DNA of 64,000 bases from Methylobacter sp. (GTDB lineage: Bacteria; Pseudomonadota; Gammaproteobacteria; Methylococcales; Methylomonadaceae), in the NCBI GenBank assembly GCA_030684815.1, contig JAUXXQ010000161.1, positions 1-64,000 on the forward strand, given 5' to 3'. The position numbers and the translations under genes were made by a program. This document shows positions 1-64,000 of the stretch, piece after piece; the first letter of the stretch is position 1, and every line of letters starts with the position of its first letter. The notes under the pieces were generated by a model. The model saw only the letters and a list, made by a program, of their open reading frames with translations. It was not told where the DNA came from and did no database searches.

Positions 1-690
1 CAAGTCCTGCCCTACCTTTCGGACTGTTGGCGGAAATGCTCCCGCAACACGAACAAGCTTGGGTACTGTATGCTTCGTTGACTTCTATGAACACGCCTTG
101 CGTCGCTATCGACTTATATTCAAGTTGTGTTTTTAGCATCGACCAGCCTGCATCTAAAACGGACTTTGCCATTGCACTCGAAAGCCATGCGGTTCAACAC
201 ATCTGTATGTTTATCCCTGTCCTGACTTTTAGTGTTTTGGTTTGTGTTTTCATTGGATTACAGTGGTACAGCGCATTTTATGGCTAAGCAGATTAAACGT
301 TTTCAAATTCGGATGACAGCAGATTTTTTCTGTGCGATAAAAAAAGCTAAATCTTAGGACGGTTTCAATCGCCAAATTAATTGTATGGGCGCTCACAGGA
401 TGGCTGCAAACAAGATGAATCAAGGGCATCCTTACATCCCCCACCTGAAGGAAGGGGCTTTACGGGCTTTTTTGGTAAAAGTTTTTTAACATTTTTATTC
501 GCGCTCTTTGTGCCCTTCGTGGAAAATAGTCTTTTGCGTTGCTTGCCTGCGGCTAGTCGGGTCTGTTTTGCAAACGCTGGAAGCCTACGGATTGCATGAC
601 CGATAGCTGGCTAATCACCCACTGTTGCTTTGTGTAGTGGGCACACTTTATTTACTGTCTGACTTAAAATATATAGGAATAAAAAACTTC
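1..690. other. Gene-poor left edge with repeat fragments
   Basis: No recognisable gene. A frame open from base 3 to 287 could encode the tail of a protein with one hydrophobic segment near its end, but I recognise no family and give it little weight. Around 495-527 there is a degenerate piece of the CACGAAG-type dispersed repeat seen elsewhere in the window; its reverse complement carries a CCACGAAGGGCAC core like that at 56783. The remainder looks like non-coding, decayed sequence. Confidence 0.4.
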
Positions 691-1080
691 ATGAACATTA
701 ATTATACTGCCTCTATTTTTAGCCTTGCCTTAATTGCTGTGATTTCAGGTTGCGCCACCGCGCCGGAAAAACCGGCAGAACCTGCGCCGTTTGTCAGCGA
801 TTACCCGACCCGTGACCGCGTTGAATATGTCTTAAACTGCGTTGCCCAGCATGGCGGTTTGTCCTATATAACCCAATACGCCTGCGGCTGTAAGATCGAT
901 AAAATCGCAGAAAAATTGGCTTTCGCTGAATATGAAGCCGCGAAAACTTTTACCTATTTAAGCAAGGGCCAAACCGGTGATGCCGGTTCTGCGATGCGCG
1001 ATCCGATGCAATCGAAAGATTTAAGGAAGCGTCTGAAAGAAGCGGAAGAGTATGCGGAGAAAAATTGTTTCGTGAAATAA
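691..1080 (+). CDS. Small putative lipoprotein, unknown function
   Basis: A protein of about 129 residues beginning MNINYTASIFSLALI, with a hydrophobic signal followed by the lipobox-like VISGC, so Cys at about residue 21 should be lipidated. The mature part starts with a Pro/Ala-rich linker (about 22-35), then a compact domain with Cys residues near LNCVAQHG, YACGCKID and the C-terminal KNCFVK, which suggests disulfides in the periplasm. An AGGAAT sequence lies about 11 bases before ATG 691; an upstream in-frame start at 625 lacks such a site and would put residues before the signal peptide. No family is recognised. It stands alone between the left edge and the chemoreceptor gene. Confidence 0.7.
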   Translation: MNINYTASIFSLALIAVISGCATAPEKPAEPAPFVSDYPTRDRVEYVLNCVAQHGGLSYITQYACGCKIDKIAEKLAFAEYEAAKTFTYLSKGQTGDAGSAMRDPMQSKDLRKRLKEAEEYAEKNCFVK

Positions 1081-1199
1081 AAAGGGTCGCTTTGGTCGTT
1101 TTTTGTTGGCTATCCGTCATGCAATAGTTTTAACCTGTTATTAATCAGAAATTAATCTATGTTTTTTGCCGAATATTGACTTTAACTTAGGATGTGCAC

Positions 1200-2735
1200 A
1201 TGAAATTAAAAACCCAAATTTCTCTCGGTTTTGGAAGCATATTGATTTTGTTGTTAATTACGGCGGGATTGGGTGTTAACAGCCTTTCAGCCTTATTGGC
1301 TGACACCCGTCATGTTGTAACAGCGGACAATCTGCGTACGGCATTGGTGGAACGCGAGGTCGACCATTTGAATTGGACGGCAAGGCTTAATGCTTTCGTT
1401 TTTGACGAACATGTGCATGAGCTCGATGTGCAGTTGGATCATACCCAGTGTGCCTTTGGCCGTTGGTATTACGGTGATGAACGGCATCAGGCCGAGGCGC
1501 AATTTCCCGCGCTAAAAGCCCCATTGCTTAATATTGAGGAGCCGCACCGTAAGTTACACGAGTCAGCCAAGCGTATCAAAGAAGCGCGTAGTGAGGCTGC
1601 GCAGTCAAGCAGCGATAAAGGTCAGCAACATACAATTTCACTTTATAGGGCAGAAACACTGCCCAATTTGCGCGAAACACAAACAAATCTGGCGGCAATG
1701 CGGGAACTGATTTATGAGTCAGCGGTCGCACTGCAAAAAAGTATGGAAAATGACGGCGCCCAATCCCAGTCTTTTGTGGTTGCGGTGACGATAATCGCCA
1801 TGTTGGTCGGCGTTATTGTCTCTGTCATGATCGTGCGCACTATTTTGCGGCAGTTAGGCGGCGAGCCGGGGACTCTGGCTAATGTCGCCGAACAAATAGC
1901 GGCTGGTGACTTGTCGATTAAAATCAATGCGGGAGGGCAACCATTGACTGGGGTTTTGGCCGGTATGAAAAACATGGCGGACGACTTAAAGCAAGTGGTG
2001 GGGCAGGTCAGAGGCGCGGCGGATAACCTCGCCAGCGCTTCCCAACAAGTCAGTGCCACAGCGCAATCGATGAGCCAGATGGCCACCGAGCAAGCTGCCA
2101 GCGTCGAAGAAACGACATCGTCGATTGAACATCTTAATGCATCGGTGCAACAAAATACTGAAAATGCACATGTCACTGAACAAATGGCCACCCGCTCGGC
2201 CAGTGAAGCCCAAGATGGGGGCAATGCGGTTAATGGGACAGTCTCAGCAATGAAGAATATTGCCGAAAAGATTGGTCAAATTGAAGATATTGCTTATAAG
2301 ACCAATTTGTTGTCTTTAAACGCTGCGATTGAGGCGGCGTCTGCAGGCGAACATGGCAAAGGCTTTGCGGTCGTGGCTGCCGAGGTGCGCAAGCTTGCGG
2401 AAAGCAGCCGGATTAGCGCCAAGGAAATCAGCGGGCTGGCGACCAGTAGTGTGGCCATAGCCGAAAAAGCGGGGAACTTGATTGCCAACGTAGTGCCCAA
2501 TATCGTCAAAACCGCCGGTCTGGTGCAAGAGATCAATGCGGCTTCGAAAGCGCAATCCAGTGGCATTAACCAGATTAACGATGCCATGCGGCAATTGGAT
2601 AAGGCAACTCAGCAAAATGCGGCAAGTGCAGAACAATTGGCGGCAACTTCTGAGGAATTAAGCGGCCAAGCTATGCAGCTGCAAAATGCGGTCGCTTTTT
2701 TTAAGCTTGAGGAAAGCGACGGTCGGTCGCTTTAA
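1200..2735 (+). CDS. Methyl-accepting chemotaxis protein with CZB zinc-binding sensor domain
   Basis: About 511 residues. TM1 lies near 10-27. The segment 50-125 matches the chemoreceptor zinc-binding (CZB) domain: His56 in HLNW, Cys84 in CAFGRWYYG, and His116 and His120 in PHRKLH are the expected Zn ligands. TM2 is about 192-213, followed by HAMP and a coiled-coil signalling domain whose hairpin tip (about 358-405, [18 protein letters not shown] then [14 protein letters not shown]) is canonical. No C-terminal CheR-docking pentapeptide is visible. CZB domains are usually cytoplasmic; here the domain sits between two TMs, so it should face the periplasm. An AGGA lies 7 bases before ATG 1200; the GTG at 1194 is too close to it. 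No che genes lie nearby, so the input signal is unknown; zinc or oxidant sensing is known for the CZB family. Confidence 0.9.
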
Positions 2736-2764
2736 CAGCGTTAGAGGCATTCGTTACATTGAAA

Positions 2765-2830
2765 AAACTATTCACCACGAAAGGTACGAAGAAAATTAAT
2801 ATCCTTTGGGCGCTTCGTGGTGGCAAGCAT
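2765..2830. repeat. CACGAAG-family palindromic repeat
   Basis: An imperfect dyad with CACCACGAAAGGTACGAAG on one side and GCGCTTCGTGGTGG on the other. It lies between the convergent chemoreceptor and VF530 genes and could fold as a terminator-like hairpin without a U-tract. Related copies are near 497, 4246, 19819, 21541, 56783 and 59639. Confidence 0.6.
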
Positions 2831-2832
2831 AA

Positions 2833-3051
2833 TTACTGTTGTCCTGAGCAATACAAGGCTTCAACCTGTGCCCTTGCCCATGGCGTTTTTCTTAAGAATT
2901 TCAAGCTCGATTGTATGCTGGGGTCGTTGTTAAAGCATCTGATGTTAATCTGTCTGCCCATTTCATCCCAGCCGTAATGGGCTACCAATTCAGTGAGCAT
3001 CCTTTCTAGGGTGACGCCATGCAGCGGATTTTGCGGTTGTTTATCATTCAT
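2833..3051 (-). CDS. VF530-family (DUF2132) DNA-binding protein
   Basis: A 72-residue protein matching almost its full length to the VF530 family: [12 protein letters not shown] at 8-19, [16 protein letters not shown] at about 25-40, and the signature [17 protein letters not shown] near the C-terminus. The family is a small alpha-helical fold described as DNA-binding; its cellular role is not established. It starts 23 bases after the RIO kinase gene ends, on the same strand, so the two are probably co-transcribed. A CAGGTACG sequence precedes ATG 3051 at normal spacing. Confidence 0.88.
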
Positions 3052-3074
3052 TAAGCGTACCTGAGTGGTGCGTG

Positions 3075-3917
3075 TTAATCTTCATGTTCGTAACGCCTGC
3101 GTATTGCATCATCGCGGGCGTCGTTGATTTCCCGCATGATGCTGCCCACATCCGCCTGTTTGTCGCTGGCTTGGAATCGGCCGGTCAAGGCCACATCAGG
3201 ATCGAGTTCGGCGCTCTCGTAGAGCTTCCATATTTCTTTGCCATACTGTGTGCTGAGCAGCTCGGGGGCAAAACGGCCAAAATAATCGGCCAGATTATCG
3301 ACATCGCGTTCCAGCATCCGTGCGGCGTTATTGTTTGCCGCCGCATCAACAGCTTGGGGCAGGTCGATAATAACCGGGCCGTCAGCGTCAATCAGGATGT
3401 TGTATTCCGACAGGTCGCCATGCACTAGGCCTGCGCACAGCATCCTGACCACTTCTTTGATCAGCAAGGCGTGGTATTCAAGTGCTTGCTCGCGGCTCAG
3501 TTCAAGGTCATTCAGCCGGGGCGCGGCGTTGCCATGGCCATCGGTAACCAGTTCCATCAGCAACACGCCTTCGACGAAATTATAGGGCTGCGGCACGCGC
3601 ACACCCGCTGCGGCAAGGCGGTACAATGCATCGACTTCGGCATTTTGCCAGACATCTTCCTGCTGTTTGCGCCCAAACCGGGTGTTTTTTTCCATGGCGC
3701 GCGCCTGACGGGTGTTCCGCACTTTACGCCCTTCCTGATACTGCGCCTGTTTGTGGAAGCCGCGTTTGTTAATGTCTTTATAGACTTTGGCGCAACGTAT
3801 TTCGCCTTCAGAAGATACGACGTAAACAGCCGCTTCCTTGCCGCTTTTTAGCGGCCGGATTACCTCGTCAACGAGGCCGTCCCGCACCAGCGGTTCAATA
3901 CTTTTTGGAGTTTTCAT
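3075..3917 (-). CDS. RIO1-family serine/threonine protein kinase
   Basis: A 280-residue bacterial RIO kinase. The N-terminal lobe has the flexible nucleotide loop SGKEAAVYV (25-33) and the invariant Lys44 in CAKVY. The catalytic loop HGDLSEYNI spans 166-174 and the metal-binding Asp185 sits in IIDLPQAVD, the RIO replacement for DFG. The C-terminal tail (230-280) is charged. Bacterial RIO kinases are poorly understood; archaeal and eukaryotic relatives act in small-subunit ribosome maturation, so a translation-linked role is only a guess. The start is ATG 3917, preceded by AAGGAAATTTG; the TTG at 3920 is rejected. The leader, start codon and first codons are shared with feoB (see the repeat at 3909-4108). 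VF530 follows in the same unit. Confidence 0.88.
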
Positions 3918-4108
3918 CAAATTTCCTTGTTGGTCTGAGACCTCTTCCTTCAGGGAGATTCGTTCAAAGTTGACAACGCTGCTTTAGCGTCGTTATCCTT
4001 TCAGCTAACCTCGTTGTTGACGGCGAGGCAATCCACCGACCGCTATCTGTCGATGGATTGTCGTAAGACAAGTCATTCGACAGATAGCGGTCGAGTGTGG
4101 ATTGAAAC
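3909..4108 (-). promoter_or_regulatory. Structured leader repeat, copy A (upstream of RIO kinase)
   Basis: Read on the minus strand, this about 200-base block matches 41802-41999 with roughly 20 substitutions and one short gap by eye. It starts with TTTCAATCCACACTCGACC and ends with the Shine-Dalgarno AAGGAAATTTG, the start codon and two further codons, ATGAAAACT. It contains a perfect 17-bp hairpin (arms 4093-4077 and 4053-4037), a CCTCG/CGAGG stem, an 8-bp stem (3993-3986 with 3980-3973) and a short CTCCCTGAAGG hairpin close to the ribosome site. It may be a mobile or duplicated cis-regulatory RNA. Function unknown. Confidence 0.75.
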
Positions 4109-4244
4109 ATGGCCGCCCTTAGTCGTTGCCTTTAGATAAAAGTTAAAAATTAGCGGCTTTTCTTGATAAATATATTTGATCCGGTAACCGGGGCTATTTT
4201 ACTTTATTTTAGAGGGCTCAAACCAGTCGGCGAAAAAAGCATTT

Positions 4245-4302
4245 TATTCACCATGAAGAACATGAAGGATTTAGCGCTTCATGTCCTTCATGGTAATGGC
4301 TT
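4245..4302. repeat. Palindromic repeat related to the CACGAAG family, possible terminator of pgm
   Basis: CCATGAAGAACATGAAG pairs with CTTCATGTCCTTCATGG with a single mismatch across an about 9-base loop. It lies just past the 3' end of pgm. There is no U-tract on the pgm strand, so it is a terminator only by position; it looks like a T/A-substituted version of the CACGAAG repeats. Confidence 0.55.
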
Positions 4303-4323
4303 AAATTAATTTATGCGTGTTCC

Positions 4324-5967
<1,644 letters not shown>

Positions 5968-6030
5968 TTAATTCAACAATTAAACCGGTGGCTAAAGTAC
6001 ACCAAAACTCTTATCTAGTGTAGAACATTT

Positions 6031-6573
6031 ATGTTACGAATTTATTTATTGCTCTGTTGCAGTTTTTTCTCTTTTTCTGTTGTTGCCAATGATGATATTT
6101 GGTTATTGGTGGATACTAAGGCGCTGACTATTGAAGTCAAAAAAGGTCAGCAGACGCTTGAAACTTTAAACGATATTGCCATTGGCCGTGGCGGTGCCGG
6201 AATTAAGCTCCATCAGGGCGATAACATCACGCCTTATGGGGACTATAAAATAGGTTGGGTGGGTGAGCAAAGCTCGTTCCGGAAGTTTTTTGGTTTGACC
6301 TATCCATCCGCAGAAGACGCCCAAAAAGCGCTGGAACAGGGCGTGATTAACCGGGTGGCTTATGACAGTATTGTGAATGCTCATCGGGCGCACCAAGTGC
6401 CTCCGCAAAATACGCCTTTAGGAGGGCGTATTGGCATTCATGGTTTGGGGCGGGCAGATGAAAAAATTCATAAGGCAATGAATTGGACTCATGGCTGTAT
6501 TGCCTTGACTAACCAACAGATAGATCACCTGAGTCACTGGTTGGATAAAGGGACGGTGGTCAGAATAAAATAA
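6031..6573 (+). CDS. Periplasmic L,D-transpeptidase (YkuD) family protein
   Basis: 180 residues with an N-terminal signal peptide (1-19, ending SVVAND). The YkuD catalytic motif is complete: GIHG at about 138-141, then HGCIAL with the catalytic Cys at about 157. Related proteins cross-link peptidoglycan, attach Lpp-type lipoproteins to it, or cleave that link. The neighbour immediately downstream is an Lpp/OprI-like lipoprotein, so acting on that protein is an attractive but unproven inference. The region between the two genes (6574-6658) is AT-rich and probably contains a separate promoter. Confidence 0.88.
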   Translation: MLRIYLLLCCSFFSFSVVANDDIWLLVDTKALTIEVKKGQQTLETLNDIAIGRGGAGIKLHQGDNITPYGDYKIGWVGEQSSFRKFFGLTYPSAEDAQKALEQGVINRVAYDSIVNAHRAHQVPPQNTPLGGRIGIHGLGRADEKIHKAMNWTHGCIALTNQQIDHLSHWLDKGTVVRIK

Positions 6574-6658
6574 AACTGGAAAATAATTTAAAAGCAGTGC
6601 AAAATAAAAACTAGTAGGCGTTTTTTTTTGTAGTAATAACTTTAATAAGGAAAATAAG

Positions 6659-6937
6659 ATGAAAAAAGTAGTTAAATTGTCAATGGTTGCTCTGATTGCT
6701 AGCTTGGTTGTTGGTTGCGCAAGCACTTCAGATATCGAAAACTTACAGTCACAAATTGATGGTTTGAAATCTTCAGTTGCACAAGCATCTGCCGATGCCG
6801 CTAGCGCAAGAAGCGCTGCTGATTCTGCTTCTTCACAAGCAGCTTCTGCAGAAGCTGCAGCTAACCGTGCAGCACAATATGCTCAAGATACAAACAGCAA
6901 ACTGGACAGCATGTTCAAAAAATCAATGATGAAATAA
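6659..6937 (+). CDS. Lpp/OprI-like alanine-zipper outer-membrane lipoprotein
   Basis: 92 residues: signal peptide 1-19 with lipobox LVVGC (lipidated Cys20), then a heptad-repeat coiled coil with Ala at the a and d positions (runs such as SADAASARSAADSASS), and a C-terminal Lys (MMK), the residue that can be joined to peptidoglycan in Lpp. It should form a trimeric coiled coil linking outer membrane and cell wall. An AAGG lies 8 bases before ATG 6659. A strong intrinsic terminator follows, as expected for an abundant single-gene transcript. Confidence 0.88.
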   Translation: MKKVVKLSMVALIASLVVGCASTSDIENLQSQIDGLKSSVAQASADAASARSAADSASSQAASAEAAANRAAQYAQDTNSKLDSMFKKSMMK

Positions 6938-6963
6938 ATCATCGCTGATTTTAAGAATTAAGA

Positions 6964-6995
6964 AGCCCGGTGGAATTCCACCGGGCTTTTTTTTT
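6964..6995 (+). terminator. Rho-independent terminator after the Lpp-like gene
   Basis: AGCCCGGTGGA pairs with TCCACCGGGCT, a GC-rich 11-bp arm pair with a 2-base turn, followed by a run of nine T. Confidence 0.93.
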
Positions 6996-7078
6996 GAGCC
7001 GATGTTTTAGTTGTGATGATTTGAATCCAAGCCTGCTGTAGCCATGGTAAAATAGGCGCTTTTGAATTCATTATATTC

Positions 7079-8023
7079 ATGCGTTTAATTAGAGGATTAT
7101 CTCATTTAGAGCCGTCAAAAAAAGGTTGCGTACTAACGATTGGCAATTTTGACGGCTTGCATTTAGGTCATCGGGCGGTGATAAAAAAATTGGCTGAGCG
7201 GGGTGAAAAACTGGCTTTGCCTGTTGTGGTCATGACCTTTGAGCCGCAGCCGCTGGAGTATTTTTTGGGCGAAAATGCACCGTCGCGGTTGATGCGTTTG
7301 CGGGAAAAAGTTATCCCTTTTGCTAAATTGCCCGTTGATGCTTTGGTGATATTGCGATTTAATCAGCATTTCGCCAATTATGATGCCGAGCAGTTTATTG
7401 CTGATGTGTTAGTCAAGCTGCTGAACGTGAAGCATTTGGTGGTCGGTGACGATTTTCATTTTGGCAAGGCCAGGCGCGGAAATTTCGCTATGCTCAAAGA
7501 CAAGGGCAAACTCTTTGGTTTTGATGTGGAAGACACCGGATCGTATCAGATCGGCGGGCTTCGCGTCAGCAGCACCTTGATCAGAGATGCACTAGGCGAT
7601 GGCGATTTGGCGCTGGCTGAAAAACTGCTCGGTTGCTGTTATTCTGTGTGCGGACGGGTCGCGCACGGCGACAAACGCGGCAGAACCATCGGCTATCCCA
7701 CCGCCAATATACAAATGTTTAGAAAAAACACCCCAGTTAACGGAGTATTCGCGGTGACCCTGACCGGTATTGATGACCGTGAGTTTGATGGCGTTGCCAA
7801 TGTCGGCACGAGACCTACGGTTGATGGTGGCGACAAAGTGATACTGGAAGTGTATTTGTTCGATTTTGATAGAGAAATTTACGGGCATTATGTGGAAGTG
7901 CATTTCAAACAAAAGATTAGGGATGAAATGCGTTTTCAGTCGCTGGACGAACTTAAAGCGCAAATTGTAAAAGACGTGGCTGAAGCCAAAGCTGTATTAG
8001 CCAATAAACACCATTCCAGCTGA
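7079..8023 (+). CDS. ribF: Bifunctional riboflavin kinase / FAD synthetase
   Basis: 314 residues, normal length. The N-terminal FMN adenylyltransferase domain has [14 protein letters not shown] (22-35, the HxGH nucleotide-binding signature) and SSTLIRDAL near 165-173. The C-terminal flavokinase domain begins with [15 protein letters not shown] (about 198-212). It makes FMN from riboflavin and ATP, then FAD. The gene order ribF-ileS-lspA is the classical gammaproteobacterial cluster; ileS starts about 30 bases downstream. The Shine-Dalgarno site before ATG 7079 is weak. Confidence 0.96.
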
Positions 8024-8051
8024 TAAATATTTTTTGCCGAGATTAATTGTT

Positions 8052-10880
8052 ATGACAATGGATTATAAAAAAACACTGAATTTACCTAACACGGCGTTTC
8101 CGATGAAAGGCAATCTGGCTCAGCGTGAGCCGGAGCGTCTAAAAAAATGGAACGACGCTGATTTGTATCACAAAATCAGGCAGGAATTTGCAGGAAGGCC
8201 AAAGTTTATCCTGCATGACGGCCCGCCGTATGCCAATGGCGAAATTCATATCGGCCATGCGGTCAACAAGGTGTTGAAAGACATCATTATTAAGTCGAAA
8301 GCATTAAGCGGTTTCGATGCGCCTTATGTGCCGGGCTGGGATTGCCACGGCTTGCCGATTGAATTGCAGGTTGAGAAAAAACGAGGCAAGGCGGGCGTTA
8401 AAATTTCCCCCGCTTTGTTTCGCCATGCCTGCCGAGACTATGCCAAAAAACAGGTCAACATACAAAAAGAAGCCTTTATCCGCCTGGGTATTTTGGGCGA
8501 TTGGGGAAATCCGTATTTGACGATGGATTTTGCTTTTGAAGCCGACATCGTGCGCGCGCTGGGCAAAATCAGCCAAAACGGTCATATAACTAAAGGCGCA
8601 AAACCGGTGCATTGGTGCACCGATTGCGGTTCGGCGCTGGCAGAGGCGGAAGTCGAATACGAAGACAAACATTCGCCTGCGGTCGATGTGCGTTTTCAGG
8701 TGGTCGATGAAGCCGGATTTTTGGCTCAGTGCCACCATGTGCCTGAGCATGAGGGCAGGGGAACGTTATCGGTGGTCATTTGGACAACGACGCCGTGGAC
8801 ATTGCCTGCCAATCAGGGCGTGGCGTTAAACCCCGAACTGGAATATGCGGTGGTGCAATGCGAAAAAGACGGCAATGTAGAACGTCTGGTTGTTGCCGAA
8901 GCGCTGCTGAAAGATGTCATGCTGCGCTACGACATCGAAAATTATCATGTCATTGCTTACTGCAAAGGTGCGGATTTAGAGCATCAATTATTGCAGCATC
9001 CTTTCTATGACCGGCAAGTGCCGATTATTCTGGGCGATCATGTCACCACCGAAGCCGGTACCGGCGCAGTGCATACCGCGCCCGGACACGGCCAGGACGA
9101 TTATGTGGTTGGCTTGAAATACGGCTTGCCGGTTGATAACCCGGTCGGCAACGATGGCGTATTTCTGCCCAATACCGAACTTTTTGCTGGTGAGCATGTG
9201 TTCAACGCCAATGCTCACGTCATTGAAGTGTTGGCACAACTAGGCAAACTGGTGCATCACATCGCCATCTTGCACAGCTACCCGCATTGCTGGCGGCATA
9301 AAACCCCGATTATTTTCCGCGCCACGCCGCAGTGGTTCATTTCGATGAACAAAAACAAACTGCGCGAGCAGGCGCTGGCTGAAGTCAAACGCGTGGCCTG
9401 GATTCCCGAATGGGGTCAAGCACGGATTGAAAGCATGATGGAAGGTCGGCCGGACTGGTGTATTTCCCGTCAGCGTACTTGGGGCGTGCCGATTACTTTG
9501 TTTGTCCATAAGGAAAGCGGCGAACTGCATCCGCGCACCGCTGAACTAGTTGAACAGGTGGCGCAGCGTATTGAACAACAAGGCATAGAAGCCTGGTTTG
9601 AACTGGATGCCGCTGAATTGCTCGGTGATGAAGCCGCAGACTACGACAAAATGACCGACACGCTGGATGTTTGGTTCGATTCCGGCGTCACCCATGCGGC
9701 GGTTTTGGCACGGCGCGAACAGCTGCATTTTCCGGCCGATTTATATTTGGAAGGTTCAGACCAGCATCGCGGCTGGTTCCAGTCGTCATTGTTGGCTTCG
9801 GTCGCGATGAACGGGGTCGCGCCTTATAAAGCGGTATTGACGCATGGTTTCACCGTTGATAAAAACGGCGAAAAAATGTCCAAATCGAAAGGCAATGTGG
9901 TGCCGCCGCAATCGGTGATGAAAAATCTGGGCGCCGATGTGTTGCGCTTATGGATTGCGGCAACCGATTATCGCGGCGAAATGCGCGTGTCTGATGAGAT
10001 TTTGGAGCGCACCTCCGATGGTTACCGGCGATTAAGAAATACCGCGCGTTTTCTGCTGTCGAATTTGAATGATTTTGATCCGGCACAAGACTTGGTCGAA
10101 ACCCAAGATTTACTGGCGCTGGATCGCTGGATGGTGGATAGGGCATTTTTATTGCAGGAAGAAGTCAAAGCGGCTTACGAAACCTACCAGTTCCAGCTTA
10201 TTTATCAAAAAGTGCATCATTTTTGCGTGATCGATTTGGGCGGTTTTTATCTGGACATTATCAAAGACCGTCAATATACCGCCAAAGCCGATGGTTTGGC
10301 GCGGCGTTCGGCGCAAACTGCGATGTATCACGTACTGGAAGCATTGACCCGCTGGCTGGCGCCGATTATCAGTTACACCGCCGATGAAATCTGGCAATAT
10401 TTGCCGGGCGAACGCAGTGAGTCGGTGTTTTTGGAAACCTGGTATCAGGGGCTGGCTGAGCTTGATGATGATGTTTTAAACCGCGAATTCTGGCAAAAAA
10501 TCATGGCCGTCCGCGCCGCAGTCGGCAAGGAACTGGAAAAGAGCCGCGCTAAAGGTGACATCGGATCGTCGTTGAATGCCGACGTTGAATTGTATTGCAA
10601 CGTCGAGTTTGTTGATGATTTAAAGCGCTTGTCGGATGAGTTGCGTTTTATTTTCATTACCTCCAATGCCACGGTGATGGCAGAAGGCGATGCGCCTGAA
10701 GATGCCATTCAAACTGAAATCGGTGGCGTTAAATTAAGAGTCCTGGTGTCCGGGCATGAAAAATGCGTGCGTTGCTGGCATCAACGGCCTGACGTCGGTA
10801 AACATTCAGAACACCCCGAATTGTGCGGGCGTTGCGTGGAAAACGTAGCGGGCGAAGGCGAGCGCAGGCTTTATGCGTAA
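8052..10880 (+). CDS. ileS: Isoleucyl-tRNA synthetase
   Basis: About 942 residues, class Ia synthetase that charges tRNA-Ile. The HIGH motif occurs in [13 protein letters not shown], the KMSKS motif in [11 protein letters not shown], and the CP1 editing domain includes the [15 protein letters not shown] stretch. The C-terminus has a zinc finger (CVRCWHQRP then CGRC). ATG 8052 ([10 protein letters not shown]) fits the family N-terminus, with MDYKK at 8058 as an alternative; the TTG at 8034 would add six atypical residues. The stop overlaps the possible upstream lspA start, indicating translational coupling. Confidence 0.96.
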
Positions 10881-10887
10881 GGCGGTG

Positions 10888-11367
10888 ATGTTGAAATGGT
10901 TATGGCTGTCGTTGCTGGCGGTCATTCTCGACCAAGTCAGCAAACTGGCCGTTGCAGGATCGATGCAACTGTATGAATCGATTGAGCTCATGCCGTTTTT
11001 TAAGCTGACTTATGTGCATAATACCGGTGCCGCGTTCAGTTTTTTAAGCGAGGCCGGGGGTTGGCAACGCTGGTTTTTTGCCGGATTGGCATTGGTGATC
11101 AGTGCCGTGATAGCCGTTTGGTTAACCCGGCTGAAACAACACGAAACCTTGCTGGCAGTGGCGTTGGCGCTGATTTTAGGCGGCGCCATCGGTAATTTGA
11201 TTGACCGGCTGGCTTACGGTTATGTGATCGATTTTCTTGATGTTTATTACGGTAGCTGGCATTGGCCTGCCTTTAATATCGCCGATTCCGCGATTACCTT
11301 GGGCGTGATATTAATGCTGGCGGAATCATTCGGCTTGGGGCGTCCGCAACAGCCGGATGCTTTATGA
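10888..11367 (+). CDS. lspA: Lipoprotein signal peptidase (signal peptidase II)
   Basis: 159 residues from ATG 10888, with four TM helices. It cleaves prolipoproteins before the lipidated Cys and would act on the several lipoproteins of this window. Conserved boxes: DQVSKL in TM1, VHNTGAAFSFL, the catalytic Asp of GNLIDR, and the second catalytic Asp in FNIADSAI. AAGGCGG lies just upstream of ATG 10888; ATG 10873, which would overlap the ileS stop, is a possible longer start. The usual next genes of this cluster (fkpB, ispH) are absent. Confidence 0.95.
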   Translation: MLKWLWLSLLAVILDQVSKLAVAGSMQLYESIELMPFFKLTYVHNTGAAFSFLSEAGGWQRWFFAGLALVISAVIAVWLTRLKQHETLLAVALALILGGAIGNLIDRLAYGYVIDFLDVYYGSWHWPAFNIADSAITLGVILMLAESFGLGRPQQPDAL

Positions 11368-11644
11368 TAGCTGATGGTAAAGTCCACAAAAAGTATAAAA
11401 GGCGTTCTAGGCGGCACGATGTCTGAATCGTGCTCTGGTTCCTATGCGGCGTCTATCGAGTTATGCACACCTCGACGTTGGCCTTAGCTGATTTCCGATA
11501 AATGACATCCCTTGATGGGCGTCGCCCACACGTGGGAGCGACGCCTACGTCGCGACTAGCGATCATCAACAGATTTAGGTGATAGATAATAGTTCTAATG
11601 AACGATGCGCGAGGCGTCTATGAGTCAGAAAAACAGATCAAATT
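11368..11644. other. Intergenic region with a palindromic repeat
   Basis: No gene. GGCGTCGC (11518-11525) pairs with GCGACGCC (11538-11545) around CCACACGTGG, a short perfect palindrome followed by TACGTCGCGAC, resembling a dispersed REP-like unit. The promoter of the lipid-transport operon should lie here, but I cannot pick clear -35 and -10 boxes. Confidence 0.5.
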
Positions 11645-12784
11645 ATGACTGACAGCCCGATTCAGCAGGCTATGCCGCCTGCGTTAACTGTTGTTGAACA
11701 GGACGCGGGGCAGTTTTGCGTCAAACTATCAGGCCGATGGAGCCTTAGCAACGTGGTAAGCGATGTTGGGCTGAACAAAAAAATCCGTGTCCATTCTGCG
11801 CGTAAAAATGTGCAGTGGGACATGACTGCAGTTGACTTGCTCGACAGCGGCAGTGCGTTGATCCTTTGGCAGGCGTGGGGTAAACAGCTGCCGTCTTCGG
11901 TGCAGTTGCGGCCGGAACATCAGGCTTTATTCGAGCGCTGGCAGGCGCAGCTTATCCCTGAAGCAAAGTCGGTCAGCCCACGCTCAATACGGGCGGTCAA
12001 ATTTATTTATGCAACTGCCACTGATTTTTTCGGCCAGTTGCTGCAATTAATCACCTTGCTGGGGCAGCTGTTTTTGGATGCCGGGCATTTGCTGCGGCAT
12101 CCGGGCGATATGCCTTGGTCGGAAATATCCATCACGATTTATGAATCAGGCGTCCGGGCACTGGGCATCACCGCGCTGGTGGGTTTTTTGATCGGCATTG
12201 TGCTCAGTTATTTGTCGGCGTTGCAGTTGAAGATTTTCGGTGCGGAGGTTTATATCATCGACATTTTGGGCTTGAGCGTGATCCGTGAGTTGGGGCCGTT
12301 GCTGGCGGCCATTCTGGTTGCCGGACGTTCCGGTTCGGCGATGACCGCGCAAATTGGCATCATGCGGGTGACCGAGGAACTGGATGCGCTGTCGGCGATG
12401 GGCATTTCCCATTCTTTGCGGCTGATTTTGCCTAAAGTCATGGCGCTGACGCTGGTGCTGCCGTTAATCAGCATTTGGACCAGCGCGTTGGCGCTGCTTG
12501 GCGGCATGGTGTCGGCACAAAATACGCTGGATATCAGCTATCGGCAATTTTTCTTTAAACTGCCGGATGTGGTGCCCTTGTTGAATGTGTTTATCGGCCT
12601 GGGCAAAAGCGCGGTGTTCGGTCTGATGATAGCGCTGATTGCCTGTCATTTCGGTTTCCGCATCAAACCTAATACCGAGAGCCTGGGCAACGAGACCACT
12701 AATTCAGTGGTGGCGGCCATTACCGTGGTGATTATGGTCGATGCGGTCTTTGCCATTTTGTTTATGGATGTGGGAATGCCATGA
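11645..12784 (+). CDS. mlaE: MlaE-family lipid ABC transporter permease with N-terminal STAS domain
   Basis: 379 residues. Positions about 12-110 look like a STAS (MlaB-like) domain, and 150-379 is the MlaE permease with 5-6 TM helices and the conserved ELGPLLAAILVAGRSGSA loop followed by an MRVTEELDAL coupling helix. It therefore combines in one chain what enteric bacteria split between MlaB and MlaE. It should carry phospholipids between inner and outer membrane with the downstream ATPase and MCE protein. The gene overlaps the ATPase gene by four bases (ATGA). The Shine-Dalgarno site before ATG 11645 is weak. Confidence 0.9.
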   Translation: MTDSPIQQAMPPALTVVEQDAGQFCVKLSGRWSLSNVVSDVGLNKKIRVHSARKNVQWDMTAVDLLDSGSALILWQAWGKQLPSSVQLRPEHQALFERWQAQLIPEAKSVSPRSIRAVKFIYATATDFFGQLLQLITLLGQLFLDAGHLLRHPGDMPWSEISITIYESGVRALGITALVGFLIGIVLSYLSALQLKIFGAEVYIIDILGLSVIRELGPLLAAILVAGRSGSAMTAQIGIMRVTEELDALSAMGISHSLRLILPKVMALTLVLPLISIWTSALALLGGMVSAQNTLDISYRQFFFKLPDVVPLLNVFIGLGKSAVFGLMIALIACHFGFRIKPNTESLGNETTNSVVAAITVVIMVDAVFAILFMDVGMP

Positions 12785-13587
12785 GTCAACCTTACGCAAT
12801 ACAATTGGAACATATCTGGACGCGCTTTGGCGATCCGCATAAAGACACAGAGAAGGTGGTGCATCAGGATGTGAATCTGTGCCTGGAACAGGGCGAAATT
12901 TTGGGGCTGGTGGGCGCATCCGGTTGCGGCAAGACTACCTTGCTGCGCGAAATTATCGGTCTGCAACAACCTAGCGAAGGCGAGGTGTGGGTGATGGGGC
13001 AGCGGTTGAAAGATGCCAATCACGGCCAACGGCTACGCAATAACTGCGGTGTGTTGTTTCAAAAAGGCGCGTTGTTCAGTGTGTTGAATGTGTTCGACAA
13101 TATCGCTTTCCCCCTGCGTGAACTGGGTTTTTCCGATGAGGAATCGATTGCACGCATCGTGTTTATGAAATTGGACATGGTCGGCTTGGCGGCTACCGAC
13201 GCTTGGTTAAAACCGGCCGATTTGTCCGGTGGCATGATCAAGCGGGTGGCGCTGGCGCGCACTATGGTGCTGGAACCGGCGCTGTTGTTGCTGGATGAGC
13301 CGACGTCGGGGCTAGACCCCATTTCCAGCGAAGACTTCGTGACCTTGTTATCCGATTTGCATAAGACCCTGCATTTCACTGTGGTCATGGTGACCCATGA
13401 TTTGGATATATTGCGTGACTTATGCACGAAGGTTGCGGTGCTGGCGGATAACCAGCTGGTTGCTTTTGGCAGCTTAGCGTCTGTGTTGGCTTGCAAGCAT
13501 CCTTTTGTCGACAAGTTTTTTCACAATAAACGCGCCGAGCGGGTATTTCAGTCTATCGTAAGTGCTCAGGAGGCGGCTCATGGGTAG
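12781..13587 (+). CDS. mlaF: MlaF-like lipid transport ABC ATPase
   Basis: 268 residues. Walker A is GASGCGKTT (about 42-50), the signature is LSGGMIKRVALA, Walker B is LLLLDEPTSGLDP, and the switch His is in VTHDL. It energises the MCE lipid transporter formed with the upstream permease and downstream MlaD-like protein. It overlaps both neighbours. The extended C-terminal tail is typical of MlaF relatives. Confidence 0.93.
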   Translation: MSQPYAIQLEHIWTRFGDPHKDTEKVVHQDVNLCLEQGEILGLVGASGCGKTTLLREIIGLQQPSEGEVWVMGQRLKDANHGQRLRNNCGVLFQKGALFSVLNVFDNIAFPLRELGFSDEESIARIVFMKLDMVGLAATDAWLKPADLSGGMIKRVALARTMVLEPALLLLDEPTSGLDPISSEDFVTLLSDLHKTLHFTVVMVTHDLDILRDLCTKVAVLADNQLVAFGSLASVLACKHPFVDKFFHNKRAERVFQSIVSAQEAAHG

Positions 13588-14494
13588 AGAAAATCATGCA
13601 CTGATCACTGGTTTGTTTGTCATTGCATTGGTGACGGCGACAACGGCGATTATTTTTTGGATCGGCAGCATGGATAAGGAGCGCAAGGTCTATGTGATTT
13701 CAACGCGGGCTTCGGTGTCCGGACTGAACCCCGAATCGACGGTTTTTTACCGGGGTATCGCGGTGGGCAAGGTGCTTAATGTCCGTTTCGACCCGTTGGA
13801 TTCCGGCATTATTTTGGTGCCGGTTGAGATCGATAAAAACATTGTGCTCAGCAAAGGGGTTTATGCGACTTTGCGCTTAAAAGGCGTGACCGGTTTGACC
13901 CAGATTCAGCTGGAAGATTCCGGCACTGTATCCGAGGCTTTGCCGCCGGGGGATAATCCGCTGCTGCGTATCCCGTTAGTGCCCTCGCTGACCGATAAAC
14001 TGATGGATTCGGGCGAAGAGCTGTTGCATAAAGCCGACCATTTGATGCAGCGCTTAAGCGGCTTATTGACCGACGAAAACGAGAAAAATATCGGCGGCAT
14101 TTTAAGCAACCTGAAATCATTGACCGACAAACTGGCCGAATTGCAAAAAAGCGTCGATAAAGCCTTGGTCGGTATTCCGGTATTGACCACCGATGCGCGA
14201 AAAACCTTGGGCAATATCGATACGCTAGCTAATGAATTGCAGGGCTTGAGCCGCGAAGTGCAAGCCCTCAGCGTTAAAGCCGGTAGCCTAGTCGATAGCG
14301 GCAAAAGTACCGGTGATGCGTTAATGCTGACCACATTGCCGAAAGTCAACAAACTGCTGACCGAATTGCAGGCAACTACACAACAGGTAAAAAGGGTGGC
14401 CGCGATGCTGGAACACGAACCGCAAGGCTTATTGTTTGGCCCAGGTCAACACGATTTAGGGCCGGGTGAACCGGGCTATCAGGGGGCGCCATGA
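13580..14494 (+). CDS. mlaD: MlaD-like MCE-domain lipid-binding protein
   Basis: 304 residues from ATG 13580, which follows a perfect AGGAGG at 6 bases; the longer GTG frame from 13562 is rejected. One TM helix at about 8-28 anchors it, an MCE domain covers about 38-118 (VSGLNPESTVFYRGIAVGKV), and the C-terminal half is a helical region of the kind that forms a needle or barrel extension in longer MCE proteins. It is longer than enteric MlaD (about 183 residues). It should form the periplasmic lipid-binding ring of the transporter. Confidence 0.9.
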   Translation: MGRENHALITGLFVIALVTATTAIIFWIGSMDKERKVYVISTRASVSGLNPESTVFYRGIAVGKVLNVRFDPLDSGIILVPVEIDKNIVLSKGVYATLRLKGVTGLTQIQLEDSGTVSEALPPGDNPLLRIPLVPSLTDKLMDSGEELLHKADHLMQRLSGLLTDENEKNIGGILSNLKSLTDKLAELQKSVDKALVGIPVLTTDARKTLGNIDTLANELQGLSREVQALSVKAGSLVDSGKSTGDALMLTTLPKVNKLLTELQATTQQVKRVAAMLEHEPQGLLFGPGQHDLGPGEPGYQGAP

Positions 14495-15018
14495 GAATTT
14501 TATTAATAGTAGGTTTCGCCTTGTTTAGCATCGCTTGCAGCGTAACTGGCAAGCGCCCCGCCTTGCATGATTTTGCAGTACCGCTGTCGGCTGCGGATCA
14601 GCAGGGCAGGGCATGGGTCAGCGTCAATGCGCCGACTTGGCTTTGGGATAACCGTATCCGTTACCGCTTGCTATTTGCACAATCCTCCCAGATCATGTTT
14701 TACGGTTTAGACCGCTGGATTGCCGCGCCACCTGAATTGTTTGAACAGCTGCTGAATGTTAGCGGCAAGGCGCAGGATTATAATGTGATCATCCGGTTAC
14801 AGGATTTTGAACAGCAATTCGAGGCGCCAGACCGGGCGCGCGTGGTGTTACGTTTTACTGCGGAAGCCTATGCCGGCAATGACAAAGTCGGTACGCAGGC
14901 GTTTTATTTGCAACAGCCTACCAAGACGCCGGATGCAGCGGGGGCGATTAGTGGGTTTACTGATTTGGCACAACAGGCTGGAGAGAATATCCAGCGTTGG
15001 CTGATGGGTGTCCATTAG
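14491..15018 (+). CDS. ABC-type transport auxiliary lipoprotein (PqiC/DUF330-like)
   Basis: 175 residues with a short signal peptide and lipobox FSIAC, Cys at about residue 16. The rest resembles the membrane-integrity/transport auxiliary lipoproteins found with MCE systems (PqiC-like), which sit on the outer membrane and receive the MCE tunnel. It overlaps the mlaD-like stop by four bases, so this is the last gene of a four-gene operon. The family call rests mainly on context and general pattern. Confidence 0.75.
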   Translation: MRILLIVGFALFSIACSVTGKRPALHDFAVPLSAADQQGRAWVSVNAPTWLWDNRIRYRLLFAQSSQIMFYGLDRWIAAPPELFEQLLNVSGKAQDYNVIIRLQDFEQQFEAPDRARVVLRFTAEAYAGNDKVGTQAFYLQQPTKTPDAAGAISGFTDLAQQAGENIQRWLMGVH

Positions 15019-15295
15019 GCCTTTTCCGTAAACCAAGATACCAAACATGAGTAAAATAAGCGCCCATTCCAACCCTACAAAAAAACGAGATGACAACAGC
15101 AGCGTATTTTGCCCAAGCAGGCCGACAATCCATTAACCAGAGCCACTTATCTGGTTTGAAACAGGCTGCTTCCAAAATGGGGCTTTATGCCATTTTTTGG
15201 AAATCCAAAAGGTTGGAATTTTGGATTTAAAAGTGTTTTTATTTGCTTCTTGAAAGCCGTAAAATATCAATCATTTTAACTGCCAAGGGTCGCGT

Positions 15296-17587
15296 ATGTC
15301 TTCGATAACGGAGCAATTATTTACTGTACTGCACAATGTCGAGCGTCCCGGGCAATTTTATGCCACCGGAACTCTGGAGATTTTTCCGCCTCAGCTTGAG
15401 GTTGAAGGCGTCGGGCGCATTGCGCTGCCCTTGTTACCGATGCAGGCCGAACAGCTTGTGGCCGCCGCCGAACAAGCGCCTTACGGTCGCGGTCAAGAAA
15501 CCCTGGTCGATACCGAGGTGCGGCGTACCTGGCAAATTGATGCCAGTCGGGTCAAGCTTGGCGGCAAGCATTGGCAGAAAACTATCGATGATATTGTCAG
15601 CCGTGCGGCGCTTGGGTTAGGTGTTAATGGCAAAGTCAATGCAGAACTTTATAAATTGCTGGTCTATGATGCCGACAGTTTTTTCATCAGCCATCGCGAT
15701 ACTGAAAAAGCAGCCGGCATGTTTGCAACCTTGGTCATTGTGCTGCCCTCCGAATACAGCGGCGGTGAGTTGCTGATAAAACATCAGCAGCAACAGGTAA
15801 AACTTGATTTAGGTTGCGATGATCCTTCTGAAATCGCTTTCGCGGCTTTTTACGCCGATTGCGTGCATGAAGTCTTGCCGATTACTCAAGGTTGTCGATT
15901 GACCCTGATTTATAACTTGTTGCGCACCGATAAAAAAATCCCCTTGCCTAAGCCGCCGGATTACCATTCGGAACAAGATCAAGTGAGCGGTCTATTGCGC
16001 AACTGGATGGCCGAACTTGATGGCGACGCGCATGAAGAGACACCGGAAAAACTGATTTATCCGTTGGAACATGCCTACACCCCCGCTGAATTAGGCTTTG
16101 ATGCGTTAAAAAATGCCGATCAGGCTGTGGCCGAGGTGTTGCTTGCTGCAGCGCAAGCGGTCGATTGCGCCATTCATCTGGCGCTGGTGTCGGTCGAAGA
16201 AAATGGCAGTGCCGAGAATGCGGGAGGCGGGCGTTATTGGGATGATGATGACTTTGAAGTGATTGAAGTCTTTGAGCGTAAGGAAATAATTTCCCAATGG
16301 CGAAGGCCTGATGGCGAGGCGGCGGAATTACCGACGTTACCTTTTTTTGCCAAAGAATTTTGCCCGCCTGAAGCGTTCGAGAGCATGGAACCTGATGATA
16401 TCGAGTTCCATGAAGCCACCGGTAATGAAGGCGCCTCTTTTGAACGCAGCTATTGCCGCGCCGCTTTGGTGCTTTGGCCGCGAACACGCTATTTGGCGAT
16501 TATCAATCAGGCGGGATTGAGTGCAACAATGCCGGTACTGGAGGTTTTTTGTCAGCAGTGGGAAAGCGAAAATAAAGATCAAAGCTCAAGTATTTGGCAG
16601 CAGGCACATCGCCTGGCGGGTTATATGGTGCGCGATTGGCCTGTTTTAGCACTTCGCCAACATTATTATGACCCCGACTATAGCTATAAAACCGAGTTTG
16701 TGCGCCAGTTTTTGGATTATTGCTACCGTTTAGGCGATAGCGAACAGCTGGGGCGTTTTTGGGCAATGGTGGCTGCCAACGGTTTTTATTGTCAAGACGA
16801 TAGCGTCGCATTAGCGCAAGCCGCAGAATTACTGCCCTGGCCGGATGTCGCGAAGTGGACGGAACAGCTGGTCGGCATGAGCGCCGAAACAGCTCAGGGT
16901 GCTTGCGCCGCCTTGCTCGCTTGTTTGAGCCGGCTTAACACAGGCGATGTTGGCGAACTTCGCATCGCCGCTCACGCCTTGTTCTTAGCGCTGCCCGGTG
17001 ACCCGGAACGATTTCCTCAACTGCAAGCCTGGCAACATTCCAGGATACCGGTCAATGCCAACTTAGTGGCTGATGTTTTGACCGGGTTTAGCGCCATTGA
17101 TGCCGCGTTGGCTGAAAACACACTGGATTATTTGCTCGCCTGGCCTGCCATCTACGATAAAGATAGAGTCCTGTTACCGGCAGCATTACGGCTGACTGAA
17201 TCGGCGAGCAGTCGCGAGTTAGCGGTTGCCGTGCGCTTGCGTCATGCCGTACGGGAACATTTGCAGGCCAGAACGGCTCAAGCGCTAGAGCCGCCTGCCG
17301 ATTGGCAACGGGACAGCCAAATGACTTGCAGTTGTAAGGATTGCGCCGAATTGCGCGCATTTTTAGACAGCCCGACCCAATCGGCATGGAAATTGAAAGC
17401 GGCTGAAAGCAGGCGCACACATATTGAATCGGCGATTAAAAGTCACCAATTCGATGTCGATTACAGGACTCAATGCGACAGTCGCCCTTATAGTTTAGTT
17501 TGCAAAAAAAACCAGGCCAGCTATCAGCGTCGAGTCGATCAATGCCAGCATGATTTGGCTATGTTGGCGCGTTTAACCGTCGACTAA
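15296..17587 (+). CDS. Large prolyl-4-hydroxylase-like 2-oxoglutarate/Fe(II) oxygenase
   Basis: 763 residues. The N-terminal 210 residues form a 2OG-Fe(II) dioxygenase fold: His133 and Asp135 (HRDTEK), distal His191 (DCVHEVLP) and the 2-oxoglutarate-binding Arg201 (GCRLTLIYN). After an acidic linker (about 300-330) comes an about 350-residue helical region with no recognised domain, then a Cys-rich tail: CSCKDC at 678-683 and further Cys at 727, 736 and 750, suggesting a metal-bound element. The substrate is unknown; such modular proteins probably hydroxylate a protein. AAGGG precedes ATG 15296. It is a single-gene unit. Confidence 0.8.
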   Translation: MSSITEQLFTVLHNVERPGQFYATGTLEIFPPQLEVEGVGRIALPLLPMQAEQLVAAAEQAPYGRGQETLVDTEVRRTWQIDASRVKLGGKHWQKTIDDIVSRAALGLGVNGKVNAELYKLLVYDADSFFISHRDTEKAAGMFATLVIVLPSEYSGGELLIKHQQQQVKLDLGCDDPSEIAFAAFYADCVHEVLPITQGCRLTLIYNLLRTDKKIPLPKPPDYHSEQDQVSGLLRNWMAELDGDAHEETPEKLIYPLEHAYTPAELGFDALKNADQAVAEVLLAAAQAVDCAIHLALVSVEENGSAENAGGGRYWDDDDFEVIEVFERKEIISQWRRPDGEAAELPTLPFFAKEFCPPEAFESMEPDDIEFHEATGNEGASFERSYCRAALVLWPRTRYLAIINQAGLSATMPVLEVFCQQWESENKDQSSSIWQQAHRLAGYMVRDWPVLALRQHYYDPDYSYKTEFVRQFLDYCYRLGDSEQLGRFWAMVAANGFYCQDDSVALAQAAELLPWPDVAKWTEQLVGMSAETAQGACAALLACLSRLNTGDVGELRIAAHALFLALPGDPERFPQLQAWQHSRIPVNANLVADVLTGFSAIDAALAENTLDYLLAWPAIYDKDRVLLPAALRLTESASSRELAVAVRLRHAVREHLQARTAQALEPPADWQRDSQMTCSCKDCAELRAFLDSPTQSAWKLKAAESRRTHIESAIKSHQFDVDYRTQCDSRPYSLVCKKNQASYQRRVDQCQHDLAMLARLTVD

Positions 17588-17921
17588 GACAGGTTCGTCC
17601 GACTTATAGCTTGTCTCAGCTTGGTCGGGGCGATTAACATGCCGGCTGGGCTACGGGACAGTCGGCAAATAACTGGGGACGCCGACTGTCCCAGCACGGC
17701 AATCCAGTTTTTTAGTATTCACCTTGGAAAAAAGCTGGATATAGGGAGGCTTCTTTCTATTTCAATTAGGTTATTTTTTGTTATGTACAGAGGGTAAAGC
17801 GATATGCTCATTTATCATCAGAGCATCTTTTGGAATTTACTGGACATGCTAAAGCGGTGGAAAATTTACTACATCCGGAAAAAACGAATATTGAAAATAT
17901 GTCGGAGGATACTGAATTTAA
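17588..17921. other. Intergenic region with a GGGACAGTCGGC hairpin
   Basis: No gene recognised. GGGACAGTCGGC (17655-17666) pairs perfectly with GCCGACTGTCCC (17681-17692) across a 14-base loop; the hairpin may terminate the oxygenase transcript, although no U-tract follows, or be a dispersed repeat. The rest is AT-rich sequence downstream of the tRNA-His gene. Confidence 0.5.
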
Positions 17922-17998
17922 TGGGGTGAACGACGGGGCTCGAACCCGCGACAACCGGAATCACAATCCGGGACTCTACCAACTGAGCTACGCTCACC
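17922..17998 (-). tRNA. tRNA-His (GTG)
   Basis: A 77-base cloverleaf on the minus strand. The acceptor stem GTGAGCG/CGTTCAC has an extra 5' G (base 17998) opposite discriminator C, the identity element of tRNA-His, and CCA is encoded. Anticodon GTG lies in a 7-base loop between CCGGA and TCCGG. The T-loop is GTTCGAGCC. Confidence 0.97.
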
Positions 17999-18034
17999 AT
18001 AATATGGTGGTGTTAATGTAGGATATTCTATGAA

Positions 18035-18111
18035 TGGCGCGCTTGGCAGGACTCGAACCTGCGACCCCCGGCTTAGAAGGCCGGTGCTCTATCCGGTTGA
18101 GCTACAAGCGC
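18035..18111 (-). tRNA. tRNA-Arg (TCT)
   Basis: A 77-base cloverleaf with acceptor GCGCTTG/CAAGCGC, discriminator G and encoded CCA. The anticodon stem CCGGC/GCCGG encloses CTTCTAA, anticodon TCT, reading AGA and AGG. It lies 36 bases upstream of tRNA-His. Confidence 0.97.
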
Positions 18112-18116
18112 TAAAT

Positions 18117-18193
18117 TGGTCGGGGTAGAGAGATTCGAACTCCCGACATCCTGCTCCCAAAGCAGGCGCGCTACCAAACTGCGCTATACCCCG
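18117..18193 (-). tRNA. tRNA-Pro (TGG)
   Basis: A 77-base cloverleaf with acceptor CGGGGTA/TACCCCG, discriminator A and encoded CCA. The anticodon stem CCTGC/GCAGG encloses TTTGGGA, anticodon TGG. It is the first gene of a Pro-Arg-His cluster, only 5 bases before tRNA-Arg, so the three should be cut from one precursor. Confidence 0.97.
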
Positions 18194-18327
18194 ATAAATC
18201 CTCTTTAATGGCTTGCTATACTTACCAATCACCCTTGAAGAGCTGCATATAATAACGATGCTTCCTTATTTCGTCAATATTTTTTTATTATTTTTTTAGT
18301 GATAATTAAGGGATGGCGGGATAATGC

Positions 18328-18957
18328 TTACAATTTAGCTTTAACTATTTGATAAACTTCCTCAGCAGCCACATCAACCCCCTTTAAGATCGCTTCCAGT
18401 TTAGCTAGTTGGGTATCAGCGAAATCTCTGTCTTTAAGTCCGCTTGCATTAATATACACATTTAACGCGGCACTTTTTAGCGCACCGTAACCTGCCATAA
18501 CAGCAACGCCCGCATCGCTGATCACAGCTGTATTGCCTTTTTCTGCGGCAATCCTGCTTAATGCGATAGTTTCTGCACACGCCTGCGCGCAGGCCAATGG
18601 AATAAGGGTGGCTTCTTTTAATGTCGCCTGGATAGCTTCGCTGCGCGCAGTCTTTTCTTCATCGGAGTTTTTCGGTAAGCCGTAGGTTGCCATTAATCGG
18701 TCAAAAACATCAATGTCGGCTTTGATCATTTGGGTCAAGGTTTCTCGTAGCGCTTCTGATTTTTCCAGCAACGCGCACATGTCATCTTCGACTCCAGCGT
18801 ATTTGGGCTTACCTAGGGTCAAATTACAAACCATGCTGATTAAGGCAGCAGCCTGTGCGCCCATGACTGCAGCCGCGCTGCCGCCGCCCGGCGTAGGTGC
18901 TTTGCTGGCCAATTCATCGATAAAGGTTTGCACTGATTTGTTTTTTATTTCGTTCAT
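18328..18957 (-). CDS. fchA: Methenyltetrahydrofolate cyclohydrolase (FchA; FTCD-like)
   Basis: 209 residues, the usual length of the stand-alone cyclodeaminase/cyclohydrolase family. The N-terminal motif KAPTPGGGSAAAVMGAQAAAL (about 19-39) and the central ARSEAIQATLKEATLIPLA stretch are typical. In methylotrophs FchA interconverts 5,10-methenyl- and 10-formyl-tetrahydrofolate, working with MtdA to link formaldehyde/formate oxidation with assimilation. Here it stands alone, without mtdA, ftfL or serine-cycle genes nearby. The Shine-Dalgarno site before ATG 18957 is weak. Confidence 0.88.
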   Translation of the reverse strand: MNEIKNKSVQTFIDELASKAPTPGGGSAAAVMGAQAAALISMVCNLTLGKPKYAGVEDDMCALLEKSEALRETLTQMIKADIDVFDRLMATYGLPKNSDEEKTARSEAIQATLKEATLIPLACAQACAETIALSRIAAEKGNTAVISDAGVAVMAGYGALKSAALNVYINASGLKDRDFADTQLAKLEAILKGVDVAAEEVYQIVKAKL

Positions 18958-19021
18958 TGTGTAGTGTCTTTCGGTGATGTGGTAAAAAAGGCAATGCCCT
19001 GTTTTCCTGCACTATACACAA

Positions 19022-19063
19022 TAAAAAAGCCCCCAGCCACTGGGCAGCGGCTTGGGGGGGGCT
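19022..19063 (-). terminator. Intrinsic terminator of the SprA-like gene
   Basis: On the minus strand, AAGCCGCTGCCCAGTGGCT sits inside a CCCCC/GGGGG stem followed by TTTTTT. It lies 48 bases beyond the stop of the SprA-like gene and upstream of fchA. Confidence 0.85.
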
Positions 19064-19110
19064 AACTGCGTGGGCTATATTCAGCAAGTTTTGGTTTTTG
19101 GGTGGCAGGT

Positions 19111-19674
19111 TTATACCGACAGGTCGATTTGGGTTCCTTGTCGGTCTTGATTGCCATTTTGGTTGTCCTGATTTTTTTGGAACAATTCGGCTTGGGCTTT
19201 GGCCGCCATTGCCGTTGCGTTGGCGGCAACTTGCATATCTTGCCCGGAAGGTTCGGCGGGCGCCAATGCGGCGCGCCTAATCGTGTCGGCTTTGCGTAAC
19301 GTTGCGGCCGGATCGCCGGGAACTCCTGACGTATCAATGCTGACTTCGCCGCCAATCGCGTAACGGATACCATCCGGCCCTTGCTGATATGAAAAACTGG
19401 CGCCGCTGACGGCAATGCCGCCTGCCGCAGCTAAATGGGCGGCTTCATGTGCCCTGACTTCAGAGTCCCTTTGTTTCAGTTCTCTGACGACTTTCAGCTC
19501 TTCGTCGGAAAGCTGGCCGTTTTTTTTGCCGTCGGATGGGGACGCTTCAGTTGCTTTTAATTCAGGGTTTTGTTGGGCTTTCTGTTCAACGTCATTTGCT
19601 GGGACAAGCGGGGGGTGCTGGGAATAATCAGCTTGCTTGAACGCGGGGATATTGCCGGATAGGGAGGAAATCAT
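19111..19674 (-). CDS. SprA-related putative metalloprotease (CJM1_0395-like)
   Basis: 187 residues. The recognisable core (about 58-165) has the KQRDSEVRAHEAAHLAAAGG motif with a zinc-protease-type HEAAH, followed by SFSYQQGPDGIRYAIGGEV and ADTIRRAALAPAEPS. The first 55 residues and the C-terminal about 25 (Gln/Asn/Asp-rich) are low-complexity. This family is annotated as a putative metalloprotease; its substrate is unknown and no signal peptide is visible. It is a single gene with its own terminator. Confidence 0.82.
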   Translation of the reverse strand: MISSLSGNIPAFKQADYSQHPPLVPANDVEQKAQQNPELKATEASPSDGKKNGQLSDEELKVVRELKQRDSEVRAHEAAHLAAAGGIAVSGASFSYQQGPDGIRYAIGGEVSIDTSGVPGDPAATLRKADTIRRAALAPAEPSGQDMQVAANATAMAAKAQAELFQKNQDNQNGNQDRQGTQIDLSV

Positions 19675-20084
19675 GATGCACCTTCACATCAGAGGAACTC
19701 TTTTAAGTTTAATAAACAATCAGTCAATCGTCTACGGGGTAAGTAAAATTAACTTTTTGGTAATCAGTATAAAATGCCGATTCGCCACGTAACTTCTCAC
19801 TAATTAACAGGCAAAAAGATTGTCACCACGAAGAGCACGGAGAACACGAAGAATGAAACTTCGTGCCGCCTAAAGCGCCTACTCGTGGTGAATAAATACA
19901 TTGAATGGCCCTGTAGATTTATAACTGATGAGAAGTTACGTTTGCCGCATCATTAAGATGCTCAGACGTAACAAAAAAATATTTTATCAGCCGGATATTT
20001 GTGGCAACCTTACCGCCGATCAAATTAAGGTCACGGGCATTATTTTTTCCGGTGTAACAACATCTCTATGGATACTTTAAATAT
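19675..20084. other. Non-coding region with nested inverted repeats before the protease gene
   Basis: No gene. CGTAACTTCTCA (19788-19799) and TGAGAAGTTACG (19929-19940) form a 12-bp inverted pair enclosing a CACGAAG-type repeat (19819-19893, CACCACGAAG at one end and CTCGTGGTGAATAA at the other). The preceding TTAACAGGCAAAAAGATTGTC recurs in inverted orientation at about 21590-21616. Protease promoter elements should lie in 19940-20080 but are not clear. Confidence 0.6.
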
Positions 20085-21386
20085 ATGAAAAACATCTACA
20101 CAAAAAAAATCGCACTGACGCTGGCAACGACACTGCTGCTGTCCGGTACCGCCATGGCGGGTAAGATACAGACACGTATTGTCAATGGCATTCAATCTGA
20201 CGCTGGGCAATATCCTTGGTTTGCGTCAATTCTTAGCGATGACGAGCCTTCGTGCGGCGGCTCGCTGATTCATCCGCGTTACGTACTGACCGCCGCCCAT
20301 TGTTTTGAAGAAGGGCAGGATGCAAGTACGGTAAAGGTGGTCATTGGACGCCAGAAATTGAGCGAAACCTCGACGGGGCAGGCTATCGTTGCTACCGCCC
20401 TGATTCGGCATCCTGACTACGACTCAACCAGTAACGATAATGACATTGCACTGGTCGAACTTTCGGAAGCCGCCAATGCCCCAGTGGTTAAATTGGCTGC
20501 GCCTGTGCATGAGTTGGCGAACGGAATTGTTGCCCGCAGTGTCGGTCGCGGCGGCCTGGCTGCGCCCGCTAATTATTTGGCGGATAAGTATGCGCTGGAA
20601 GTGTCGTGCAGTGAGGATCTTGAAGGCTGTCTCGATGAGGCGGTGCAAGCGGGTATCAGTGAAGACGACATTGTCGGCTCATTGCTGCTTGCCAATGGTC
20701 TTGACGACGAAAGGAAAGGCATTGGTTACCGCGAGTTATTGGCGCAAAGCCTGTTAGGTAATGCCGTGCAACCGACACTGGCTCAACTGGCCGCCGCTTA
20801 CAAGGCCAATGGCAAAGGGCTTGTTGATATGGCGGACATTATTATCAACGCTGCCGGAGGTTCAGATGAATTGCGGCAAGTTGATTTGCCGCTGATTGAC
20901 AACGTCACCTGCAGTGACAGCACCGGTGATACGCTCACCGACAACATGTTTTGCGCCGGTTACAGCGGCACGCCTAAGGACACTTGCCAGGGCGACAGCG
21001 GCGGCCCATTGTTTATGCGCAATAACCGGGGCAACGACTGGCTGCAGATCGGTATTGTTAGTTATGGCGCCACTTGCGCGACCAATTATGGCGTCTATGC
21101 CAAAGTTGCCAACTATCTTGATTGGATAGAACAGCACGTACCGGAAATTGCCTACGAGCGCCTGTTTGCTTGGGGTGAAGCGACCGTTACATCACTACTC
21201 CAACCGGTGGGTACCGAGCGCTCCATTGAGCTTTCGCCTTACTATGCGCGCTTTTATAACGCTTCGGGAACGGCTGTCGGCTACAACGCAGAGGATCAAC
21301 AACTCTACTTTTACGACGGCGCTAACCTAAGCTCATTGGGGCCAATTTCCGAGTGGGTTGGGCAGGCGAAAGCGGCCGGTTACTAA
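20085..21386 (+). CDS. Secreted trypsin-like serine protease (S1) with insertion and C-terminal adhesion-like tail
   Basis: 433 residues. Signal peptide 1-25 (ends GTAMA), then a short propeptide and the activation site IVNGIQ at 32-37 following Arg31. The catalytic triad is His72 (TAAHC), Asp120 (NDIALVEL) and Ser305 (GDSGGP). Asp299, six residues before Ser305, predicts Arg/Lys specificity. An about 100-residue helical, Cys-containing insertion (about 158-262) interrupts the fold after the position where GWG is normal. The last 80 residues (from AYERLFAWGEAT) match a tail domain found at the ends of secreted proteins in related bacteria. It is probably exported and self-activated. It is flanked on both sides by dispersed repeats. 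Confidence 0.88.
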   Translation: MKNIYTKKIALTLATTLLLSGTAMAGKIQTRIVNGIQSDAGQYPWFASILSDDEPSCGGSLIHPRYVLTAAHCFEEGQDASTVKVVIGRQKLSETSTGQAIVATALIRHPDYDSTSNDNDIALVELSEAANAPVVKLAAPVHELANGIVARSVGRGGLAAPANYLADKYALEVSCSEDLEGCLDEAVQAGISEDDIVGSLLLANGLDDERKGIGYRELLAQSLLGNAVQPTLAQLAAAYKANGKGLVDMADIIINAAGGSDELRQVDLPLIDNVTCSDSTGDTLTDNMFCAGYSGTPKDTCQGDSGGPLFMRNNRGNDWLQIGIVSYGATCATNYGVYAKVANYLDWIEQHVPEIAYERLFAWGEATVTSLLQPVGTERSIELSPYYARFYNASGTAVGYNAEDQQLYFYDGANLSSLGPISEWVGQAKAAGY

Positions 21387-21640
21387 CAGCTTTTAGTAAC
21401 TACCCAGCGGAAAAAGAAATAGAACACGGAAAGCACAGATTAGACGGATTTACACGGATTTTTTAAAATAGACCGTGCTTTTAATCAGTGCCATCCGTGT
21501 TCCTTTAGTCATTTTTAACAACGGCTGAGCAGTTACAGCTTTTATTTATCACGAAGCATACGAAGTTTCATTCTTCGTGCTCTTTGTGGCGACAATCTTT
21601 TTACCTGCAAATTAACGTATAATGCCGGTTTTTTATCTGG
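21387..21640. repeat. Two dispersed repeats (ACACGGATT and CACGAAG families)
   Basis: 21419-21515 begins GAACACGGAAAGCACAGATT and ends GTGCCATCCGTGTTCC, an ACACGGATT-type palindromic repeat also present at 60969-61112. 21541-21616 is a CACGAAG-type unit whose right end, GACAATCTTTTTACCTG, is the inverted counterpart of sequence at about 19808-19824. No gene. Confidence 0.7.
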
Positions 21641-21649
21641 CTGTTCTTG

Positions 21650-24600
21650 ATGTCCACCCCCGATCTTTTTAAGCAACTCTCCCTCCAATTAGCGCAATGC
21701 CTCAATCAGGACAGGCCGCTCTTAAAACGGCAGTTAGACCGTTGCCGCAGTAAAAAAATCCCGGAAGAACTGAATGCGCTGGCGGCTCGGATTGAACGCT
21801 CGGTTGCGGCCAGAAATAAACGCCTTGCCAATTTTCCGGTACTGACCTTTCCTGATTTGCCGGTCACCGGCAAAAAAGACGATATTGCCCAGCTGATACA
21901 GGACAATCAGGTGGTGATATTGTGCGGCGAAACAGGCTCCGGCAAGACCACGCAATTGCCCAAGATTTGCCTATCGATTGGCCGGGGCGCGGCGGGTTTT
22001 ATCGGCCACACCCAGCCCCGGCGGATTGCGGCGCGCACCGTCGCCGACCGTATCGCCGAAGAATTGGGCGAACCGATGGGCAAGTCGGTCGGTTATAAAA
22101 TTCGTTTTAACGACAAAACCCACGCCGATTCGTTAATCAAGCTGATGACCGACGGTATTTTGCTGGCCGAGTCGCAAAACGATCCTTACTTAAATCAATA
22201 CGACACCATCATTATCGATGAGGCGCATGAGCGCAGTTTGAATATCGATTTTTTGATCGGTTACATGAAATGGCTGTTGCCCAAGCGCCCTGATTTAAAG
22301 CTGATTATTACCTCGGCGACTATCGATACGCAGCGCTTTTCTACGCATTTTAATAATGCGCCGATCATTGAAGTTTCCGGACGCACTTACCCGGTGGAAA
22401 TGCGTTATCGGCCTATCGTTCCAAAAGAGGAAGCGGATGGCGAAAAAGCGACAGACGAAACCGGCGATGAATTGCAAAACGCGATACTGGATGCGGTCGA
22501 TGAACTGTACCGGGACTTGCGCGGCGACATTTTGATTTTTCTCAGCGGCGAGCGGGAAATCAGGGAAACCGCCGATTCGCTGAAAAAACACCATCCGACC
22601 CAATATGAAATCCTGCCGTTGTACTCAAAACTCAGTGTCAGCGAGCAGGAGCGGGTGTTCAAACCCAAAGGCGGCAAGCTGCGTATTGTGCTGGCGACCA
22701 ATGTTGCAGAAACCTCGTTGACCGTGCCGGGCATCCGTTGTGTGATCGACACCGGCCACGCGCGTATCAGCCGTTACAGCCATCGCAGCAAAATCCAGCG
22801 CTTGCCGATTGAGCGCATCTCACAATCAAGTGCCAATCAAAGGGCAGGGCGCTGTGGCCGTGTCGCCGAAGGCATTTGCATCCGGTTGTATTCGCACGAT
22901 GATTATTTAGCCCGACCGGAATTTACCGAGCCGGAAATCATGCGCACCAATTTGTCTGCGGTTATTTTGCAGATGATTTCGTTAAAGCTCGGCGACATTG
23001 AAGATTTTCCGTTCATCGAGCCGCCCGAAGACAAGATGATTCGCGACGGCAAAACCGTGCTGCATGAAGTCAACGCGCTGGATAAAGCCGGCAAGCTGAC
23101 CGAGGTGGGCAAGCAGTTAGCCAAATTCCCGACCGACCCTAAATTGGCGCGGATGCTGATTGCCGCTGCGCACGAGCATTGTCTGACTGAGGTTGCGATT
23201 ATCGTGGCCGCGTTAAGCGTGCAAGACCCGCGCGAAAAACCCGCCGACAAAATGGCGCAGGCCGATCAAAAGCACGCGGCGTTTCGTCATCCCGAATCCG
23301 ACTTTTTAACGCTGGTCAATGTCTGGAATATCTACGAGGACAAGAAAAAGCATTTGTCTAACAGCAAATTGCGCAAATACTGCACCGATAATTTTCTATC
23401 GTATATGCGGATGCGCGAGTGGTTCGACATCCACGCGCAAATTATGCAGGTGGTCAAAGGCGATTTAAAAATGACTCCGAACACCGATGAAGCCGGTTAT
23501 GAAAAGGTTCATCGCGCCTTGTTGCCGGGCTTGTTATCCAATATCGGCTTTCGCCATGAACAATACGAATATTTGGGCGCGCGCGGCCTGAAGTTTTTCA
23601 TCTTCCCCGGCTCCGGCCTGCATAAGCTCAAACCCAAATGGATTATGGCGGCGGAACAGGTCGAAACCAGCAAGGTCTATGCGCGCAATGTCGCCCGCAT
23701 TGAGCCGGAATGGATAGAGCATTGCGCCGAGCATTTGGTCAAACAGAACTATTACGACCCGCATTGGTCGAAAAAAGGCGCGCGCTGCATGGTGTCATCG
23801 CGCACTTTGTTGTATGGCTTGACGCTACAAGCCGGGCGCAAGATTCCTTACGATCATGTTGATCCGAAGGCTGCGCGGGAGATTTTTATCCGCTCGGCAC
23901 TGGTCGATCACGATTATCACAGCAATGCGCGCTTTTATGTCGCCAACCAAAAATTGCTTGAAGAAGTTGGCATGATTCAGCACAAAGGCCGCCGGGTCGA
24001 TTTGGTTGAGGACGAGCAATGGCTGTATGACTTTTACGACAGCAAATTGCCGCCCGAGGTGTTCAGCGGCGTGACCTTGGATACCTGGCGCAAAACCGTC
24101 GAACGCGACAACCCTAAAATTCTGTTTTTGACCAAGGACGATTTGACGCGGGAACACGAAGAAGATTATGTCAACGAATGGGATTTCCCGGACAGCAGGA
24201 AGGTCGGCAATCTGACCATTCCGCTGCAATACCGCTTTGAGCCGGGGCACGACGAAGACGGCGTGACTGCTATCATTCCGGTGCATCAATTGAATCAGGT
24301 CACGCAAACCGCATTCGATTGGCTGGTGCCAGGGCTGCTCGAAGAAAAATGTATCGCGCTGATTAAAGCGCTGCCCAAAAACATCCGAAAACATTTTGTG
24401 CCGGTGCCGGAAACGGTCAAGCAATGTTTGGAGATTGAGCCGGATTTTAAAGGCGCGTTGCCGGAATGGCTGGGCAACCGGTTAAGGAAATTAACCGGCG
24501 AGGCGATTCCGCTCAATGCTTGGAACACCGAAACGTTGACCGATCATTTACAGATGAATTTTCGTGTGGTCGATGATCAAGGCCAGCTGCTCGATTACGG

Positions 24601-25546
24601 GCGCGACCTGAAGACATTGCAGCTTAAACATACCGCCAAAGCGGTTGACAGCTTCGACCAGATTGCCGCTGACGAGCTGAATTACACCGGCTGCATCGGC
24701 TGGGCGTTCGATGATCTGCCGGAAACCTATCAGTTTATCCAGAATGGGCAAGCCTTTGTCGGCTATCCCGCGATTATTGACGAGGGCGATGCGGTCGGCG
24801 TGCGTATTTTCGACACCGAACAAAAGGCAGCCATTCAGCATCAGGCCGGCTTAATGCGCCTATTTCAGCTGCAACTGCGCAAAGAATGCACCTATATTGC
24901 CAAAAATATGCCCAAATCGGCGGCGGTAGAATTGACTTATAACCGCTTGCCGAAACATCCGTTGCTGGATTACGGTTTTAGTCCTTCTTATAAAGACGAC
25001 CTGCTTTATGTGGCGCTGTACGGTGTGTTTGTTGAAGGCCAAACTATTCGTAGCCAACAGGCTTTTGAGCAGATCATGCAGGCCAACAAAGCCGGGTTAA
25101 TCAGTGCCGCCAATGAAGCCGGGAAAACCGCGCTGGACATCATGGAGTTGTACGGCGCGATTAAAACGCAACTGAATCGCCTGAATGCGAATGACCCGCT
25201 GGCGAAAGACATTAACGAACAACTGGATTTGCTGATTTATGCCGGATTCATCCGCAACACGCCGTATCAGCAGCTGAAAGCCATTCCGCGCTATTTGAAG
25301 GCCATTCAATACCGGCTGGATAAACGCGATAACACGCCGCAAAAAGTGCAGGAAGTCAGCCGTTATGCGATTCGCTATTGGCGCGACGTAGAGAAAAAAG
25401 CCAAAAAAGATAAGATTATTCCCGAACAGGAGCTGTTTCGCTGGATGCTGGAGGAATTCAGGGTATCGCAGTTTGCCCAGCAGCTTAAAACCGCTTATCC
25501 GGTTTCTGTGAAGAGGATGGATAAGGCCTGGGATGAGCGGGGGTAA
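21650..25546 (+). CDS. hrpA: ATP-dependent RNA helicase HrpA
   Basis: 1298 residues, the full length of gammaproteobacterial HrpA. DEAH-box helicase motifs: GETGSGKTTQLPK (Walker A, about 95-107), DEAHERSLN, TSATID and QRAGRCGR. The HA2/OB-fold modules and the long C-terminal domain (DUF3418) follow. HrpA remodels RNA and acts on stalled ribosomes in E. coli. The start is ATG 21650; the adjacent TTG 21647 is not needed. It is a single-gene unit before the rpsB promoter. Confidence 0.96.
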   Translation: MSTPDLFKQLSLQLAQCLNQDRPLLKRQLDRCRSKKIPEELNALAARIERSVAARNKRLANFPVLTFPDLPVTGKKDDIAQLIQDNQVVILCGETGSGKTTQLPKICLSIGRGAAGFIGHTQPRRIAARTVADRIAEELGEPMGKSVGYKIRFNDKTHADSLIKLMTDGILLAESQNDPYLNQYDTIIIDEAHERSLNIDFLIGYMKWLLPKRPDLKLIITSATIDTQRFSTHFNNAPIIEVSGRTYPVEMRYRPIVPKEEADGEKATDETGDELQNAILDAVDELYRDLRGDILIFLSGEREIRETADSLKKHHPTQYEILPLYSKLSVSEQERVFKPKGGKLRIVLATNVAETSLTVPGIRCVIDTGHARISRYSHRSKIQRLPIERISQSSANQRAGRCGRVAEGICIRLYSHDDYLARPEFTEPEIMRTNLSAVILQMISLKLGDIEDFPFIEPPEDKMIRDGKTVLHEVNALDKAGKLTEVGKQLAKFPTDPKLARMLIAAAHEHCLTEVAIIVAALSVQDPREKPADKMAQADQKHAAFRHPESDFLTLVNVWNIYEDKKKHLSNSKLRKYCTDNFLSYMRMREWFDIHAQIMQVVKGDLKMTPNTDEAGYEKVHRALLPGLLSNIGFRHEQYEYLGARGLKFFIFPGSGLHKLKPKWIMAAEQVETSKVYARNVARIEPEWIEHCAEHLVKQNYYDPHWSKKGARCMVSSRTLLYGLTLQAGRKIPYDHVDPKAAREIFIRSALVDHDYHSNARFYVANQKLLEEVGMIQHKGRRVDLVEDEQWLYDFYDSKLPPEVFSGVTLDTWRKTVERDNPKILFLTKDDLTREHEEDYVNEWDFPDSRKVGNLTIPLQYRFEPGHDEDGVTAIIPVHQLNQVTQTAFDWLVPGLLEEKCIALIKALPKNIRKHFVPVPETVKQCLEIEPDFKGALPEWLGNRLRKLTGEAIPLNAWNTETLTDHLQMNFRVVDDQGQLLDYGRDLKTLQLKHTAKAVDSFDQIAADELNYTGCIGWAFDDLPETYQFIQNGQAFVGYPAIIDEGDAVGVRIFDTEQKAAIQHQAGLMRLFQLQLRKECTYIAKNMPKSAAVELTYNRLPKHPLLDYGFSPSYKDDLLYVALYGVFVEGQTIRSQQAFEQIMQANKAGLISAANEAGKTALDIMELYGAIKTQLNRLNANDPLAKDINEQLDLLIYAGFIRNTPYQQLKAIPRYLKAIQYRLDKRDNTPQKVQEVSRYAIRYWRDVEKKAKKDKIIPEQELFRWMLEEFRVSQFAQQLKTAYPVSVKRMDKAWDERG

Positions 25547-25637
25547 AGGTCGTGAATATATAATTTCCCTTTGCCTATAGGTAGCCGTAGCCCGGAATAT
25601 TGCCGAATAAACCATCATTTTTTTGACAGCGGTCTGC

Positions 25638-25666
25638 TTGTTGTAAAAAAGTAATTATGGTATAAA
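25638..25666 (+). promoter_or_regulatory. Candidate sigma-70 promoter of the rpsB operon
   Basis: Extended -10 TGGTATAAA (25658-25666) with TTGTTG (25638-25643) 17 bases upstream as -35. A TTGACA at 25623 is too far away to pair with it. It lies about 150 bases before rpsB, leaving a long leader. Confidence 0.55.
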
Positions 25667-25690
25667 GGGAAGTTCGTTTTTGAACTAATA

Positions 25691-25770
25691 CTCACGCCTA
25701 TCGTCACACTTGGAAGGGTGCCGGTCTACACTTTGTAGACGGTTTCCAAGCGGGATAGGTGGAGGCGTAA
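25691..25770 (+). promoter_or_regulatory. Structured rpsB leader, probable S2 autoregulatory element
   Basis: CACGCCTATC near the start pairs with GATAGGTGGAGGCG at the end. Inside, CTTGGAA pairs with TTCCAAG, and GTCTACA with TGTAGAC, giving a branched or stacked hairpin just before rpsB. Ribosomal protein S2 is known to repress its own operon through such a leader in proteobacteria; that this is the same element is inferred from position and fold. Confidence 0.65.
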
Positions 25771-25816
25771 CCCAACTCGAAACAGATGTTTCGGATTTTT
25801 TATCTTAGGAGAACAC

Positions 25817-26557
25817 ATGTCTGCAGTATCAATGCGTCAAATGCTTGAAGCGGGTGTCCATTTTGGCCACCAAACCCGTTATTGGAACCCGAAAATGGCA
25901 ACCTACCTGTTCGGTGCCCGTAACAAAATCCATATCATCGATTTGGAAAAAACGCTTCCGATGTTTAATGACGCAATGAATTATCTGGGTCAGATGTCAG
26001 CAAACAAAGGCACAGTCCTGTTTGTCGGCACCAAAAAAGCGGCGCGTAAAGTGGTTGCTGAAGAAGCCGCGCGTTGCGGTATGCCTTATGTCAATCATCG
26101 CTGGTTAGGCGGTATGCTGACAAATTTCAAGACCATCAAAAAATCTATCAATCGTTTGAAAGAATTGGAAGCGATGAAAGCGGACGGTACTTTGTATCAA
26201 CGTTTTGCCAAAAAAGAAGCACTGGGCATGGAGCGCGAACTGGAAAAGTTGGAGCGCAGCCTGGGCGGGATTAAAGACATGAAAGGCGTGCCTGACGTGA
26301 TTTTTATTCTGGATGTCGGTTATGAAAAAAATGCCATCAGTGAAGCTAAAAAACTGGGCATTCCAGTGGTTGGTATTGTTGATTCCAATAATTCACCGGA
26401 ACAAATCGATTACATTATTCCTGGCAATGACGATTCAATTCGCGCAGTCAAACTGTATTGCGAAAGCGTTTCTGCAGCGGTGATGGAAGCGAAGGCAGCA
26501 AACTTGGGCTTGTCAGCAAAAGCTGATGATTTTGTTGAAGAAGCTGCAGCTGAATAA
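25817..26557 (+). CDS. rpsB: 30S ribosomal protein S2
   Basis: 246 residues with the canonical start [19 protein letters not shown] and the [10 protein letters not shown] and [12 protein letters not shown] stretches. It is essential for 30S assembly. AGGAG lies directly before ATG 25817. It is followed by an internal terminator-like hairpin and then tsf, the conserved order. The C-terminal acidic tail ([10 protein letters not shown]) is typical. Confidence 0.98.
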
Positions 26558-26595
26558 GTTTTTTACCGGCGTTCTTTGAGCGCTTGATGTTAGGC

Positions 26596-26624
26596 AAAAA
26601 ACGCCTCCTTACGGGGGCGTTTTT
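26596..26624 (+). terminator. Intergenic terminator/attenuator between rpsB and tsf
   Basis: AAAAACGCCTCC pairs with GGGGGCGTTTTT (one G-T pair) around TTAC and ends in TTTTT. In E. coli the same interval holds a partial terminator that lowers tsf expression, so read-through is expected. Confidence 0.8.
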
Positions 26625-26655
26625 ACAGTGATGAATAAATGAGGAAAGACAAAGA

Positions 26656-27543
26656 ATGAGTAATACTATTAGTGCGGCAATGGTTAAGGAATTGCGTGAA
26701 AGAACGGCCTCCGGCATGATGGAATGCAAAAAAGCCTTGGTTGAAGCCAATGGCGACATGGAGTTGGCTATTGAAAATATGCGCAAAGCCGGTTTGGCCA
26801 AGGCCGATAAAAAATCTGACCGTATTGCTGCTGAGGGCATTATCGGCGCTAAAGTCAGTGATGACGGAAAAACAGTGGCGATTGTCGATATTAATTGCGA
26901 GACTGATTTTGTTGCGAAGGCAGATGATTTTGTCAATTTCGTTAATAACGTCACTGCGGCTTTATTGACCTCCGATGTTGAAAGCGATGAGCAGCTGCTG
27001 GCCATGAAATTGGCTGACGGTACGGTTGTCGACGAAGTCCGTCGCGGTTTGATTGCCAAGTTGGGCGAAAACATTACCGTCAGACGCTTTCACAAATACC
27101 ACACAGCGACCGGCGGCACTGCCTGCTATTTGCACGGCAAGAAAATCGGCGTAATCGTTGAACTGGCTAAGGCGGATGATGAATTAGGCAAAGATATTGC
27201 CATGCATATTGCGGCCAGCAAGCCGAGCTGTATTTCTGATGATCAAGTGTCTGCCGAGTTGATTGAAAAAGAAAAGGAAATTTTCACAGCTAAAGCGGCT
27301 GAAAGCGGAAAACCTGCTGATATTATTGAGAAAATGATCGGCGGTCAGATCACTAAATTTTTGGCTGAAATTACCCTGTTAGGCCAGCCTTTCATTAAGG
27401 ACGATAAATTGACGGTCGGCAAATTGCTGGCGGCAAAAGGCAACAATGTTCTTCGTTTTGCCCGCATTGAAGTTGGCGAAGGCATTGAGAAAAAAGAAGA
27501 AAACTTTGCCGAGGAAGTGATGGCACAAGTTAGAGGCAATTAA
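26656..27543 (+). CDS. tsf: Elongation factor Ts
   Basis: 295 residues. The N-terminal UBA-like region with [18 protein letters not shown], the core with [13 protein letters not shown], and the dimerisation/coiled-coil region are complete. It is the guanine nucleotide exchange factor for EF-Tu. AGGAAAGA precedes ATG 26656. It follows rpsB and precedes pyrH, as in nearly all gammaproteobacteria. Confidence 0.97.
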
Positions 27544-27546
27544 TTT

Positions 27547-27588
27547 GGGCGAAAGGTTCAAGATGGGGCATCTTGAACCTTTCACCCC
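27547..27588. repeat. Perfect 15-bp palindrome in the tsf-pyrH gap
   Basis: GAAAGGTTCAAGATG (27551-27565) pairs with CATCTTGAACCTTTC (27569-27583) around GGG, with extra GGG/CCC pairing outside one mismatch. There is no U-tract, so it is more likely an inserted repeat or an mRNA processing hairpin than a terminator. Confidence 0.7.
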
Positions 27589-27628
27589 TTTATCCATCAA
27601 TAATAATTACCAACTCCAAGACCTTAAA

Positions 27629-28375
27629 ATGACAGCCATTTTCAATACGAGAGCAATTTGTCAAAGAATTTTACTTAAACTAAGCGGTGAAGCTTTAATG
27701 AGTGAGACCGGTGGCAGTATTGACGCAGATATTGTTAATCGTTTGGCCTCTGAAATTAAAGAGTTATGTGATGCTGGTATTCAGGTCGGTTTGGTTATCG
27801 GTGGCGGCAACATATTGCGTGGCGCCGAAAAAGCGTCGGAAGGATTGGATAGGGTAACCAGCGACCAGATGGGTATGTTGGCTACGGTCATTAATGCTTT
27901 GGCCATGCAGGATGCGCTGGAAGCGCATGGACAGGAGGTCAGGGTGATGTCGGCACTGAAAATCAATCAGGTCTGTGAGGATTATATTCGCCGCAGGGCG
28001 GTCAGGCATTTGGAAAAAGGCCGCGTGGTCATTTTTGCAGCGGGCACCGGCAACCCTTTTTTTACCACCGATTCGGCTGCGAGCCTGCGCGCGATCGAGA
28101 TTAACGCCGAACTGATGATTAAGGCGACTAAAGTCAAAGGCGTGTATTCGTCCGACCCCCAAAAAGATCCGAATGCTAAATTTTACCCGCGTTTAACTTA
28201 CGATGAAGCGCTGGATCAGCGCCTTAATGTGATGGATACGACGGCGTTGGTATTATGCCGCGACAATAATGTGCCGATGCGGGTGATGAATATTTTTGAA
28301 AAAGGCGCGGTCATGAGACTGATGATGGGCGAAGAAATAGGCTCACTTATTGAACGAGGAACAGATAATGGTTAG
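27629..28375 (+). CDS. pyrH: UMP kinase
   Basis: 248 residues from ATG 27629, matching the family N-terminus ([16 protein letters not shown]). The longer frame from TTG 27545 runs through a palindrome and is rejected. Amino-acid-kinase motifs: [25 protein letters not shown] and [12 protein letters not shown]. It phosphorylates UMP to UDP; the family is hexameric and allosterically controlled by GTP and UTP. Its stop overlaps the frr start by eight bases. Confidence 0.96.
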
Positions 28376-28925
28376 TGATATTCAACAGGATGCTTCAACA
28401 CGTATGGGCAAGAGCATTGATGCCTTAAAACATGAATTCTCAAAAATAAGGACAGGCAGGGCGCATCCTAGCTTGTTGGATCAAATTAACGTTTCATATT
28501 ACGGTACCGAGTCATCGTTATCGCAGGTTGCCAATATTGCCGTTGAAGATGCGCGTACCTTGACCATTACACCGTGGGAAAAGGGTATGGTACAGGCTAT
28601 CGAAAAAGCGATTATGAAATCGGATTTGGGCTTAAACCCGGCGACCAACGGCATGGTTATCCGTATTCCCTTGCCGCCTTTGACCGAAGAGCGTCGCCGC
28701 ACGTTGGTCAAGGTCGTTAAAAATGAAGCGGAAAATGGCCGGGTGGCAATCCGTAACATTCGCCGCGATGCCAATTCAGCGATCAAAGACGCGTTAAAAG
28801 AGAAAATGATTTCTGAAGATGAAGCGCGTGCAGCCGAAGAAAAAATTCAAAAACTGACCGATCAGTTTGTCAAAGATGTTGAGAAATTGCTGGAAGCAAA
28901 AGAAGCCGATTTATTGTCAATGTAA
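28368..28925 (+). CDS. frr: Ribosome recycling factor
   Basis: 185 residues from ATG 28368, exactly the standard length; GAGGAACAG inside the pyrH end serves as the ribosome site. Family stretches [26 protein letters not shown] and RNIRRDAN are present. It splits post-termination ribosomes with EF-G. Overlap with pyrH implies coupled translation. Confidence 0.97.
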
Positions 28926-28939
28926 TCGGGGTTAACACG

Positions 28940-29719
28940 ATGCCTACGGATGACAGTAACAGCTTGGAATCGGCGCGCGCTCTCATAGGCACAAATACCC
29001 ATCCCCGCCATATCGCCATTATCATGGATGGTAATGGTCGCTGGGCACAAAAAAGATTCATGCCCAGAGCCTTTGGTCATCAGGCCGGGGTCAAAACAGT
29101 CCGGAAAATTGTAGAGTATTGCGCCAAACATGAGGTGGAGGTTTTGACCTTATTCGCGTTCAGCAGTGAGAACTGGCGTCGGCCGGAAGACGAAGTGTCA
29201 TTGTTGATGGCTTTATTTATGGCGACGCTGCAACGGGAAGTCGATAAACTTGACCGCAATAACATCCGTTTGCGCTTTATTGGTGACAGGGCTGCATTCT
29301 CCGATAAATTGCAGGCCAAAATGACTGAAGCCGAGGCGCAAACCCAAGATAATACTGCCTTAACGCTGGTTATTGCCGCCAATTACGGTGGACGCTGGGA
29401 TTTGAGCCAGGCATTTCGCACTGTAGCCGAAAAAATAGCAGCCGGAGCATTGCGCCATCAGGATATCAGCGAACAGCTGATCAATCAGCATTTATCAACC
29501 GCAGACCTGCCGGAACCCGATTTGTTCATTAGAACCGGCGGCGAGCAACGGGTCAGTAATTTTTTGTTATGGCAACTGGCCTATACCGAAATGTACTTTA
29601 CACCGACGTTGTGGCCGGATTTCGATCAAAACTCACTGGAAGAGGCCATCAACAGCTTTAAAACCCGGCAAAGGCGCTTTGGCCATACCGGTGAGCAATT
29701 GCTTGAACAATCACGTTAA
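28940..29719 (+). CDS. uppS: Undecaprenyl diphosphate synthase
   Basis: 259 residues. The signature HIAIIMDGNGRWAQKR (about 24-39) carries the catalytic Asp, and FAFSSENWRRP and the C-terminal FIRTGGEQRVSNFLLWQ follow. It makes the C55 carrier lipid for peptidoglycan and surface polysaccharides from FPP and IPP, the pathway fed by dxr two genes downstream. Confidence 0.97.
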   Translation: MPTDDSNSLESARALIGTNTHPRHIAIIMDGNGRWAQKRFMPRAFGHQAGVKTVRKIVEYCAKHEVEVLTLFAFSSENWRRPEDEVSLLMALFMATLQREVDKLDRNNIRLRFIGDRAAFSDKLQAKMTEAEAQTQDNTALTLVIAANYGGRWDLSQAFRTVAEKIAAGALRHQDISEQLINQHLSTADLPEPDLFIRTGGEQRVSNFLLWQLAYTEMYFTPTLWPDFDQNSLEEAINSFKTRQRRFGHTGEQLLEQSR

Positions 29720-29794
29720 CCTCAAGCTGCCGATTGTTGCGTTAAGCCATTGAAGCCCCCTACTTAATTTTAACTACTTAGAATAATTATTAAA

Positions 29795-30676
29795 ATGTTA
29801 CTACAGCGAATTATTACCGCATTAATTCTGGTTCCTCTGGTTGTGTTGGCTGTTTTTCAGCTGCCTTTGGAGTATTTTTCCTTGCTGATGGGGCTGATTA
29901 CTCTGTTGGCGGGATGGGAATGGACTCGTCTTGTCGGCATTGATTCGCCGCTTAAACGTGGGTTATTTTTGTTGGCGCTGATTCTGTCTATGTTGTGGCT
30001 GCAGTTTTGGACGCAGTTTTTGGAATTGGCAGCCCAAGTATTGGATTGGCCCGATATCAGGAGCTATTCAGGCGCTCTGGAATGGCTGGTGATACTGCCG
30101 GTGTTATTCTGGATTTTGGTGATGCTTTTAATCAGGAAAGCGCCGGAAGGTGTGTTAAAGCTGGAGATGAAACTCCGTTATAAGGCATTGATCGGCTGGT
30201 TTATATTGCTGGCCTGCTGGATGTTCCTGACCCGGTTAAGGGCTTTTTATGGGTCGGAAATGACTTTGTATTTCCTGGTGTTGGTTTGGGTTGCCGATAT
30301 TGCCGCCTATTTTGCCGGCAAAAAATACGGCACAATCAAATTGTCGCCAGAAATCAGCCCGGGTAAAACGGTTCAGGGCATGTACGGCGCTTTGCTGGCC
30401 GGTGCTGTTTGGGCAGCGATGTTCATTGGCTATTATGGTTACCAGGAAGGTTTTGTCTGGATGCGGCTGGTCGATTTTGTGTTGCTGTCGGTATTGACCG
30501 TGCTGATTTCCATCTATGGCGACTTGTTTTTTAGCGTGGTCAAGCGTCAGGGCGGCATGAAAGACAGCGGTTCGATACTGCCCGGTCATGGCGGCATTTT
30601 GGACAGGATTGACAGCTTGATTGCCGCAGTCCCGTTTTTTTATGCCGGCATCTTAATGATTGGGCTGATGGCATGA
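29795..30676 (+). CDS. cdsA: Phosphatidate cytidylyltransferase
   Basis: 293 residues, about eight TM helices. The C-terminal signature is [29 protein letters not shown] (given in parts: [19 protein letters not shown]), with the metal-binding Asp residues present. It makes CDP-diacylglycerol for all phospholipids. It overlaps dxr by four bases (ATGA). Confidence 0.96.
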
Positions 30677-31857
30677 AAGGTATCTGCATACTCGGAGCGA
30701 CAGGCTCAATCGGCGTCAGCACTTTAGATGTGGTGGCCAGACATTCCAATCTGTACAAGGTTATCGCATTAACCGCCCATACCAATATTGATGTACTGTA
30801 TCAGCAATGCCTCGAACATCATCCCGAAGTGGTCGTGGTCGTCGATGAACAAAAAGCGCAACAATTCGAAGTAAAACTTAAAAACTCGCCGATTGCGGAC
30901 ATAACAGTATTGTCCGGTGCGAAGGCGCTGGAGCAGGTGGCTACGCTGGATAATGTCGATTCAGTGATGGCGGCCATTGTCGGTGCAGCCGGTTTATTGC
31001 CCAGTTTGGCGGCGGCCAAGGCCGGTAAAACAGTATTGCTGGCCAATAAAGAAGCGCTGGTGATGTCGGGTGCTATTTTTATGCAGGCCGTTGCCGATTC
31101 GGGGGCGCAATTGCTGCCGATAGACAGTGAGCATAATGCGATATTCCAGTGTATGCCCGCCGGTTATAAAACCGGTATGCAGGCGAAACAGGCGCGGCGT
31201 ATTCTATTGACCGCTTCAGGCGGCCCTTTTCGGGACATGCCGGTCGAACAATTGAGCGACGTGACGCCTGAGCAAGCCGTGGCCCACCCCAACTGGGATA
31301 TGGGCAGGAAAATTTCCGTGGATTCGGCAACCATGATGAATAAAGGCCTGGAGATGATCGAAGCCTGTATTTTATTCGACATGACCCCGGATCAAATACA
31401 GGTGGTGATTCACCCGCAAAGCGTCATCCATTCGATGGTCGATTATGTCGATGGCACGGTGTTGGCGCAAATGGGCAATCCCGATATGCGCATTCCGATT
31501 GCCTATTCCATGGCCTGGCCGGAGCGCTTCGATTCGGGCGTTGAGCCGCTGAACATTTTTGAGGTCGGGCGCATGGATTTTTACGAGCCTAATTTGGAGC
31601 GCTTCCCTTGTTTGCGTTTGGCCTACGAGGCTATCGCGACCGGCGGCACCATGCCAACGGTATTAAATGCGGCCAATGAGATTGCGGTCGAGGCCTTTTT
31701 AAACGGGCAGGTCAAATTTACTGATATTCCGCTTATTATTGAGCGTTGCATGAAACAAATCGAGTCCCGGGTTGCCGATACCCTGGACATTATTTTAGAC
31801 ACGGATCGGCAGGCTCGAGCCGTGTCGACACAGATTATTGAAGAGCTTAATTGTTGA
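30673..31857 (+). CDS. dxr: 1-deoxy-D-xylulose 5-phosphate reductoisomerase
   Basis: 394 residues. N-terminal NADPH site [14 protein letters not shown], metal and substrate loops [21 protein letters not shown] and [20 protein letters not shown], all canonical. First committed step of the MEP isoprenoid pathway, supplying IPP to uppS upstream. Start overlaps the cdsA stop; its own stop shares a base with the rseP start (TGATG). Confidence 0.98.
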
Positions 31858-33218
31858 TGGATTTGCTGCATACCCTGTTTTATTTCGTCGTTGCCATTAG
31901 TGTTCTGGTTTCAATTCATGAATTCGGCCACTTTTGGGTTGCCCGCAAAGCCGGGGTAAAAGTCCTGCGCTTTTCGGTCGGTTTCGGCAAGGTGTTGTGG
32001 TCGTACCAAAAAGATCCGGATACGACAGAGTATGTAATATCGGCCATTCCGCTGGGCGGCTATGTCAAAATGGTCGACGAGCGGGAAGGCGAAGTCAAGG
32101 AAGCGGATTTGCCATACGCTTTCAACCGGCAGTCATTATGGGCCCGAACCGCAATCGTTGCCGCCGGCCCGGTGTTTAACCTGATGCTCGCGGTAGTGCT
32201 GTTCTGGAGTGTTCTGGTGATCGGCGAAACCGGCATAAAACCCATGGTCGGCGCAGTAGAGCAGGGCACCTTGGCCGCCAACGCAGGTTTTGTCGATGGC
32301 GATGAGATTATTTCGGTTAACGACAAAGTGACGCCAACCTGGACTGAAGCCATGGGTACATTGGTTTCTTTGGCACTGGATGGCGAGCAGAGCATCAACA
32401 TTACCGTCAAAAATACCGATGACCAGCAGCAGGTCAGGACGCTGCATATTGCTGAAGATGACAGTAAAAATCCGGATGAGTTATACCGGCGCTTAGGCTT
32501 TAAACCCTGGTCGCCGAAGTTACAGCCCATCATAGGGCAGGTGCTGCCTGATAGCGCCGCTTTGGCGGCAGGCCTACAAACAGGCGACCTGATTGTCAGC
32601 GCCGATGACGCCGTTATAGGCGATTGGATGCAATGGGTCGGCATAGTCAAAAGCCATCCGGGTGCGCCGATAAAATTGGTGGTTGAGCGCGATGGTGTGC
32701 GATTGCCGCTAACCATAACGCCGAAAAGCGTGGTTGTGGGCGAGAATACCGAAGGTAAAGTAGGGGCTTCGGTGTACATTCCTGAAGAGCTGATGCAGTC
32801 GGTTACGGTTGAATACGCGTTATCGCCGCTGGCGGCAATCCCCGTTGCCTTCCAAACCACCTATTTTTATTCCGTCACTACATTAAAGATGATGGGGAAA
32901 ATGCTGATTGGCAAAGCTTCAGTGGAAAATCTAAGCGGCCCCATCAGTATTGCCCAATATGCCGGGCAGTCTGCTACCATGGGTTTGGTGCCGTTTATAA
33001 AATATCTGGCCTTGATCAGCATCAGCCTGGGCATATTAAATTTATTGCCGATACCGGTGCTGGATGGCGGACATTTATTATTTTTCGCCATAGAAGGCAT
33101 TAAAGGCAGTCCTGTTTCGGAAAAAGCGCAAATTTTCTTTCAGCAAATCGGCATTGCATTGCTGCTGTCATTGATGGCCTTGGCGATGTTTTTGGATATT
33201 GGACGTTTATTTAACTAA
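31857..33218 (+). CDS. rseP: RseP-type site-2 intramembrane metalloprotease
   Basis: 453 residues from ATG 31857; the ORF extends to TTG codons upstream, which are rejected. TM1 carries the zinc motif HEFGH (21-25); two periplasmic PDZ domains follow (about 115-195 and 210-290); the third zinc ligand lies in NLLPIPVLDGGHL near the C-terminus. It performs the second cut of anti-sigma factor RseA and clears remnant signal peptides. In most relatives bamA follows; here a DsbC-like gene takes that place. Confidence 0.95.
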   Translation: MDLLHTLFYFVVAISVLVSIHEFGHFWVARKAGVKVLRFSVGFGKVLWSYQKDPDTTEYVISAIPLGGYVKMVDEREGEVKEADLPYAFNRQSLWARTAIVAAGPVFNLMLAVVLFWSVLVIGETGIKPMVGAVEQGTLAANAGFVDGDEIISVNDKVTPTWTEAMGTLVSLALDGEQSINITVKNTDDQQQVRTLHIAEDDSKNPDELYRRLGFKPWSPKLQPIIGQVLPDSAALAAGLQTGDLIVSADDAVIGDWMQWVGIVKSHPGAPIKLVVERDGVRLPLTITPKSVVVGENTEGKVGASVYIPEELMQSVTVEYALSPLAAIPVAFQTTYFYSVTTLKMMGKMLIGKASVENLSGPISIAQYAGQSATMGLVPFIKYLALISISLGILNLLPIPVLDGGHLLFFAIEGIKGSPVSEKAQIFFQQIGIALLLSLMALAMFLDIGRLFN

Positions 33219-33239
33219 TCAAGCTAACACAGGAATAAT

Positions 33240-33962
33240 ATGAAAAAAATTATCAAAATCGCCGCATTATCATTGCTGGGTTTAACCGTGTCCGTCGCGC
33301 AGGCCGATGAAGACGCCGTCAGGCAGGCGCTGGGCAAATCCATGCCCTCGGTCAAAATAAACTCGATTAAACCGTCTGAAATCAGCGGCCTTTATGAAGT
33401 GACCGTGGGCGGCAACATATTTTATGTGTCCAACGATGGCAAGTATCTGGTTCAAGGGCATTTGGTCGATATTGCCGCGCGCACCGATTTAACCGAAGAA
33501 AAGTTGGGCGGAGCGCGTAAACAGGCTTTGGAGAAACTCGGTCAGGATAATATGATCGTATTCAAAGCGAAAATAAACAAATATACCGTCAGCATTTTTA
33601 CTGACATCGATTGCGGTTATTGCCGCAAATTGCATTCCGAAATCGACCAGTACCTGGCGGAAGGCATCACCATCCAGTATCTGTTTTTCCCCAGGGCAGG
33701 TAAAGGTTCCGATTCATACAGCAAAGCGGTGTCGGTTTGGTGTGCCGATGACCGTAAAGCGGCCTTGACTGCGGCGAAAAAAGGCGAGACCCCGCCTGCC
33801 AAGACTTGCGACAATCCGATTGACCAGCACATGCAATTGGCTGAGGAATTTGAAGTAAAAGGGACGCCGATGATTGTTACCGGGAAGGGCACTATCTTCC
33901 CCGGCTATTTGCCTGCAAAGCAACTGGCTGAAGCATTGGCGGATGAAAACAGTCAAAAGTAG
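33240..33962 (+). CDS. dsbC: DsbC-family periplasmic thiol:disulfide interchange protein
   Basis: 240 residues. Signal peptide 1-22 (ends AQA), N-terminal dimerisation domain (about 23-85) and a thioredoxin-fold domain with the CGYC active site at 125-128, the DsbC signature, plus a conserved cis-Pro loop (KGTPMIV). A second Cys pair (VWCADD and KTCDN) is present as in DsbC. It should isomerise wrong disulfides, kept reduced by DsbD (not in this window). AGGAATA precedes ATG 33240. It is the last gene of the operon. Confidence 0.9.
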   Translation: MKKIIKIAALSLLGLTVSVAQADEDAVRQALGKSMPSVKINSIKPSEISGLYEVTVGGNIFYVSNDGKYLVQGHLVDIAARTDLTEEKLGGARKQALEKLGQDNMIVFKAKINKYTVSIFTDIDCGYCRKLHSEIDQYLAEGITIQYLFFPRAGKGSDSYSKAVSVWCADDRKAALTAAKKGETPPAKTCDNPIDQHMQLAEEFEVKGTPMIVTGKGTIFPGYLPAKQLAEALADENSQK

Positions 33963-33975
33963 CCGGATCTATCAC

Positions 33976-34009
33976 AAAAAAAGGCCGCGTTAACGCGGCC
34001 TTTTTTTTT
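33976..34009. terminator. Bidirectional intrinsic terminator between dsbC and lpd
   Basis: GGCCGCGTTAACGCGGCC (33983-34000) is a perfect palindrome with nine T on the plus side and seven A (T on the minus strand) on the other, so it can end both the dsbC and the lpd transcripts. Confidence 0.93.
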
Positions 34010-34029
34010 GTTCTTTTTTAGCGCCATTT

Positions 34030-35460
34030 TTAATTTGTTTTGTTTTTCAGTGACAGCGCCGCGCCGTGCAGGGCTTTGGCTAGGGTGGGGTGGGCATGGA
34101 TGGTTCTGGCCAAGTCTTCACTACTGGCAGAAAACTCCATTGCCAGCACTGCTTCGGCTATCATTTCGGAGGCCTGGACGCCGATGATATGGACGCCGAG
34201 CACGGCGTCGGTATCGGCGTGGGCGATGATCTTGACCAGACCTTCTGTTTGTCCTGCGGCTTGGGCGCGGGCGGTCGCGCTTAACGGAAATACGCCGATT
34301 TTAATGGCTTCGCCCATGGCCCTTAGGGCTTGTTCGGTTTGGCCGACCCAGGCAATTTCAGGGTCGGTAAATACGACGCTGGGCAAAAGGTGGTAGTTGA
34401 CCGGGTTATGGTATCCGGCAATTTGTTCGGCCACAAACAGGCCTTCTTCTATGCCTTTATGCGCAATCATCGGGCCGAGCACGGTCAAGTCGCCGATGGC
34501 ATAAACGCCGGGCAGGTTAGTCCGGCAGTTTTCATCGACGTGGACATAGCCGTTTTCGTCGAGCAGCAAATTGGCTTCGGCAGCGGCCAGATGTTCGGTA
34601 TTGGGCGTGCGGCCCGAGGCCACAATCAGTTTGTCGACGCGCAGGGTGTGGGTGCCTTCATGATCTTGGTATTCTACGGTGACGCTTTTGCCGCTTTTCT
34701 TGCTGGAAATGACGCGTGCGCCCAAACGTAGTTCCAGGCCTTGTTCGCTGTAGATGCGGTAGGCTTCACGGGAAATTTGCTGGTCGGCAAGGCTTAAAAA
34801 GGTTTCCTGCGCTTCCAGCAGAATGGTTTCTGCGCCGAGCCGGTTCCAGATGCCGGCCAATTCAAGGCCGATAATGCCGGCGCCGATAATGGCGAGGCGT
34901 TTGGGGACAGTGTTGAGATTGAGTGCGGCGGTGGAATCAATAATAAATTCATTGTCAATCGGCGCGCAGGCCAAGTCGACGGGTGAGGAGCCGGTGGCGA
35001 GGATAATATGCTTGGCTTCAAGCCGATAAGGTGAAGCGGCGGCAGGTGGGGTGATTTCCACTTCGCGCTCATTGAGCAGGATGGCTGCGGCTTGGATGCG
35101 CTCGATATTGTGTTCGGCGAATGCGTCGGCAATGTGCTGGCTGAGTCTGTCAACAATGCGGTTTTTGCGCTGCATCATCTGTGCAATATCCACGGAAACG
35201 GAGGCAGTCTGAATGCCGTGTTGTTTTAGGTCGTGGCTCAGCGAGTGGTAAATTTTCGCCGATTCCAGTAAGGCGAGGGAGGCAACACAACCGGCGTTAA
35301 GGTAAGTGCCGCCTAGGCTGCTTTGACCTTCCTGGTCGCGCCAGTTATCGATGCAGGCGGTTTTTAGGCCAAGTTGGGCGCAGCGGATTGCGCTGGAATA
35401 ACCGGCAGGGCCGGCGCCGATGACGATAACGTCAAATGGTTGTGTTTGTTTTTGAGTCAT
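34030..35460 (-). CDS. lpd: Dihydrolipoamide dehydrogenase-like protein with altered active site
   Basis: 476 residues, intact frame, full-length E3 architecture: FAD site VIVIGAGPAGYSSA (11-24), NAD site LAIIGAGIIGLELAG, FAD-contact YAIGDLTVLGPMIAHKGIEEG (in part) and the dimerisation domain. The redox motif, normally GGTCLNVGCIPSK, reads GGTYLNAGCVASL: the first active-site Cys is Tyr53, only Cys58 remains, and the Lys of PSK is Leu. At the C-terminus HPTLxE reads HPTLAK, so the Glu partner of the catalytic His457 is Lys462. Such a protein should not catalyse normal lipoamide oxidation. It follows sucB by four bases in a sucA-sucB-lpd operon. Confidence 0.85.
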   Translation of the reverse strand: MTQKQTQPFDVIVIGAGPAGYSSAIRCAQLGLKTACIDNWRDQEGQSSLGGTYLNAGCVASLALLESAKIYHSLSHDLKQHGIQTASVSVDIAQMMQRKNRIVDRLSQHIADAFAEHNIERIQAAAILLNEREVEITPPAAASPYRLEAKHIILATGSSPVDLACAPIDNEFIIDSTAALNLNTVPKRLAIIGAGIIGLELAGIWNRLGAETILLEAQETFLSLADQQISREAYRIYSEQGLELRLGARVISSKKSGKSVTVEYQDHEGTHTLRVDKLIVASGRTPNTEHLAAAEANLLLDENGYVHVDENCRTNLPGVYAIGDLTVLGPMIAHKGIEEGLFVAEQIAGYHNPVNYHLLPSVVFTDPEIAWVGQTEQALRAMGEAIKIGVFPLSATARAQAAGQTEGLVKIIAHADTDAVLGVHIIGVQASEMIAEAVLAMEFSASSEDLARTIHAHPTLAKALHGAALSLKNKTN

Positions 35461-35464
35461 GGCG

Positions 35465-36691
35465 TTATATGTTCAGTAAGAGGTGGGCGGGCGCTTCCAG
35501 GCATTCTTTGATGGTGACTAAAAATTGTACCGCTTCGCGGCCGTCAACCAGCCGATGGTCGTAGGATAAGGCCAAGTACATGATAGGCCGGATCACTATC
35601 TGGCCGTTTTCAACCACGGCGCGCTCTTTGATGGCATGCATGCCCAAAATAGCGCATTGCGGCGGGTTGAGTATCGGTGTCGACAGCATGGAGCCGAAAA
35701 TGCCGCCATTGGTGATGGTGAAAGTACCGCCTTTCAGGTCGTCGTAGGTCAAGCTGCCGGAGCGGGTTTTGGCGCCGAAATCGACAATGCTTTGTTCAAT
35801 ACCGGCAAAGTCGAGTTGGTCGGCGTCGCGCAACACCGGCACGATCAGGCCGCGCTCGGTGCTGACGGCGATGCCGATGTCGTAATAGCCGTGGTAAATG
35901 ATGTCGTTGTCGTCGATGTAGGCGTTGATGGCCGGGAAGCGTTTTAAGGCTTCGATGGAGGCTTTGACGAAGAAGGACATGAAGCCCAATTTGACGTGGT
36001 GTTTTTGCTCGAAACGCTCTTTGTACTGGTTACGCAGGTCGATGACATTTTGCATGTTGACTTCATTGAAGGTGGTCAGCATGGCGGCATTTTGCTGGGC
36101 CTGCAACAGGCGTTCGGCCACTTTGGCGCGTAGCCGGGTCATTGGCACGCGTTGTTCCGGGCGTAGGTTTGACACGGGCGCCGAGGGGATTTCTTTGGGC
36201 GGCGGCGGTTGGGTTTTAACGGCCGCAGTTGGCTTTATCAGTTGCGCTTCCTGCAGGTTTTTCTTATGCAGATAATCCAGCACGTCGGTTTTTGTGAGCC
36301 GGCCATCTTTTCCTGAGCCTTTGATGGCGGCGGGATCCAATGCATTTTCGGCAATTAACCGCCGTACCGAAGGGCTTAGCGGTATATCGTCGGCTTGCCT
36401 ATCATCTTCAGTTTCAGTTTCAGTTGCTGTAGCTTTGGGGCTTGCCGTGACGCTCCCGGCTTCCAGTAGCGCCAGTGTTTCACCGGCAACGACAATGGCA
36501 CCCTCTTCTTTAATGATGTTGCCGAGGATACCGGATTCAGGTGCAGGCACTTCGAGCACGACTTTGTCGGTTTCGAGGTCAACCAGGTTTTCGTTTTTGA
36601 TAACGCTGTCGCCGGGTTGCTTGTGCCAAGCGACTACAGTGGCGTCGGAAACGGATTCGGGTAGGTTGGGGACTAAGACTTCAATGCTCAT
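35465..36691 (-). CDS. sucB: 2-oxoglutarate dehydrogenase E2 (dihydrolipoamide succinyltransferase)
   Basis: 408 residues. One N-terminal lipoyl domain (1-75) with the lipoylated Lys in [11 protein letters not shown], a Thr/Glu-rich linker, a peripheral subunit-binding domain (about 105-140, [12 protein letters not shown] and [11 protein letters not shown]), and the catalytic domain ending in [17 protein letters not shown] with the active-site His and Asp. It transfers succinyl groups to CoA. All catalytic residues look normal, unlike the E3 encoded next to it. It starts 2 bases after sucA. Confidence 0.96.
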
Positions 36692-36693
36692 TG

Positions 36694-39522
36694 TTATTTT
36701 CCTGAAGGTTTGCCGTAAAGGGCGGTGTGGACGACGGCTTTTTGTTGTTCTATGTGGACGCGGAAGTTGCCGACAGCAGGTGCTGCGGAGGCTTCTCGGC
36801 CAGCATAGGTCATGCTGATTTTAGGGTCGAGATTGTCGCTAAAATGATGTTTTGATTGGTACCAGGCACCTTGGTTTTGCGGTTCTTCCTGACACCAGAC
36901 GAATTCTTTGAGGTGCGTGTAGCGGGCCATTTCTGCTTTAAATAATTCATCCGGAAAGGGGTAAAGTTGTTCTATCCGGGCAATGGCGACGTGTTTAAGG
37001 GTCTCATCCTGCCGTCTTGTTTCCAGTAGGTCGTAATAAACTTTACCCGCACACAGAACCAAACGGGTGACTTTTTTCGGGTTGATGTCGTCTTGTTCGC
37101 CGATGACCGGTAAAAACTGCCCATCGGTAAGGTCTTCCAGCGTAGATACGGCCAGTTTGTGGCGCAGCAAACTCTTAGGGCTCATGATGACCAGCGGTTT
37201 GCGGTAGGGGCGCAACATTTGGCGGCGCAGTAAATGGAATATTTGTGCGGGCGTGGTGGGGGTGCAAACCTGAATATTGTGTTCGGCGCACAGTTGCAGG
37301 TAGCGTTCTAAGCGAGCCGATGAATGTTCGGGGCCTTGGCCTTCAAAACCGTGCGGCAGCAGCATCACCAGATGGCACATACGGCCCCATTTGGTTTCGC
37401 CGGAGCTGACAAATTGATCGATAACCACTTGTGCGCCATTGGCAAAATCACCAAATTGCGCTTCCCAGATAACCAGGGTATTCGGCATGGTGGTGCTGTA
37501 GCCGTATTCGAAACCTAGTACGCCGGCTTCGGATAATAGGGAGTCGTAAATCTGTACCTTGCCCTGATTGCTGTCCAAATGTTTAAGCGGCCGGTAGGTT
37601 TTGTTATTGAGCTGATTATGGAACACTGCGTGGCGATGGACAAAGGTGCCACGGCCGACATCCTGCCCGGTTAAACGCACATTATATTTTTCCATTAACA
37701 AGGTTGCGTAGGCCATATTTTCGGCAAAACCCCAATCCAACGGCATGGCGCCCGCCGCCATTTTTTGGCGGTTATCCATGACTTTGGCGACCCGGGGATG
37801 CAACTCAAAGCCGACCGGCAAGCGTTGCATGCGATCGTTACAGAAACGTAAGCGGTCGATGGAAATGGCCGTATTGCAGGGCGACTTCCAGTCGTTGTGT
37901 AAGAATTGATTCCATTGGTTGGTGTAAGGGTAGGGGGCGTCGGTCAAAATAGGTCGGGACACGACTTCGCCCGCTTCAAGCCGTTTTTGGTAATCGAGTT
38001 CCAGCTCTGTCGCGTATTCATCAGTGATAAGGCCTTCTTGAATAAGTTTTTCCGCATAAAGCTTTCTTGTTGTTTTGAGCTTGCGGATTTTTTTATACAT
38101 TAAAGGTTGCGTTGTTGAAGGTTCGTCAGCTTCATTGTGGCCGAGCCTGCGATAGCAAATAAGGTCGATGACCACATCTTTATTGAAGGCCATCCGATAA
38201 TCCAAAGCCAGGTTAGTGACAAAAATGACTGCCTCGGGATCATTGCCGTTAACATGAAAAACCGGTGCCTGGATCATGCTGGCGACATCGGTGCAATATA
38301 ACGTGGAACGTGCATCTTGCGGGTTGCTGGTGGTAAAGCCGATTTGGTTGTTGATGACAATATGCACTGTACCGCCTGTTGAAAATGCCCGGGTTTGCGA
38401 CATGTTCAGCGTTTCCATGATGATGCCTTGCCCGGAAAAAGCGGCGTCGCCATGGATGAGTATGGGAATGACGGTGTTTTTGCCATTGCTTTGGGTTCGG
38501 TCTTGGCGTGCCCTGACCGAGCCTTCGACCACCGGGTTAATAATCTCCAGATGCGACGGGTTAAAGGCTAGGGTTAAATGAACGGGGCCGCAAGGGCCGC
38601 TGACATCGGATGAAAATCCCATGTGATATTTAACGTCACCGCTACTGACGCCGGGCGATAGCGGCGAAGTGCCGGCAAATTCATTAAACAGATTGGCGGG
38701 GTTTTTGCCTAAGGTGTTAATCAGCACATTTAACCGGCCACGATGCGCCATGCCGATGACAATTTCAGTAACACCTTTGCTGCCAAAACCTTGGATTAAC
38801 TCGTCCAAAATCGGAATCAGCGACTCCCCTCCTTCCAGGGAAAAGCGTTTTTGACCGACAAAACGGTTGTGCAAATGGTGTTCTATGCCTTCGGCGGCAG
38901 TCAGTAATTTAAGTAGCCAGAGTTTTTTGTCAGGTTCCAGCTTTAAGTTGGATTTGGAACTTTCCAGGCGGTTGATAATCCAGCGCCTGATTTGAGTGTC
39001 GACGATGTGCATGTATTCCGAGCCGATACTGCCGCAGTAGATTTCTTGCAGGTTGGCGATAATATCGCGCAAAGGCAGCCGGTCAATACCGTACAGCGCG
39101 CCAGTGTCGAACAGCGTGTCCATGTCCGGCTCAGACAGCCCGTAATAAGCAGGATCCATGTCCGGTGGTGACGACAGGTTTTTCCCCAGCGGATTGTTGG
39201 CCGCAACCTGATGGCCGCGCACCCGGTAATGGTTAATCAGGCGGGCAACTGCCGATTGCTTTTTGACGCTCTCCTCGGTAAAACCCTGCAATTTGGCCAG
39301 CCTGCCTTGTGATTTAAGGCCGAGTTGGGCAAAGCGTTCGATAACCGGGCTGTGCGGGGTTTCAAAATTTGCGCCGTCGTGGATTTCGCTGAATTTTTGT
39401 TGCCAGCTAGCTTCAACCGAATCAGGATCTTCAAGGAAGCGTTCGTATAAGTTTTCAATAAAGCCGGCATTGCTGCCATAAAGGGAAGAGGAATCTTGAA
39501 AAAGTTTAAGCAGCTTACTCAT
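36694..39522 (-). CDS. sucA: 2-oxoglutarate dehydrogenase E1
   Basis: 942 residues, normal E1o length. N-terminal E2-binding peptide, thiamine-diphosphate domain with [13 protein letters not shown] and [14 protein letters not shown], and the transketolase-like C-terminal half ([28 protein letters not shown]). It decarboxylates 2-oxoglutarate in the TCA cycle. Type I methanotrophs were long regarded as lacking 2-oxoglutarate dehydrogenase activity although many carry the genes, which makes the altered E3 in this operon notable. Confidence 0.96.
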
Positions 39523-40787
39523 TATGAATGTCCGGTTTATTCAGCAAGGGTTTTGTCTTTAGGGAGATGGAAATTAATAATCGTCTAGTTTAGAGAATAT
39601 AATATATAAATATCAGTTGGTTATAAAACATTTTGGATGATTATATTTTTCTACCTTCCTTAGTTGAACTCTCAAATGGTAACTGTTCAACTAGGGAGCA
39701 CGGGCGATTTTACTCGTCGAGAGGAGCAAGGCACGCGAACCCAAAAGTTACATGAGGGGGAAGAACAGCTACCATTGGGCTTATTGTATGGGCTGATCCT
39801 TTCAGGAACCTTTCTTCCATCAGAAAGAAACCTCCAATCGTGCCTGATGCTTATGCAACGGCGCTTGGTAACGAGACAGCCGGAATAAAGTAAGGAACGA
39901 TCATGAAATAACTTGAGCAAGTTTTATTTTTAGGTAATGGCTTAGGGTAGTGTCTGAAAATAGCATACTCCAATAATTGTCCACGAAAAGAGGAATTATG
40001 ACTCAAAGGATATGTTACCAAGATTTGGCGCATTCTCTGACTAAAATATGCACTGTTTAGGTCGGTTGTGGATGTGGCAGGGAACATATTTAAAGAAAGT
40101 CCTTCATCTTAATTTAGGCTTGGTTATTAGCCGCCTTTTATTTGCCGCTAAGATGAAGGCGGGCTTCTTGGCCGGTTAAATTATAAAACAAGCGACGCTG
40201 CTTTTCTTGGTTTTTCTTTTTCGACAAGACGCTATTATTAAATTTTTTTTAGGAATCAATTTAGTTGGCAATACGGTTTGGATATTTCCGGGGTAAATAA
40301 GTCGGCTCAACTTGGGCTTAATGGTAAGCAGTTTGCTGCGAAGCATATATCCGGGTTGAAAAGTTTTTTGACCCATGTTGGTATATTCATCCTTGGCAAT
40401 CGCCTAGGTAAAAGGTGGTGTATTTATTATATGAATTCAAAGCTTTTAGATTTAAACCGGTCAGCAACTTTAAAACAAACGATAACTTTTGTCGGCTATG
40501 GATTGGGCTGTTTAAAAAAAAACAGCGTATAGGCGTGCGGTGAGTGGTTATGCGGATAGGCTGTTTTAATTGATGCACGCTTATGCTTAATAATAAGGCA
40601 TGATGTTCTTGGTATGTTTTTTTACAATGATGGGTAGCATGGGCAGTATTCATGGGCGGTAATATCCGCATCAGAAAAAATTATCGATGAAATTGGGGCG
40701 ATTTGAATTTATAATGGCAACTGTCATATTCTTTTCTATGTTTATTGATGATACAATATAAAAAATTTTTTATTATAAGGATTAAAA
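39523..40787. other. 1.26-kb gene-poor AT-rich region, possible element remnant
   Basis: No recognisable gene. 39655-39895 is a more GC-rich block that starts with TAGTTGAAC (39661-39669) facing GTTCAACTA (39686-39694), and contains several polypurine stretches; it could be a structured RNA or a piece of a decayed mobile element, but I cannot name it. CCTTCATCTTA (40101-40111) faces TAAGATGAAGG (40149-40159), a large hairpin. From about 39900 the sequence is AT-rich and holds only short open frames without family features. A TATAAT at 40710-40715 may be the -10 box of the H-NS-like gene. Confidence 0.5.
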
Positions 40788-41102
40788 ATGACTGATTTTC
40801 AACAACTATCTGAAGATGAATTGCAAGCCGTTATTATTAATGCAAATAAAGCATTAAGAAATAAACAGGCAAGTAAGCATAAAGAAGTTATAGCGCAGAT
40901 AAAAGATCTCGCTGCGTCCATTGGTGCGACTGTAGACATTCATGAGGGCAATAAGAAACTAACCAGAAAGGGTGGGGAGGTTGCCATTAAATATCGCCAT
41001 CCTGATGATCCAAATAAGACCTGGAAAGGTCGCGGAATGATGCCAAAATGGTTACAAGAACTGTTAGAGTCAGGGCGCGACCGTTCTGAGTTTGAAGTTT
41101 AA
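40788..41102 (+). CDS. H-NS family histone-like DNA-binding protein
   Basis: 104 residues. The N-terminal half is a short coiled coil (about 5-45). The C-terminal half has the H-NS DNA-binding core, read as KYRHPDDPNKTWKGRG at about 68-83 followed by MMPKWLQELLE, including the AT-hook-like GRG loop. This type of small H-NS silences AT-rich, often foreign DNA; fittingly the gene is surrounded by the most AT-rich DNA of the window. ATAAGG lies 7 bases before ATG 40788. Confidence 0.9.
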   Translation: MTDFQQLSEDELQAVIINANKALRNKQASKHKEVIAQIKDLAASIGATVDIHEGNKKLTRKGGEVAIKYRHPDDPNKTWKGRGMMPKWLQELLESGRDRSEFEV

Positions 41103-41117
41103 AAAATAGATTAAAGT

Positions 41118-41150
41118 CTTGGGTGCTTTATAAAATATAAAGCACCCAAG
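41118..41150. terminator. Perfect hairpin downstream of the H-NS-like gene
   Basis: CTTGGGTGCTTTATA pairs base for base with TATAAAGCACCCAAG around three A. No U-tract follows, so termination is inferred from position only. Confidence 0.6.
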
Positions 41151-41462
41151 ATTCCCTCCTCCACTTAGTGTTAATTTCCACCTGTAGTATCCGTCTTTTA
41201 CATCCATTGTAATTATTCAGACCCTGAGCATATTTCTGGGAATACGGCATTTTGCCCGCAAAAAATGCAACCAAGATGGCTTTTTATCGTTATACACACG
41301 TATCTAATGGCGCCTAATATACAGATATTCCAACCTGGAAGGTCTAACTTGCAACGTTTCGAGCAGGCGGGATATAGACTGAAAATCATCATCAGTGATG
41401 GCTTGGGTAAGCGCACGCGAATCATCCTGTCTAAAACGCTCCCCCGCCATTAAAATTCACAT
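41151..41462. other. Intergenic region with half of a TTCCAGG palindrome
   Basis: No gene. 41332-41356 (AACCTGGAAGGTCTAACTTG) is the right half of the 33-base palindrome found whole at 49880 and 56837, including its flanking TAACTTGCA. Nothing else is recognised. Confidence 0.5.
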
Positions 41463-41515
41463 TTGAAATGACCGCTTATATGCTATAGTTACCTTAATGA
41501 GAATGATTATTGATA
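41463..41515 (+). promoter_or_regulatory. feo promoter with Fur box
   Basis: TTGAAA (41463-41468) and an extended -10 TGCTATAGT (41481-41489) are followed at 41495-41515 by TAATGAGAATGATTATTGATA, a close match to the GATAATGATAATCATTATC Fur operator. Fe-loaded Fur bound here would block transcription, giving iron-starvation induction of feoABC. Confidence 0.75.
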
Positions 41516-41562
41516 ACTCCGGCGTAGTTGGTTTTTGATGCGCTTTATTTTAAGGTTGCTGT

Positions 41563-41799
41563 ATGACGACGATAAGCTTAAAAAATCTTGCTGTAGGCGA
41601 TTCGGGCAGGATAGTCGGCTTTGAACAGGCGGGTAAGGCTTACCGTAAGCGCTTGCTGGCGATGGGCTTGACGCCCGGAACCGAGTTTCGTGTGACCCGT
41701 TTTGCACCGATGGGCGATCCTGTTGAAATAAAATTACGCGGATTTTCCTTAACTCTGCGCAAGGATGAAGCGGCCATATTGTTGATAGAGAAACTCTGA
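41563..41799 (+). CDS. feoA: Ferrous iron transport protein A
   Basis: 78 residues, SH3-like fold, with GDSGRIVGFEQAGKAYRKRLLAMGLTPG (in part) typical of FeoA and the PMGDPVEIKLRGFSLTLRKDEA end. It is a small cytoplasmic partner of FeoB. It follows a Fur box directly. Unusually, feoB does not follow at once: a 191-base structured leader repeat lies between. Confidence 0.95.
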   Translation: MTTISLKNLAVGDSGRIVGFEQAGKAYRKRLLAMGLTPGTEFRVTRFAPMGDPVEIKLRGFSLTLRKDEAAILLIEKL

Positions 41800-41801
41800 T
41801 A

Positions 41802-41999
41802 TTTCAATCCACACTCGACCTCATCTGCCAAATGACTTGTCTTACGACAATCCATCGACAGAGGGAGGCCGGTGGATTGCCTCGCCGTAAACGACGAGGT
41901 TACTTGAAAGGATAACGATGCTAAAGCAGCGTTGTCAACGTTGAACGAATCTCCCTGAAGGGAGGGATCTCAAACCAACAAGGAAATTTGATGAAAACT
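41802..41999 (+). promoter_or_regulatory. Structured leader repeat, copy B (upstream of feoB)
   Basis: Counterpart of 3909-4108. It starts with TTTCAATCCACACTCGACC three bases after the feoA stop and ends with AAGGAAATTTG and ATGAAAACT, so the feoB ribosome site, start codon and next two codons belong to the repeat. The 8-bp stem 41915-41922/41928-41935 keeps pairing relative to copy A by a C-to-T change opposite G; the CCTCG/CGAGG stem and CTCCCTGAAGGGAG hairpin are kept, the large 17-bp hairpin of copy A is degenerate here. Confidence 0.75.
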
Positions 42000-44339
42000 G
42001 ATTTTATCGTGGGCGTGGTCGGCAACCCGAATTGCGGCAAGACAACTTTATTTAATGCATTAACTGGCGCACGGCAGCATGTCGGCAACTGGCCCGGCGT
42101 TACCGTCGAGAAAAAAACCGGTGAATACAGCTTTGGCCATAAGCTCATCGAATTGGTCGATTTGCCCGGCACGTATTCGCTCGAAGCCGCTGACGATCAG
42201 GTGTCTTTAGATGAAAAAGTCGCCCGCGATTATGTCGCCTCCCAGCAGGCCGATTTAATCATTAACATCGTCGACGCCTCCAATCTGGAGCGTAATCTCT
42301 ACCTGACTTCGCAATTGATTGAGATGCGCGTGCCGATGATTTTGGTGCTCAACATGATGGATGCGGTCAAACAGCGCGGCATTAAAATCGACCTCGCTTT
42401 CCTTGAGCACTTGCTGGGCTGCCCGGTTATTCCTATTACCGCCTCAACTAAAGGCGGTATCGATGCGCTAAAAGCGGCGATCAATAGCGCCGCCATCAGC
42501 AAGCCGATTCCTTCGGTCAAAATCAGCTATGTTGATGCACTGGAACAAGCCGTCGATGAACTTTCGCCGCTATTGACCGAAACCGCACGGCAGCACCCTT
42601 GCGATTTGCGCTGGCTGGCGTTGCGCGCACTGGAAGACGACACCCTGGCCAAGCAGATTGCAGGAAGCGCATGGCTGCCGATAATTGTCGCCTTGCAGCG
42701 GCGGGTCGAAGCGGAAACCAATGATGAAATAGACATACTCGCCGCCGATGCCCGTTACGGCTTCGTCAATGAATTGACCAACGGCGCGGTGTGCAAACTT
42801 AATGAAGTGAGCCGTCACGTCACTGAAAAAATCGACAACATCGTGCTCAATCGCTTCCTGGGCATCCCGATATTTTTGCTGGTGATGTACGCGATGTTTA
42901 TGTTCACCATTAATATAGGCAGCGCCTTCGTCGATTTTTTCGACCAGACCGTTGGCGCCTTATTAATTGATGGTTTAGGTCAGGTACTCACCGCGCAACA
43001 TTGGCCGGAATGGTTAATTGTATTAATCACTAGCGGCGTCGGCGGCGGCATTCAGGTGGTCGCCACCTTTGTCCCGATTGTCGGTTTTTTGTTTATGTTT
43101 TTGTCGGCACTGGAAGATTCGGGTTACATGGCCAGGGCGGCATTTGTCATGGACAGATTCATGCGCATGATCGGCTTGCCGGGCAAATCTTTCGTGCCTA
43201 TGATTGTCGGTTTCGGTTGCAACGTCCCGGCGATTATGGCGACACGGACACTGGAAAATCAGCGCGACCGCATCCTGACCAACCTGATGAACCCGTTTAT
43301 GTCCTGCGGCGCCCGCTTGCCGGTTTACGCCTTGTTTGCCGCTGCATTCTTTCCGGTCGGCGGCCAGAATCTGGTGTTCGGCTTATATTTGTTGGGCATT
43401 GCGGTTGCGGTGTTGACCGGTTTAATCATGCGCCATACCTTATTTAAAGGCGAATCGGCGCCGTTTATCATGGAATTGCCCGCTTACCACATGCCGACAG
43501 CGAGCGGCGTTTTTATCCGAACTTGGGATAGGCTCAAATCGTTTTTGTTCAACGCAGGCAAAGTCATCGTACCGATGGTGTTAGTGCTTAATTTCTTAAA
43601 CGCGTTGGGAACGGACGGCAGTTTCGGCCAGGAAAACAGCAACCAATCGGTGCTAAGTGAGATTGGCCGCAGCCTGACGCCCGCGTTTAAACCAATGGGC
43701 ATAGAAAAAGACAACTGGCCGGCCACGGTGGGGATTTTCACCGGGGTGTTAGCCAAAGAAGCGGTGGTCGGAACTTTAGATGCACTGTACAGCCAGATGG
43801 CGGCGACCGGCACAAACGCCGATGATGCAGCGCCGTTCGATCTTGCCCAGGCCTTGATCGACGCCTGTCTGACCGTGCCGGAAAATTTACGCGCAGTGGC
43901 CGACAATCTGCTCGACCCGCTCGGGCTGAATATCGGCAGTGTCGATGATCTTGATGCCGCCGCCACCGAGCAGGCCGTCAATACCGGCACCTTTACTGCG
44001 ATGCAGTTGAGTTTTGATGGCAAAGCCGGAGCCTTTGCCTATTTGTTGTTCATTTTGCTGTACGCGCCGTGTGTAGCGGCAACAGCGGCCATCTATCGGG
44101 AAACCAACAGGAACTGGACGCTGTTTGTGCTGTTCTGGACGACCGGCATTGCCTACATGACGGCCACCATTTTTTATCAATCGATGACCTATGCCCGGCA
44201 TCCCGAGTATTCCCTGGTCTGGATCAGCGGCTTGATTATTGCCTTTTTAGCAGTGTTGTTCGTGCTATGGCTGCTCGGTAAAAACACCGATGCGACCGAC
44301 GTCAAACAAGGCCGGGAGTCGCTCCGTGATTCTGTCTGA
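41991..44339 (+). CDS. feoB: Ferrous iron transporter FeoB
   Basis: 782 residues. N-terminal G domain: P-loop GNPNCGKTT, DLPGTYS and the NMMD guanine motif; helical spacer; then about 8-10 TM helices in two gate regions (including FVPMIVGFGCNVPAIMATRTL with its conserved Cys, and the second gate around FTGVLAKEAVVGTLDALY). It takes Fe(II) across the inner membrane. Start ATG 41991 is fixed by AAGGAAATTTG; TTG 41988 is rejected. Its end overlaps the feoC-like gene by 14 bases. Confidence 0.96.
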   Translation: MKTDFIVGVVGNPNCGKTTLFNALTGARQHVGNWPGVTVEKKTGEYSFGHKLIELVDLPGTYSLEAADDQVSLDEKVARDYVASQQADLIINIVDASNLERNLYLTSQLIEMRVPMILVLNMMDAVKQRGIKIDLAFLEHLLGCPVIPITASTKGGIDALKAAINSAAISKPIPSVKISYVDALEQAVDELSPLLTETARQHPCDLRWLALRALEDDTLAKQIAGSAWLPIIVALQRRVEAETNDEIDILAADARYGFVNELTNGAVCKLNEVSRHVTEKIDNIVLNRFLGIPIFLLVMYAMFMFTINIGSAFVDFFDQTVGALLIDGLGQVLTAQHWPEWLIVLITSGVGGGIQVVATFVPIVGFLFMFLSALEDSGYMARAAFVMDRFMRMIGLPGKSFVPMIVGFGCNVPAIMATRTLENQRDRILTNLMNPFMSCGARLPVYALFAAAFFPVGGQNLVFGLYLLGIAVAVLTGLIMRHTLFKGESAPFIMELPAYHMPTASGVFIRTWDRLKSFLFNAGKVIVPMVLVLNFLNALGTDGSFGQENSNQSVLSEIGRSLTPAFKPMGIEKDNWPATVGIFTGVLAKEAVVGTLDALYSQMAATGTNADDAAPFDLAQALIDACLTVPENLRAVADNLLDPLGLNIGSVDDLDAAATEQAVNTGTFTAMQLSFDGKAGAFAYLLFILLYAPCVAATAAIYRETNRNWTLFVLFWTTGIAYMTATIFYQSMTYARHPEYSLVWISGLIIAFLAVLFVLWLLGKNTDATDVKQGRESLRDSV

Positions 44340-44553
44340 TTTGCGCGCTTATTTAATGCAGCATCATCGTGTGGCTTTGGCTGATTTAATCCTGCATTTC
44401 AACATGGATGCTGATGCGTTACGCGGTATGCTGGATCTTTGGATCAGCAAAGGCAAGGTGCGCAAATTGCCGCTGACTGCGTCTTGCGGAACCAGCTGCT
44501 GTCAGTGCGACACCACGTTGACAGAAATTTATGAATGGATTAATCAGGATTGA
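44326..44553 (+). CDS. feoC: FeoC-like winged-helix protein
   Basis: 75 residues starting at GTG 44326, preceded by GGGAG at 7 bases inside the feoB end; the upstream ATG frame (44290) is less likely. Positions 1-50 form a winged helix (VILSDLRAYLMQHHRVALADL), and a Cys cluster CGTSCCQC follows, as in FeoC proteins that bind an iron-sulfur cluster. It probably controls FeoB stability or activity. Cytochrome b561 follows after three bases. Confidence 0.82.
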   Translation: MILSDLRAYLMQHHRVALADLILHFNMDADALRGMLDLWISKGKVRKLPLTASCGTSCCQCDTTLTEIYEWINQD

Positions 44554-44556
44554 AAA

Positions 44557-45108
44557 ATGAATTGGCTTAATACTCAAAATCGTTACGGCACCTTGTCGAT
44601 AGCGCTGCATTGGCTCATGCTCATTTTGTTTATAGCGGTCTATGCCTGTATCGAATTGCGCGAGTTTTTCCCTAAAGGCAGCGAACCCCGCGAGGCGATG
44701 AAAACCTGGCATTTTATGCTGGGCTTGTCGGTGTTTATACTGGTTTGGCTACGCCTGCTGTTGCGCTTGCTGAGTTTCACGCCGCACATTGAGCCGCAAC
44801 CGCCTAAATGGCAGCATGTATCGGCTAAACTGATGCATGGCGCGCTCTATGTATTGATGATTTTCATGCCGCTGTTGGGCTGGTTGATGCTGAGCGCCAA
44901 AGGCAAGCTGATACCTTTTTTCGGCCTGCAATTGCCGGCGCTTATCGGCGAAAGCAAAGGTGCGGCGGAACTGATTAAAGAAGTGCATGAGACCGGCGGC
45001 ACCGTAGGTTACGTTCTGATTGGCCTGCACGCCGCCGCTGCGTTATTTCACCATTATGTCGCCAAAGACAACACGCTCTCGCGCATGTTGCCAAAGCGCA
45101 ATTCATGA
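44557..45108 (+). CDS. Cytochrome b561 family protein
   Basis: 183 residues with four TM helices. Conserved His in LHWLM (TM1), WHFMLG (TM2), LMHGALY (TM3) and LHAAAALFHHY (TM4) are the heme b ligands of the bacterial b561/di-heme family. It moves electrons from quinol, possibly scavenging superoxide as E. coli CybB does. It is tightly linked to feoABC, so a role in keeping iron reduced is a reasonable inference. Confidence 0.9.
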   Translation: MNWLNTQNRYGTLSIALHWLMLILFIAVYACIELREFFPKGSEPREAMKTWHFMLGLSVFILVWLRLLLRLLSFTPHIEPQPPKWQHVSAKLMHGALYVLMIFMPLLGWLMLSAKGKLIPFFGLQLPALIGESKGAAELIKEVHETGGTVGYVLIGLHAAAALFHHYVAKDNTLSRMLPKRNS

Positions 45109-45200
45109 GTACGTTGTGGTGGGAGCGGCCACCCGGCCGCGATAATCGCGTACCGTTCGCGGCCCGGTGGCCGCTCCCACAACGACCACCCCGTGCCACG
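45109..45200. repeat. Large GC-rich palindrome after cytochrome b561
   Basis: GTGGGAGCGGCCACCCGGCC (45119 on) pairs with 45158-45180 (ends GGTGGCCGCTCCCAC) with one mismatch in 23 bp, and outer TTGTGGT/ACAACGACC sequences extend it. It may act as a terminator or be a mobile REP-type unit; there is no U-tract. Confidence 0.7.
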
Positions 45201-45250
45201 CTAAAAGATAAGCCGGTATAATAGCCAAATTTTCCCCATTTTTGAGTGTT

Positions 45251-46297
45251 ATGAGTAAACAAAGAAAAGCAGTGGCGTTAATTTCCGGCGGCCTCGATTC
45301 CATGTTGGCCGCGAAAACCATTATGGAGCAGGGCGTCCATGTCGAAGGCATCAACTTTTTCACCGGCTTTTGTGTCGAAGGCCACACCCACGCCATCCGC
45401 GCTCAAGACAAGGCCAAGCCTAAACGCAATAATTCCTTATGGGTTGCCGAGCAATTAGGTATAAAACTGCACATCGTCGATGTTATCGAAGAATATAAAA
45501 AGGTACTGATTAATCCCAAACACGGCTACGGCGCCAATATGAATCCTTGTTTGGACTGCAAGATTTTCATGGTCAACAAGGCCAAACAATGGCTGGTGGA
45601 AAACGATTTTGACTTCATCATCACCGGCGAAGTGATAGGCCAGCGCCCGATGTCGCAACGCAAAGCCACCATGCCCATTATCTCCCAGCAATCCGGCGCC
45701 GATGATTTATTACTGCGGCCGTTGTGCGCGAAAAATTTACCGGAAACCTTGCCGGAACGCGAAGGCTGGGTCGACCGGGAAAAGCTGCATGAGATTACCG
45801 GACGCTCGCGCAAGCCTCAGATGGCGCTGGCTAAACATTTCGGCTTTGATGATTATGCCCAGCCTGCGGGCGGTTGTTGTTTTCTGACCGATGCCAGCTA
45901 TTCAGCCAAACTGGTCGATTTATGGAAAGCGCGTGACGGCGATAAAGAATACGATTTGGACGATGTGATGCTGCTTAAAGTCGGTCGGCACATCAGGCCG
46001 GAGCAACATTTTAAACTGATCGTCGCCCGTGAAGAAGGCGAAGAGCGTTTTATGCAAGGTTACAAAAAAGATTTTATCACCTTGAAATGTATCGATTATC
46101 CGGGCGCGCTAACACTGGTCGACGGCACGCCTTCTGCCGAGGATTTGTTTACCGCCGCCAGAATTACCGCCCGCTATGGACAAGGCCGCAATGCCGAGCA
46201 AGTCGATGTAAGAATAATCGGCAAAGACGGCTCTGAACGCATTATTCAGGTCAAGCCGTTTGCCGCCGAAGAAATCCCACAGGAATGGCTGATATGA
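45251..46297 (+). CDS. PP-loop ATPase, probable tRNA thiolation-type protein with NFACT-R-like C-terminus
   Basis: 348 residues. The N-terminal PP-loop motif SGGLDS (12-17) binds ATP as in MnmA/ThiI/TtuA; NPCLDCKIFM (about 99-108) gives a CxxC like catalytic or cluster-binding pairs of tRNA thiolases; GRSRKPQMALAKHFG and a GGCC motif follow. The C-terminal part (about 240-345, LLKVGRHIRPEQHFKLIVAREEGE in part) resembles the RNA-binding NFACT-R domain. Probable role: ATP-dependent sulfur insertion into RNA. It is translationally coupled to a TusA-like sulfur carrier gene. The exact target is unknown. Confidence 0.75.
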   Translation: MSKQRKAVALISGGLDSMLAAKTIMEQGVHVEGINFFTGFCVEGHTHAIRAQDKAKPKRNNSLWVAEQLGIKLHIVDVIEEYKKVLINPKHGYGANMNPCLDCKIFMVNKAKQWLVENDFDFIITGEVIGQRPMSQRKATMPIISQQSGADDLLLRPLCAKNLPETLPEREGWVDREKLHEITGRSRKPQMALAKHFGFDDYAQPAGGCCFLTDASYSAKLVDLWKARDGDKEYDLDDVMLLKVGRHIRPEQHFKLIVAREEGEERFMQGYKKDFITLKCIDYPGALTLVDGTPSAEDLFTAARITARYGQGRNAEQVDVRIIGKDGSERIIQVKPFAAEEIPQEWLI

Positions 46298-46521
46298 CCA
46301 GAGAAACGCTGAATGCCCGCCGCCTGCTGTGTCCGCTGCCGGTGATTCGTACTCAGGACAAGGTCAAGCAACTTAAAGTCGGCGACCAATTGGAAGTGAT
46401 TTGCACCGATCCCGGCGTGATGCAGGATATTCCGGCCTGGTGCCGCATCAATGGGCATAAGGTGTTGGAAACCGTTTCCGGCGATCATGAATACATTATT
46501 ATTCTGGAAGTGGGCGGCTAA
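46294..46521 (+). CDS. TusA-family sulfur carrier protein
   Basis: 75 residues from ATG 46294, which overlaps the stop of the PP-loop gene and lies 9 bases after AGGA; ATG 46285 is too close to that site. The signature RRLLCPLPVIRTQDKVKQL carries the persulfide-accepting Cys of the CPxP motif. It should shuttle sulfur, most simply to the neighbouring PP-loop enzyme. Its stop overlaps the next start by one base. Confidence 0.9.
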   Translation: MTRETLNARRLLCPLPVIRTQDKVKQLKVGDQLEVICTDPGVMQDIPAWCRINGHKVLETVSGDHEYIIILEVGG

Positions 46522-47666
46522 TGGCTGAACTGGTCGATGCCGCAACACTGGATAAATTAAAAGCCCGAGCCAGTTATGTCGGCGCGGCGATTAATGTTAT
46601 TCAAACGCTGATCAAAATCGGCTTTGGCATTCTGGGCCAATCGGCCGCGCTGATTGCCGACGGCATTCATTCGCTGTCGGATTTGCTCAGCGATTTGCTG
46701 GTGATTATCGCGGTCAGATTGGGCAGCCGCGAGGCCGACCACGAACATCCTTACGGCCATCGCCGCTTTGAAACCATCGCTACCGTTATTCTGGGCTTTA
46801 GCTTAATCGCGGTCGGCGGCGCTATTGCCTGGTCGGTCATGGAGCGCATGGCGAAGCCGGAGCATTTGCCGGTGCCCAATGTGTTATCTCTAGCGGTTGC
46901 TGCGCTGTCCATTTTGATTAATGAGTGGCTGTATCACTACACCAAACGCATCGCCAAAAAGACCCGTTCCAAATTATTGCTGGCCAATGCGTGGCATCAG
47001 CGCAGTGATGCGATTTCGTCGTTGGTGGTGCTATTCGGCATCGGCGCGGTGCTGTTGGGCTATCCGTTGGCCGATGGCATTGCCGCCATCGTGGTCGCGT
47101 TGATGGTGGCTAAAATCGGTTTGAATTTGGTGTTTGAGAGCATTAAAGAATTGGTCGACACCTCCCTGCCGCCCGAATTGGTCGCTGAAATCAGGGCGGC
47201 GATTAACGCCATTGACGGCGTTGAAGGCATCCATTTATTGCGCACCCGCCACATGGGCGAGGATGCGCTGATTGATGCACATATCGTCGTCGATCCGCGC
47301 ATTACTGTGTCAGAAGGCCACATGATCGGCGATATTGTGCGTGATGATTTGATCAAGCGTTTTGACGATGTGATGGATGTGCTGGTGCATGTCGACCCCG
47401 AAGATGACGAAAGTTTGCAGGAGCAATCGAGGCCATTGTCGCGCGGCGAAGTGCAACGCTTGTTGGAGCGCTATTTGGCCGACTTTAAACTGACCATCGA
47501 CGATTTTAGAATCCATTATCTGGACGGCCAAATTGAAGTGGAAGTGATTTTGCCTTTTGCGGTGAGCGAGTCGCCGGAACGGTTCGCGGCGATAAAAAAA
47601 CAATGCCGACTGATGTCGGTGGATATTAAAAAAATCGATAATGTGTTTTTGTTTTTTAAGGTTTGA
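46521..47666 (+). CDS. Cation diffusion facilitator family transporter
   Basis: 381 residues. Six TM helices in the first 220 residues with the CDF zinc-site pairs (ADGIHSLSD in TM2; HQRSDAISS in TM5) and HPYGHRRFE in the loop, then a cytoplasmic domain. After the usual CDF C-terminus (about 210-290) a further about 80 residues (from ESLQEQSRPL) with a ferredoxin-like look extend it. It exports Zn, Fe or another divalent metal by proton exchange. Overlap with the TusA-like gene suggests one transcript. Confidence 0.9.
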   Translation: MAELVDAATLDKLKARASYVGAAINVIQTLIKIGFGILGQSAALIADGIHSLSDLLSDLLVIIAVRLGSREADHEHPYGHRRFETIATVILGFSLIAVGGAIAWSVMERMAKPEHLPVPNVLSLAVAALSILINEWLYHYTKRIAKKTRSKLLLANAWHQRSDAISSLVVLFGIGAVLLGYPLADGIAAIVVALMVAKIGLNLVFESIKELVDTSLPPELVAEIRAAINAIDGVEGIHLLRTRHMGEDALIDAHIVVDPRITVSEGHMIGDIVRDDLIKRFDDVMDVLVHVDPEDDESLQEQSRPLSRGEVQRLLERYLADFKLTIDDFRIHYLDGQIEVEVILPFAVSESPERFAAIKKQCRLMSVDIKKIDNVFLFFKV

Positions 47667-47673
47667 AAAAACT

Positions 47674-48438
47674 GTGCGTTTAACGCTGTTTGAAATTAAA
47701 ACCATACAACAGAGCGCCAAAAACATATTCGGCGATACGGCAAAAGTTTATCTTTTCGGCAGCCGGGTTGATGATAAACAAAAAGGCGGAGATATCGATT
47801 TATATGTCGTGCCTGACAATAAAAATGACTTATTTGAGAAAAAAATTAAATTTTTAACTGCCTTGCATAAGGTTTTAGGTGAGCAAAAAATAGACGTAGT
47901 TTTTGCTACCGATCCCAGCAGGCCGATAGAACAACAAGCGATTGAAAAAGGAGTTGAGTTGAATTTACAAAACTTAAAAATCGACAAGGTTTTGAATGAA
48001 TGCAGCAAGCACCTGCAACGGATAAACGAAGCATACAGCGATATGTCGGTATTCATGCCGCTTACAGCAACTAAATATCAAGCTTTAGCCAAAGATGAAG
48101 TGCAGGCGATAGACCAGTATTTGTTCCGCTTTGCCAAACTGCAAGACAGCATGGGCGAAAAACTGTTTAGACTCTTAGTGGCTCGATTTGAAGGGGATAC
48201 CGACAGATTAGCGTTTTTGGATGTGCTTAAAAAAATAGAAAAATATATCGATAAGGATATTGCCAATGAATGGCTTGATTTAAGGAATATAAGAAATCAG
48301 TTAGCCCATGAATATGAGGACGACGCGATTGAAATGGCTAACAGTATTAATCTGATTTATGCAAAAAAAGAAGTGATTGAAGGCATTTATTTAACAATAG
48401 CAGCCAAGTGTAATACCACTCAGCTTAACGAGGCTTAA
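47674..48438 (+). CDS. Fused MNT nucleotidyltransferase-HEPN protein (single-chain MntA-HepT-like)
   Basis: 254 residues from GTG 47674 (VRLTLFEIKTI); ATG 47641 would overlap the transporter gene. The N-terminal 100 residues are a minimal nucleotidyltransferase: GS (29-30), Asp40 and Asp42 in GGDIDLY, third Asp74 in KIDVVF. The C-terminal about 150 residues are a helical HEPN domain with R207NQLAHEY214, an exact Rx4HxY motif. In MntA-HepT toxin-antitoxin pairs the two are separate and MntA adds AMP to the Tyr of this motif. Here one chain has both. Lower GC than its neighbours suggests acquisition. Confidence 0.8.
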   Translation: MRLTLFEIKTIQQSAKNIFGDTAKVYLFGSRVDDKQKGGDIDLYVVPDNKNDLFEKKIKFLTALHKVLGEQKIDVVFATDPSRPIEQQAIEKGVELNLQNLKIDKVLNECSKHLQRINEAYSDMSVFMPLTATKYQALAKDEVQAIDQYLFRFAKLQDSMGEKLFRLLVARFEGDTDRLAFLDVLKKIEKYIDKDIANEWLDLRNIRNQLAHEYEDDAIEMANSINLIYAKKEVIEGIYLTIAAKCNTTQLNEA

Positions 48439-48441
48439 TTT

Positions 48442-49656
48442 ATGGCAGTAGGGCAACGCAGTTTTCCAACCATGTATCCGGTCGCAGGCATTACGCTGGG
48501 CACCGCCAATGCAGGCATCAAGCAAACGGTCAGGGATGATATTTTAGTGATACAAATGGCCGAACATTCAACGTGTGCGGCGGTGTTTACCCAAAACGCT
48601 TTTTGCGCCGCGCCGGTGCATGTCGCCAAAGCCAATCTGGCGCAGAGTCCGCGCTGGTTATTGATTAATTCCGGCAATGCCAACGCCGGTACCGGCGAGC
48701 AAGGCATGAAAGATGCGTTAGCGACCTGCGCCGATGTGGCCGCCGTGGTCGAGGGCGCGGCAAATCAAGTGCTGCCGTTTTCCACCGGCGTCATCGGCCA
48801 GCCGCTGCCGGTGGGCAAAATTAAAGCCGCGTTGCGGGAAGCCGTCGGCAATCTGAATGCCGCCAACTGGGACAAGGCGGCTCAGGCGATTATGACCACC
48901 GATACCTTTCCGAAAGGCGTGTCCAACGTCATCGACATTGACGGCCAACCCATCACTATCAATGGCATTTCCAAAGGCGCGGGCATGATACAGCCGAATA
49001 TGGCGACGATGCTGGGCTTTATCGCCACCGATGCGAAAATCGATCAAGCCCTGTTGCAAAACTGCCTAGCGCTGGCCGTCGAGCAATCGTTCAACCGCAT
49101 CACTGTCGATGGCGACACCTCGACCAATGACGCCTGCGTAGTGATGGCGAGCGGCTGTTCGTTGGCTCCTGAAATTACACAGGACAGCGCACATTATCAA
49201 CTGTTTGCCGCTGCGCTGATGAGCGTGTGCAAACAACTGGCGGAAGCCATTGTCAGGGACGGCGAAGGCGCAACCAAGCTGATGCGCATTGTGGTCGAAC
49301 AGGCTTTGAGCGATGAAGAAGCTGTGCGCGTCGGCAAAACCATCGCCCATTCGCCGCTGGTGAAAACCGCTTTTTTCGCCAGCGACCCGAACTGGGGCCG
49401 GATATTGGCGGCGGTTGGCCGTGCCGGTGTCGAAAACATGGTGTTGGAAAATGTGCAGCTGTATCTGGATGAGGTTTGCATTGTCAGAAACGGCGGCCGG
49501 GCTGATGACTATACCGAGGAAGCCGGGCAGCGGGTGATGGATCAGCAAGAGATTACTGTGACCGTTAAACTCGGTCGCGGCGATGCGGTGCAGGAAGTGC
49601 TAACCTGCGATTTGTCTTATGAATATGTGAAAATCAATGCGGAATATAGGACTTAA
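48442..49656 (+). CDS. argJ: Bifunctional ornithine acetyltransferase / N-acetylglutamate synthase
   Basis: 404 residues. The self-cleavage site is ATML at about 188-191 with nucleophile Thr189 in KGAGMIQPNMATMLGF. It recycles the acetyl group from N-acetylornithine to glutamate in arginine synthesis and starts the cycle using acetyl-CoA. It starts three bases after the MNT-HEPN stop. The argJ-Nudix pair is conserved, but here repeats separate them. Confidence 0.96.
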   Translation: MAVGQRSFPTMYPVAGITLGTANAGIKQTVRDDILVIQMAEHSTCAAVFTQNAFCAAPVHVAKANLAQSPRWLLINSGNANAGTGEQGMKDALATCADVAAVVEGAANQVLPFSTGVIGQPLPVGKIKAALREAVGNLNAANWDKAAQAIMTTDTFPKGVSNVIDIDGQPITINGISKGAGMIQPNMATMLGFIATDAKIDQALLQNCLALAVEQSFNRITVDGDTSTNDACVVMASGCSLAPEITQDSAHYQLFAAALMSVCKQLAEAIVRDGEGATKLMRIVVEQALSDEEAVRVGKTIAHSPLVKTAFFASDPNWGRILAAVGRAGVENMVLENVQLYLDEVCIVRNGGRADDYTEEAGQRVMDQQEITVTVKLGRGDAVQEVLTCDLSYEYVKINAEYRT

Positions 49657-50023
49657 CAGCAGGTGAAAGGTACACGGCGAAAGGTTTATCGTTCCTATGT
49701 TACAGCGTTATCGTTCCCACGCTCCAGCGTGGAAATGCATCCGGCAACGCTCCAGCGTTGCGAAAGTGGGGTGCTCTTTCGTACCCACGCGCCGCGCCCA
49801 TCTTTATACATAAGTATTTACGGGCTGTCGTGATTCCGAAGATTCTTGTCTGGCGTAACCATGAAACAGGCCGATATGCAGACCTTCCAGGTTTTAAAAA
49901 CCTGGAAGGTCTAACTTGCAGCGCTCTGAATAGTGGGCTGTTGCAGTATGTGTATAACGACGGGCGTACTGCGAGGGAACGCATACCAGGCGCGCCGCGC
50001 CAAGAATTTCAGCCGCAGCGATC
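49657..50023. other. Repeat-filled gap between argJ and the Nudix-ThiE gene
   Basis: No gene. 49709-49760 has stacked palindromic units (CCCACGCTCCAGCGTGG, CAACGCTCCAGCGTTG). 49880-49912 is the 33-base palindrome AGACCTTCCAGG...CCTGGAAGGTCT with flanks TGC and AACTTGCA. Further GCGCGCC-type repeat sequence runs on to about 50085, inside the 5' end of the next frame. Confidence 0.75.
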
Positions 50024-51016
50024 ATGATAAAGACACAAGTTCGGCGTAGCGCGCCGGAACTACATTCCCATACGGCGCGTGGGAACAAGGATAAACCACT
50101 TCAAGTCGCGGTAGGCGTGGTCAAAAACCCGGAAGGAAAAATTTTGATTTCCTTGCGCCATGCAGAGCTACATCAAGGTGGCTTGTGGGAATTTCCCGGC
50201 GGCAAAATCGAAGCCTCGGAAACGGCAGAGCAAGCGCTAATCCGTGAGCTTAAAGAGGAGCTTAATATCAGCGTAAGCGCCGCAACGCCATTGATTACAA
50301 TTAATCATCAATATCCCGACCTGTCCGTACAGTTAAAGGTTTTCCTGGTCGAGCAATTTTCCGGCGAAGTGAAAAGCTTGGAAGGCCAGCCATTCAAATG
50401 GGTGACACCGGCCGAACTGGGACATTACGCATTTCCCGCCGCCAACCAGCCCATTATTACCGCCGCCCGCCTGCCGCCGTATTACGCGATTCTGGATGAT
50501 GCCGATGAAAGCTTGTTATTGCCGAATCTGCAAAAGTTATTGAACCGGGGCATTAAGTTGATTCAGGCGCGCTTGAAAAAACTGTCGCCCGCTGCGGTGG
50601 CAAGATTCATCGACCAGGCTTATCCCTTATGCCAACAGCAGCAGGCGCTGTTGTTAATGAATTCTGCGGTTGATTATCCGGCGCAAGTAGACGGCATTCA
50701 TTTGACCAGCCAACACTTGATGGCGTTAAGCAAGCGTCCCGAAAACAGCCAATGGCTTGCGGCATCCTGCCATAACCTTGAACAGTTGCAACAGGCGCAA
50801 AATATAGGCGTGGATTTTGCCGTGCTGGCGCCGGTGCTGGCCACCCAAACCCATCCGGGCGCCAAAGCCTTGGGCTGGGCGCAATTTTCCGATTTAATTG
50901 CCCAAGTGAATTTGCCGGTTTATGCCCTGGGCGGCATGAGCGAATCTTGTTTGGCTACGGCGCGACAAAGTGGGGGGCAGGGTATAGCGGCAATCCGCGC
51001 TTTTCTTGTTGACTGA
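50024..51016 (+). CDS. Nudix hydrolase (MutT-like) fused to ThiE-like domain
   Basis: 330 residues if ATG 50024 is used. Residues about 27-150 are a MutT-type Nudix domain with the Nudix box GGKIEASETAEQALIRELKEEL (in part), predicted to clear 8-oxo-dGTP. Residues about 155-330 form a TIM barrel like thiamine phosphate synthase (IQARLKK, GIHLTSQHL, GVDFAVLAPVLATQTHPG). This fusion is common in gammaproteobacteria. The normal family start would lie near residue 25; the first about 25 residues come from repeat DNA (RRSAPELHSHTARG), so the true start is uncertain. Confidence 0.88.
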   Translation: MIKTQVRRSAPELHSHTARGNKDKPLQVAVGVVKNPEGKILISLRHAELHQGGLWEFPGGKIEASETAEQALIRELKEELNISVSAATPLITINHQYPDLSVQLKVFLVEQFSGEVKSLEGQPFKWVTPAELGHYAFPAANQPIITAARLPPYYAILDDADESLLLPNLQKLLNRGIKLIQARLKKLSPAAVARFIDQAYPLCQQQQALLLMNSAVDYPAQVDGIHLTSQHLMALSKRPENSQWLAASCHNLEQLQQAQNIGVDFAVLAPVLATQTHPGAKALGWAQFSDLIAQVNLPVYALGGMSESCLATARQSGGQGIAAIRAFLVD

Positions 51017-51017
51017 T

Positions 51018-51150
51018 TCCGGCTACCAACTTAAGCCGGGACAGTTTTAAATGGGTGGCCGGGAACGCCAAGCCCCAGCTTGGCGCGAACACTCGCCAAG
51101 CTGGGGCTTGGCGTTCCCAGTTTGTCCCGGCTTAAGTTGGTAGCCCTGAT
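51018..51150. repeat. Nested double palindrome
   Basis: Outer arms GGCTACCAACTTAAGCCGGG... (51021-51043) and 51123-51145 pair over 23 bp. Inside their loop sits a second perfect palindrome with 25-bp arms (51061-51085 and 51094-51118, core CCAAGCCCCAGCTTGG) and an 8-base loop. One element appears inserted into another. Confidence 0.85.
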
Positions 51151-51207
51151 TCCTAACTGCTTTCAGCAAGTCGTGACGTAGGCATCGTTCCCACGATCAG
51201 GCTTTTC

Positions 51208-51828
51208 TTACTGATTGGTTTCAAACTGCTTCCAGCGGTTGACTATCATGCAGAACAATTCCGCCGTTTTTTCGGCATCGTAGAGCGCTGAATGCGCTTT
51301 TTCATTATCCCAATCCAATCCCGCTGCCTGGGCAATTTTTGCCAATACCGTTTGCTGATAGGCCAAGCCGCCCAAGGTGGCAGTATCGAAAGAGCTGAAC
51401 GGATGAAACGGGCTGCGTTTGATTTGCGTGCGTTGAATGGCGGCATTTAAAAAACCAATGTCAAAAGCCGGGTTGTGGCCGACCAAAATAGCGCGGCTGC
51501 AGTTGTTGCGTTTGACCGCTTCTTTAATCGGTTTGAACAACAGGTTTAACGCGTCTTTTTCTTCAATTGCCATGCGAAACGGATGGTAGGGGTCGATGCC
51601 GTTAAATTTAAGCGCGGCTTCGTCCAGTTCGGCATTTTTAAAGGGGACGACGTGTGTGGTGTAGCGCTCGGTAATGCCCAAGTCGCCGTTGCCGTCATAT
51701 TCGACAATTACCGCCGCAATTTCCAGCAAGGCATGTTTTTTGGCATTAAATCCGGCGGTTTCTATATCGACAATGACAGGGAGATAGCCTCGAAAACGTT
51801 TGTTTAGGGGAATTGCAAGTGTATCCAT
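51208..51828 (-). CDS. rnt: Ribonuclease T
   Basis: 206 residues, a DEDDh exonuclease. Asp21 and Glu23 in VDIETAGFN, the second Asp in GHNPAFDIGFLN, and the His and last Asp in AHSALYDAEKT complete the active site. RNase T trims tRNA 3' ends and matures 5S and 23S rRNA. It is divergent from mlaA with about 117 bases between starts. It is slightly shorter than E. coli RNase T. Confidence 0.95.
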   Translation of the reverse strand: MDTLAIPLNKRFRGYLPVIVDIETAGFNAKKHALLEIAAVIVEYDGNGDLGITERYTTHVVPFKNAELDEAALKFNGIDPYHPFRMAIEEKDALNLLFKPIKEAVKRNNCSRAILVGHNPAFDIGFLNAAIQRTQIKRSPFHPFSSFDTATLGGLAYQQTVLAKIAQAAGLDWDNEKAHSALYDAEKTAELFCMIVNRWKQFETNQ

Positions 51829-51945
51829 TGTTTTAGAATTTGCCAGAAGGTGTCGAAATGATGAGCCATAAATGCGGCTATTTATGGTATGTTACGCGAA
51901 AATCTACCCATTATAAAAATATATAGAGCAACAGGAGATAATGTA

Positions 51946-52707
51946 ATGCTGCCGAAAAAAGTGATGACCCAACTTGGATGTCTTGTTTTATTGACTACAT
52001 TAGGGGGGTGTGCAACGGTTGCCCACGATCCTAAAGATCCGTTTGAAGAATGGAACCGGAGCGTGCAATCGTTTAATGACAGCCTTGACGACTATGCAAT
52101 GAAGCCGGTAGCAAAAGGTTACCGTTGGATAACACCTTCATTTGTTGACCAGGGTATCACCAATTTCTTCAGTAACATTAAAGATATAGGTGTAACAATC
52201 AATGATTTGTTACAGTTTAAACTTGCCCAAAGCGGCATGGATGGGTCGCGTTTTCTGGTCAACAGTATTGCCGGTCTTGGCGGTTTTATCGATGTTGCAA
52301 CGATGATTGATTTGCCCAAACATAATGAAGATTTTGATCAAACCTTAGGCGTTTGGGGCGTGCCGCCAGGCCCTTATTTGGTGTTGCCGCTTTTGGGGCC
52401 GAGTTCACCGCGTGGCGTCGGCGGCCTGATTGGCGATGCGGCGATGAATCCTATCAGTTATCTTGATTACGGCATCATTACCGGCGGCCTTTTTGCGTTG
52501 AATGCGGTTGATTTGCGGGCGGACAATCTGGACACCGAAAAAATAGCCTCAGAAGCGGCCATCGACCGCTACGCGTTTTTTAAAAGTGCCTATTTCCAAC
52601 AGCGTGAATACCTGATTCATGATGGCAATTTGCCGGAAGAGTCGGATTTCTTGCATTTTGATGAAGACTTTAACAAGGATAATTTGGCACCGGTTAAGCC
52701 TTATTAA
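51946..52707 (+). CDS. mlaA: MlaA (VacJ) outer-membrane lipoprotein
   Basis: 253 residues from ATG 51946 (AGGAGA at 7 bases); the longer frame from 51889 is rejected. Signal peptide with lipobox LGGC. Family motifs: DPFEEWNRSVQSFND, then PVAKGYRWITP, GPYLVLPLLGPSSPRG and DYG. MlaA removes misplaced phospholipids from the outer leaflet and hands them to the Mla pathway whose permease, ATPase and MCE genes lie at 11.6-15 kb. Confidence 0.95.
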   Translation: MLPKKVMTQLGCLVLLTTLGGCATVAHDPKDPFEEWNRSVQSFNDSLDDYAMKPVAKGYRWITPSFVDQGITNFFSNIKDIGVTINDLLQFKLAQSGMDGSRFLVNSIAGLGGFIDVATMIDLPKHNEDFDQTLGVWGVPPGPYLVLPLLGPSSPRGVGGLIGDAAMNPISYLDYGIITGGLFALNAVDLRADNLDTEKIASEAAIDRYAFFKSAYFQQREYLIHDGNLPEESDFLHFDEDFNKDNLAPVKPY

Positions 52708-52811
52708 ATTGTTTGTTTCTGTTCGGCCTTCATGTAGTTTTGCTAAAGATTATCGGGCTTAATCTATAGAAGGTTGTGCTGATTTAAATAGTGTCATTGA
52801 GAATTCACATT

Positions 52812-54410
52812 ATGAACAAAGACGAATTACAGGCCATCAGAAAACGGGTGTTTGAGTTAACAGTCACCAATGCCACCGGGTCGGATTTGGATGTGATGCT
52901 TAAACATGTATTTGCGCTATTGCGCGACTACCGCGATTTGCCGTTACAACAGCAAGGTGCGGTGTTGCTGCTGAATCCGCGAGGGCGTTATTTTCAAGTC
53001 GCGCAATTTGGTATGGCGCCGGCCTGGGAAGGTAATTTGTGCTGGGATGCTGGCGTTTTTGCTTCGTCGCTGATTGCAACAGGCTGCCGGGTTGAAACAG
53101 TGCCGCTGTTTCATGGCGAAGAGCGCAAGCGGCCGCAGCGTTTATTTCTGTTGCCGCTGTGTATTGGTAACCAAGGCATCGGCTACGCAGCTTTTTTTGT
53201 GCCGTTTGATTATCAACCCTCAGCGGCTCATGTCGATTTTATGGACGATTTGGCCTATGTCCTGTCCGGCTTGGTTCATCGCGTACTCACTAATGAAACA
53301 TTGCGCATCCGCGAGCTGGAGTTGGAAGAAGCCCGCGCCGATGCGATCCGCAACTTGGGCATAGCCTCGGAATACCGGGACAACGACACTGGCTGGCATA
53401 TCATGCGCATGACCAATTATGCGCAGGCGATTGCCAAAGCGCTCGGTTTGCCAGCGGATCAGCGCGAATTGCTGTATGTGACCGCACCGATGCATGACGT
53501 CGGCAAAATCGGCATTGCCGATGCAGTCTTGCTCAAGCCGGGCAAGCTGACTGAGGAAGAATTTGAAATCATGAAAACGCACACCCATATCGGCGTGTCG
53601 ATTTTGACCGGCAATGATGCGATGAATGCCGCCGCGCGCGATATTGCCGGTTCGCATCATGAGCGTTGGGATGGCGCCGGTTATCCAGAAGGCCTGGTGG
53701 GCGAAAAAATCCCGATTTTGGCGCGCATTTGTTCAGTGGCTGATGTTTTCGATGCACTGACTTCGGTACGCCCCTATAAAAAAGCATGGACAGTCGAGGA
53801 GGCAACTGCCTGGGTGATTGCCGAATCCGGCAAGCATTTCGATCCGGCCATCGTGACCGCTTTTCAGGCCGCCATGCCGGAAATCTTACGCATACGCGAA
53901 CTGTACCGTGACGATATTATCGATCCCAAACAAGTGTTGACCTTGCCGCCGGTTGAACCGAGGGACGATGTGTGGGCACCCTGGGATGACTCGTTGCGTG
54001 TGGGCATTGATGTCATCGATGAGCATCATCGTTACCTATTTGATTTAATTAATGATTTGTACGATGTGGTGGTCAATAAACTCGGCGCACGCGAAGTGGC
54101 GCGCTTGATCAAGGCCTTGGATGCCTATGCCAAAGTGCATTTCCGCAGTGAAGAACTGATGATGGCGCATTACAACTATGAAGGCATCGGCCGCCAGGAG
54201 CATCAGCACCACGCATTTGAAACAAAAATCTGCGAGTTTTACCAAGAACTGCACGACAACCCCTTAGTCGCCCAATTCGATGTCTTATCTTATTTGCGCG
54301 ATTGGCTAGTGAAACACATCCTGTTCGATGTCTTATCTTATTTGCGCGATTGGCTAGTGAAACACATCCTGGTTGAAGACTTCCAGCTGCGTTCATTAGT
54401 CGGTATTTGA
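52812..54410 (+). CDS. HD-GYP phosphodiesterase with N-terminal GAF-like and C-terminal hemerythrin domains
   Basis: 532 residues from ATG 52812. Positions about 20-160 resemble a GAF sensor. The HD-GYP domain (about 185-360) has His196, HDVGKIG (228-234), LLKPGKLTEEE, and HHERWDGAGYP (282-292), so it should hydrolyse cyclic-di-GMP. The C-terminal bacteriohemerythrin (about 395-525) has DEHH (403-406), HFRSEE (443-448) and a His cluster 464-467; it may sense O2 or NO through a di-iron site. The last helix, FDVLSYLRDWLVKHIL, occurs twice (489-504 and 505-520) through a perfect 48-bp duplication. ATG 52812 fits better than the upstream in-frame start 52791. Confidence 0.9.
   Translation: MNKDELQAIRKRVFELTVTNATGSDLDVMLKHVFALLRDYRDLPLQQQGAVLLLNPRGRYFQVAQFGMAPAWEGNLCWDAGVFASSLIATGCRVETVPLFHGEERKRPQRLFLLPLCIGNQGIGYAAFFVPFDYQPSAAHVDFMDDLAYVLSGLVHRVLTNETLRIRELELEEARADAIRNLGIASEYRDNDTGWHIMRMTNYAQAIAKALGLPADQRELLYVTAPMHDVGKIGIADAVLLKPGKLTEEEFEIMKTHTHIGVSILTGNDAMNAAARDIAGSHHERWDGAGYPEGLVGEKIPILARICSVADVFDALTSVRPYKKAWTVEEATAWVIAESGKHFDPAIVTAFQAAMPEILRIRELYRDDIIDPKQVLTLPPVEPRDDVWAPWDDSLRVGIDVIDEHHRYLFDLINDLYDVVVNKLGAREVARLIKALDAYAKVHFRSEELMMAHYNYEGIGRQEHQHHAFETKICEFYQELHDNPLVAQFDVLSYLRDWLVKHILFDVLSYLRDWLVKHILVEDFQLRSLVGI
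54276..54371 (+). repeat. Perfect 48-bp tandem duplication within the hemerythrin domain
   Basis: 54276-54323 and 54324-54371 are identical, starting TTCGATGTCTTATC and ending AAACACATCCTG. The unit is in frame (16 codons). Confidence 0.98.
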
Positions 54411-54441
54411 ACATCAAAAGTAACACCTAAAAAACATAACC

Positions 54442-55047
54442 ATGGAAGAGCTGATTAACCTGATTGAAGCCAACGTGCTTTATGCGCCCTATATTATTTT
54501 CGGCGCCTTAATCCTCGCCGGATTTAACATCCCTGTTTCCGAAGACGCCATGCTCTTCATCTCCGCCGTTTTAGCCAGCCAACATCCCGATGTTGCAGCA
54601 AAATTATTTGTCGCGGTCTATCTGGGCGCTTATTTTTCCGACCTCATCAGCTATGCACTGGGGCGGATATTAGGCCCGAAACTCTTTAAAATCCGCTTTT
54701 TTGCCAATGCAGTGCCACCGGAAAGAATAGACAAGATTCATGGGTTTTATAGCAAATACGGCATGGTCACCATTTTTCTCGGGCGGTTTATCCCGTTCGG
54801 CGTCAGGAACGGCCTGTTCCTGACCGCAGGCTTGGGGGAAATGAATTTCCTAAAATTCGCACTCGCCGACTTGGCCGCCTGCACCATCACCACGACAGTC
54901 TATTTTTCGCTGTATTACCATTACGGTCAAACCATGATTGATTACGTCAAAACCGGCAGCTGGATTATCTTGGGTATCGCGGTTGTATTGATGGGCGTTT
55001 ATTACCTGATTAGGAAACGAAAATCCGCCCGCTTTATGAGCCTGTAA
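54442..55047 (+). CDS. DedA family membrane protein
   Basis: 201 residues with 4-6 hydrophobic segments. The family pattern is present: FNIPVSEDAMLFISAVLA near the N-terminus (acidic membrane-embedded residues) and FLGRFIPFGVRNGLFLTAGLGEM with the conserved Arg residues. DedA proteins are linked to undecaprenyl phosphate recycling, lipid flipping and proton-motive-force maintenance. ATG 54442 is used. It is single, 32 bases after the HD-GYP gene, and may share its transcript. Confidence 0.88.
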   Translation: MEELINLIEANVLYAPYIIFGALILAGFNIPVSEDAMLFISAVLASQHPDVAAKLFVAVYLGAYFSDLISYALGRILGPKLFKIRFFANAVPPERIDKIHGFYSKYGMVTIFLGRFIPFGVRNGLFLTAGLGEMNFLKFALADLAACTITTTVYFSLYYHYGQTMIDYVKTGSWIILGIAVVLMGVYYLIRKRKSARFMSL

Positions 55048-55173
55048 CCGCGCCTTGGCCGACACTATGAAATGGCGATAAGGCCGCACAGGCTTCCGGC
55101 TTTTAGCCTTTAGCCATGAAATGGTTATAATTGCCCGCACTATCGAACGCTAAACCGCTTGGACAACATTGTA

Positions 55174-56349
55174 ATGAAACCACAACCTATTTTTGATTAC
55201 CCCCTTTTCGCTTTGGGGTTTAGAGCTTTTTTTGCCTTGGCGGGACTGGCCGCGCTAGTGCTGATTGTGTTTTGGAATGCACTGTTCAATGGCACTTTAG
55301 CGGCAGAACATTATTTCCCCGACAGTTATTGGCACGCGCACGAAATGTTGCTCGGTTATGCCGTTGCGGTCATTGCCGGGTTCTTATTGACGGCGGTGAA
55401 AAACTGGACGGGCAAGCCGACGTTGACCGGCGATGGCTTGGCCAGCTTGTGTTTTTTATGGCTTTATGGCCGCATCCTGCCGTTTTATGCGGGGCTGTTG
55501 CCTGACGTTTTGATTGCGCTGGTGGATTTTTCTTTTTTGCCGATGTTGGCTTATCAAGTCAGCAAGCCGATTATTTCGGCCAAACAGCACAAAAATCTAT
55601 TTTTTATCGGCCTGTTGCTGCTGTTGATGCTAGGCAACGGCTTGATCCATGCTGAAATGCTCGGTGCATCAATCAATACGGCAGCGACAGGCCTTGAGCT
55701 GGTGGTTGCGGTTATCATTATTTTGATTTTGATTATTGCCGGACGCGTGTTCCCTTTTTTCACTGAACGCGGCATTTCGGGAACGCTGATTATCCGTAAC
55801 CCGATGCTGGATAATGCCTCAGTTGCCTCTGCGCTTATTGTCTTTGCGCTGCAATTGGCGGGTATTTCTGGCACTTTACTGGCGTTGGCGGCGGCCATTG
55901 CCGTTGCGGTTAACGGCCTCCGGTTCGCCGGATGGTATGTGCAACGTATCTGGTATGTGCCGTTGTTATGGGTGCTTTATACCGGTTACGCCTGGGTCAT
56001 TTTGGGTTTTGTCCTGACCGCATTAACCGCCTATTCGCTGGTGTTGCCGTCGCTCGCGCTGCACGCGTTTACGCTGGGCGGCGTTGGCGTGTTGACCTTG
56101 GGGATGATGGCGAGGGTCTCATTAGGCCACACCGGGCGGGCGCTCAAAGCGTCCAATGCGATCTCTATCGCCTTTGTGTTGATTAATGTCGCGGCATTGT
56201 TCCGGGTTTTGCTGCCGATAGCGATGCCAAGCTGGTACGGCAATTTGATTTATCTGTCGACATTGTCCTGGCTGGCGGCATTCTCGTTATTTGTTTTTGT
56301 CTATGCGCCCATATTGACCCGGGCGCGCATTGACGGTCAGGACGGTTAA
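55174..56349 (+). CDS. NnrS family membrane protein
   Basis: 391 residues from ATG 55174 (MKPQPIFDYPLFALGFRAFF, the typical family start). About 12 TM helices; conserved motifs WHAHEMLLGYAVAVIAGFLLTAV, then AGRVFPFFTERGI and HAFTLGGVGVLTLGMMARVSLGHTGR (quoted in parts) carry the His and Arg residues of the heme/copper-binding family. NnrS lowers nitrosative stress under microaerobic growth. Together with a hemerythrin sensor upstream this suggests an O2/NO-related neighbourhood. The next gene starts directly after the stop. Confidence 0.92.
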   Translation: MKPQPIFDYPLFALGFRAFFALAGLAALVLIVFWNALFNGTLAAEHYFPDSYWHAHEMLLGYAVAVIAGFLLTAVKNWTGKPTLTGDGLASLCFLWLYGRILPFYAGLLPDVLIALVDFSFLPMLAYQVSKPIISAKQHKNLFFIGLLLLLMLGNGLIHAEMLGASINTAATGLELVVAVIIILILIIAGRVFPFFTERGISGTLIIRNPMLDNASVASALIVFALQLAGISGTLLALAAAIAVAVNGLRFAGWYVQRIWYVPLLWVLYTGYAWVILGFVLTALTAYSLVLPSLALHAFTLGGVGVLTLGMMARVSLGHTGRALKASNAISIAFVLINVAALFRVLLPIAMPSWYGNLIYLSTLSWLAAFSLFVFVYAPILTRARIDGQDG

Positions 56350-56778
56350 ATGCTGTCCAGAATAGATGGTATTGTCGAGCTGGTCACCAGTTCGCTGGTG
56401 TTGTTTTCGAGCATCGGCATTTTCGTGTTGACCCTAAACGCCCGCTATACCCACGCAATCAGCCGGGTCAGGGACATTTACGATGAACTGGGCAGCTGCG
56501 AGGACACAAGAAAAATGGAAAGGGAGCTTAATGCCATGGTGTACCGTTGTCATGTGCTCAAATGGAGTTTCGGCCTGCTGTTGTGCAGCGCCATCAGCAG
56601 CGGCATGTTTATGCTGGGTTCAATATCTTCGCGCTTTACCGACGTTATCAATCCCGAAGTGTTGATAGCCTTCGTGGTCGGCAGTGTACTGTTTATTTTC
56701 AGCTCAATGGTGTGTCTGTTTATCGACGTGCTGGCTTCGTTAAAAGCCACGATGATTCATATTGAAAGGGCACGGTGA
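56350..56778 (+). CDS. DUF2721 family membrane protein
   Basis: 142 residues. TM helices at about 12-32, 74-95 and 105-128. The pattern LTLNARYTHAISRVRDIYDEL and the internal KWSFGLLLCSAISSG fit the DUF2721 family, whose function is unknown. It begins at the base after the NnrS stop, so it is co-translated with NnrS. Confidence 0.8.
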   Translation: MLSRIDGIVELVTSSLVLFSSIGIFVLTLNARYTHAISRVRDIYDELGSCEDTRKMERELNAMVYRCHVLKWSFGLLLCSAISSGMFMLGSISSRFTDVINPEVLIAFVVGSVLFIFSSMVCLFIDVLASLKATMIHIERAR

Positions 56779-56779
56779 A

Positions 56780-56872
56780 AGTTATCACCACGAAGGGCGC
56801 GAATAATAGGTTGCTTATTGCGCGTCAAAGCGAGTTAGACCTTCCAGGTTTTTAAAACCTGGAAGGTCTGCA
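56780..56872. repeat. CACGAAG repeat and 33-base TTCCAGG palindrome
   Basis: 56783-56808 is a CACCACGAAGGGCGCGAATAA repeat fragment (first 20 bases match the family). 56837-56869 is the palindrome AGACCTTCCAGG...CCTGGAAGGTCT; with its flanks GTT and GCAG it is the exact reverse complement of the copy at 49880-49912. Confidence 0.8.
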
Positions 56873-56951
56873 GTTTGGCTCGAAAGCCACAAAATTTTCG
56901 TGTTAAGCGTGGACAATTTTTGGTATGTCTTTTTCAGGAAATCGCCTAAAA

Positions 56952-59564
56952 CTAGAAAGTTGCGGTCAGACTCATACGAAAACTGACCGGCTCGACCGGA
57001 TGAAAATGAATGTCGTCAACACCCGCCGCGTCTTCGCCGGGCAAGCGGGAGCCGTAAGAGTAGTCGATGGCGCTGTCCTTTCTGTTCAGCAAATTGAACA
57101 TTTCCGCTTGTACCGTCCAGTTCTTGTTAAACGCATAACCGAGCATCGCCGACAATAAAGCAGTCGGCTTCGAGCGCACGCTGTTGTCTTCATTCAACGG
57201 ACGCGGGCCAAAATAGCGCAGGCGCGGCCCGCCGAAAAAACCGCCATAAACATCATGGAAAGTAGCACCCGAGGCGACCACCGCTTCTATTGAGCCAGGA
57301 ATATGATTGCCCTCGGGGACATTACCGCGAAAACGCGATTTGGAATAGCTAAAATCCGCATCGAAAGTTAGCCAATCGGTCGGCGAATAATAATTGGCCC
57401 ATTCCACGCCGTAACGTCGGCTTGGATGGCTGGCTTCTGTGTTGCCTGCGTCGCCGACGAACAGCAATTCTGAATCAATATCCAACCACCACAGCGACAA
57501 CGTGCTTTGCAGGCCTTTGAGCCAAGTGGTACGTACTCCGACTTCAGCGCCGTAAGTGCGCGCCAGCGGGACGGCCGGTTTAACCGGATTATCATCGGCA
57601 TCAACGGATGTTCCGGTTGCCGGGTCAATGCGCGTATTCACCCCACGGGCATCGTTACTGTGAAAACCGAGGCCGCCGTTCAAATAATATTCGGTATCCG
57701 CCCAAGGCCCGAACACGATGCCCAATTTTGGACTGACCAGACCGTCTGTGGTGTTGCCGTTATTTTCCGGGAGTGTGCTGTTTGCCACATTAAAACGAAA
57801 GCCGTCAAAACGCACACCCAGATTAGTGCGCAGCCAATCCGTCCAGCGCGTTTTGTTTTCCGCATAAGGGCTGATGCTGCTGATCCAAACATCATCTTCA
57901 CGCACCGTGTCATAGCGTTGTTGTGCTTGGGTTAACAGCAGGCCGTTATGGATATTATCGTTGCGGATTTGCAAACCAAATGTGGTCTCGGAATCGGCAT
58001 CACCGAGCTGATGGAACAGGCTATGGCTCGCCTTCAGGCCTGACGTCCAGCGCTGGTCGGGTTGCGCAAACTGATCGCCGCGCTCCGGATTGTTCAAAAA
58101 ATAAGTGAAGTTTGAATACAAATCCATTTGGGAATAAAGCCCGTAGACCATCAGTTTGGTGGCACTGGCCGCGCTTTGACGGTGCCATTCGCCGCTCAGG
58201 CTATAACGCTGGCTGTTGCCGCCATCGGTGGGGTCAATGTTGCCGAAGCGGTCAATCAAACCTGAATCTACCGCACGTTTAGGGATTTGGTCGGTGGCTT
58301 TCCAGTCGGCTTTATAGGCCATCGCAGTGGCGCTCCAGCCGGAATCGTCATGCTCTTGGCTGTAACGCAGCACACCGTTAAATTTAAGGTAATCATTGCT
58401 CACTGCCCACGGGCCGCCGTTATTGACCACTTCACCGGCGTACAGCAGATTGCCGTCGCCCAGTTTGCGCGAACCGGCGGACAAGCCCCGGTAGTAATCG
58501 AAACTGCCGCCGGTAAATTTGAGCATGTTAGCGGGCAGGTCTTTGAAATATTGGATATTTGCCGCGCCGGTGCTGGAAAAATCGCCATTTTCCGCGTAAT
58601 AATTGCCCTTTTGATAGCTGAGTGTCTGTATCAATTCGGGAATCAAAAAACTGCTGTCAGTCCAGCCTTGGCCGTGCGCGTTGGAAACCTGATTGATTGG
58701 CACACCGTCGATCTGGGTCAGAAAATCGGTGCCGTGGTCGAGATTAAAGCCGCGTAAATAATACTGGTTGGCCTTGCCTTCGCCGCTGTGTTGCGACGCA
58801 ATCAGACCGGGGACGGTTTCGAGGATTTCGCCGGGGCGGCTGATCGGGCGGTATTGTAACTGTTCTTGGCCGACATTGCCTTGCGCGGCGCTGTCGGCAA
58901 TACCGACCTGCGAATCAGCGCGCTGGACAACAATCAGGTCGGCAAATTCTACGGATTCGTCATCCTGTTTTTGCGCTTTAGTTTTGCCGGTTGTCTTGCC
59001 CGCCGACGGCTGGGCATAAGCTGTGTTGGTAAAAATAAAAGCCAGGGCGAGTAATACCAAACGTGCAGTTAAAATGCCCGCGCCGTGTAGCAACATCGTC
59101 GCTAACATAAATCCCAAGGCGAATGACAACAAACTGGCCGATGCCGGCATTTCCTGGCCGTGTGCGTAACCGTGAAAAAAGGCGAAAAAAACCACAATCA
59201 GCACGCTGGCTGTTGCTTGGACGCGGATCACGCGCACAACCAGAAACGCGAAAACCAGCACCGAGAGCAGGATCATCATTTCCACGCCAGGCACGGACAC
59301 GCCCATCATGCCGGCCAGCCCACCCAGACCCATCATGCCGACAAACGCCAGCGGCAACTGCCAGATAGCGCGGCCGCCGAGTTGCGCCGCCCAAATGCCG
59401 ACCGTGACCATGGTCAACAAATGGTCGATGCCTTGTAACGGGTGATTGAAACCGTTATACCAGCCGCTGACCGCATTGCCGCCGGTATGGGCTTGGACGA
59501 GTGCGGGCGATAATGACAACAGGAGTAGGGCAAAGGACAGCCGTTTTTTGTGTTTTATGTTCAT
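56952..59564 (-). CDS. HupE/UreJ metal permease fused to a TonB-dependent receptor
   Basis: 870 residues from ATG 59564 (MNIKHKKRLS); the frame extends 48 residues upstream without signal-like sequence. Signal peptide 1-25; mature end begins HTGG. HupE/UreJ domain 26-165 has NHPLQGIDHLL (His41, Asp47, His48) and FFHGYAHGQE (130-138), the Ni/Co-type ligands. A last helix 166-184 ends TNTAYA, then QPSAG, which reads like a signal-peptidase site. From 185 on is a TonB-dependent receptor: TonB-box-like DLIVV (209-213), plug (about 235-340) and a long beta-barrel ending in SLTATF with terminal Phe. Metal uptake is the likely role; the metal is unknown. Confidence 0.88.
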   Translation of the reverse strand: MNIKHKKRLSFALLLLSLSPALVQAHTGGNAVSGWYNGFNHPLQGIDHLLTMVTVGIWAAQLGGRAIWQLPLAFVGMMGLGGLAGMMGVSVPGVEMMILLSVLVFAFLVVRVIRVQATASVLIVVFFAFFHGYAHGQEMPASASLLSFALGFMLATMLLHGAGILTARLVLLALAFIFTNTAYAQPSAGKTTGKTKAQKQDDESVEFADLIVVQRADSQVGIADSAAQGNVGQEQLQYRPISRPGEILETVPGLIASQHSGEGKANQYYLRGFNLDHGTDFLTQIDGVPINQVSNAHGQGWTDSSFLIPELIQTLSYQKGNYYAENGDFSSTGAANIQYFKDLPANMLKFTGGSFDYYRGLSAGSRKLGDGNLLYAGEVVNNGGPWAVSNDYLKFNGVLRYSQEHDDSGWSATAMAYKADWKATDQIPKRAVDSGLIDRFGNIDPTDGGNSQRYSLSGEWHRQSAASATKLMVYGLYSQMDLYSNFTYFLNNPERGDQFAQPDQRWTSGLKASHSLFHQLGDADSETTFGLQIRNDNIHNGLLLTQAQQRYDTVREDDVWISSISPYAENKTRWTDWLRTNLGVRFDGFRFNVANSTLPENNGNTTDGLVSPKLGIVFGPWADTEYYLNGGLGFHSNDARGVNTRIDPATGTSVDADDNPVKPAVPLARTYGAEVGVRTTWLKGLQSTLSLWWLDIDSELLFVGDAGNTEASHPSRRYGVEWANYYSPTDWLTFDADFSYSKSRFRGNVPEGNHIPGSIEAVVASGATFHDVYGGFFGGPRLRYFGPRPLNEDNSVRSKPTALLSAMLGYAFNKNWTVQAEMFNLLNRKDSAIDYSYGSRLPGEDAAGVDDIHFHPVEPVSFRMSLTATF

Positions 59565-59619
59565 AGGATTTTCGGTCGGTTCAAATGGGCGGATACAATT
59601 GCAATGACGTGTATGCTTA

Positions 59620-59680
59620 GTTAACGGCAAGGTAAAAAGATTATCACCAGGGAAACCCGAGGTCACGAAGTTTGTAGGCT
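59620..59680. repeat. CACGAAG-family repeat fragment upstream of alaC
   Basis: TTAACGGCAAGGTAAAAAGA then TTATCACCAG...GGTCACGAAG, a diverged copy of the unit at 19804-19834. It lies between the divergent HupE-receptor and alaC genes. Confidence 0.55.
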
Positions 59681-59781
59681 TAAGCAAATAATAGTTTGAA
59701 TTTGACATAGCTTATTAACAACAGTACCTTAGGCAACATTTTTTAACTTTCACTTAAACATCGGTTTTTCAAGAGCAGTCA

Positions 59782-60966
59782 ATGGAAGAATTTCATAGAA
59801 TAAGTCGTTTACCCCCCTACGTTTTTAATATTGTGACTGACCTGAAAGCCAAGGCGCGTGCGGCGGGGGAGGACATTATCGACTTCGGCATGGGCAATCC
59901 CGACCAGGCCACGCCGGATCATATCGTCAACAAATTGATTGAGTCAGTGCAGCGCCCCGATACCCACCGTTATTCGGTGTCTAAGGGTATTCCCCGTTTA
60001 AGGAAAGCCATTTGCACCTGGTATAAAAACCGCTTCGATGTCGATTTGGACCCTGAAACCGAGGCCATCGTCACCATCGGTTCCAAAGAAGGTCTGGCGC
60101 ATTTGGCGTTGGCGACCTTAGGCCCCGGCGATGTGGTGCTGGTGCCGAATCCGGCTTATCCGATCCACCCTTATGGTGTGGTGATTGCCGGTGCCGATCT
60201 TCGCCATGTGCCGATGGTGCCGGGCGGCGATTTCTTCGAGGAATTGCACAAAGCCATTATCGATTCATGGCCGAAACCGAAAATGTTAATCCTTAATTTT
60301 CCCGGCAATCCGACCAGCCAATGTGTGGAACTGGATTTTTTCGAGAAAATCATTGCCATCGCCAAAGAGCATAATATCTGGGTGGTACAAGATATTGCCT
60401 ATGCCGACATCGTGTTCGATGGCTACAAAGCGCCGTCTATCCTTCAAGTCGAAGGCGCCAAAGACATTGCGGTCGAGTTTTTTTCACTGTCGAAAAGCTA
60501 CAACATGCCGGGCTGGCGGGTTGGATTTATGTGTGGTAATAAAGAACTGGTTTCTGCATTGGCGCGCATCAAATCTTACTTGGATTACGGCACTTTTACC
60601 CCGATTCAGATCGCCGCGATTGCCGCGCTCGAAGGCCCGCAAGAGTGTGTGGCTGAAATTGCCGAAATGTACCGGAAACGGCGCGATGTATTGTGCGAAG
60701 GCTTGACGGCGGCAGGCTGGCCGGTGGAAAAACCCAAAGCCACGATGTTTGTTTGGGCGCGCATTCCTGAGGCTTATCAACATTTGGGCTCGATTGAGTT
60801 TGCCAAAAAACTGCTGCATGAGGCCAAAGTGGCGGTGTCGCCGGGTATCGGTTTCGGCCAGCATGGCGATGACCATGTCCGTTTCGGCCTAATTGAAAAC
60901 GAACACCGTACCCGTCAGGCGGTGCGCGGCATCCGTTTGATGATGAAGAAAGACAATGTTATATAA
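59782..60966 (+). CDS. alaC: Alanine transaminase AlaC (class I/II PLP aminotransferase)
   Basis: 394 residues. PLP Lys238 in [15 protein letters not shown], Asp204 and Tyr207 in [19 protein letters not shown] and C-terminal substrate Arg region [15 protein letters not shown]. AlaC makes alanine from pyruvate and glutamate. The order alaC-hom-thrC recurs in beta- and gammaproteobacteria, linking it to aspartate-family amino acid supply. Confidence 0.93.
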
Positions 60967-61140
60967 ATGATAGGACACGGAGCGCACGGATTAGACGGAT
61001 TTACACGGATTTTTTTATATTGAGATTGCAGTCTACAAGCCGAGTCTTGGAGCCTGTTATGTGTTTTCAAATCCGTTCTTATCCATTTAACCCGGTGCCA
61101 TCCGTGTTCCACATTTTTCTTTGTGCAAAATAGTTTTTAA
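60967..61140. repeat. ACACGGATT-family repeat between alaC and hom
   Basis: Starts GGACACGGAGCGCACGGATT (60971 on) with GATTTACACGGATT, and ends GTGCCATCCGTGTTCC (about 61097-61112), the same ends as 21419-21515 but with a different, longer middle. The ends are inverted and could form a long hairpin. Confidence 0.7.
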
Positions 61141-61152
61141 CTGGAGTTTGAT

Positions 61153-62463
61153 TTGAAACCGGTAAAAGTAGGTGTATTAGGACTAGGTACCGTCGGTGGC
61201 GGCACTGTCAATGTATTAAAGCGCAATGCGGCGGAAATCGCGCGCAGGGCGGGGCGTGAAATCATCATCACCCGCGCTTCGGCCAAGGATTTAAACAAGG
61301 CGCGCATTTGCGACACGCAAGGCATCGCCTTAACCACCGATCCTTTCGACATTATCAATGACCCTGAAATTGAAATCATTTTGGAATTGATTGGCGGGGC
61401 AGGGCAGGTTAAAGACATGGTGTTGAAAGCCATAGAAAATGGCAAGCACGTCGTTACCGCCAACAAGTCGCTGATTGCTTTGCATGGCAACGAGATTTTC
61501 GCCAAAGCCAGCGAAAAAGGCGTGATTGTCGCCTTTGAAGCCGCTGTTGCCGGCGGCATTCCGATTATCAAGGCCATCCGCGAAGGGCTTAGCGGCAATC
61601 AAATCGAATGGCTGGCAGGCATCATCAACGGCACCGGCAATTTCATCCTGACTGAAATGCGCGATAAAGGCCGCGATTTTGCTGACGTATTGGCCGAAGC
61701 GCAAGCCTTAGGTTACGCCGAAGCCGATCCGACTTTTGATGTCGAAGGCATCGACGCCGGACATAAACTGACCATTTTGGCCTCTATCGCATTCGGCATC
61801 CCGTTGCAGTTCGACAAAGTGTTTACCGAAGGCATTACCCAAATCACCCGCACCGATGTCGAATATGCCGAACAATTGGGCTACCGCATCAAGCATTTGG
61901 GCATTGCCCGCAAAACGGCGGCAGGCATTGAATTGCGCGTGCATCCGACCTTGATTCCCGAGCGCCGCTTGATTGCCAACGTCAATGGCGTGATGAACGC
62001 GGTTTTGGTCAAAGGCGATGCGGTTGGCCCTACGCTTTATTACGGTGCCGGGGCCGGCGCCGAACCCACTGCATCATCCGTGGTTGCCGATGTGATTGAT
62101 GTAGTCCGAGCCTTAACGGCCGATCCTGAAAATCGCGTGCCGCATTTAGCGTTTCAGGCCGATGCAATCGCCGACATTCCTGTGTTGTCGTCCGAGCAAT
62201 TTAAAACCGCTTATTATTTGCGTCTGAATGCCGAAGACAAGCCCGGCGTATTGGCTGAAGTGACGCGCATTCTGGCCGCGCACCACATCAGCATTGAAGC
62301 CATCAGCCAAAAAGCGCCGCTGAACAATGAAACGTCCGTGCCGATTATCATACTGACGCAAATCACGCTGGAACAGGAAATGAACGCGGCCATCGCTGAA
62401 ATCGAAGCACTCGCAACCGTGAGCGGCAAAATCAACCGCATCCGTCTGGAAACTTTAGGATAA
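61153..62463 (+). CDS. hom: Homoserine dehydrogenase
   Basis: 436 residues starting at TTG 61153, supported by TGGAG six bases upstream; no in-frame ATG fits the conserved N-terminus. NAD(P) site VGVLGLGTVGGGTV, catalytic core VVTANKSLIALHG, substrate region GIINGTGNFILTEM and YAEADPTFDVEGIDAGHK (in part), and a C-terminal ACT domain (about 350-430) for threonine feedback. It is monofunctional. thrC follows after seven bases. Confidence 0.96.
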   Translation: MKPVKVGVLGLGTVGGGTVNVLKRNAAEIARRAGREIIITRASAKDLNKARICDTQGIALTTDPFDIINDPEIEIILELIGGAGQVKDMVLKAIENGKHVVTANKSLIALHGNEIFAKASEKGVIVAFEAAVAGGIPIIKAIREGLSGNQIEWLAGIINGTGNFILTEMRDKGRDFADVLAEAQALGYAEADPTFDVEGIDAGHKLTILASIAFGIPLQFDKVFTEGITQITRTDVEYAEQLGYRIKHLGIARKTAAGIELRVHPTLIPERRLIANVNGVMNAVLVKGDAVGPTLYYGAGAGAEPTASSVVADVIDVVRALTADPENRVPHLAFQADAIADIPVLSSEQFKTAYYLRLNAEDKPGVLAEVTRILAAHHISIEAISQKAPLNNETSVPIIILTQITLEQEMNAAIAEIEALATVSGKINRIRLETLG

Positions 62464-62470
62464 ATAAAAA

Positions 62471-63550
62471 ATGTCTAATCACAAACACCACACCGGCTTA
62501 ATTGAGCGTTACCGCGACCGCCTGCCGGTCAGCGCCAATACCCGCATCATCAGCTTGAACGAAGGCAATACGCCGTTGATTCAACTGTACAATATCCCGC
62601 GCCTAATCGGCAAAGACGTGGATATTTACGTCAAATTCGAAGGCTTGAACCCCACAGGTTCCTTCAAAGATCGCGGCATGACCATGGCCGTGACCAAAGC
62701 GGTAGAGGAGGGCAGTCAAGCCATTATTTGCGCCTCAACCGGCAACACCTCAGCCGCCGCTGCCGCCTACGCCGCCCGTGCCGGCATCAAAGCCTTCGTG
62801 TTAATTCCCGACGGCAAAATTGCCCAGGGCAAACTGGCGCAAACCTTGATGTACGGCGCTGAAATCATCCAGATTAACGGCAACTTCGACAAAGGCATGG
62901 CCTTGGTCAAAGAAATCGCCGACCACGCGCCGGTCACCATCGTCAACTCGATCAACCCGTACCGGATTGACGGCCAAAAAACCGCCGCCTTTGAAATCGT
63001 CGACGACTTAGGTTTCGCGCCCGATTATCACTGCCTGCCGGTCGGCAATGCCGGTAACATCACCGCCTACTGGAAAGGCTACACCGAATATGCCACGAGC
63101 CGCGTATGCAGTACGCGCCCGGTTATGTGCGGTTACCAGGCCGCCGGCGCCGCGCCGTTTTTGGCTGGTCACCCGATTGAAGACCCGGAAACCATCGCCA
63201 CCGCCATCCGTATCGGCAATCCGCAATCCTGGGATTATGCCTGGGCGGCGCAAAAAGAATCCGGCGGCTGGTTTGAAAAATTCACCGACGAACAGATTTT
63301 GGCTGCGCAAAAAATGCTGTCGCAATATGAAGGCATCTTTTGCGAACCGGCATCGGCCACCTCATTAGCCGGTGCTCTTCATGACATCGCACTAGGCAAC
63401 ATCCCCGAAGGCAGTAAAATCGTCTGCACCTTAACCGGCAACGGTTTAAAAGACCCCGATACCGCGATAGCGCAATGTTCAGCGGCGCATCCGGTGACCA
63501 TAGAAGCCACTCTGGATGCGGTTAAACGGGCTATATTAGATTGTTTGTAA
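62471..63550 (+). CDS. thrC: Threonine synthase
   Basis: 359 residues, the short class of threonine synthase. PLP Lys66 in NPTGSFKDRGM, PLP-phosphate loop VGNAGNITAYWKG, and ASTGNTSAAAAAYAARAG. It converts O-phosphohomoserine to threonine after hom; thrB is not in this window. It is the final gene of the unit. Confidence 0.96.
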   Translation: MSNHKHHTGLIERYRDRLPVSANTRIISLNEGNTPLIQLYNIPRLIGKDVDIYVKFEGLNPTGSFKDRGMTMAVTKAVEEGSQAIICASTGNTSAAAAAYAARAGIKAFVLIPDGKIAQGKLAQTLMYGAEIIQINGNFDKGMALVKEIADHAPVTIVNSINPYRIDGQKTAAFEIVDDLGFAPDYHCLPVGNAGNITAYWKGYTEYATSRVCSTRPVMCGYQAAGAAPFLAGHPIEDPETIATAIRIGNPQSWDYAWAAQKESGGWFEKFTDEQILAAQKMLSQYEGIFCEPASATSLAGALHDIALGNIPEGSKIVCTLTGNGLKDPDTAIAQCSAAHPVTIEATLDAVKRAILDCL

Positions 63551-63574
63551 TTTAAAAATAGAACACCGATAACG

Positions 63575-63700
63575 CTATAAGGTGGATTCGCCGTAGGCAA
63601 CCCACCACAACTTCGGCAGGATGTCATCGGCGTGGTGCGTGTGTGGCGGTTTGCAGCGCTACAGCTCTAAACGGTGGGCAAAACAGCGCCTGCCCACCCT
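63575..63700. repeat. Two small palindromic repeats after thrC
   Basis: GGTGGATTCGCC...GGCAACCCACC (63582-63606) and GGTGGGCA...TGCCCACC (63673-63698) are common REP-like hairpin units. No U-tract follows either. Confidence 0.6.
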
Positions 63701-63742
63701 TGACTATTTAGTCAAAACGATAAAAATGGAGATCCTTGGAAA

Positions 63743-63958
63743 ATGATACCGGACATTAGCAAACACAACCCAGACCCTGAGTATTTAAAGGGCTTGATCG
63801 GCAAGATAGGCGTCAGTCAGCGCGAATCTGCCCGGCGCATTGGCATTTCAGAGCGCGTCATGCGGCAGTATCTGTCAAACCGGGATGCCAGCACCGCCCT
63901 GGAAGCGCCCTATCCTGTGCAGTTTTGTCTGGAGGTGTGGGCGGATGAGCAAGAGTAA
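63743..63958 (+). CDS. Small helix-turn-helix protein
   Basis: 71 residues. Positions about 14-50 (LKGLIGKIGVSQRESARRIG then ISERVMRQYLS) form an XRE-type helix-turn-helix. The C-terminal 20 residues are not conserved to my eye. GGAGAT precedes ATG 63743. It overlaps the next gene start by 14 bases, as in small phage-like or plasmid-like regulator cassettes; the family is not resolved further. Confidence 0.7.
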   Translation: MIPDISKHNPDPEYLKGLIGKIGVSQRESARRIGISERVMRQYLSNRDASTALEAPYPVQFCLEVWADEQE

Positions 63959-64000
63959 TCAGCATGTTTTCATAGCCGTTGGGCACACAGAGCTCGGTGG
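63945..64000 (+). CDS. Start of an unknown gene, cut by the window end
   Basis: ATG 63945 is preceded by GGAGG at 9 bases and opens a frame (MSKSNQHVFIAVGHTELG) that runs off the window. It overlaps the HTH gene. Too short to identify. Confidence 0.5.
   Translation, partial: MSKSNQHVFIAVGHTELG

Follow-up and report, generated by a model that had tools for sequence, protein, structure and literature searches.

A small dispersed element of Methylococcales methanotrophs inserted immediately upstream of ATNAA, often at native start codons

Introduction

In a stretch of 64,000 nucleotides from a Methylobacter genome (referred to as the window throughout), an initial annotation had noticed a repeat of about 200 bases before the starts of a RIO kinase gene and of feoB. 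The question raised by this locus is how one and the same leader came to stand before two such genes, and two readings had been offered, either a cis-acting RNA (riboswitch, thermometer or sRNA target) or else a mobile element by which a start of translation is supplied. We followed the repeat through the source genome and its relatives and compared occupied with empty sites.

Results

The two copies of the window

BLAST and alignment confirmed both places of the repeat and gave 91% identity between the copies, and Pfam agreed with the two downstream genes (Table 1). The ends of the copies had been placed nearly correctly; the element starts three bases earlier, with ATG or ATA before TTTC, and in the feoB copy the left ATG is mutated to ATA. 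The start codon, which had been counted as part of the shared 3' end, lies outside the element, the ATGAA after ...AAATTTG being a pre-existing target. Both copies are directly followed by ATGAAAACT, and the long distal hairpin, described as perfect in one copy only, proved in the alignment to be special to the RIO kinase copy.

Table 1. Coordinates of the element copies, their targets, downstream genes and hairpins in the window.
Feature	Position	Strand	Evidence or remark
Element copy 5' of RIO kinase	3918..4110	-	BLAST and alignment; empty sites in relatives; left ATG at 4110-4108, 3' end ...AAGGAAATTTG
Target pentamer ATGAA, native RIO kinase start	3913..3917	-	in 11/11 empty sites shown
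Shine-Dalgarno-like AAGGA in RIO kinase copy	3924..3928	-	sequence
RIO kinase gene	3075..3917	-	Pfam RIO1 7.2e-45
Element copy 5' of feoB	41799..41990	+	BLAST; site unoccupied in 12 relatives
Target pentamer ATGAA, native feoB start	41991..41995	+	overlaps feoA stop in relatives
Shine-Dalgarno-like AAGGA in feoB copy, 6 bases 5' of ATG	41980..41984	+	sequence
feoB	41991..44339	+	Pfam FeoB_N 5.4e-67, Gate, FeoB_C
Hairpin H1 (CAATCCAC...GTGGATTG, long interrupted upper stem)	41805..41879	+	helices 1 and 2: 91.6 and 93.2% paired, 42 copies
Hairpin H2 (CCTCG...CGAGG)	41880..41899	+	helix 3: two-sided changes in 5/7 pairs
Hairpin H3 (GATAACGATGC...GCAGCGTTGTC)	41911..41936	+	helix 4: two-sided changes in 5/11 pairs
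Hairpin H4 (TCTCCC...GGGAGG)	41950..41965	+	helix 5: two-sided changes in 4/6 pairs

A dispersed family of the Methylococcales

A genome search with BLAST and a covariance model placed the two window copies in a large dispersed family. With the feoB copy as query, 46 BLAST matches at E ≤ 1 were obtained in the 4.29-Mb source genome, which is far above chance expectation; some two dozen are nearly full-length. The family is a small non-coding element of about 170-215 nt found in Methylococcales methanotrophs, dispersed and missing from the same sites in relatives. Both its 5' end, (AT)GTTTCAATCCAC, and its 3' end recur from copy to copy, and it contains four or five hairpins in a row. In most near-full-length matches the 3' end ...AAGGAAATTTGATGAA leads into an open frame starting with M-K or M-N. 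Several old copies lack the 5' hairpins. Among eight remnants of the source genome that consist of the 3' part only, five adjoin frames of at least 100 codons (L143-L146, L151) and three do not (L147, L149, L150); the genes at such remnants resemble, among others, an epimerase, a DnaJ-like protein and a glycosyltransferase, as read from the translations.

By BLAST the element was present in eight of 60 relatives, all of the same genus (nine of 61 with the source genome), and five genomes including the source genome were multi-copy among the matches listed. In four relatives the covariance model matched 57, 42, 12 and 16 times, some of these matches being weak or representing both strands of one place; across the order it matched 31 of 251 genomes, from nine of 48 genera. 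A core pattern of 28 positions, 23 of them fixed, matched 34 stretches in a scan of 84,980 named species, all of them in Methylobacter, Methylovulum, Methylocucumis or metagenome-assembled 'Methylococcales bacterium'. Methylobacter tundripaludum SV96 is among the species matched, and Methylobacter sp. LH_M5 is one of the multi-copy genomes. Viral contigs (scanned with a 27-position pattern), plasmids and phages gave no match to the element, and a limited literature search revealed no description of it nor of any other mobile element abutting start codons.

Empty sites in relatives

For 14 loci of the source genome, we fused the two flanks as if the element were missing and looked for the resulting joint in genomes of the same genus. 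Eight loci were clean at a native ATG|AA, four showed 11-20 extra upstream bases in the relatives and two were unclear. At feoB (12 relatives shown), hypD (6), fabD (9) and the M3 peptidase gene (3) the relatives carried an uninterrupted native ATG|AA, with a junction free of loss or gain; some fabD rows contained small indels farther upstream, and in one genome (G009) the match to the hypD joint was split in two. Clean empty sites were likewise found for the RIO kinase (11 relatives), L024 (5), L018 (4) and L010 (4); here, too, some rows have small indels, located ahead of the ATG. For the RIO kinase, ten of the 11 sites read ..GGGCGGC(C/T)|ATGAA and the one at L119 ..GGGCTGTT|ATGAA; for feoB, nine read ..TGATG|AAAACT and three ..TAATG|AAAACT, the feoA stop overlapping the feoB start, so that the insertion pushed feoA and feoB apart by about 190 bases. 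Since ten of 11 RIO kinase sites and 12 of 12 feoB sites show it, the continuation ATGAAAACT is native in both genes; the sole exception among the RIO kinase sites shown (L118) reads ATGAAAATT.

At the four loci with extra bases (L011, L008, L025 and L026, the readings at L008 and L026 coming from one relative each) the relatives keep, before the ATG, 11-20 more bases that include the native ribosome site, and the left end of the element is intact. The ambiguous readings concern L016 and L017; by frame length L016 is not a gene start and L011 a doubtful one. We also searched 14 sites away from gene starts, six of which had a readable spanning empty site: the native junction was ATCAA at L214 and L245, ATAAA or ATCAA at L217, where two further relatives differ at the junction, and ATGAA at L248, L220 and L249. 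Of the others, L223 and L226 were ambiguous, five had no spanning site and L206 was left out.

Because the empty sites of relatives show insertion directly before native starts, the reading as a mobile element that supplies a start context was essentially right. A riboswitch, thermometer or sRNA target is disfavoured. The ATG is native, and what the element contributes is the sequence upstream of it, with a stretch that resembles a ribosome site.

Target sequence and junctions

The element ATGTTTCAATCC...AAGGAAATTTG inserts immediately 5' of native ATNAA, mostly ATGAA. Within a set of 82 distinct sites, derived from 98 fetched copies, the right junction was ATGAA in 68, ATAAA in four, ATCAA in three, ATGAG in two and odd in five, and the base preceding AT was unconstrained (A 20, G 15, C 13, T 13). 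The seven copies at ATCAA or ATAAA carried ATG at the left end in five cases and ATA in one, and in one the end was lost. As five of these seven kept a left ATG, the left G belongs to the element and is not copied from the target, and the idea that the whole start codon is duplicated was dropped. According to these junctions the element stands directly before ATNAA or, equivalently, the exchange takes place at the AT dinucleotide. The ends ATGTTTCAATCC and CAAATTTCC are not inverted copies of each other and a duplication comprises at most AT; at start and non-start empty sites alike, there was no target duplication beyond what the junction accounts for, and insertion was next to a short fixed sequence (ATNAA/TTNAT).

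Relation to gene starts

A site was counted as a gene start if the adjoining frame had 100 codons or met no stop before the fetched DNA ended. By this frame-length rule, 42 of the 82 distinct sites were gene starts, 36 were not and four were ambiguous (18, 3 and 1 in the source genome; 24, 33 and 3 in other genomes). As background served the 50 ORFs of the one 64-kb window, in which ATGAA occurs at 12 ORF starts and at 30 non-coding positions, i.e., 12/42 or about 29% at starts. The corresponding figure for the element was 42/65 ATGAA sites (p = 2e-9, three ambiguous sites excluded). ATGAA was also favoured among the non-start sites (23/36). The enrichment at starts could result from a targeting preference or from longer survival or retention of such copies.

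Among 31 distant copies, of which L343 and L363 belong to the same genus, 16 adjoined frames of at least 100 codons and half did not; the 16 include two pairs representing the same gene in two genomes, and L339 and L354 have open frames cut by the contig end. The genes behind the long frames include those for a TrpB-like protein, shikimate kinase and again the M3 peptidase. For feoB, hypD, fabD, the M3 peptidase gene, the RIO kinase gene and three more, the empty sites identify the abutting ATG as the native start. Eight downstream genes assigned by Pfam (FeoB, RIO, HypD, FabD-like, M3 peptidase, RapZ, TrpB-like PALP and shikimate kinase) have eight unrelated functions and no common pathway, which argues against a regulatory RNA copied to a set of genes, as do the 36 sites away from starts.

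The M3 peptidase start is occupied in three genomes by copies of different subfamilies (L012 in G000, L048 in G002 and L337 in G220), and three relatives are shown to be empty there; it is perhaps a recurrent target. Repeated occupancy was also seen at batD-like genes, read from translations (L023, L053).

The ribosome-site-like 3' end

Subfamily A ends with AACAAGGAAATTTG and carries AAGGA six bases 5' of the ATG at 19/21 start and 10/12 non-start sites. In subfamily B, AAGGA was found at 11/21 start and 6/24 non-start sites (p = 0.07), and the end is often GCGAAGAAATTTG, a poor Shine-Dalgarno sequence; in other subfamilies this position is occupied by AAGGTATTTCG and AAGGAACAAG. The ribosome-site stretch of subfamily A differed little in conservation, with 3/231 changes at starts and 3/121 elsewhere. 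Judged from its sequence and spacing, the putative ribosome site borne by the element would serve the target's own ATG. A coding role for the frame opened by the left ATG was discarded: in 20 subfamily-A copies it runs for 37 codons after the ATG, in 38 subfamily-B copies it stops after 16, and it is hence not conserved. A scan for a sense promoter inside the element gave only two matches, both on the minus strand.

Hairpins and covariation

The RIO kinase copy folded with a z-score of -6.8 and a sister copy (L003) with one of -4.5, none of 200 shuffles being as stable in either case. A structure of 47 pairs was applied to 42 copies of several subfamilies and was formed in 90.8% of the cells, a figure by which it is favoured, since it was set by hand and drawn from one sequence of the set. 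Two-sided changes occurred in 20 of the 47 pairs, many of them tracking the subfamily split; none of 500 shuffles reached this number, and slid controls yielded at most 14 pairs and 19 cells, compared to 20 and 69 for the actual structure. The covariation that the initial annotation had proposed to look for is thus present. The RNAalifold consensus of 24 close copies was weaker, with 31 pairs and two-sided changes in three.

This strong covariation would suit a regulatory RNA, as would the wobble pairs of the sense strand: pair 122-143 in H3 is U-G in 37/42 copies, and no pair is mainly A-C. Constraint on an RNA should, however, favour G-U, and with the wobble positions excluded A-C departures exceed G-T departures in start copies (101 vs 69), as they do in non-start copies (124 vs 56). 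Absolute stem divergence was alike at starts and elsewhere (0.045 vs 0.042 in subfamily A, 0.106 vs 0.099 in B), which again speaks against retention for regulation. The unpaired bases were more diverged in start copies, so that the stems are relatively better kept there; the pooled interaction of stem and unpaired positions gave p = 0.062 for subfamily A and 0.019 for B, a point in favour of a regulatory RNA, and five of six within-genome comparisons had the same direction, none below 0.06. The structure is probably needed chiefly by the moving lineage, and resident copies may be under some constraint; a mild constraint on the stems at starts, if real, would go beyond what the mobile-element reading needs.

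Candidates for mobilization

No autonomous copy and no transposase with element ends was found among the loci sampled. Y1, reverse transcriptase and TnpB loci (20 each) were tried as hosts of the element ends with 0/60 positive, in fragmented assemblies that contain further Y1 and TnpB matches beyond this sample; at the TnpB loci L271 and L273 an element copy lies nearby and does not form the ends of the TnpB unit. The Y1 domain (PF01797) occurs in 18/19 genomes of the genus, carriers and non-carriers alike; the source genome encodes an IS200-like Y1 protein. TnpB was detected in 7/19 genomes, namely the five multi-copy carriers, G017 and the non-carrier G005, and four of the 12 TnpB-free genomes (G007, G012, G014 and G020) have one or two element copies. 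Reverse transcriptase domains are present in 15/19 genomes of the genus.

Other candidates were rejected. A 30-nt hairpin similarity to group II introns (E = 0.008) was not borne out by Rfam, in which the feoB copy matched no group II domain, although introns of the genus do score. Classical MITEs of DDE transposases have terminal inverted repeats and duplicate several bases of their target; the element has no terminal inverted repeats and duplicates at most AT. Composite copies in a cobalamin operon of G016 were considered as an autonomous form, and no transposase was seen among the ORFs listed. These composites, 300-base units of two copies each (L265, 2734-3042 and 4846-5154), occur twice at 99% identity, 2.1 kb apart, among ORFs reading like cobalamin-synthesis genes, and joint movement or gene conversion is possible.

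Discussion

Relatives without the element have empty sites that show insertion 5' of native ATNAA, and the repeat is probably a non-autonomous mobile element that often lands before start codons and brings a ribosome site at its 3' end; a riboswitch is unlikely. Many ATGAA targets are native starts, and the element therefore comes to lie in sense orientation, abutting the coding sequence. In subfamily A and several others the 3' end would act as a Shine-Dalgarno sequence at the right distance and serve the target ATG. Landing on a start codon would then move the native ribosome site about 200 nt away without silencing the gene, and start-codon copies, or just their 3' part, could persist. As a guess, the hairpins may be required for mobilization, and the most likely mobilizer would be a single-strand transposase of the IS200/IS605 type, supplied in trans and using the antisense strand (TTNAT, then the element). 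This possible route fits the target logic.

Insertion at a gene start is usually damaging. In this family, which reaches dozens of copies in some genomes, empty sites reveal insertion directly before native starts, and the junction often offers a ready-made ribosome site. Should this be confirmed, it would be a safe-landing strategy of a bacterial mobile element, by which unrelated genes of iron transport, hydrogenase maturation and fatty-acid synthesis gain the same new leader and operon partners such as feoA and feoB are separated. The occupied and empty sites also represent natural before-and-after pairs for the effect of a structured leader of 200 nt on expression.

Whether the element is adapted to start codons, by its preference for ATGAA and its built-in ribosome site, so that each landing would replace the initiation region of a gene and not destroy it, and genomes would in time be furnished with element-derived ribosome sites, is a tentative proposal to which we give slightly less than an even chance. 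The opposite case is a selfish miniature element of the usual kind, whose ATNAA target covers starts by coincidence, whose ribosome-like end is accidental and whose copies at starts simply survive. This would account for the 36 of 82 sites away from starts, for the preference for ATGAA even there and for the many subfamily-B copies devoid of AAGGA; it seems unlikely, as AAGG or a near variant recurs at the same distance across several subfamilies and genera, 5/8 remnants keep the 3' part at long frames, and sites at starts are enriched.

The same element might also move by other routes. Target-primed reverse transcription of an RNA copy, its 3' end paired to TTNAT, by a reverse transcriptase of the group II intron type, is somewhat less likely still. 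It would agree with the wobble pairs of the sense strand, with the reverse transcriptase domains in most genomes of the genus and with the exact right junction, the left one being shifted upstream at four loci with loss of target and an intact element end. However, two multi-copy genomes, G008 (99% complete) and G022 (86%), gave no RVT_1 match, and an informal look at the inspected copies revealed no recent 5'-truncated one apart from cases of contig ends and internal deletions. For a site-specific recombinase with an AT core dinucleotide, in the style of IS110 or IS607, the junction arithmetic fits, with AT on either side of the element and a single AT in the empty site, but the right-hand NAA preference demands an extra recognition, and we regard this route as improbable. 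Lowest of all we rank a regulatory RNA acting in cis (riboswitch, thermometer or sRNA target), portable enough to be copied to a gene set and kept for regulation, a very doubtful reading in view of the gene and divergence data above, of the old copies without 5' hairpins and of Rfam, which gave no gathering-score match at either window copy and, with the feoB copy, no match even at E values as high as 10.

The probable mobile element shares features with several known systems. MITEs, REP/REPIN and ERIC sequences are short, intergenic, hairpin-rich, non-coding and of high copy number, features that the element shares; to our knowledge none of them abuts native start codons through its target site. 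Members of the IS200/IS605 family lack terminal inverted repeats, have subterminal hairpins and use an asymmetric short target on one strand, to which their orientation is fixed. The element matches these features, with TTNAT as target, and its antisense strand, TTNAT followed by CAAA and a CTTCAGG hairpin, resembles the left ends of the family; in the same genomes, the ends of TnpB copies carry CCTTCAGG/CCTTTAGG hairpins that are H4-like by eye. It differs in being gene-free, in its conserved inner hairpins H2 and H3, in a wobble bias that points to the other strand, and in that no Y1 or TnpB copy with element ends occurred among the sampled loci; moreover, four of 14 source-genome loci additionally lack 11-20 nt of target DNA.

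REP2 reportedly contains a promoter and a ribosome site and ends at start codons. REP2/CREN of Neisseria meningitidis is a dispersed repeat of about 150 bp preceding genes such as nhba (PMC9031163), and in standing ahead of genes it is like the element described here. The cited passages do not deal with REP2 mobility. Compared by description, the present element is set apart by demonstrated empty sites, by its ATNAA target, by its many copies away from starts and by several hairpins that covary.

Other sequence features

Besides the element, the window contains near-identical 33-base palindromes (AGACCTTCCAGGTT..AACCTGGAAGGTCT) at 49880-49912 and 56837-56869, located in 50-base repeats, and a third, partial one at 41332. 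The same palindrome motif occurs inside a second small insert (GCTATCA[AC]TTAAC...GGGAAGCC) that interrupts the element copies L140 and L141. A dispersed repeat of 54 bases with ACACGGATT text is found at 21419-21472 and 60970-61023 (87% identical), and similar text was seen by eye beside the element copy L014. The ORF at 52791-54410 includes an exact tandem duplication of 48 bases, or 16 codons (54276-54371). A t44 RNA (Rfam RF00127) at 25673-25771 and three tRNAs at 17925-18193 are ordinary. Finally, a CRISPR-like repeat in L278 (about 500-562), presumably of type I-C, starts with GTTTCAATCCAC, 12 bases identical to the left end of the element.
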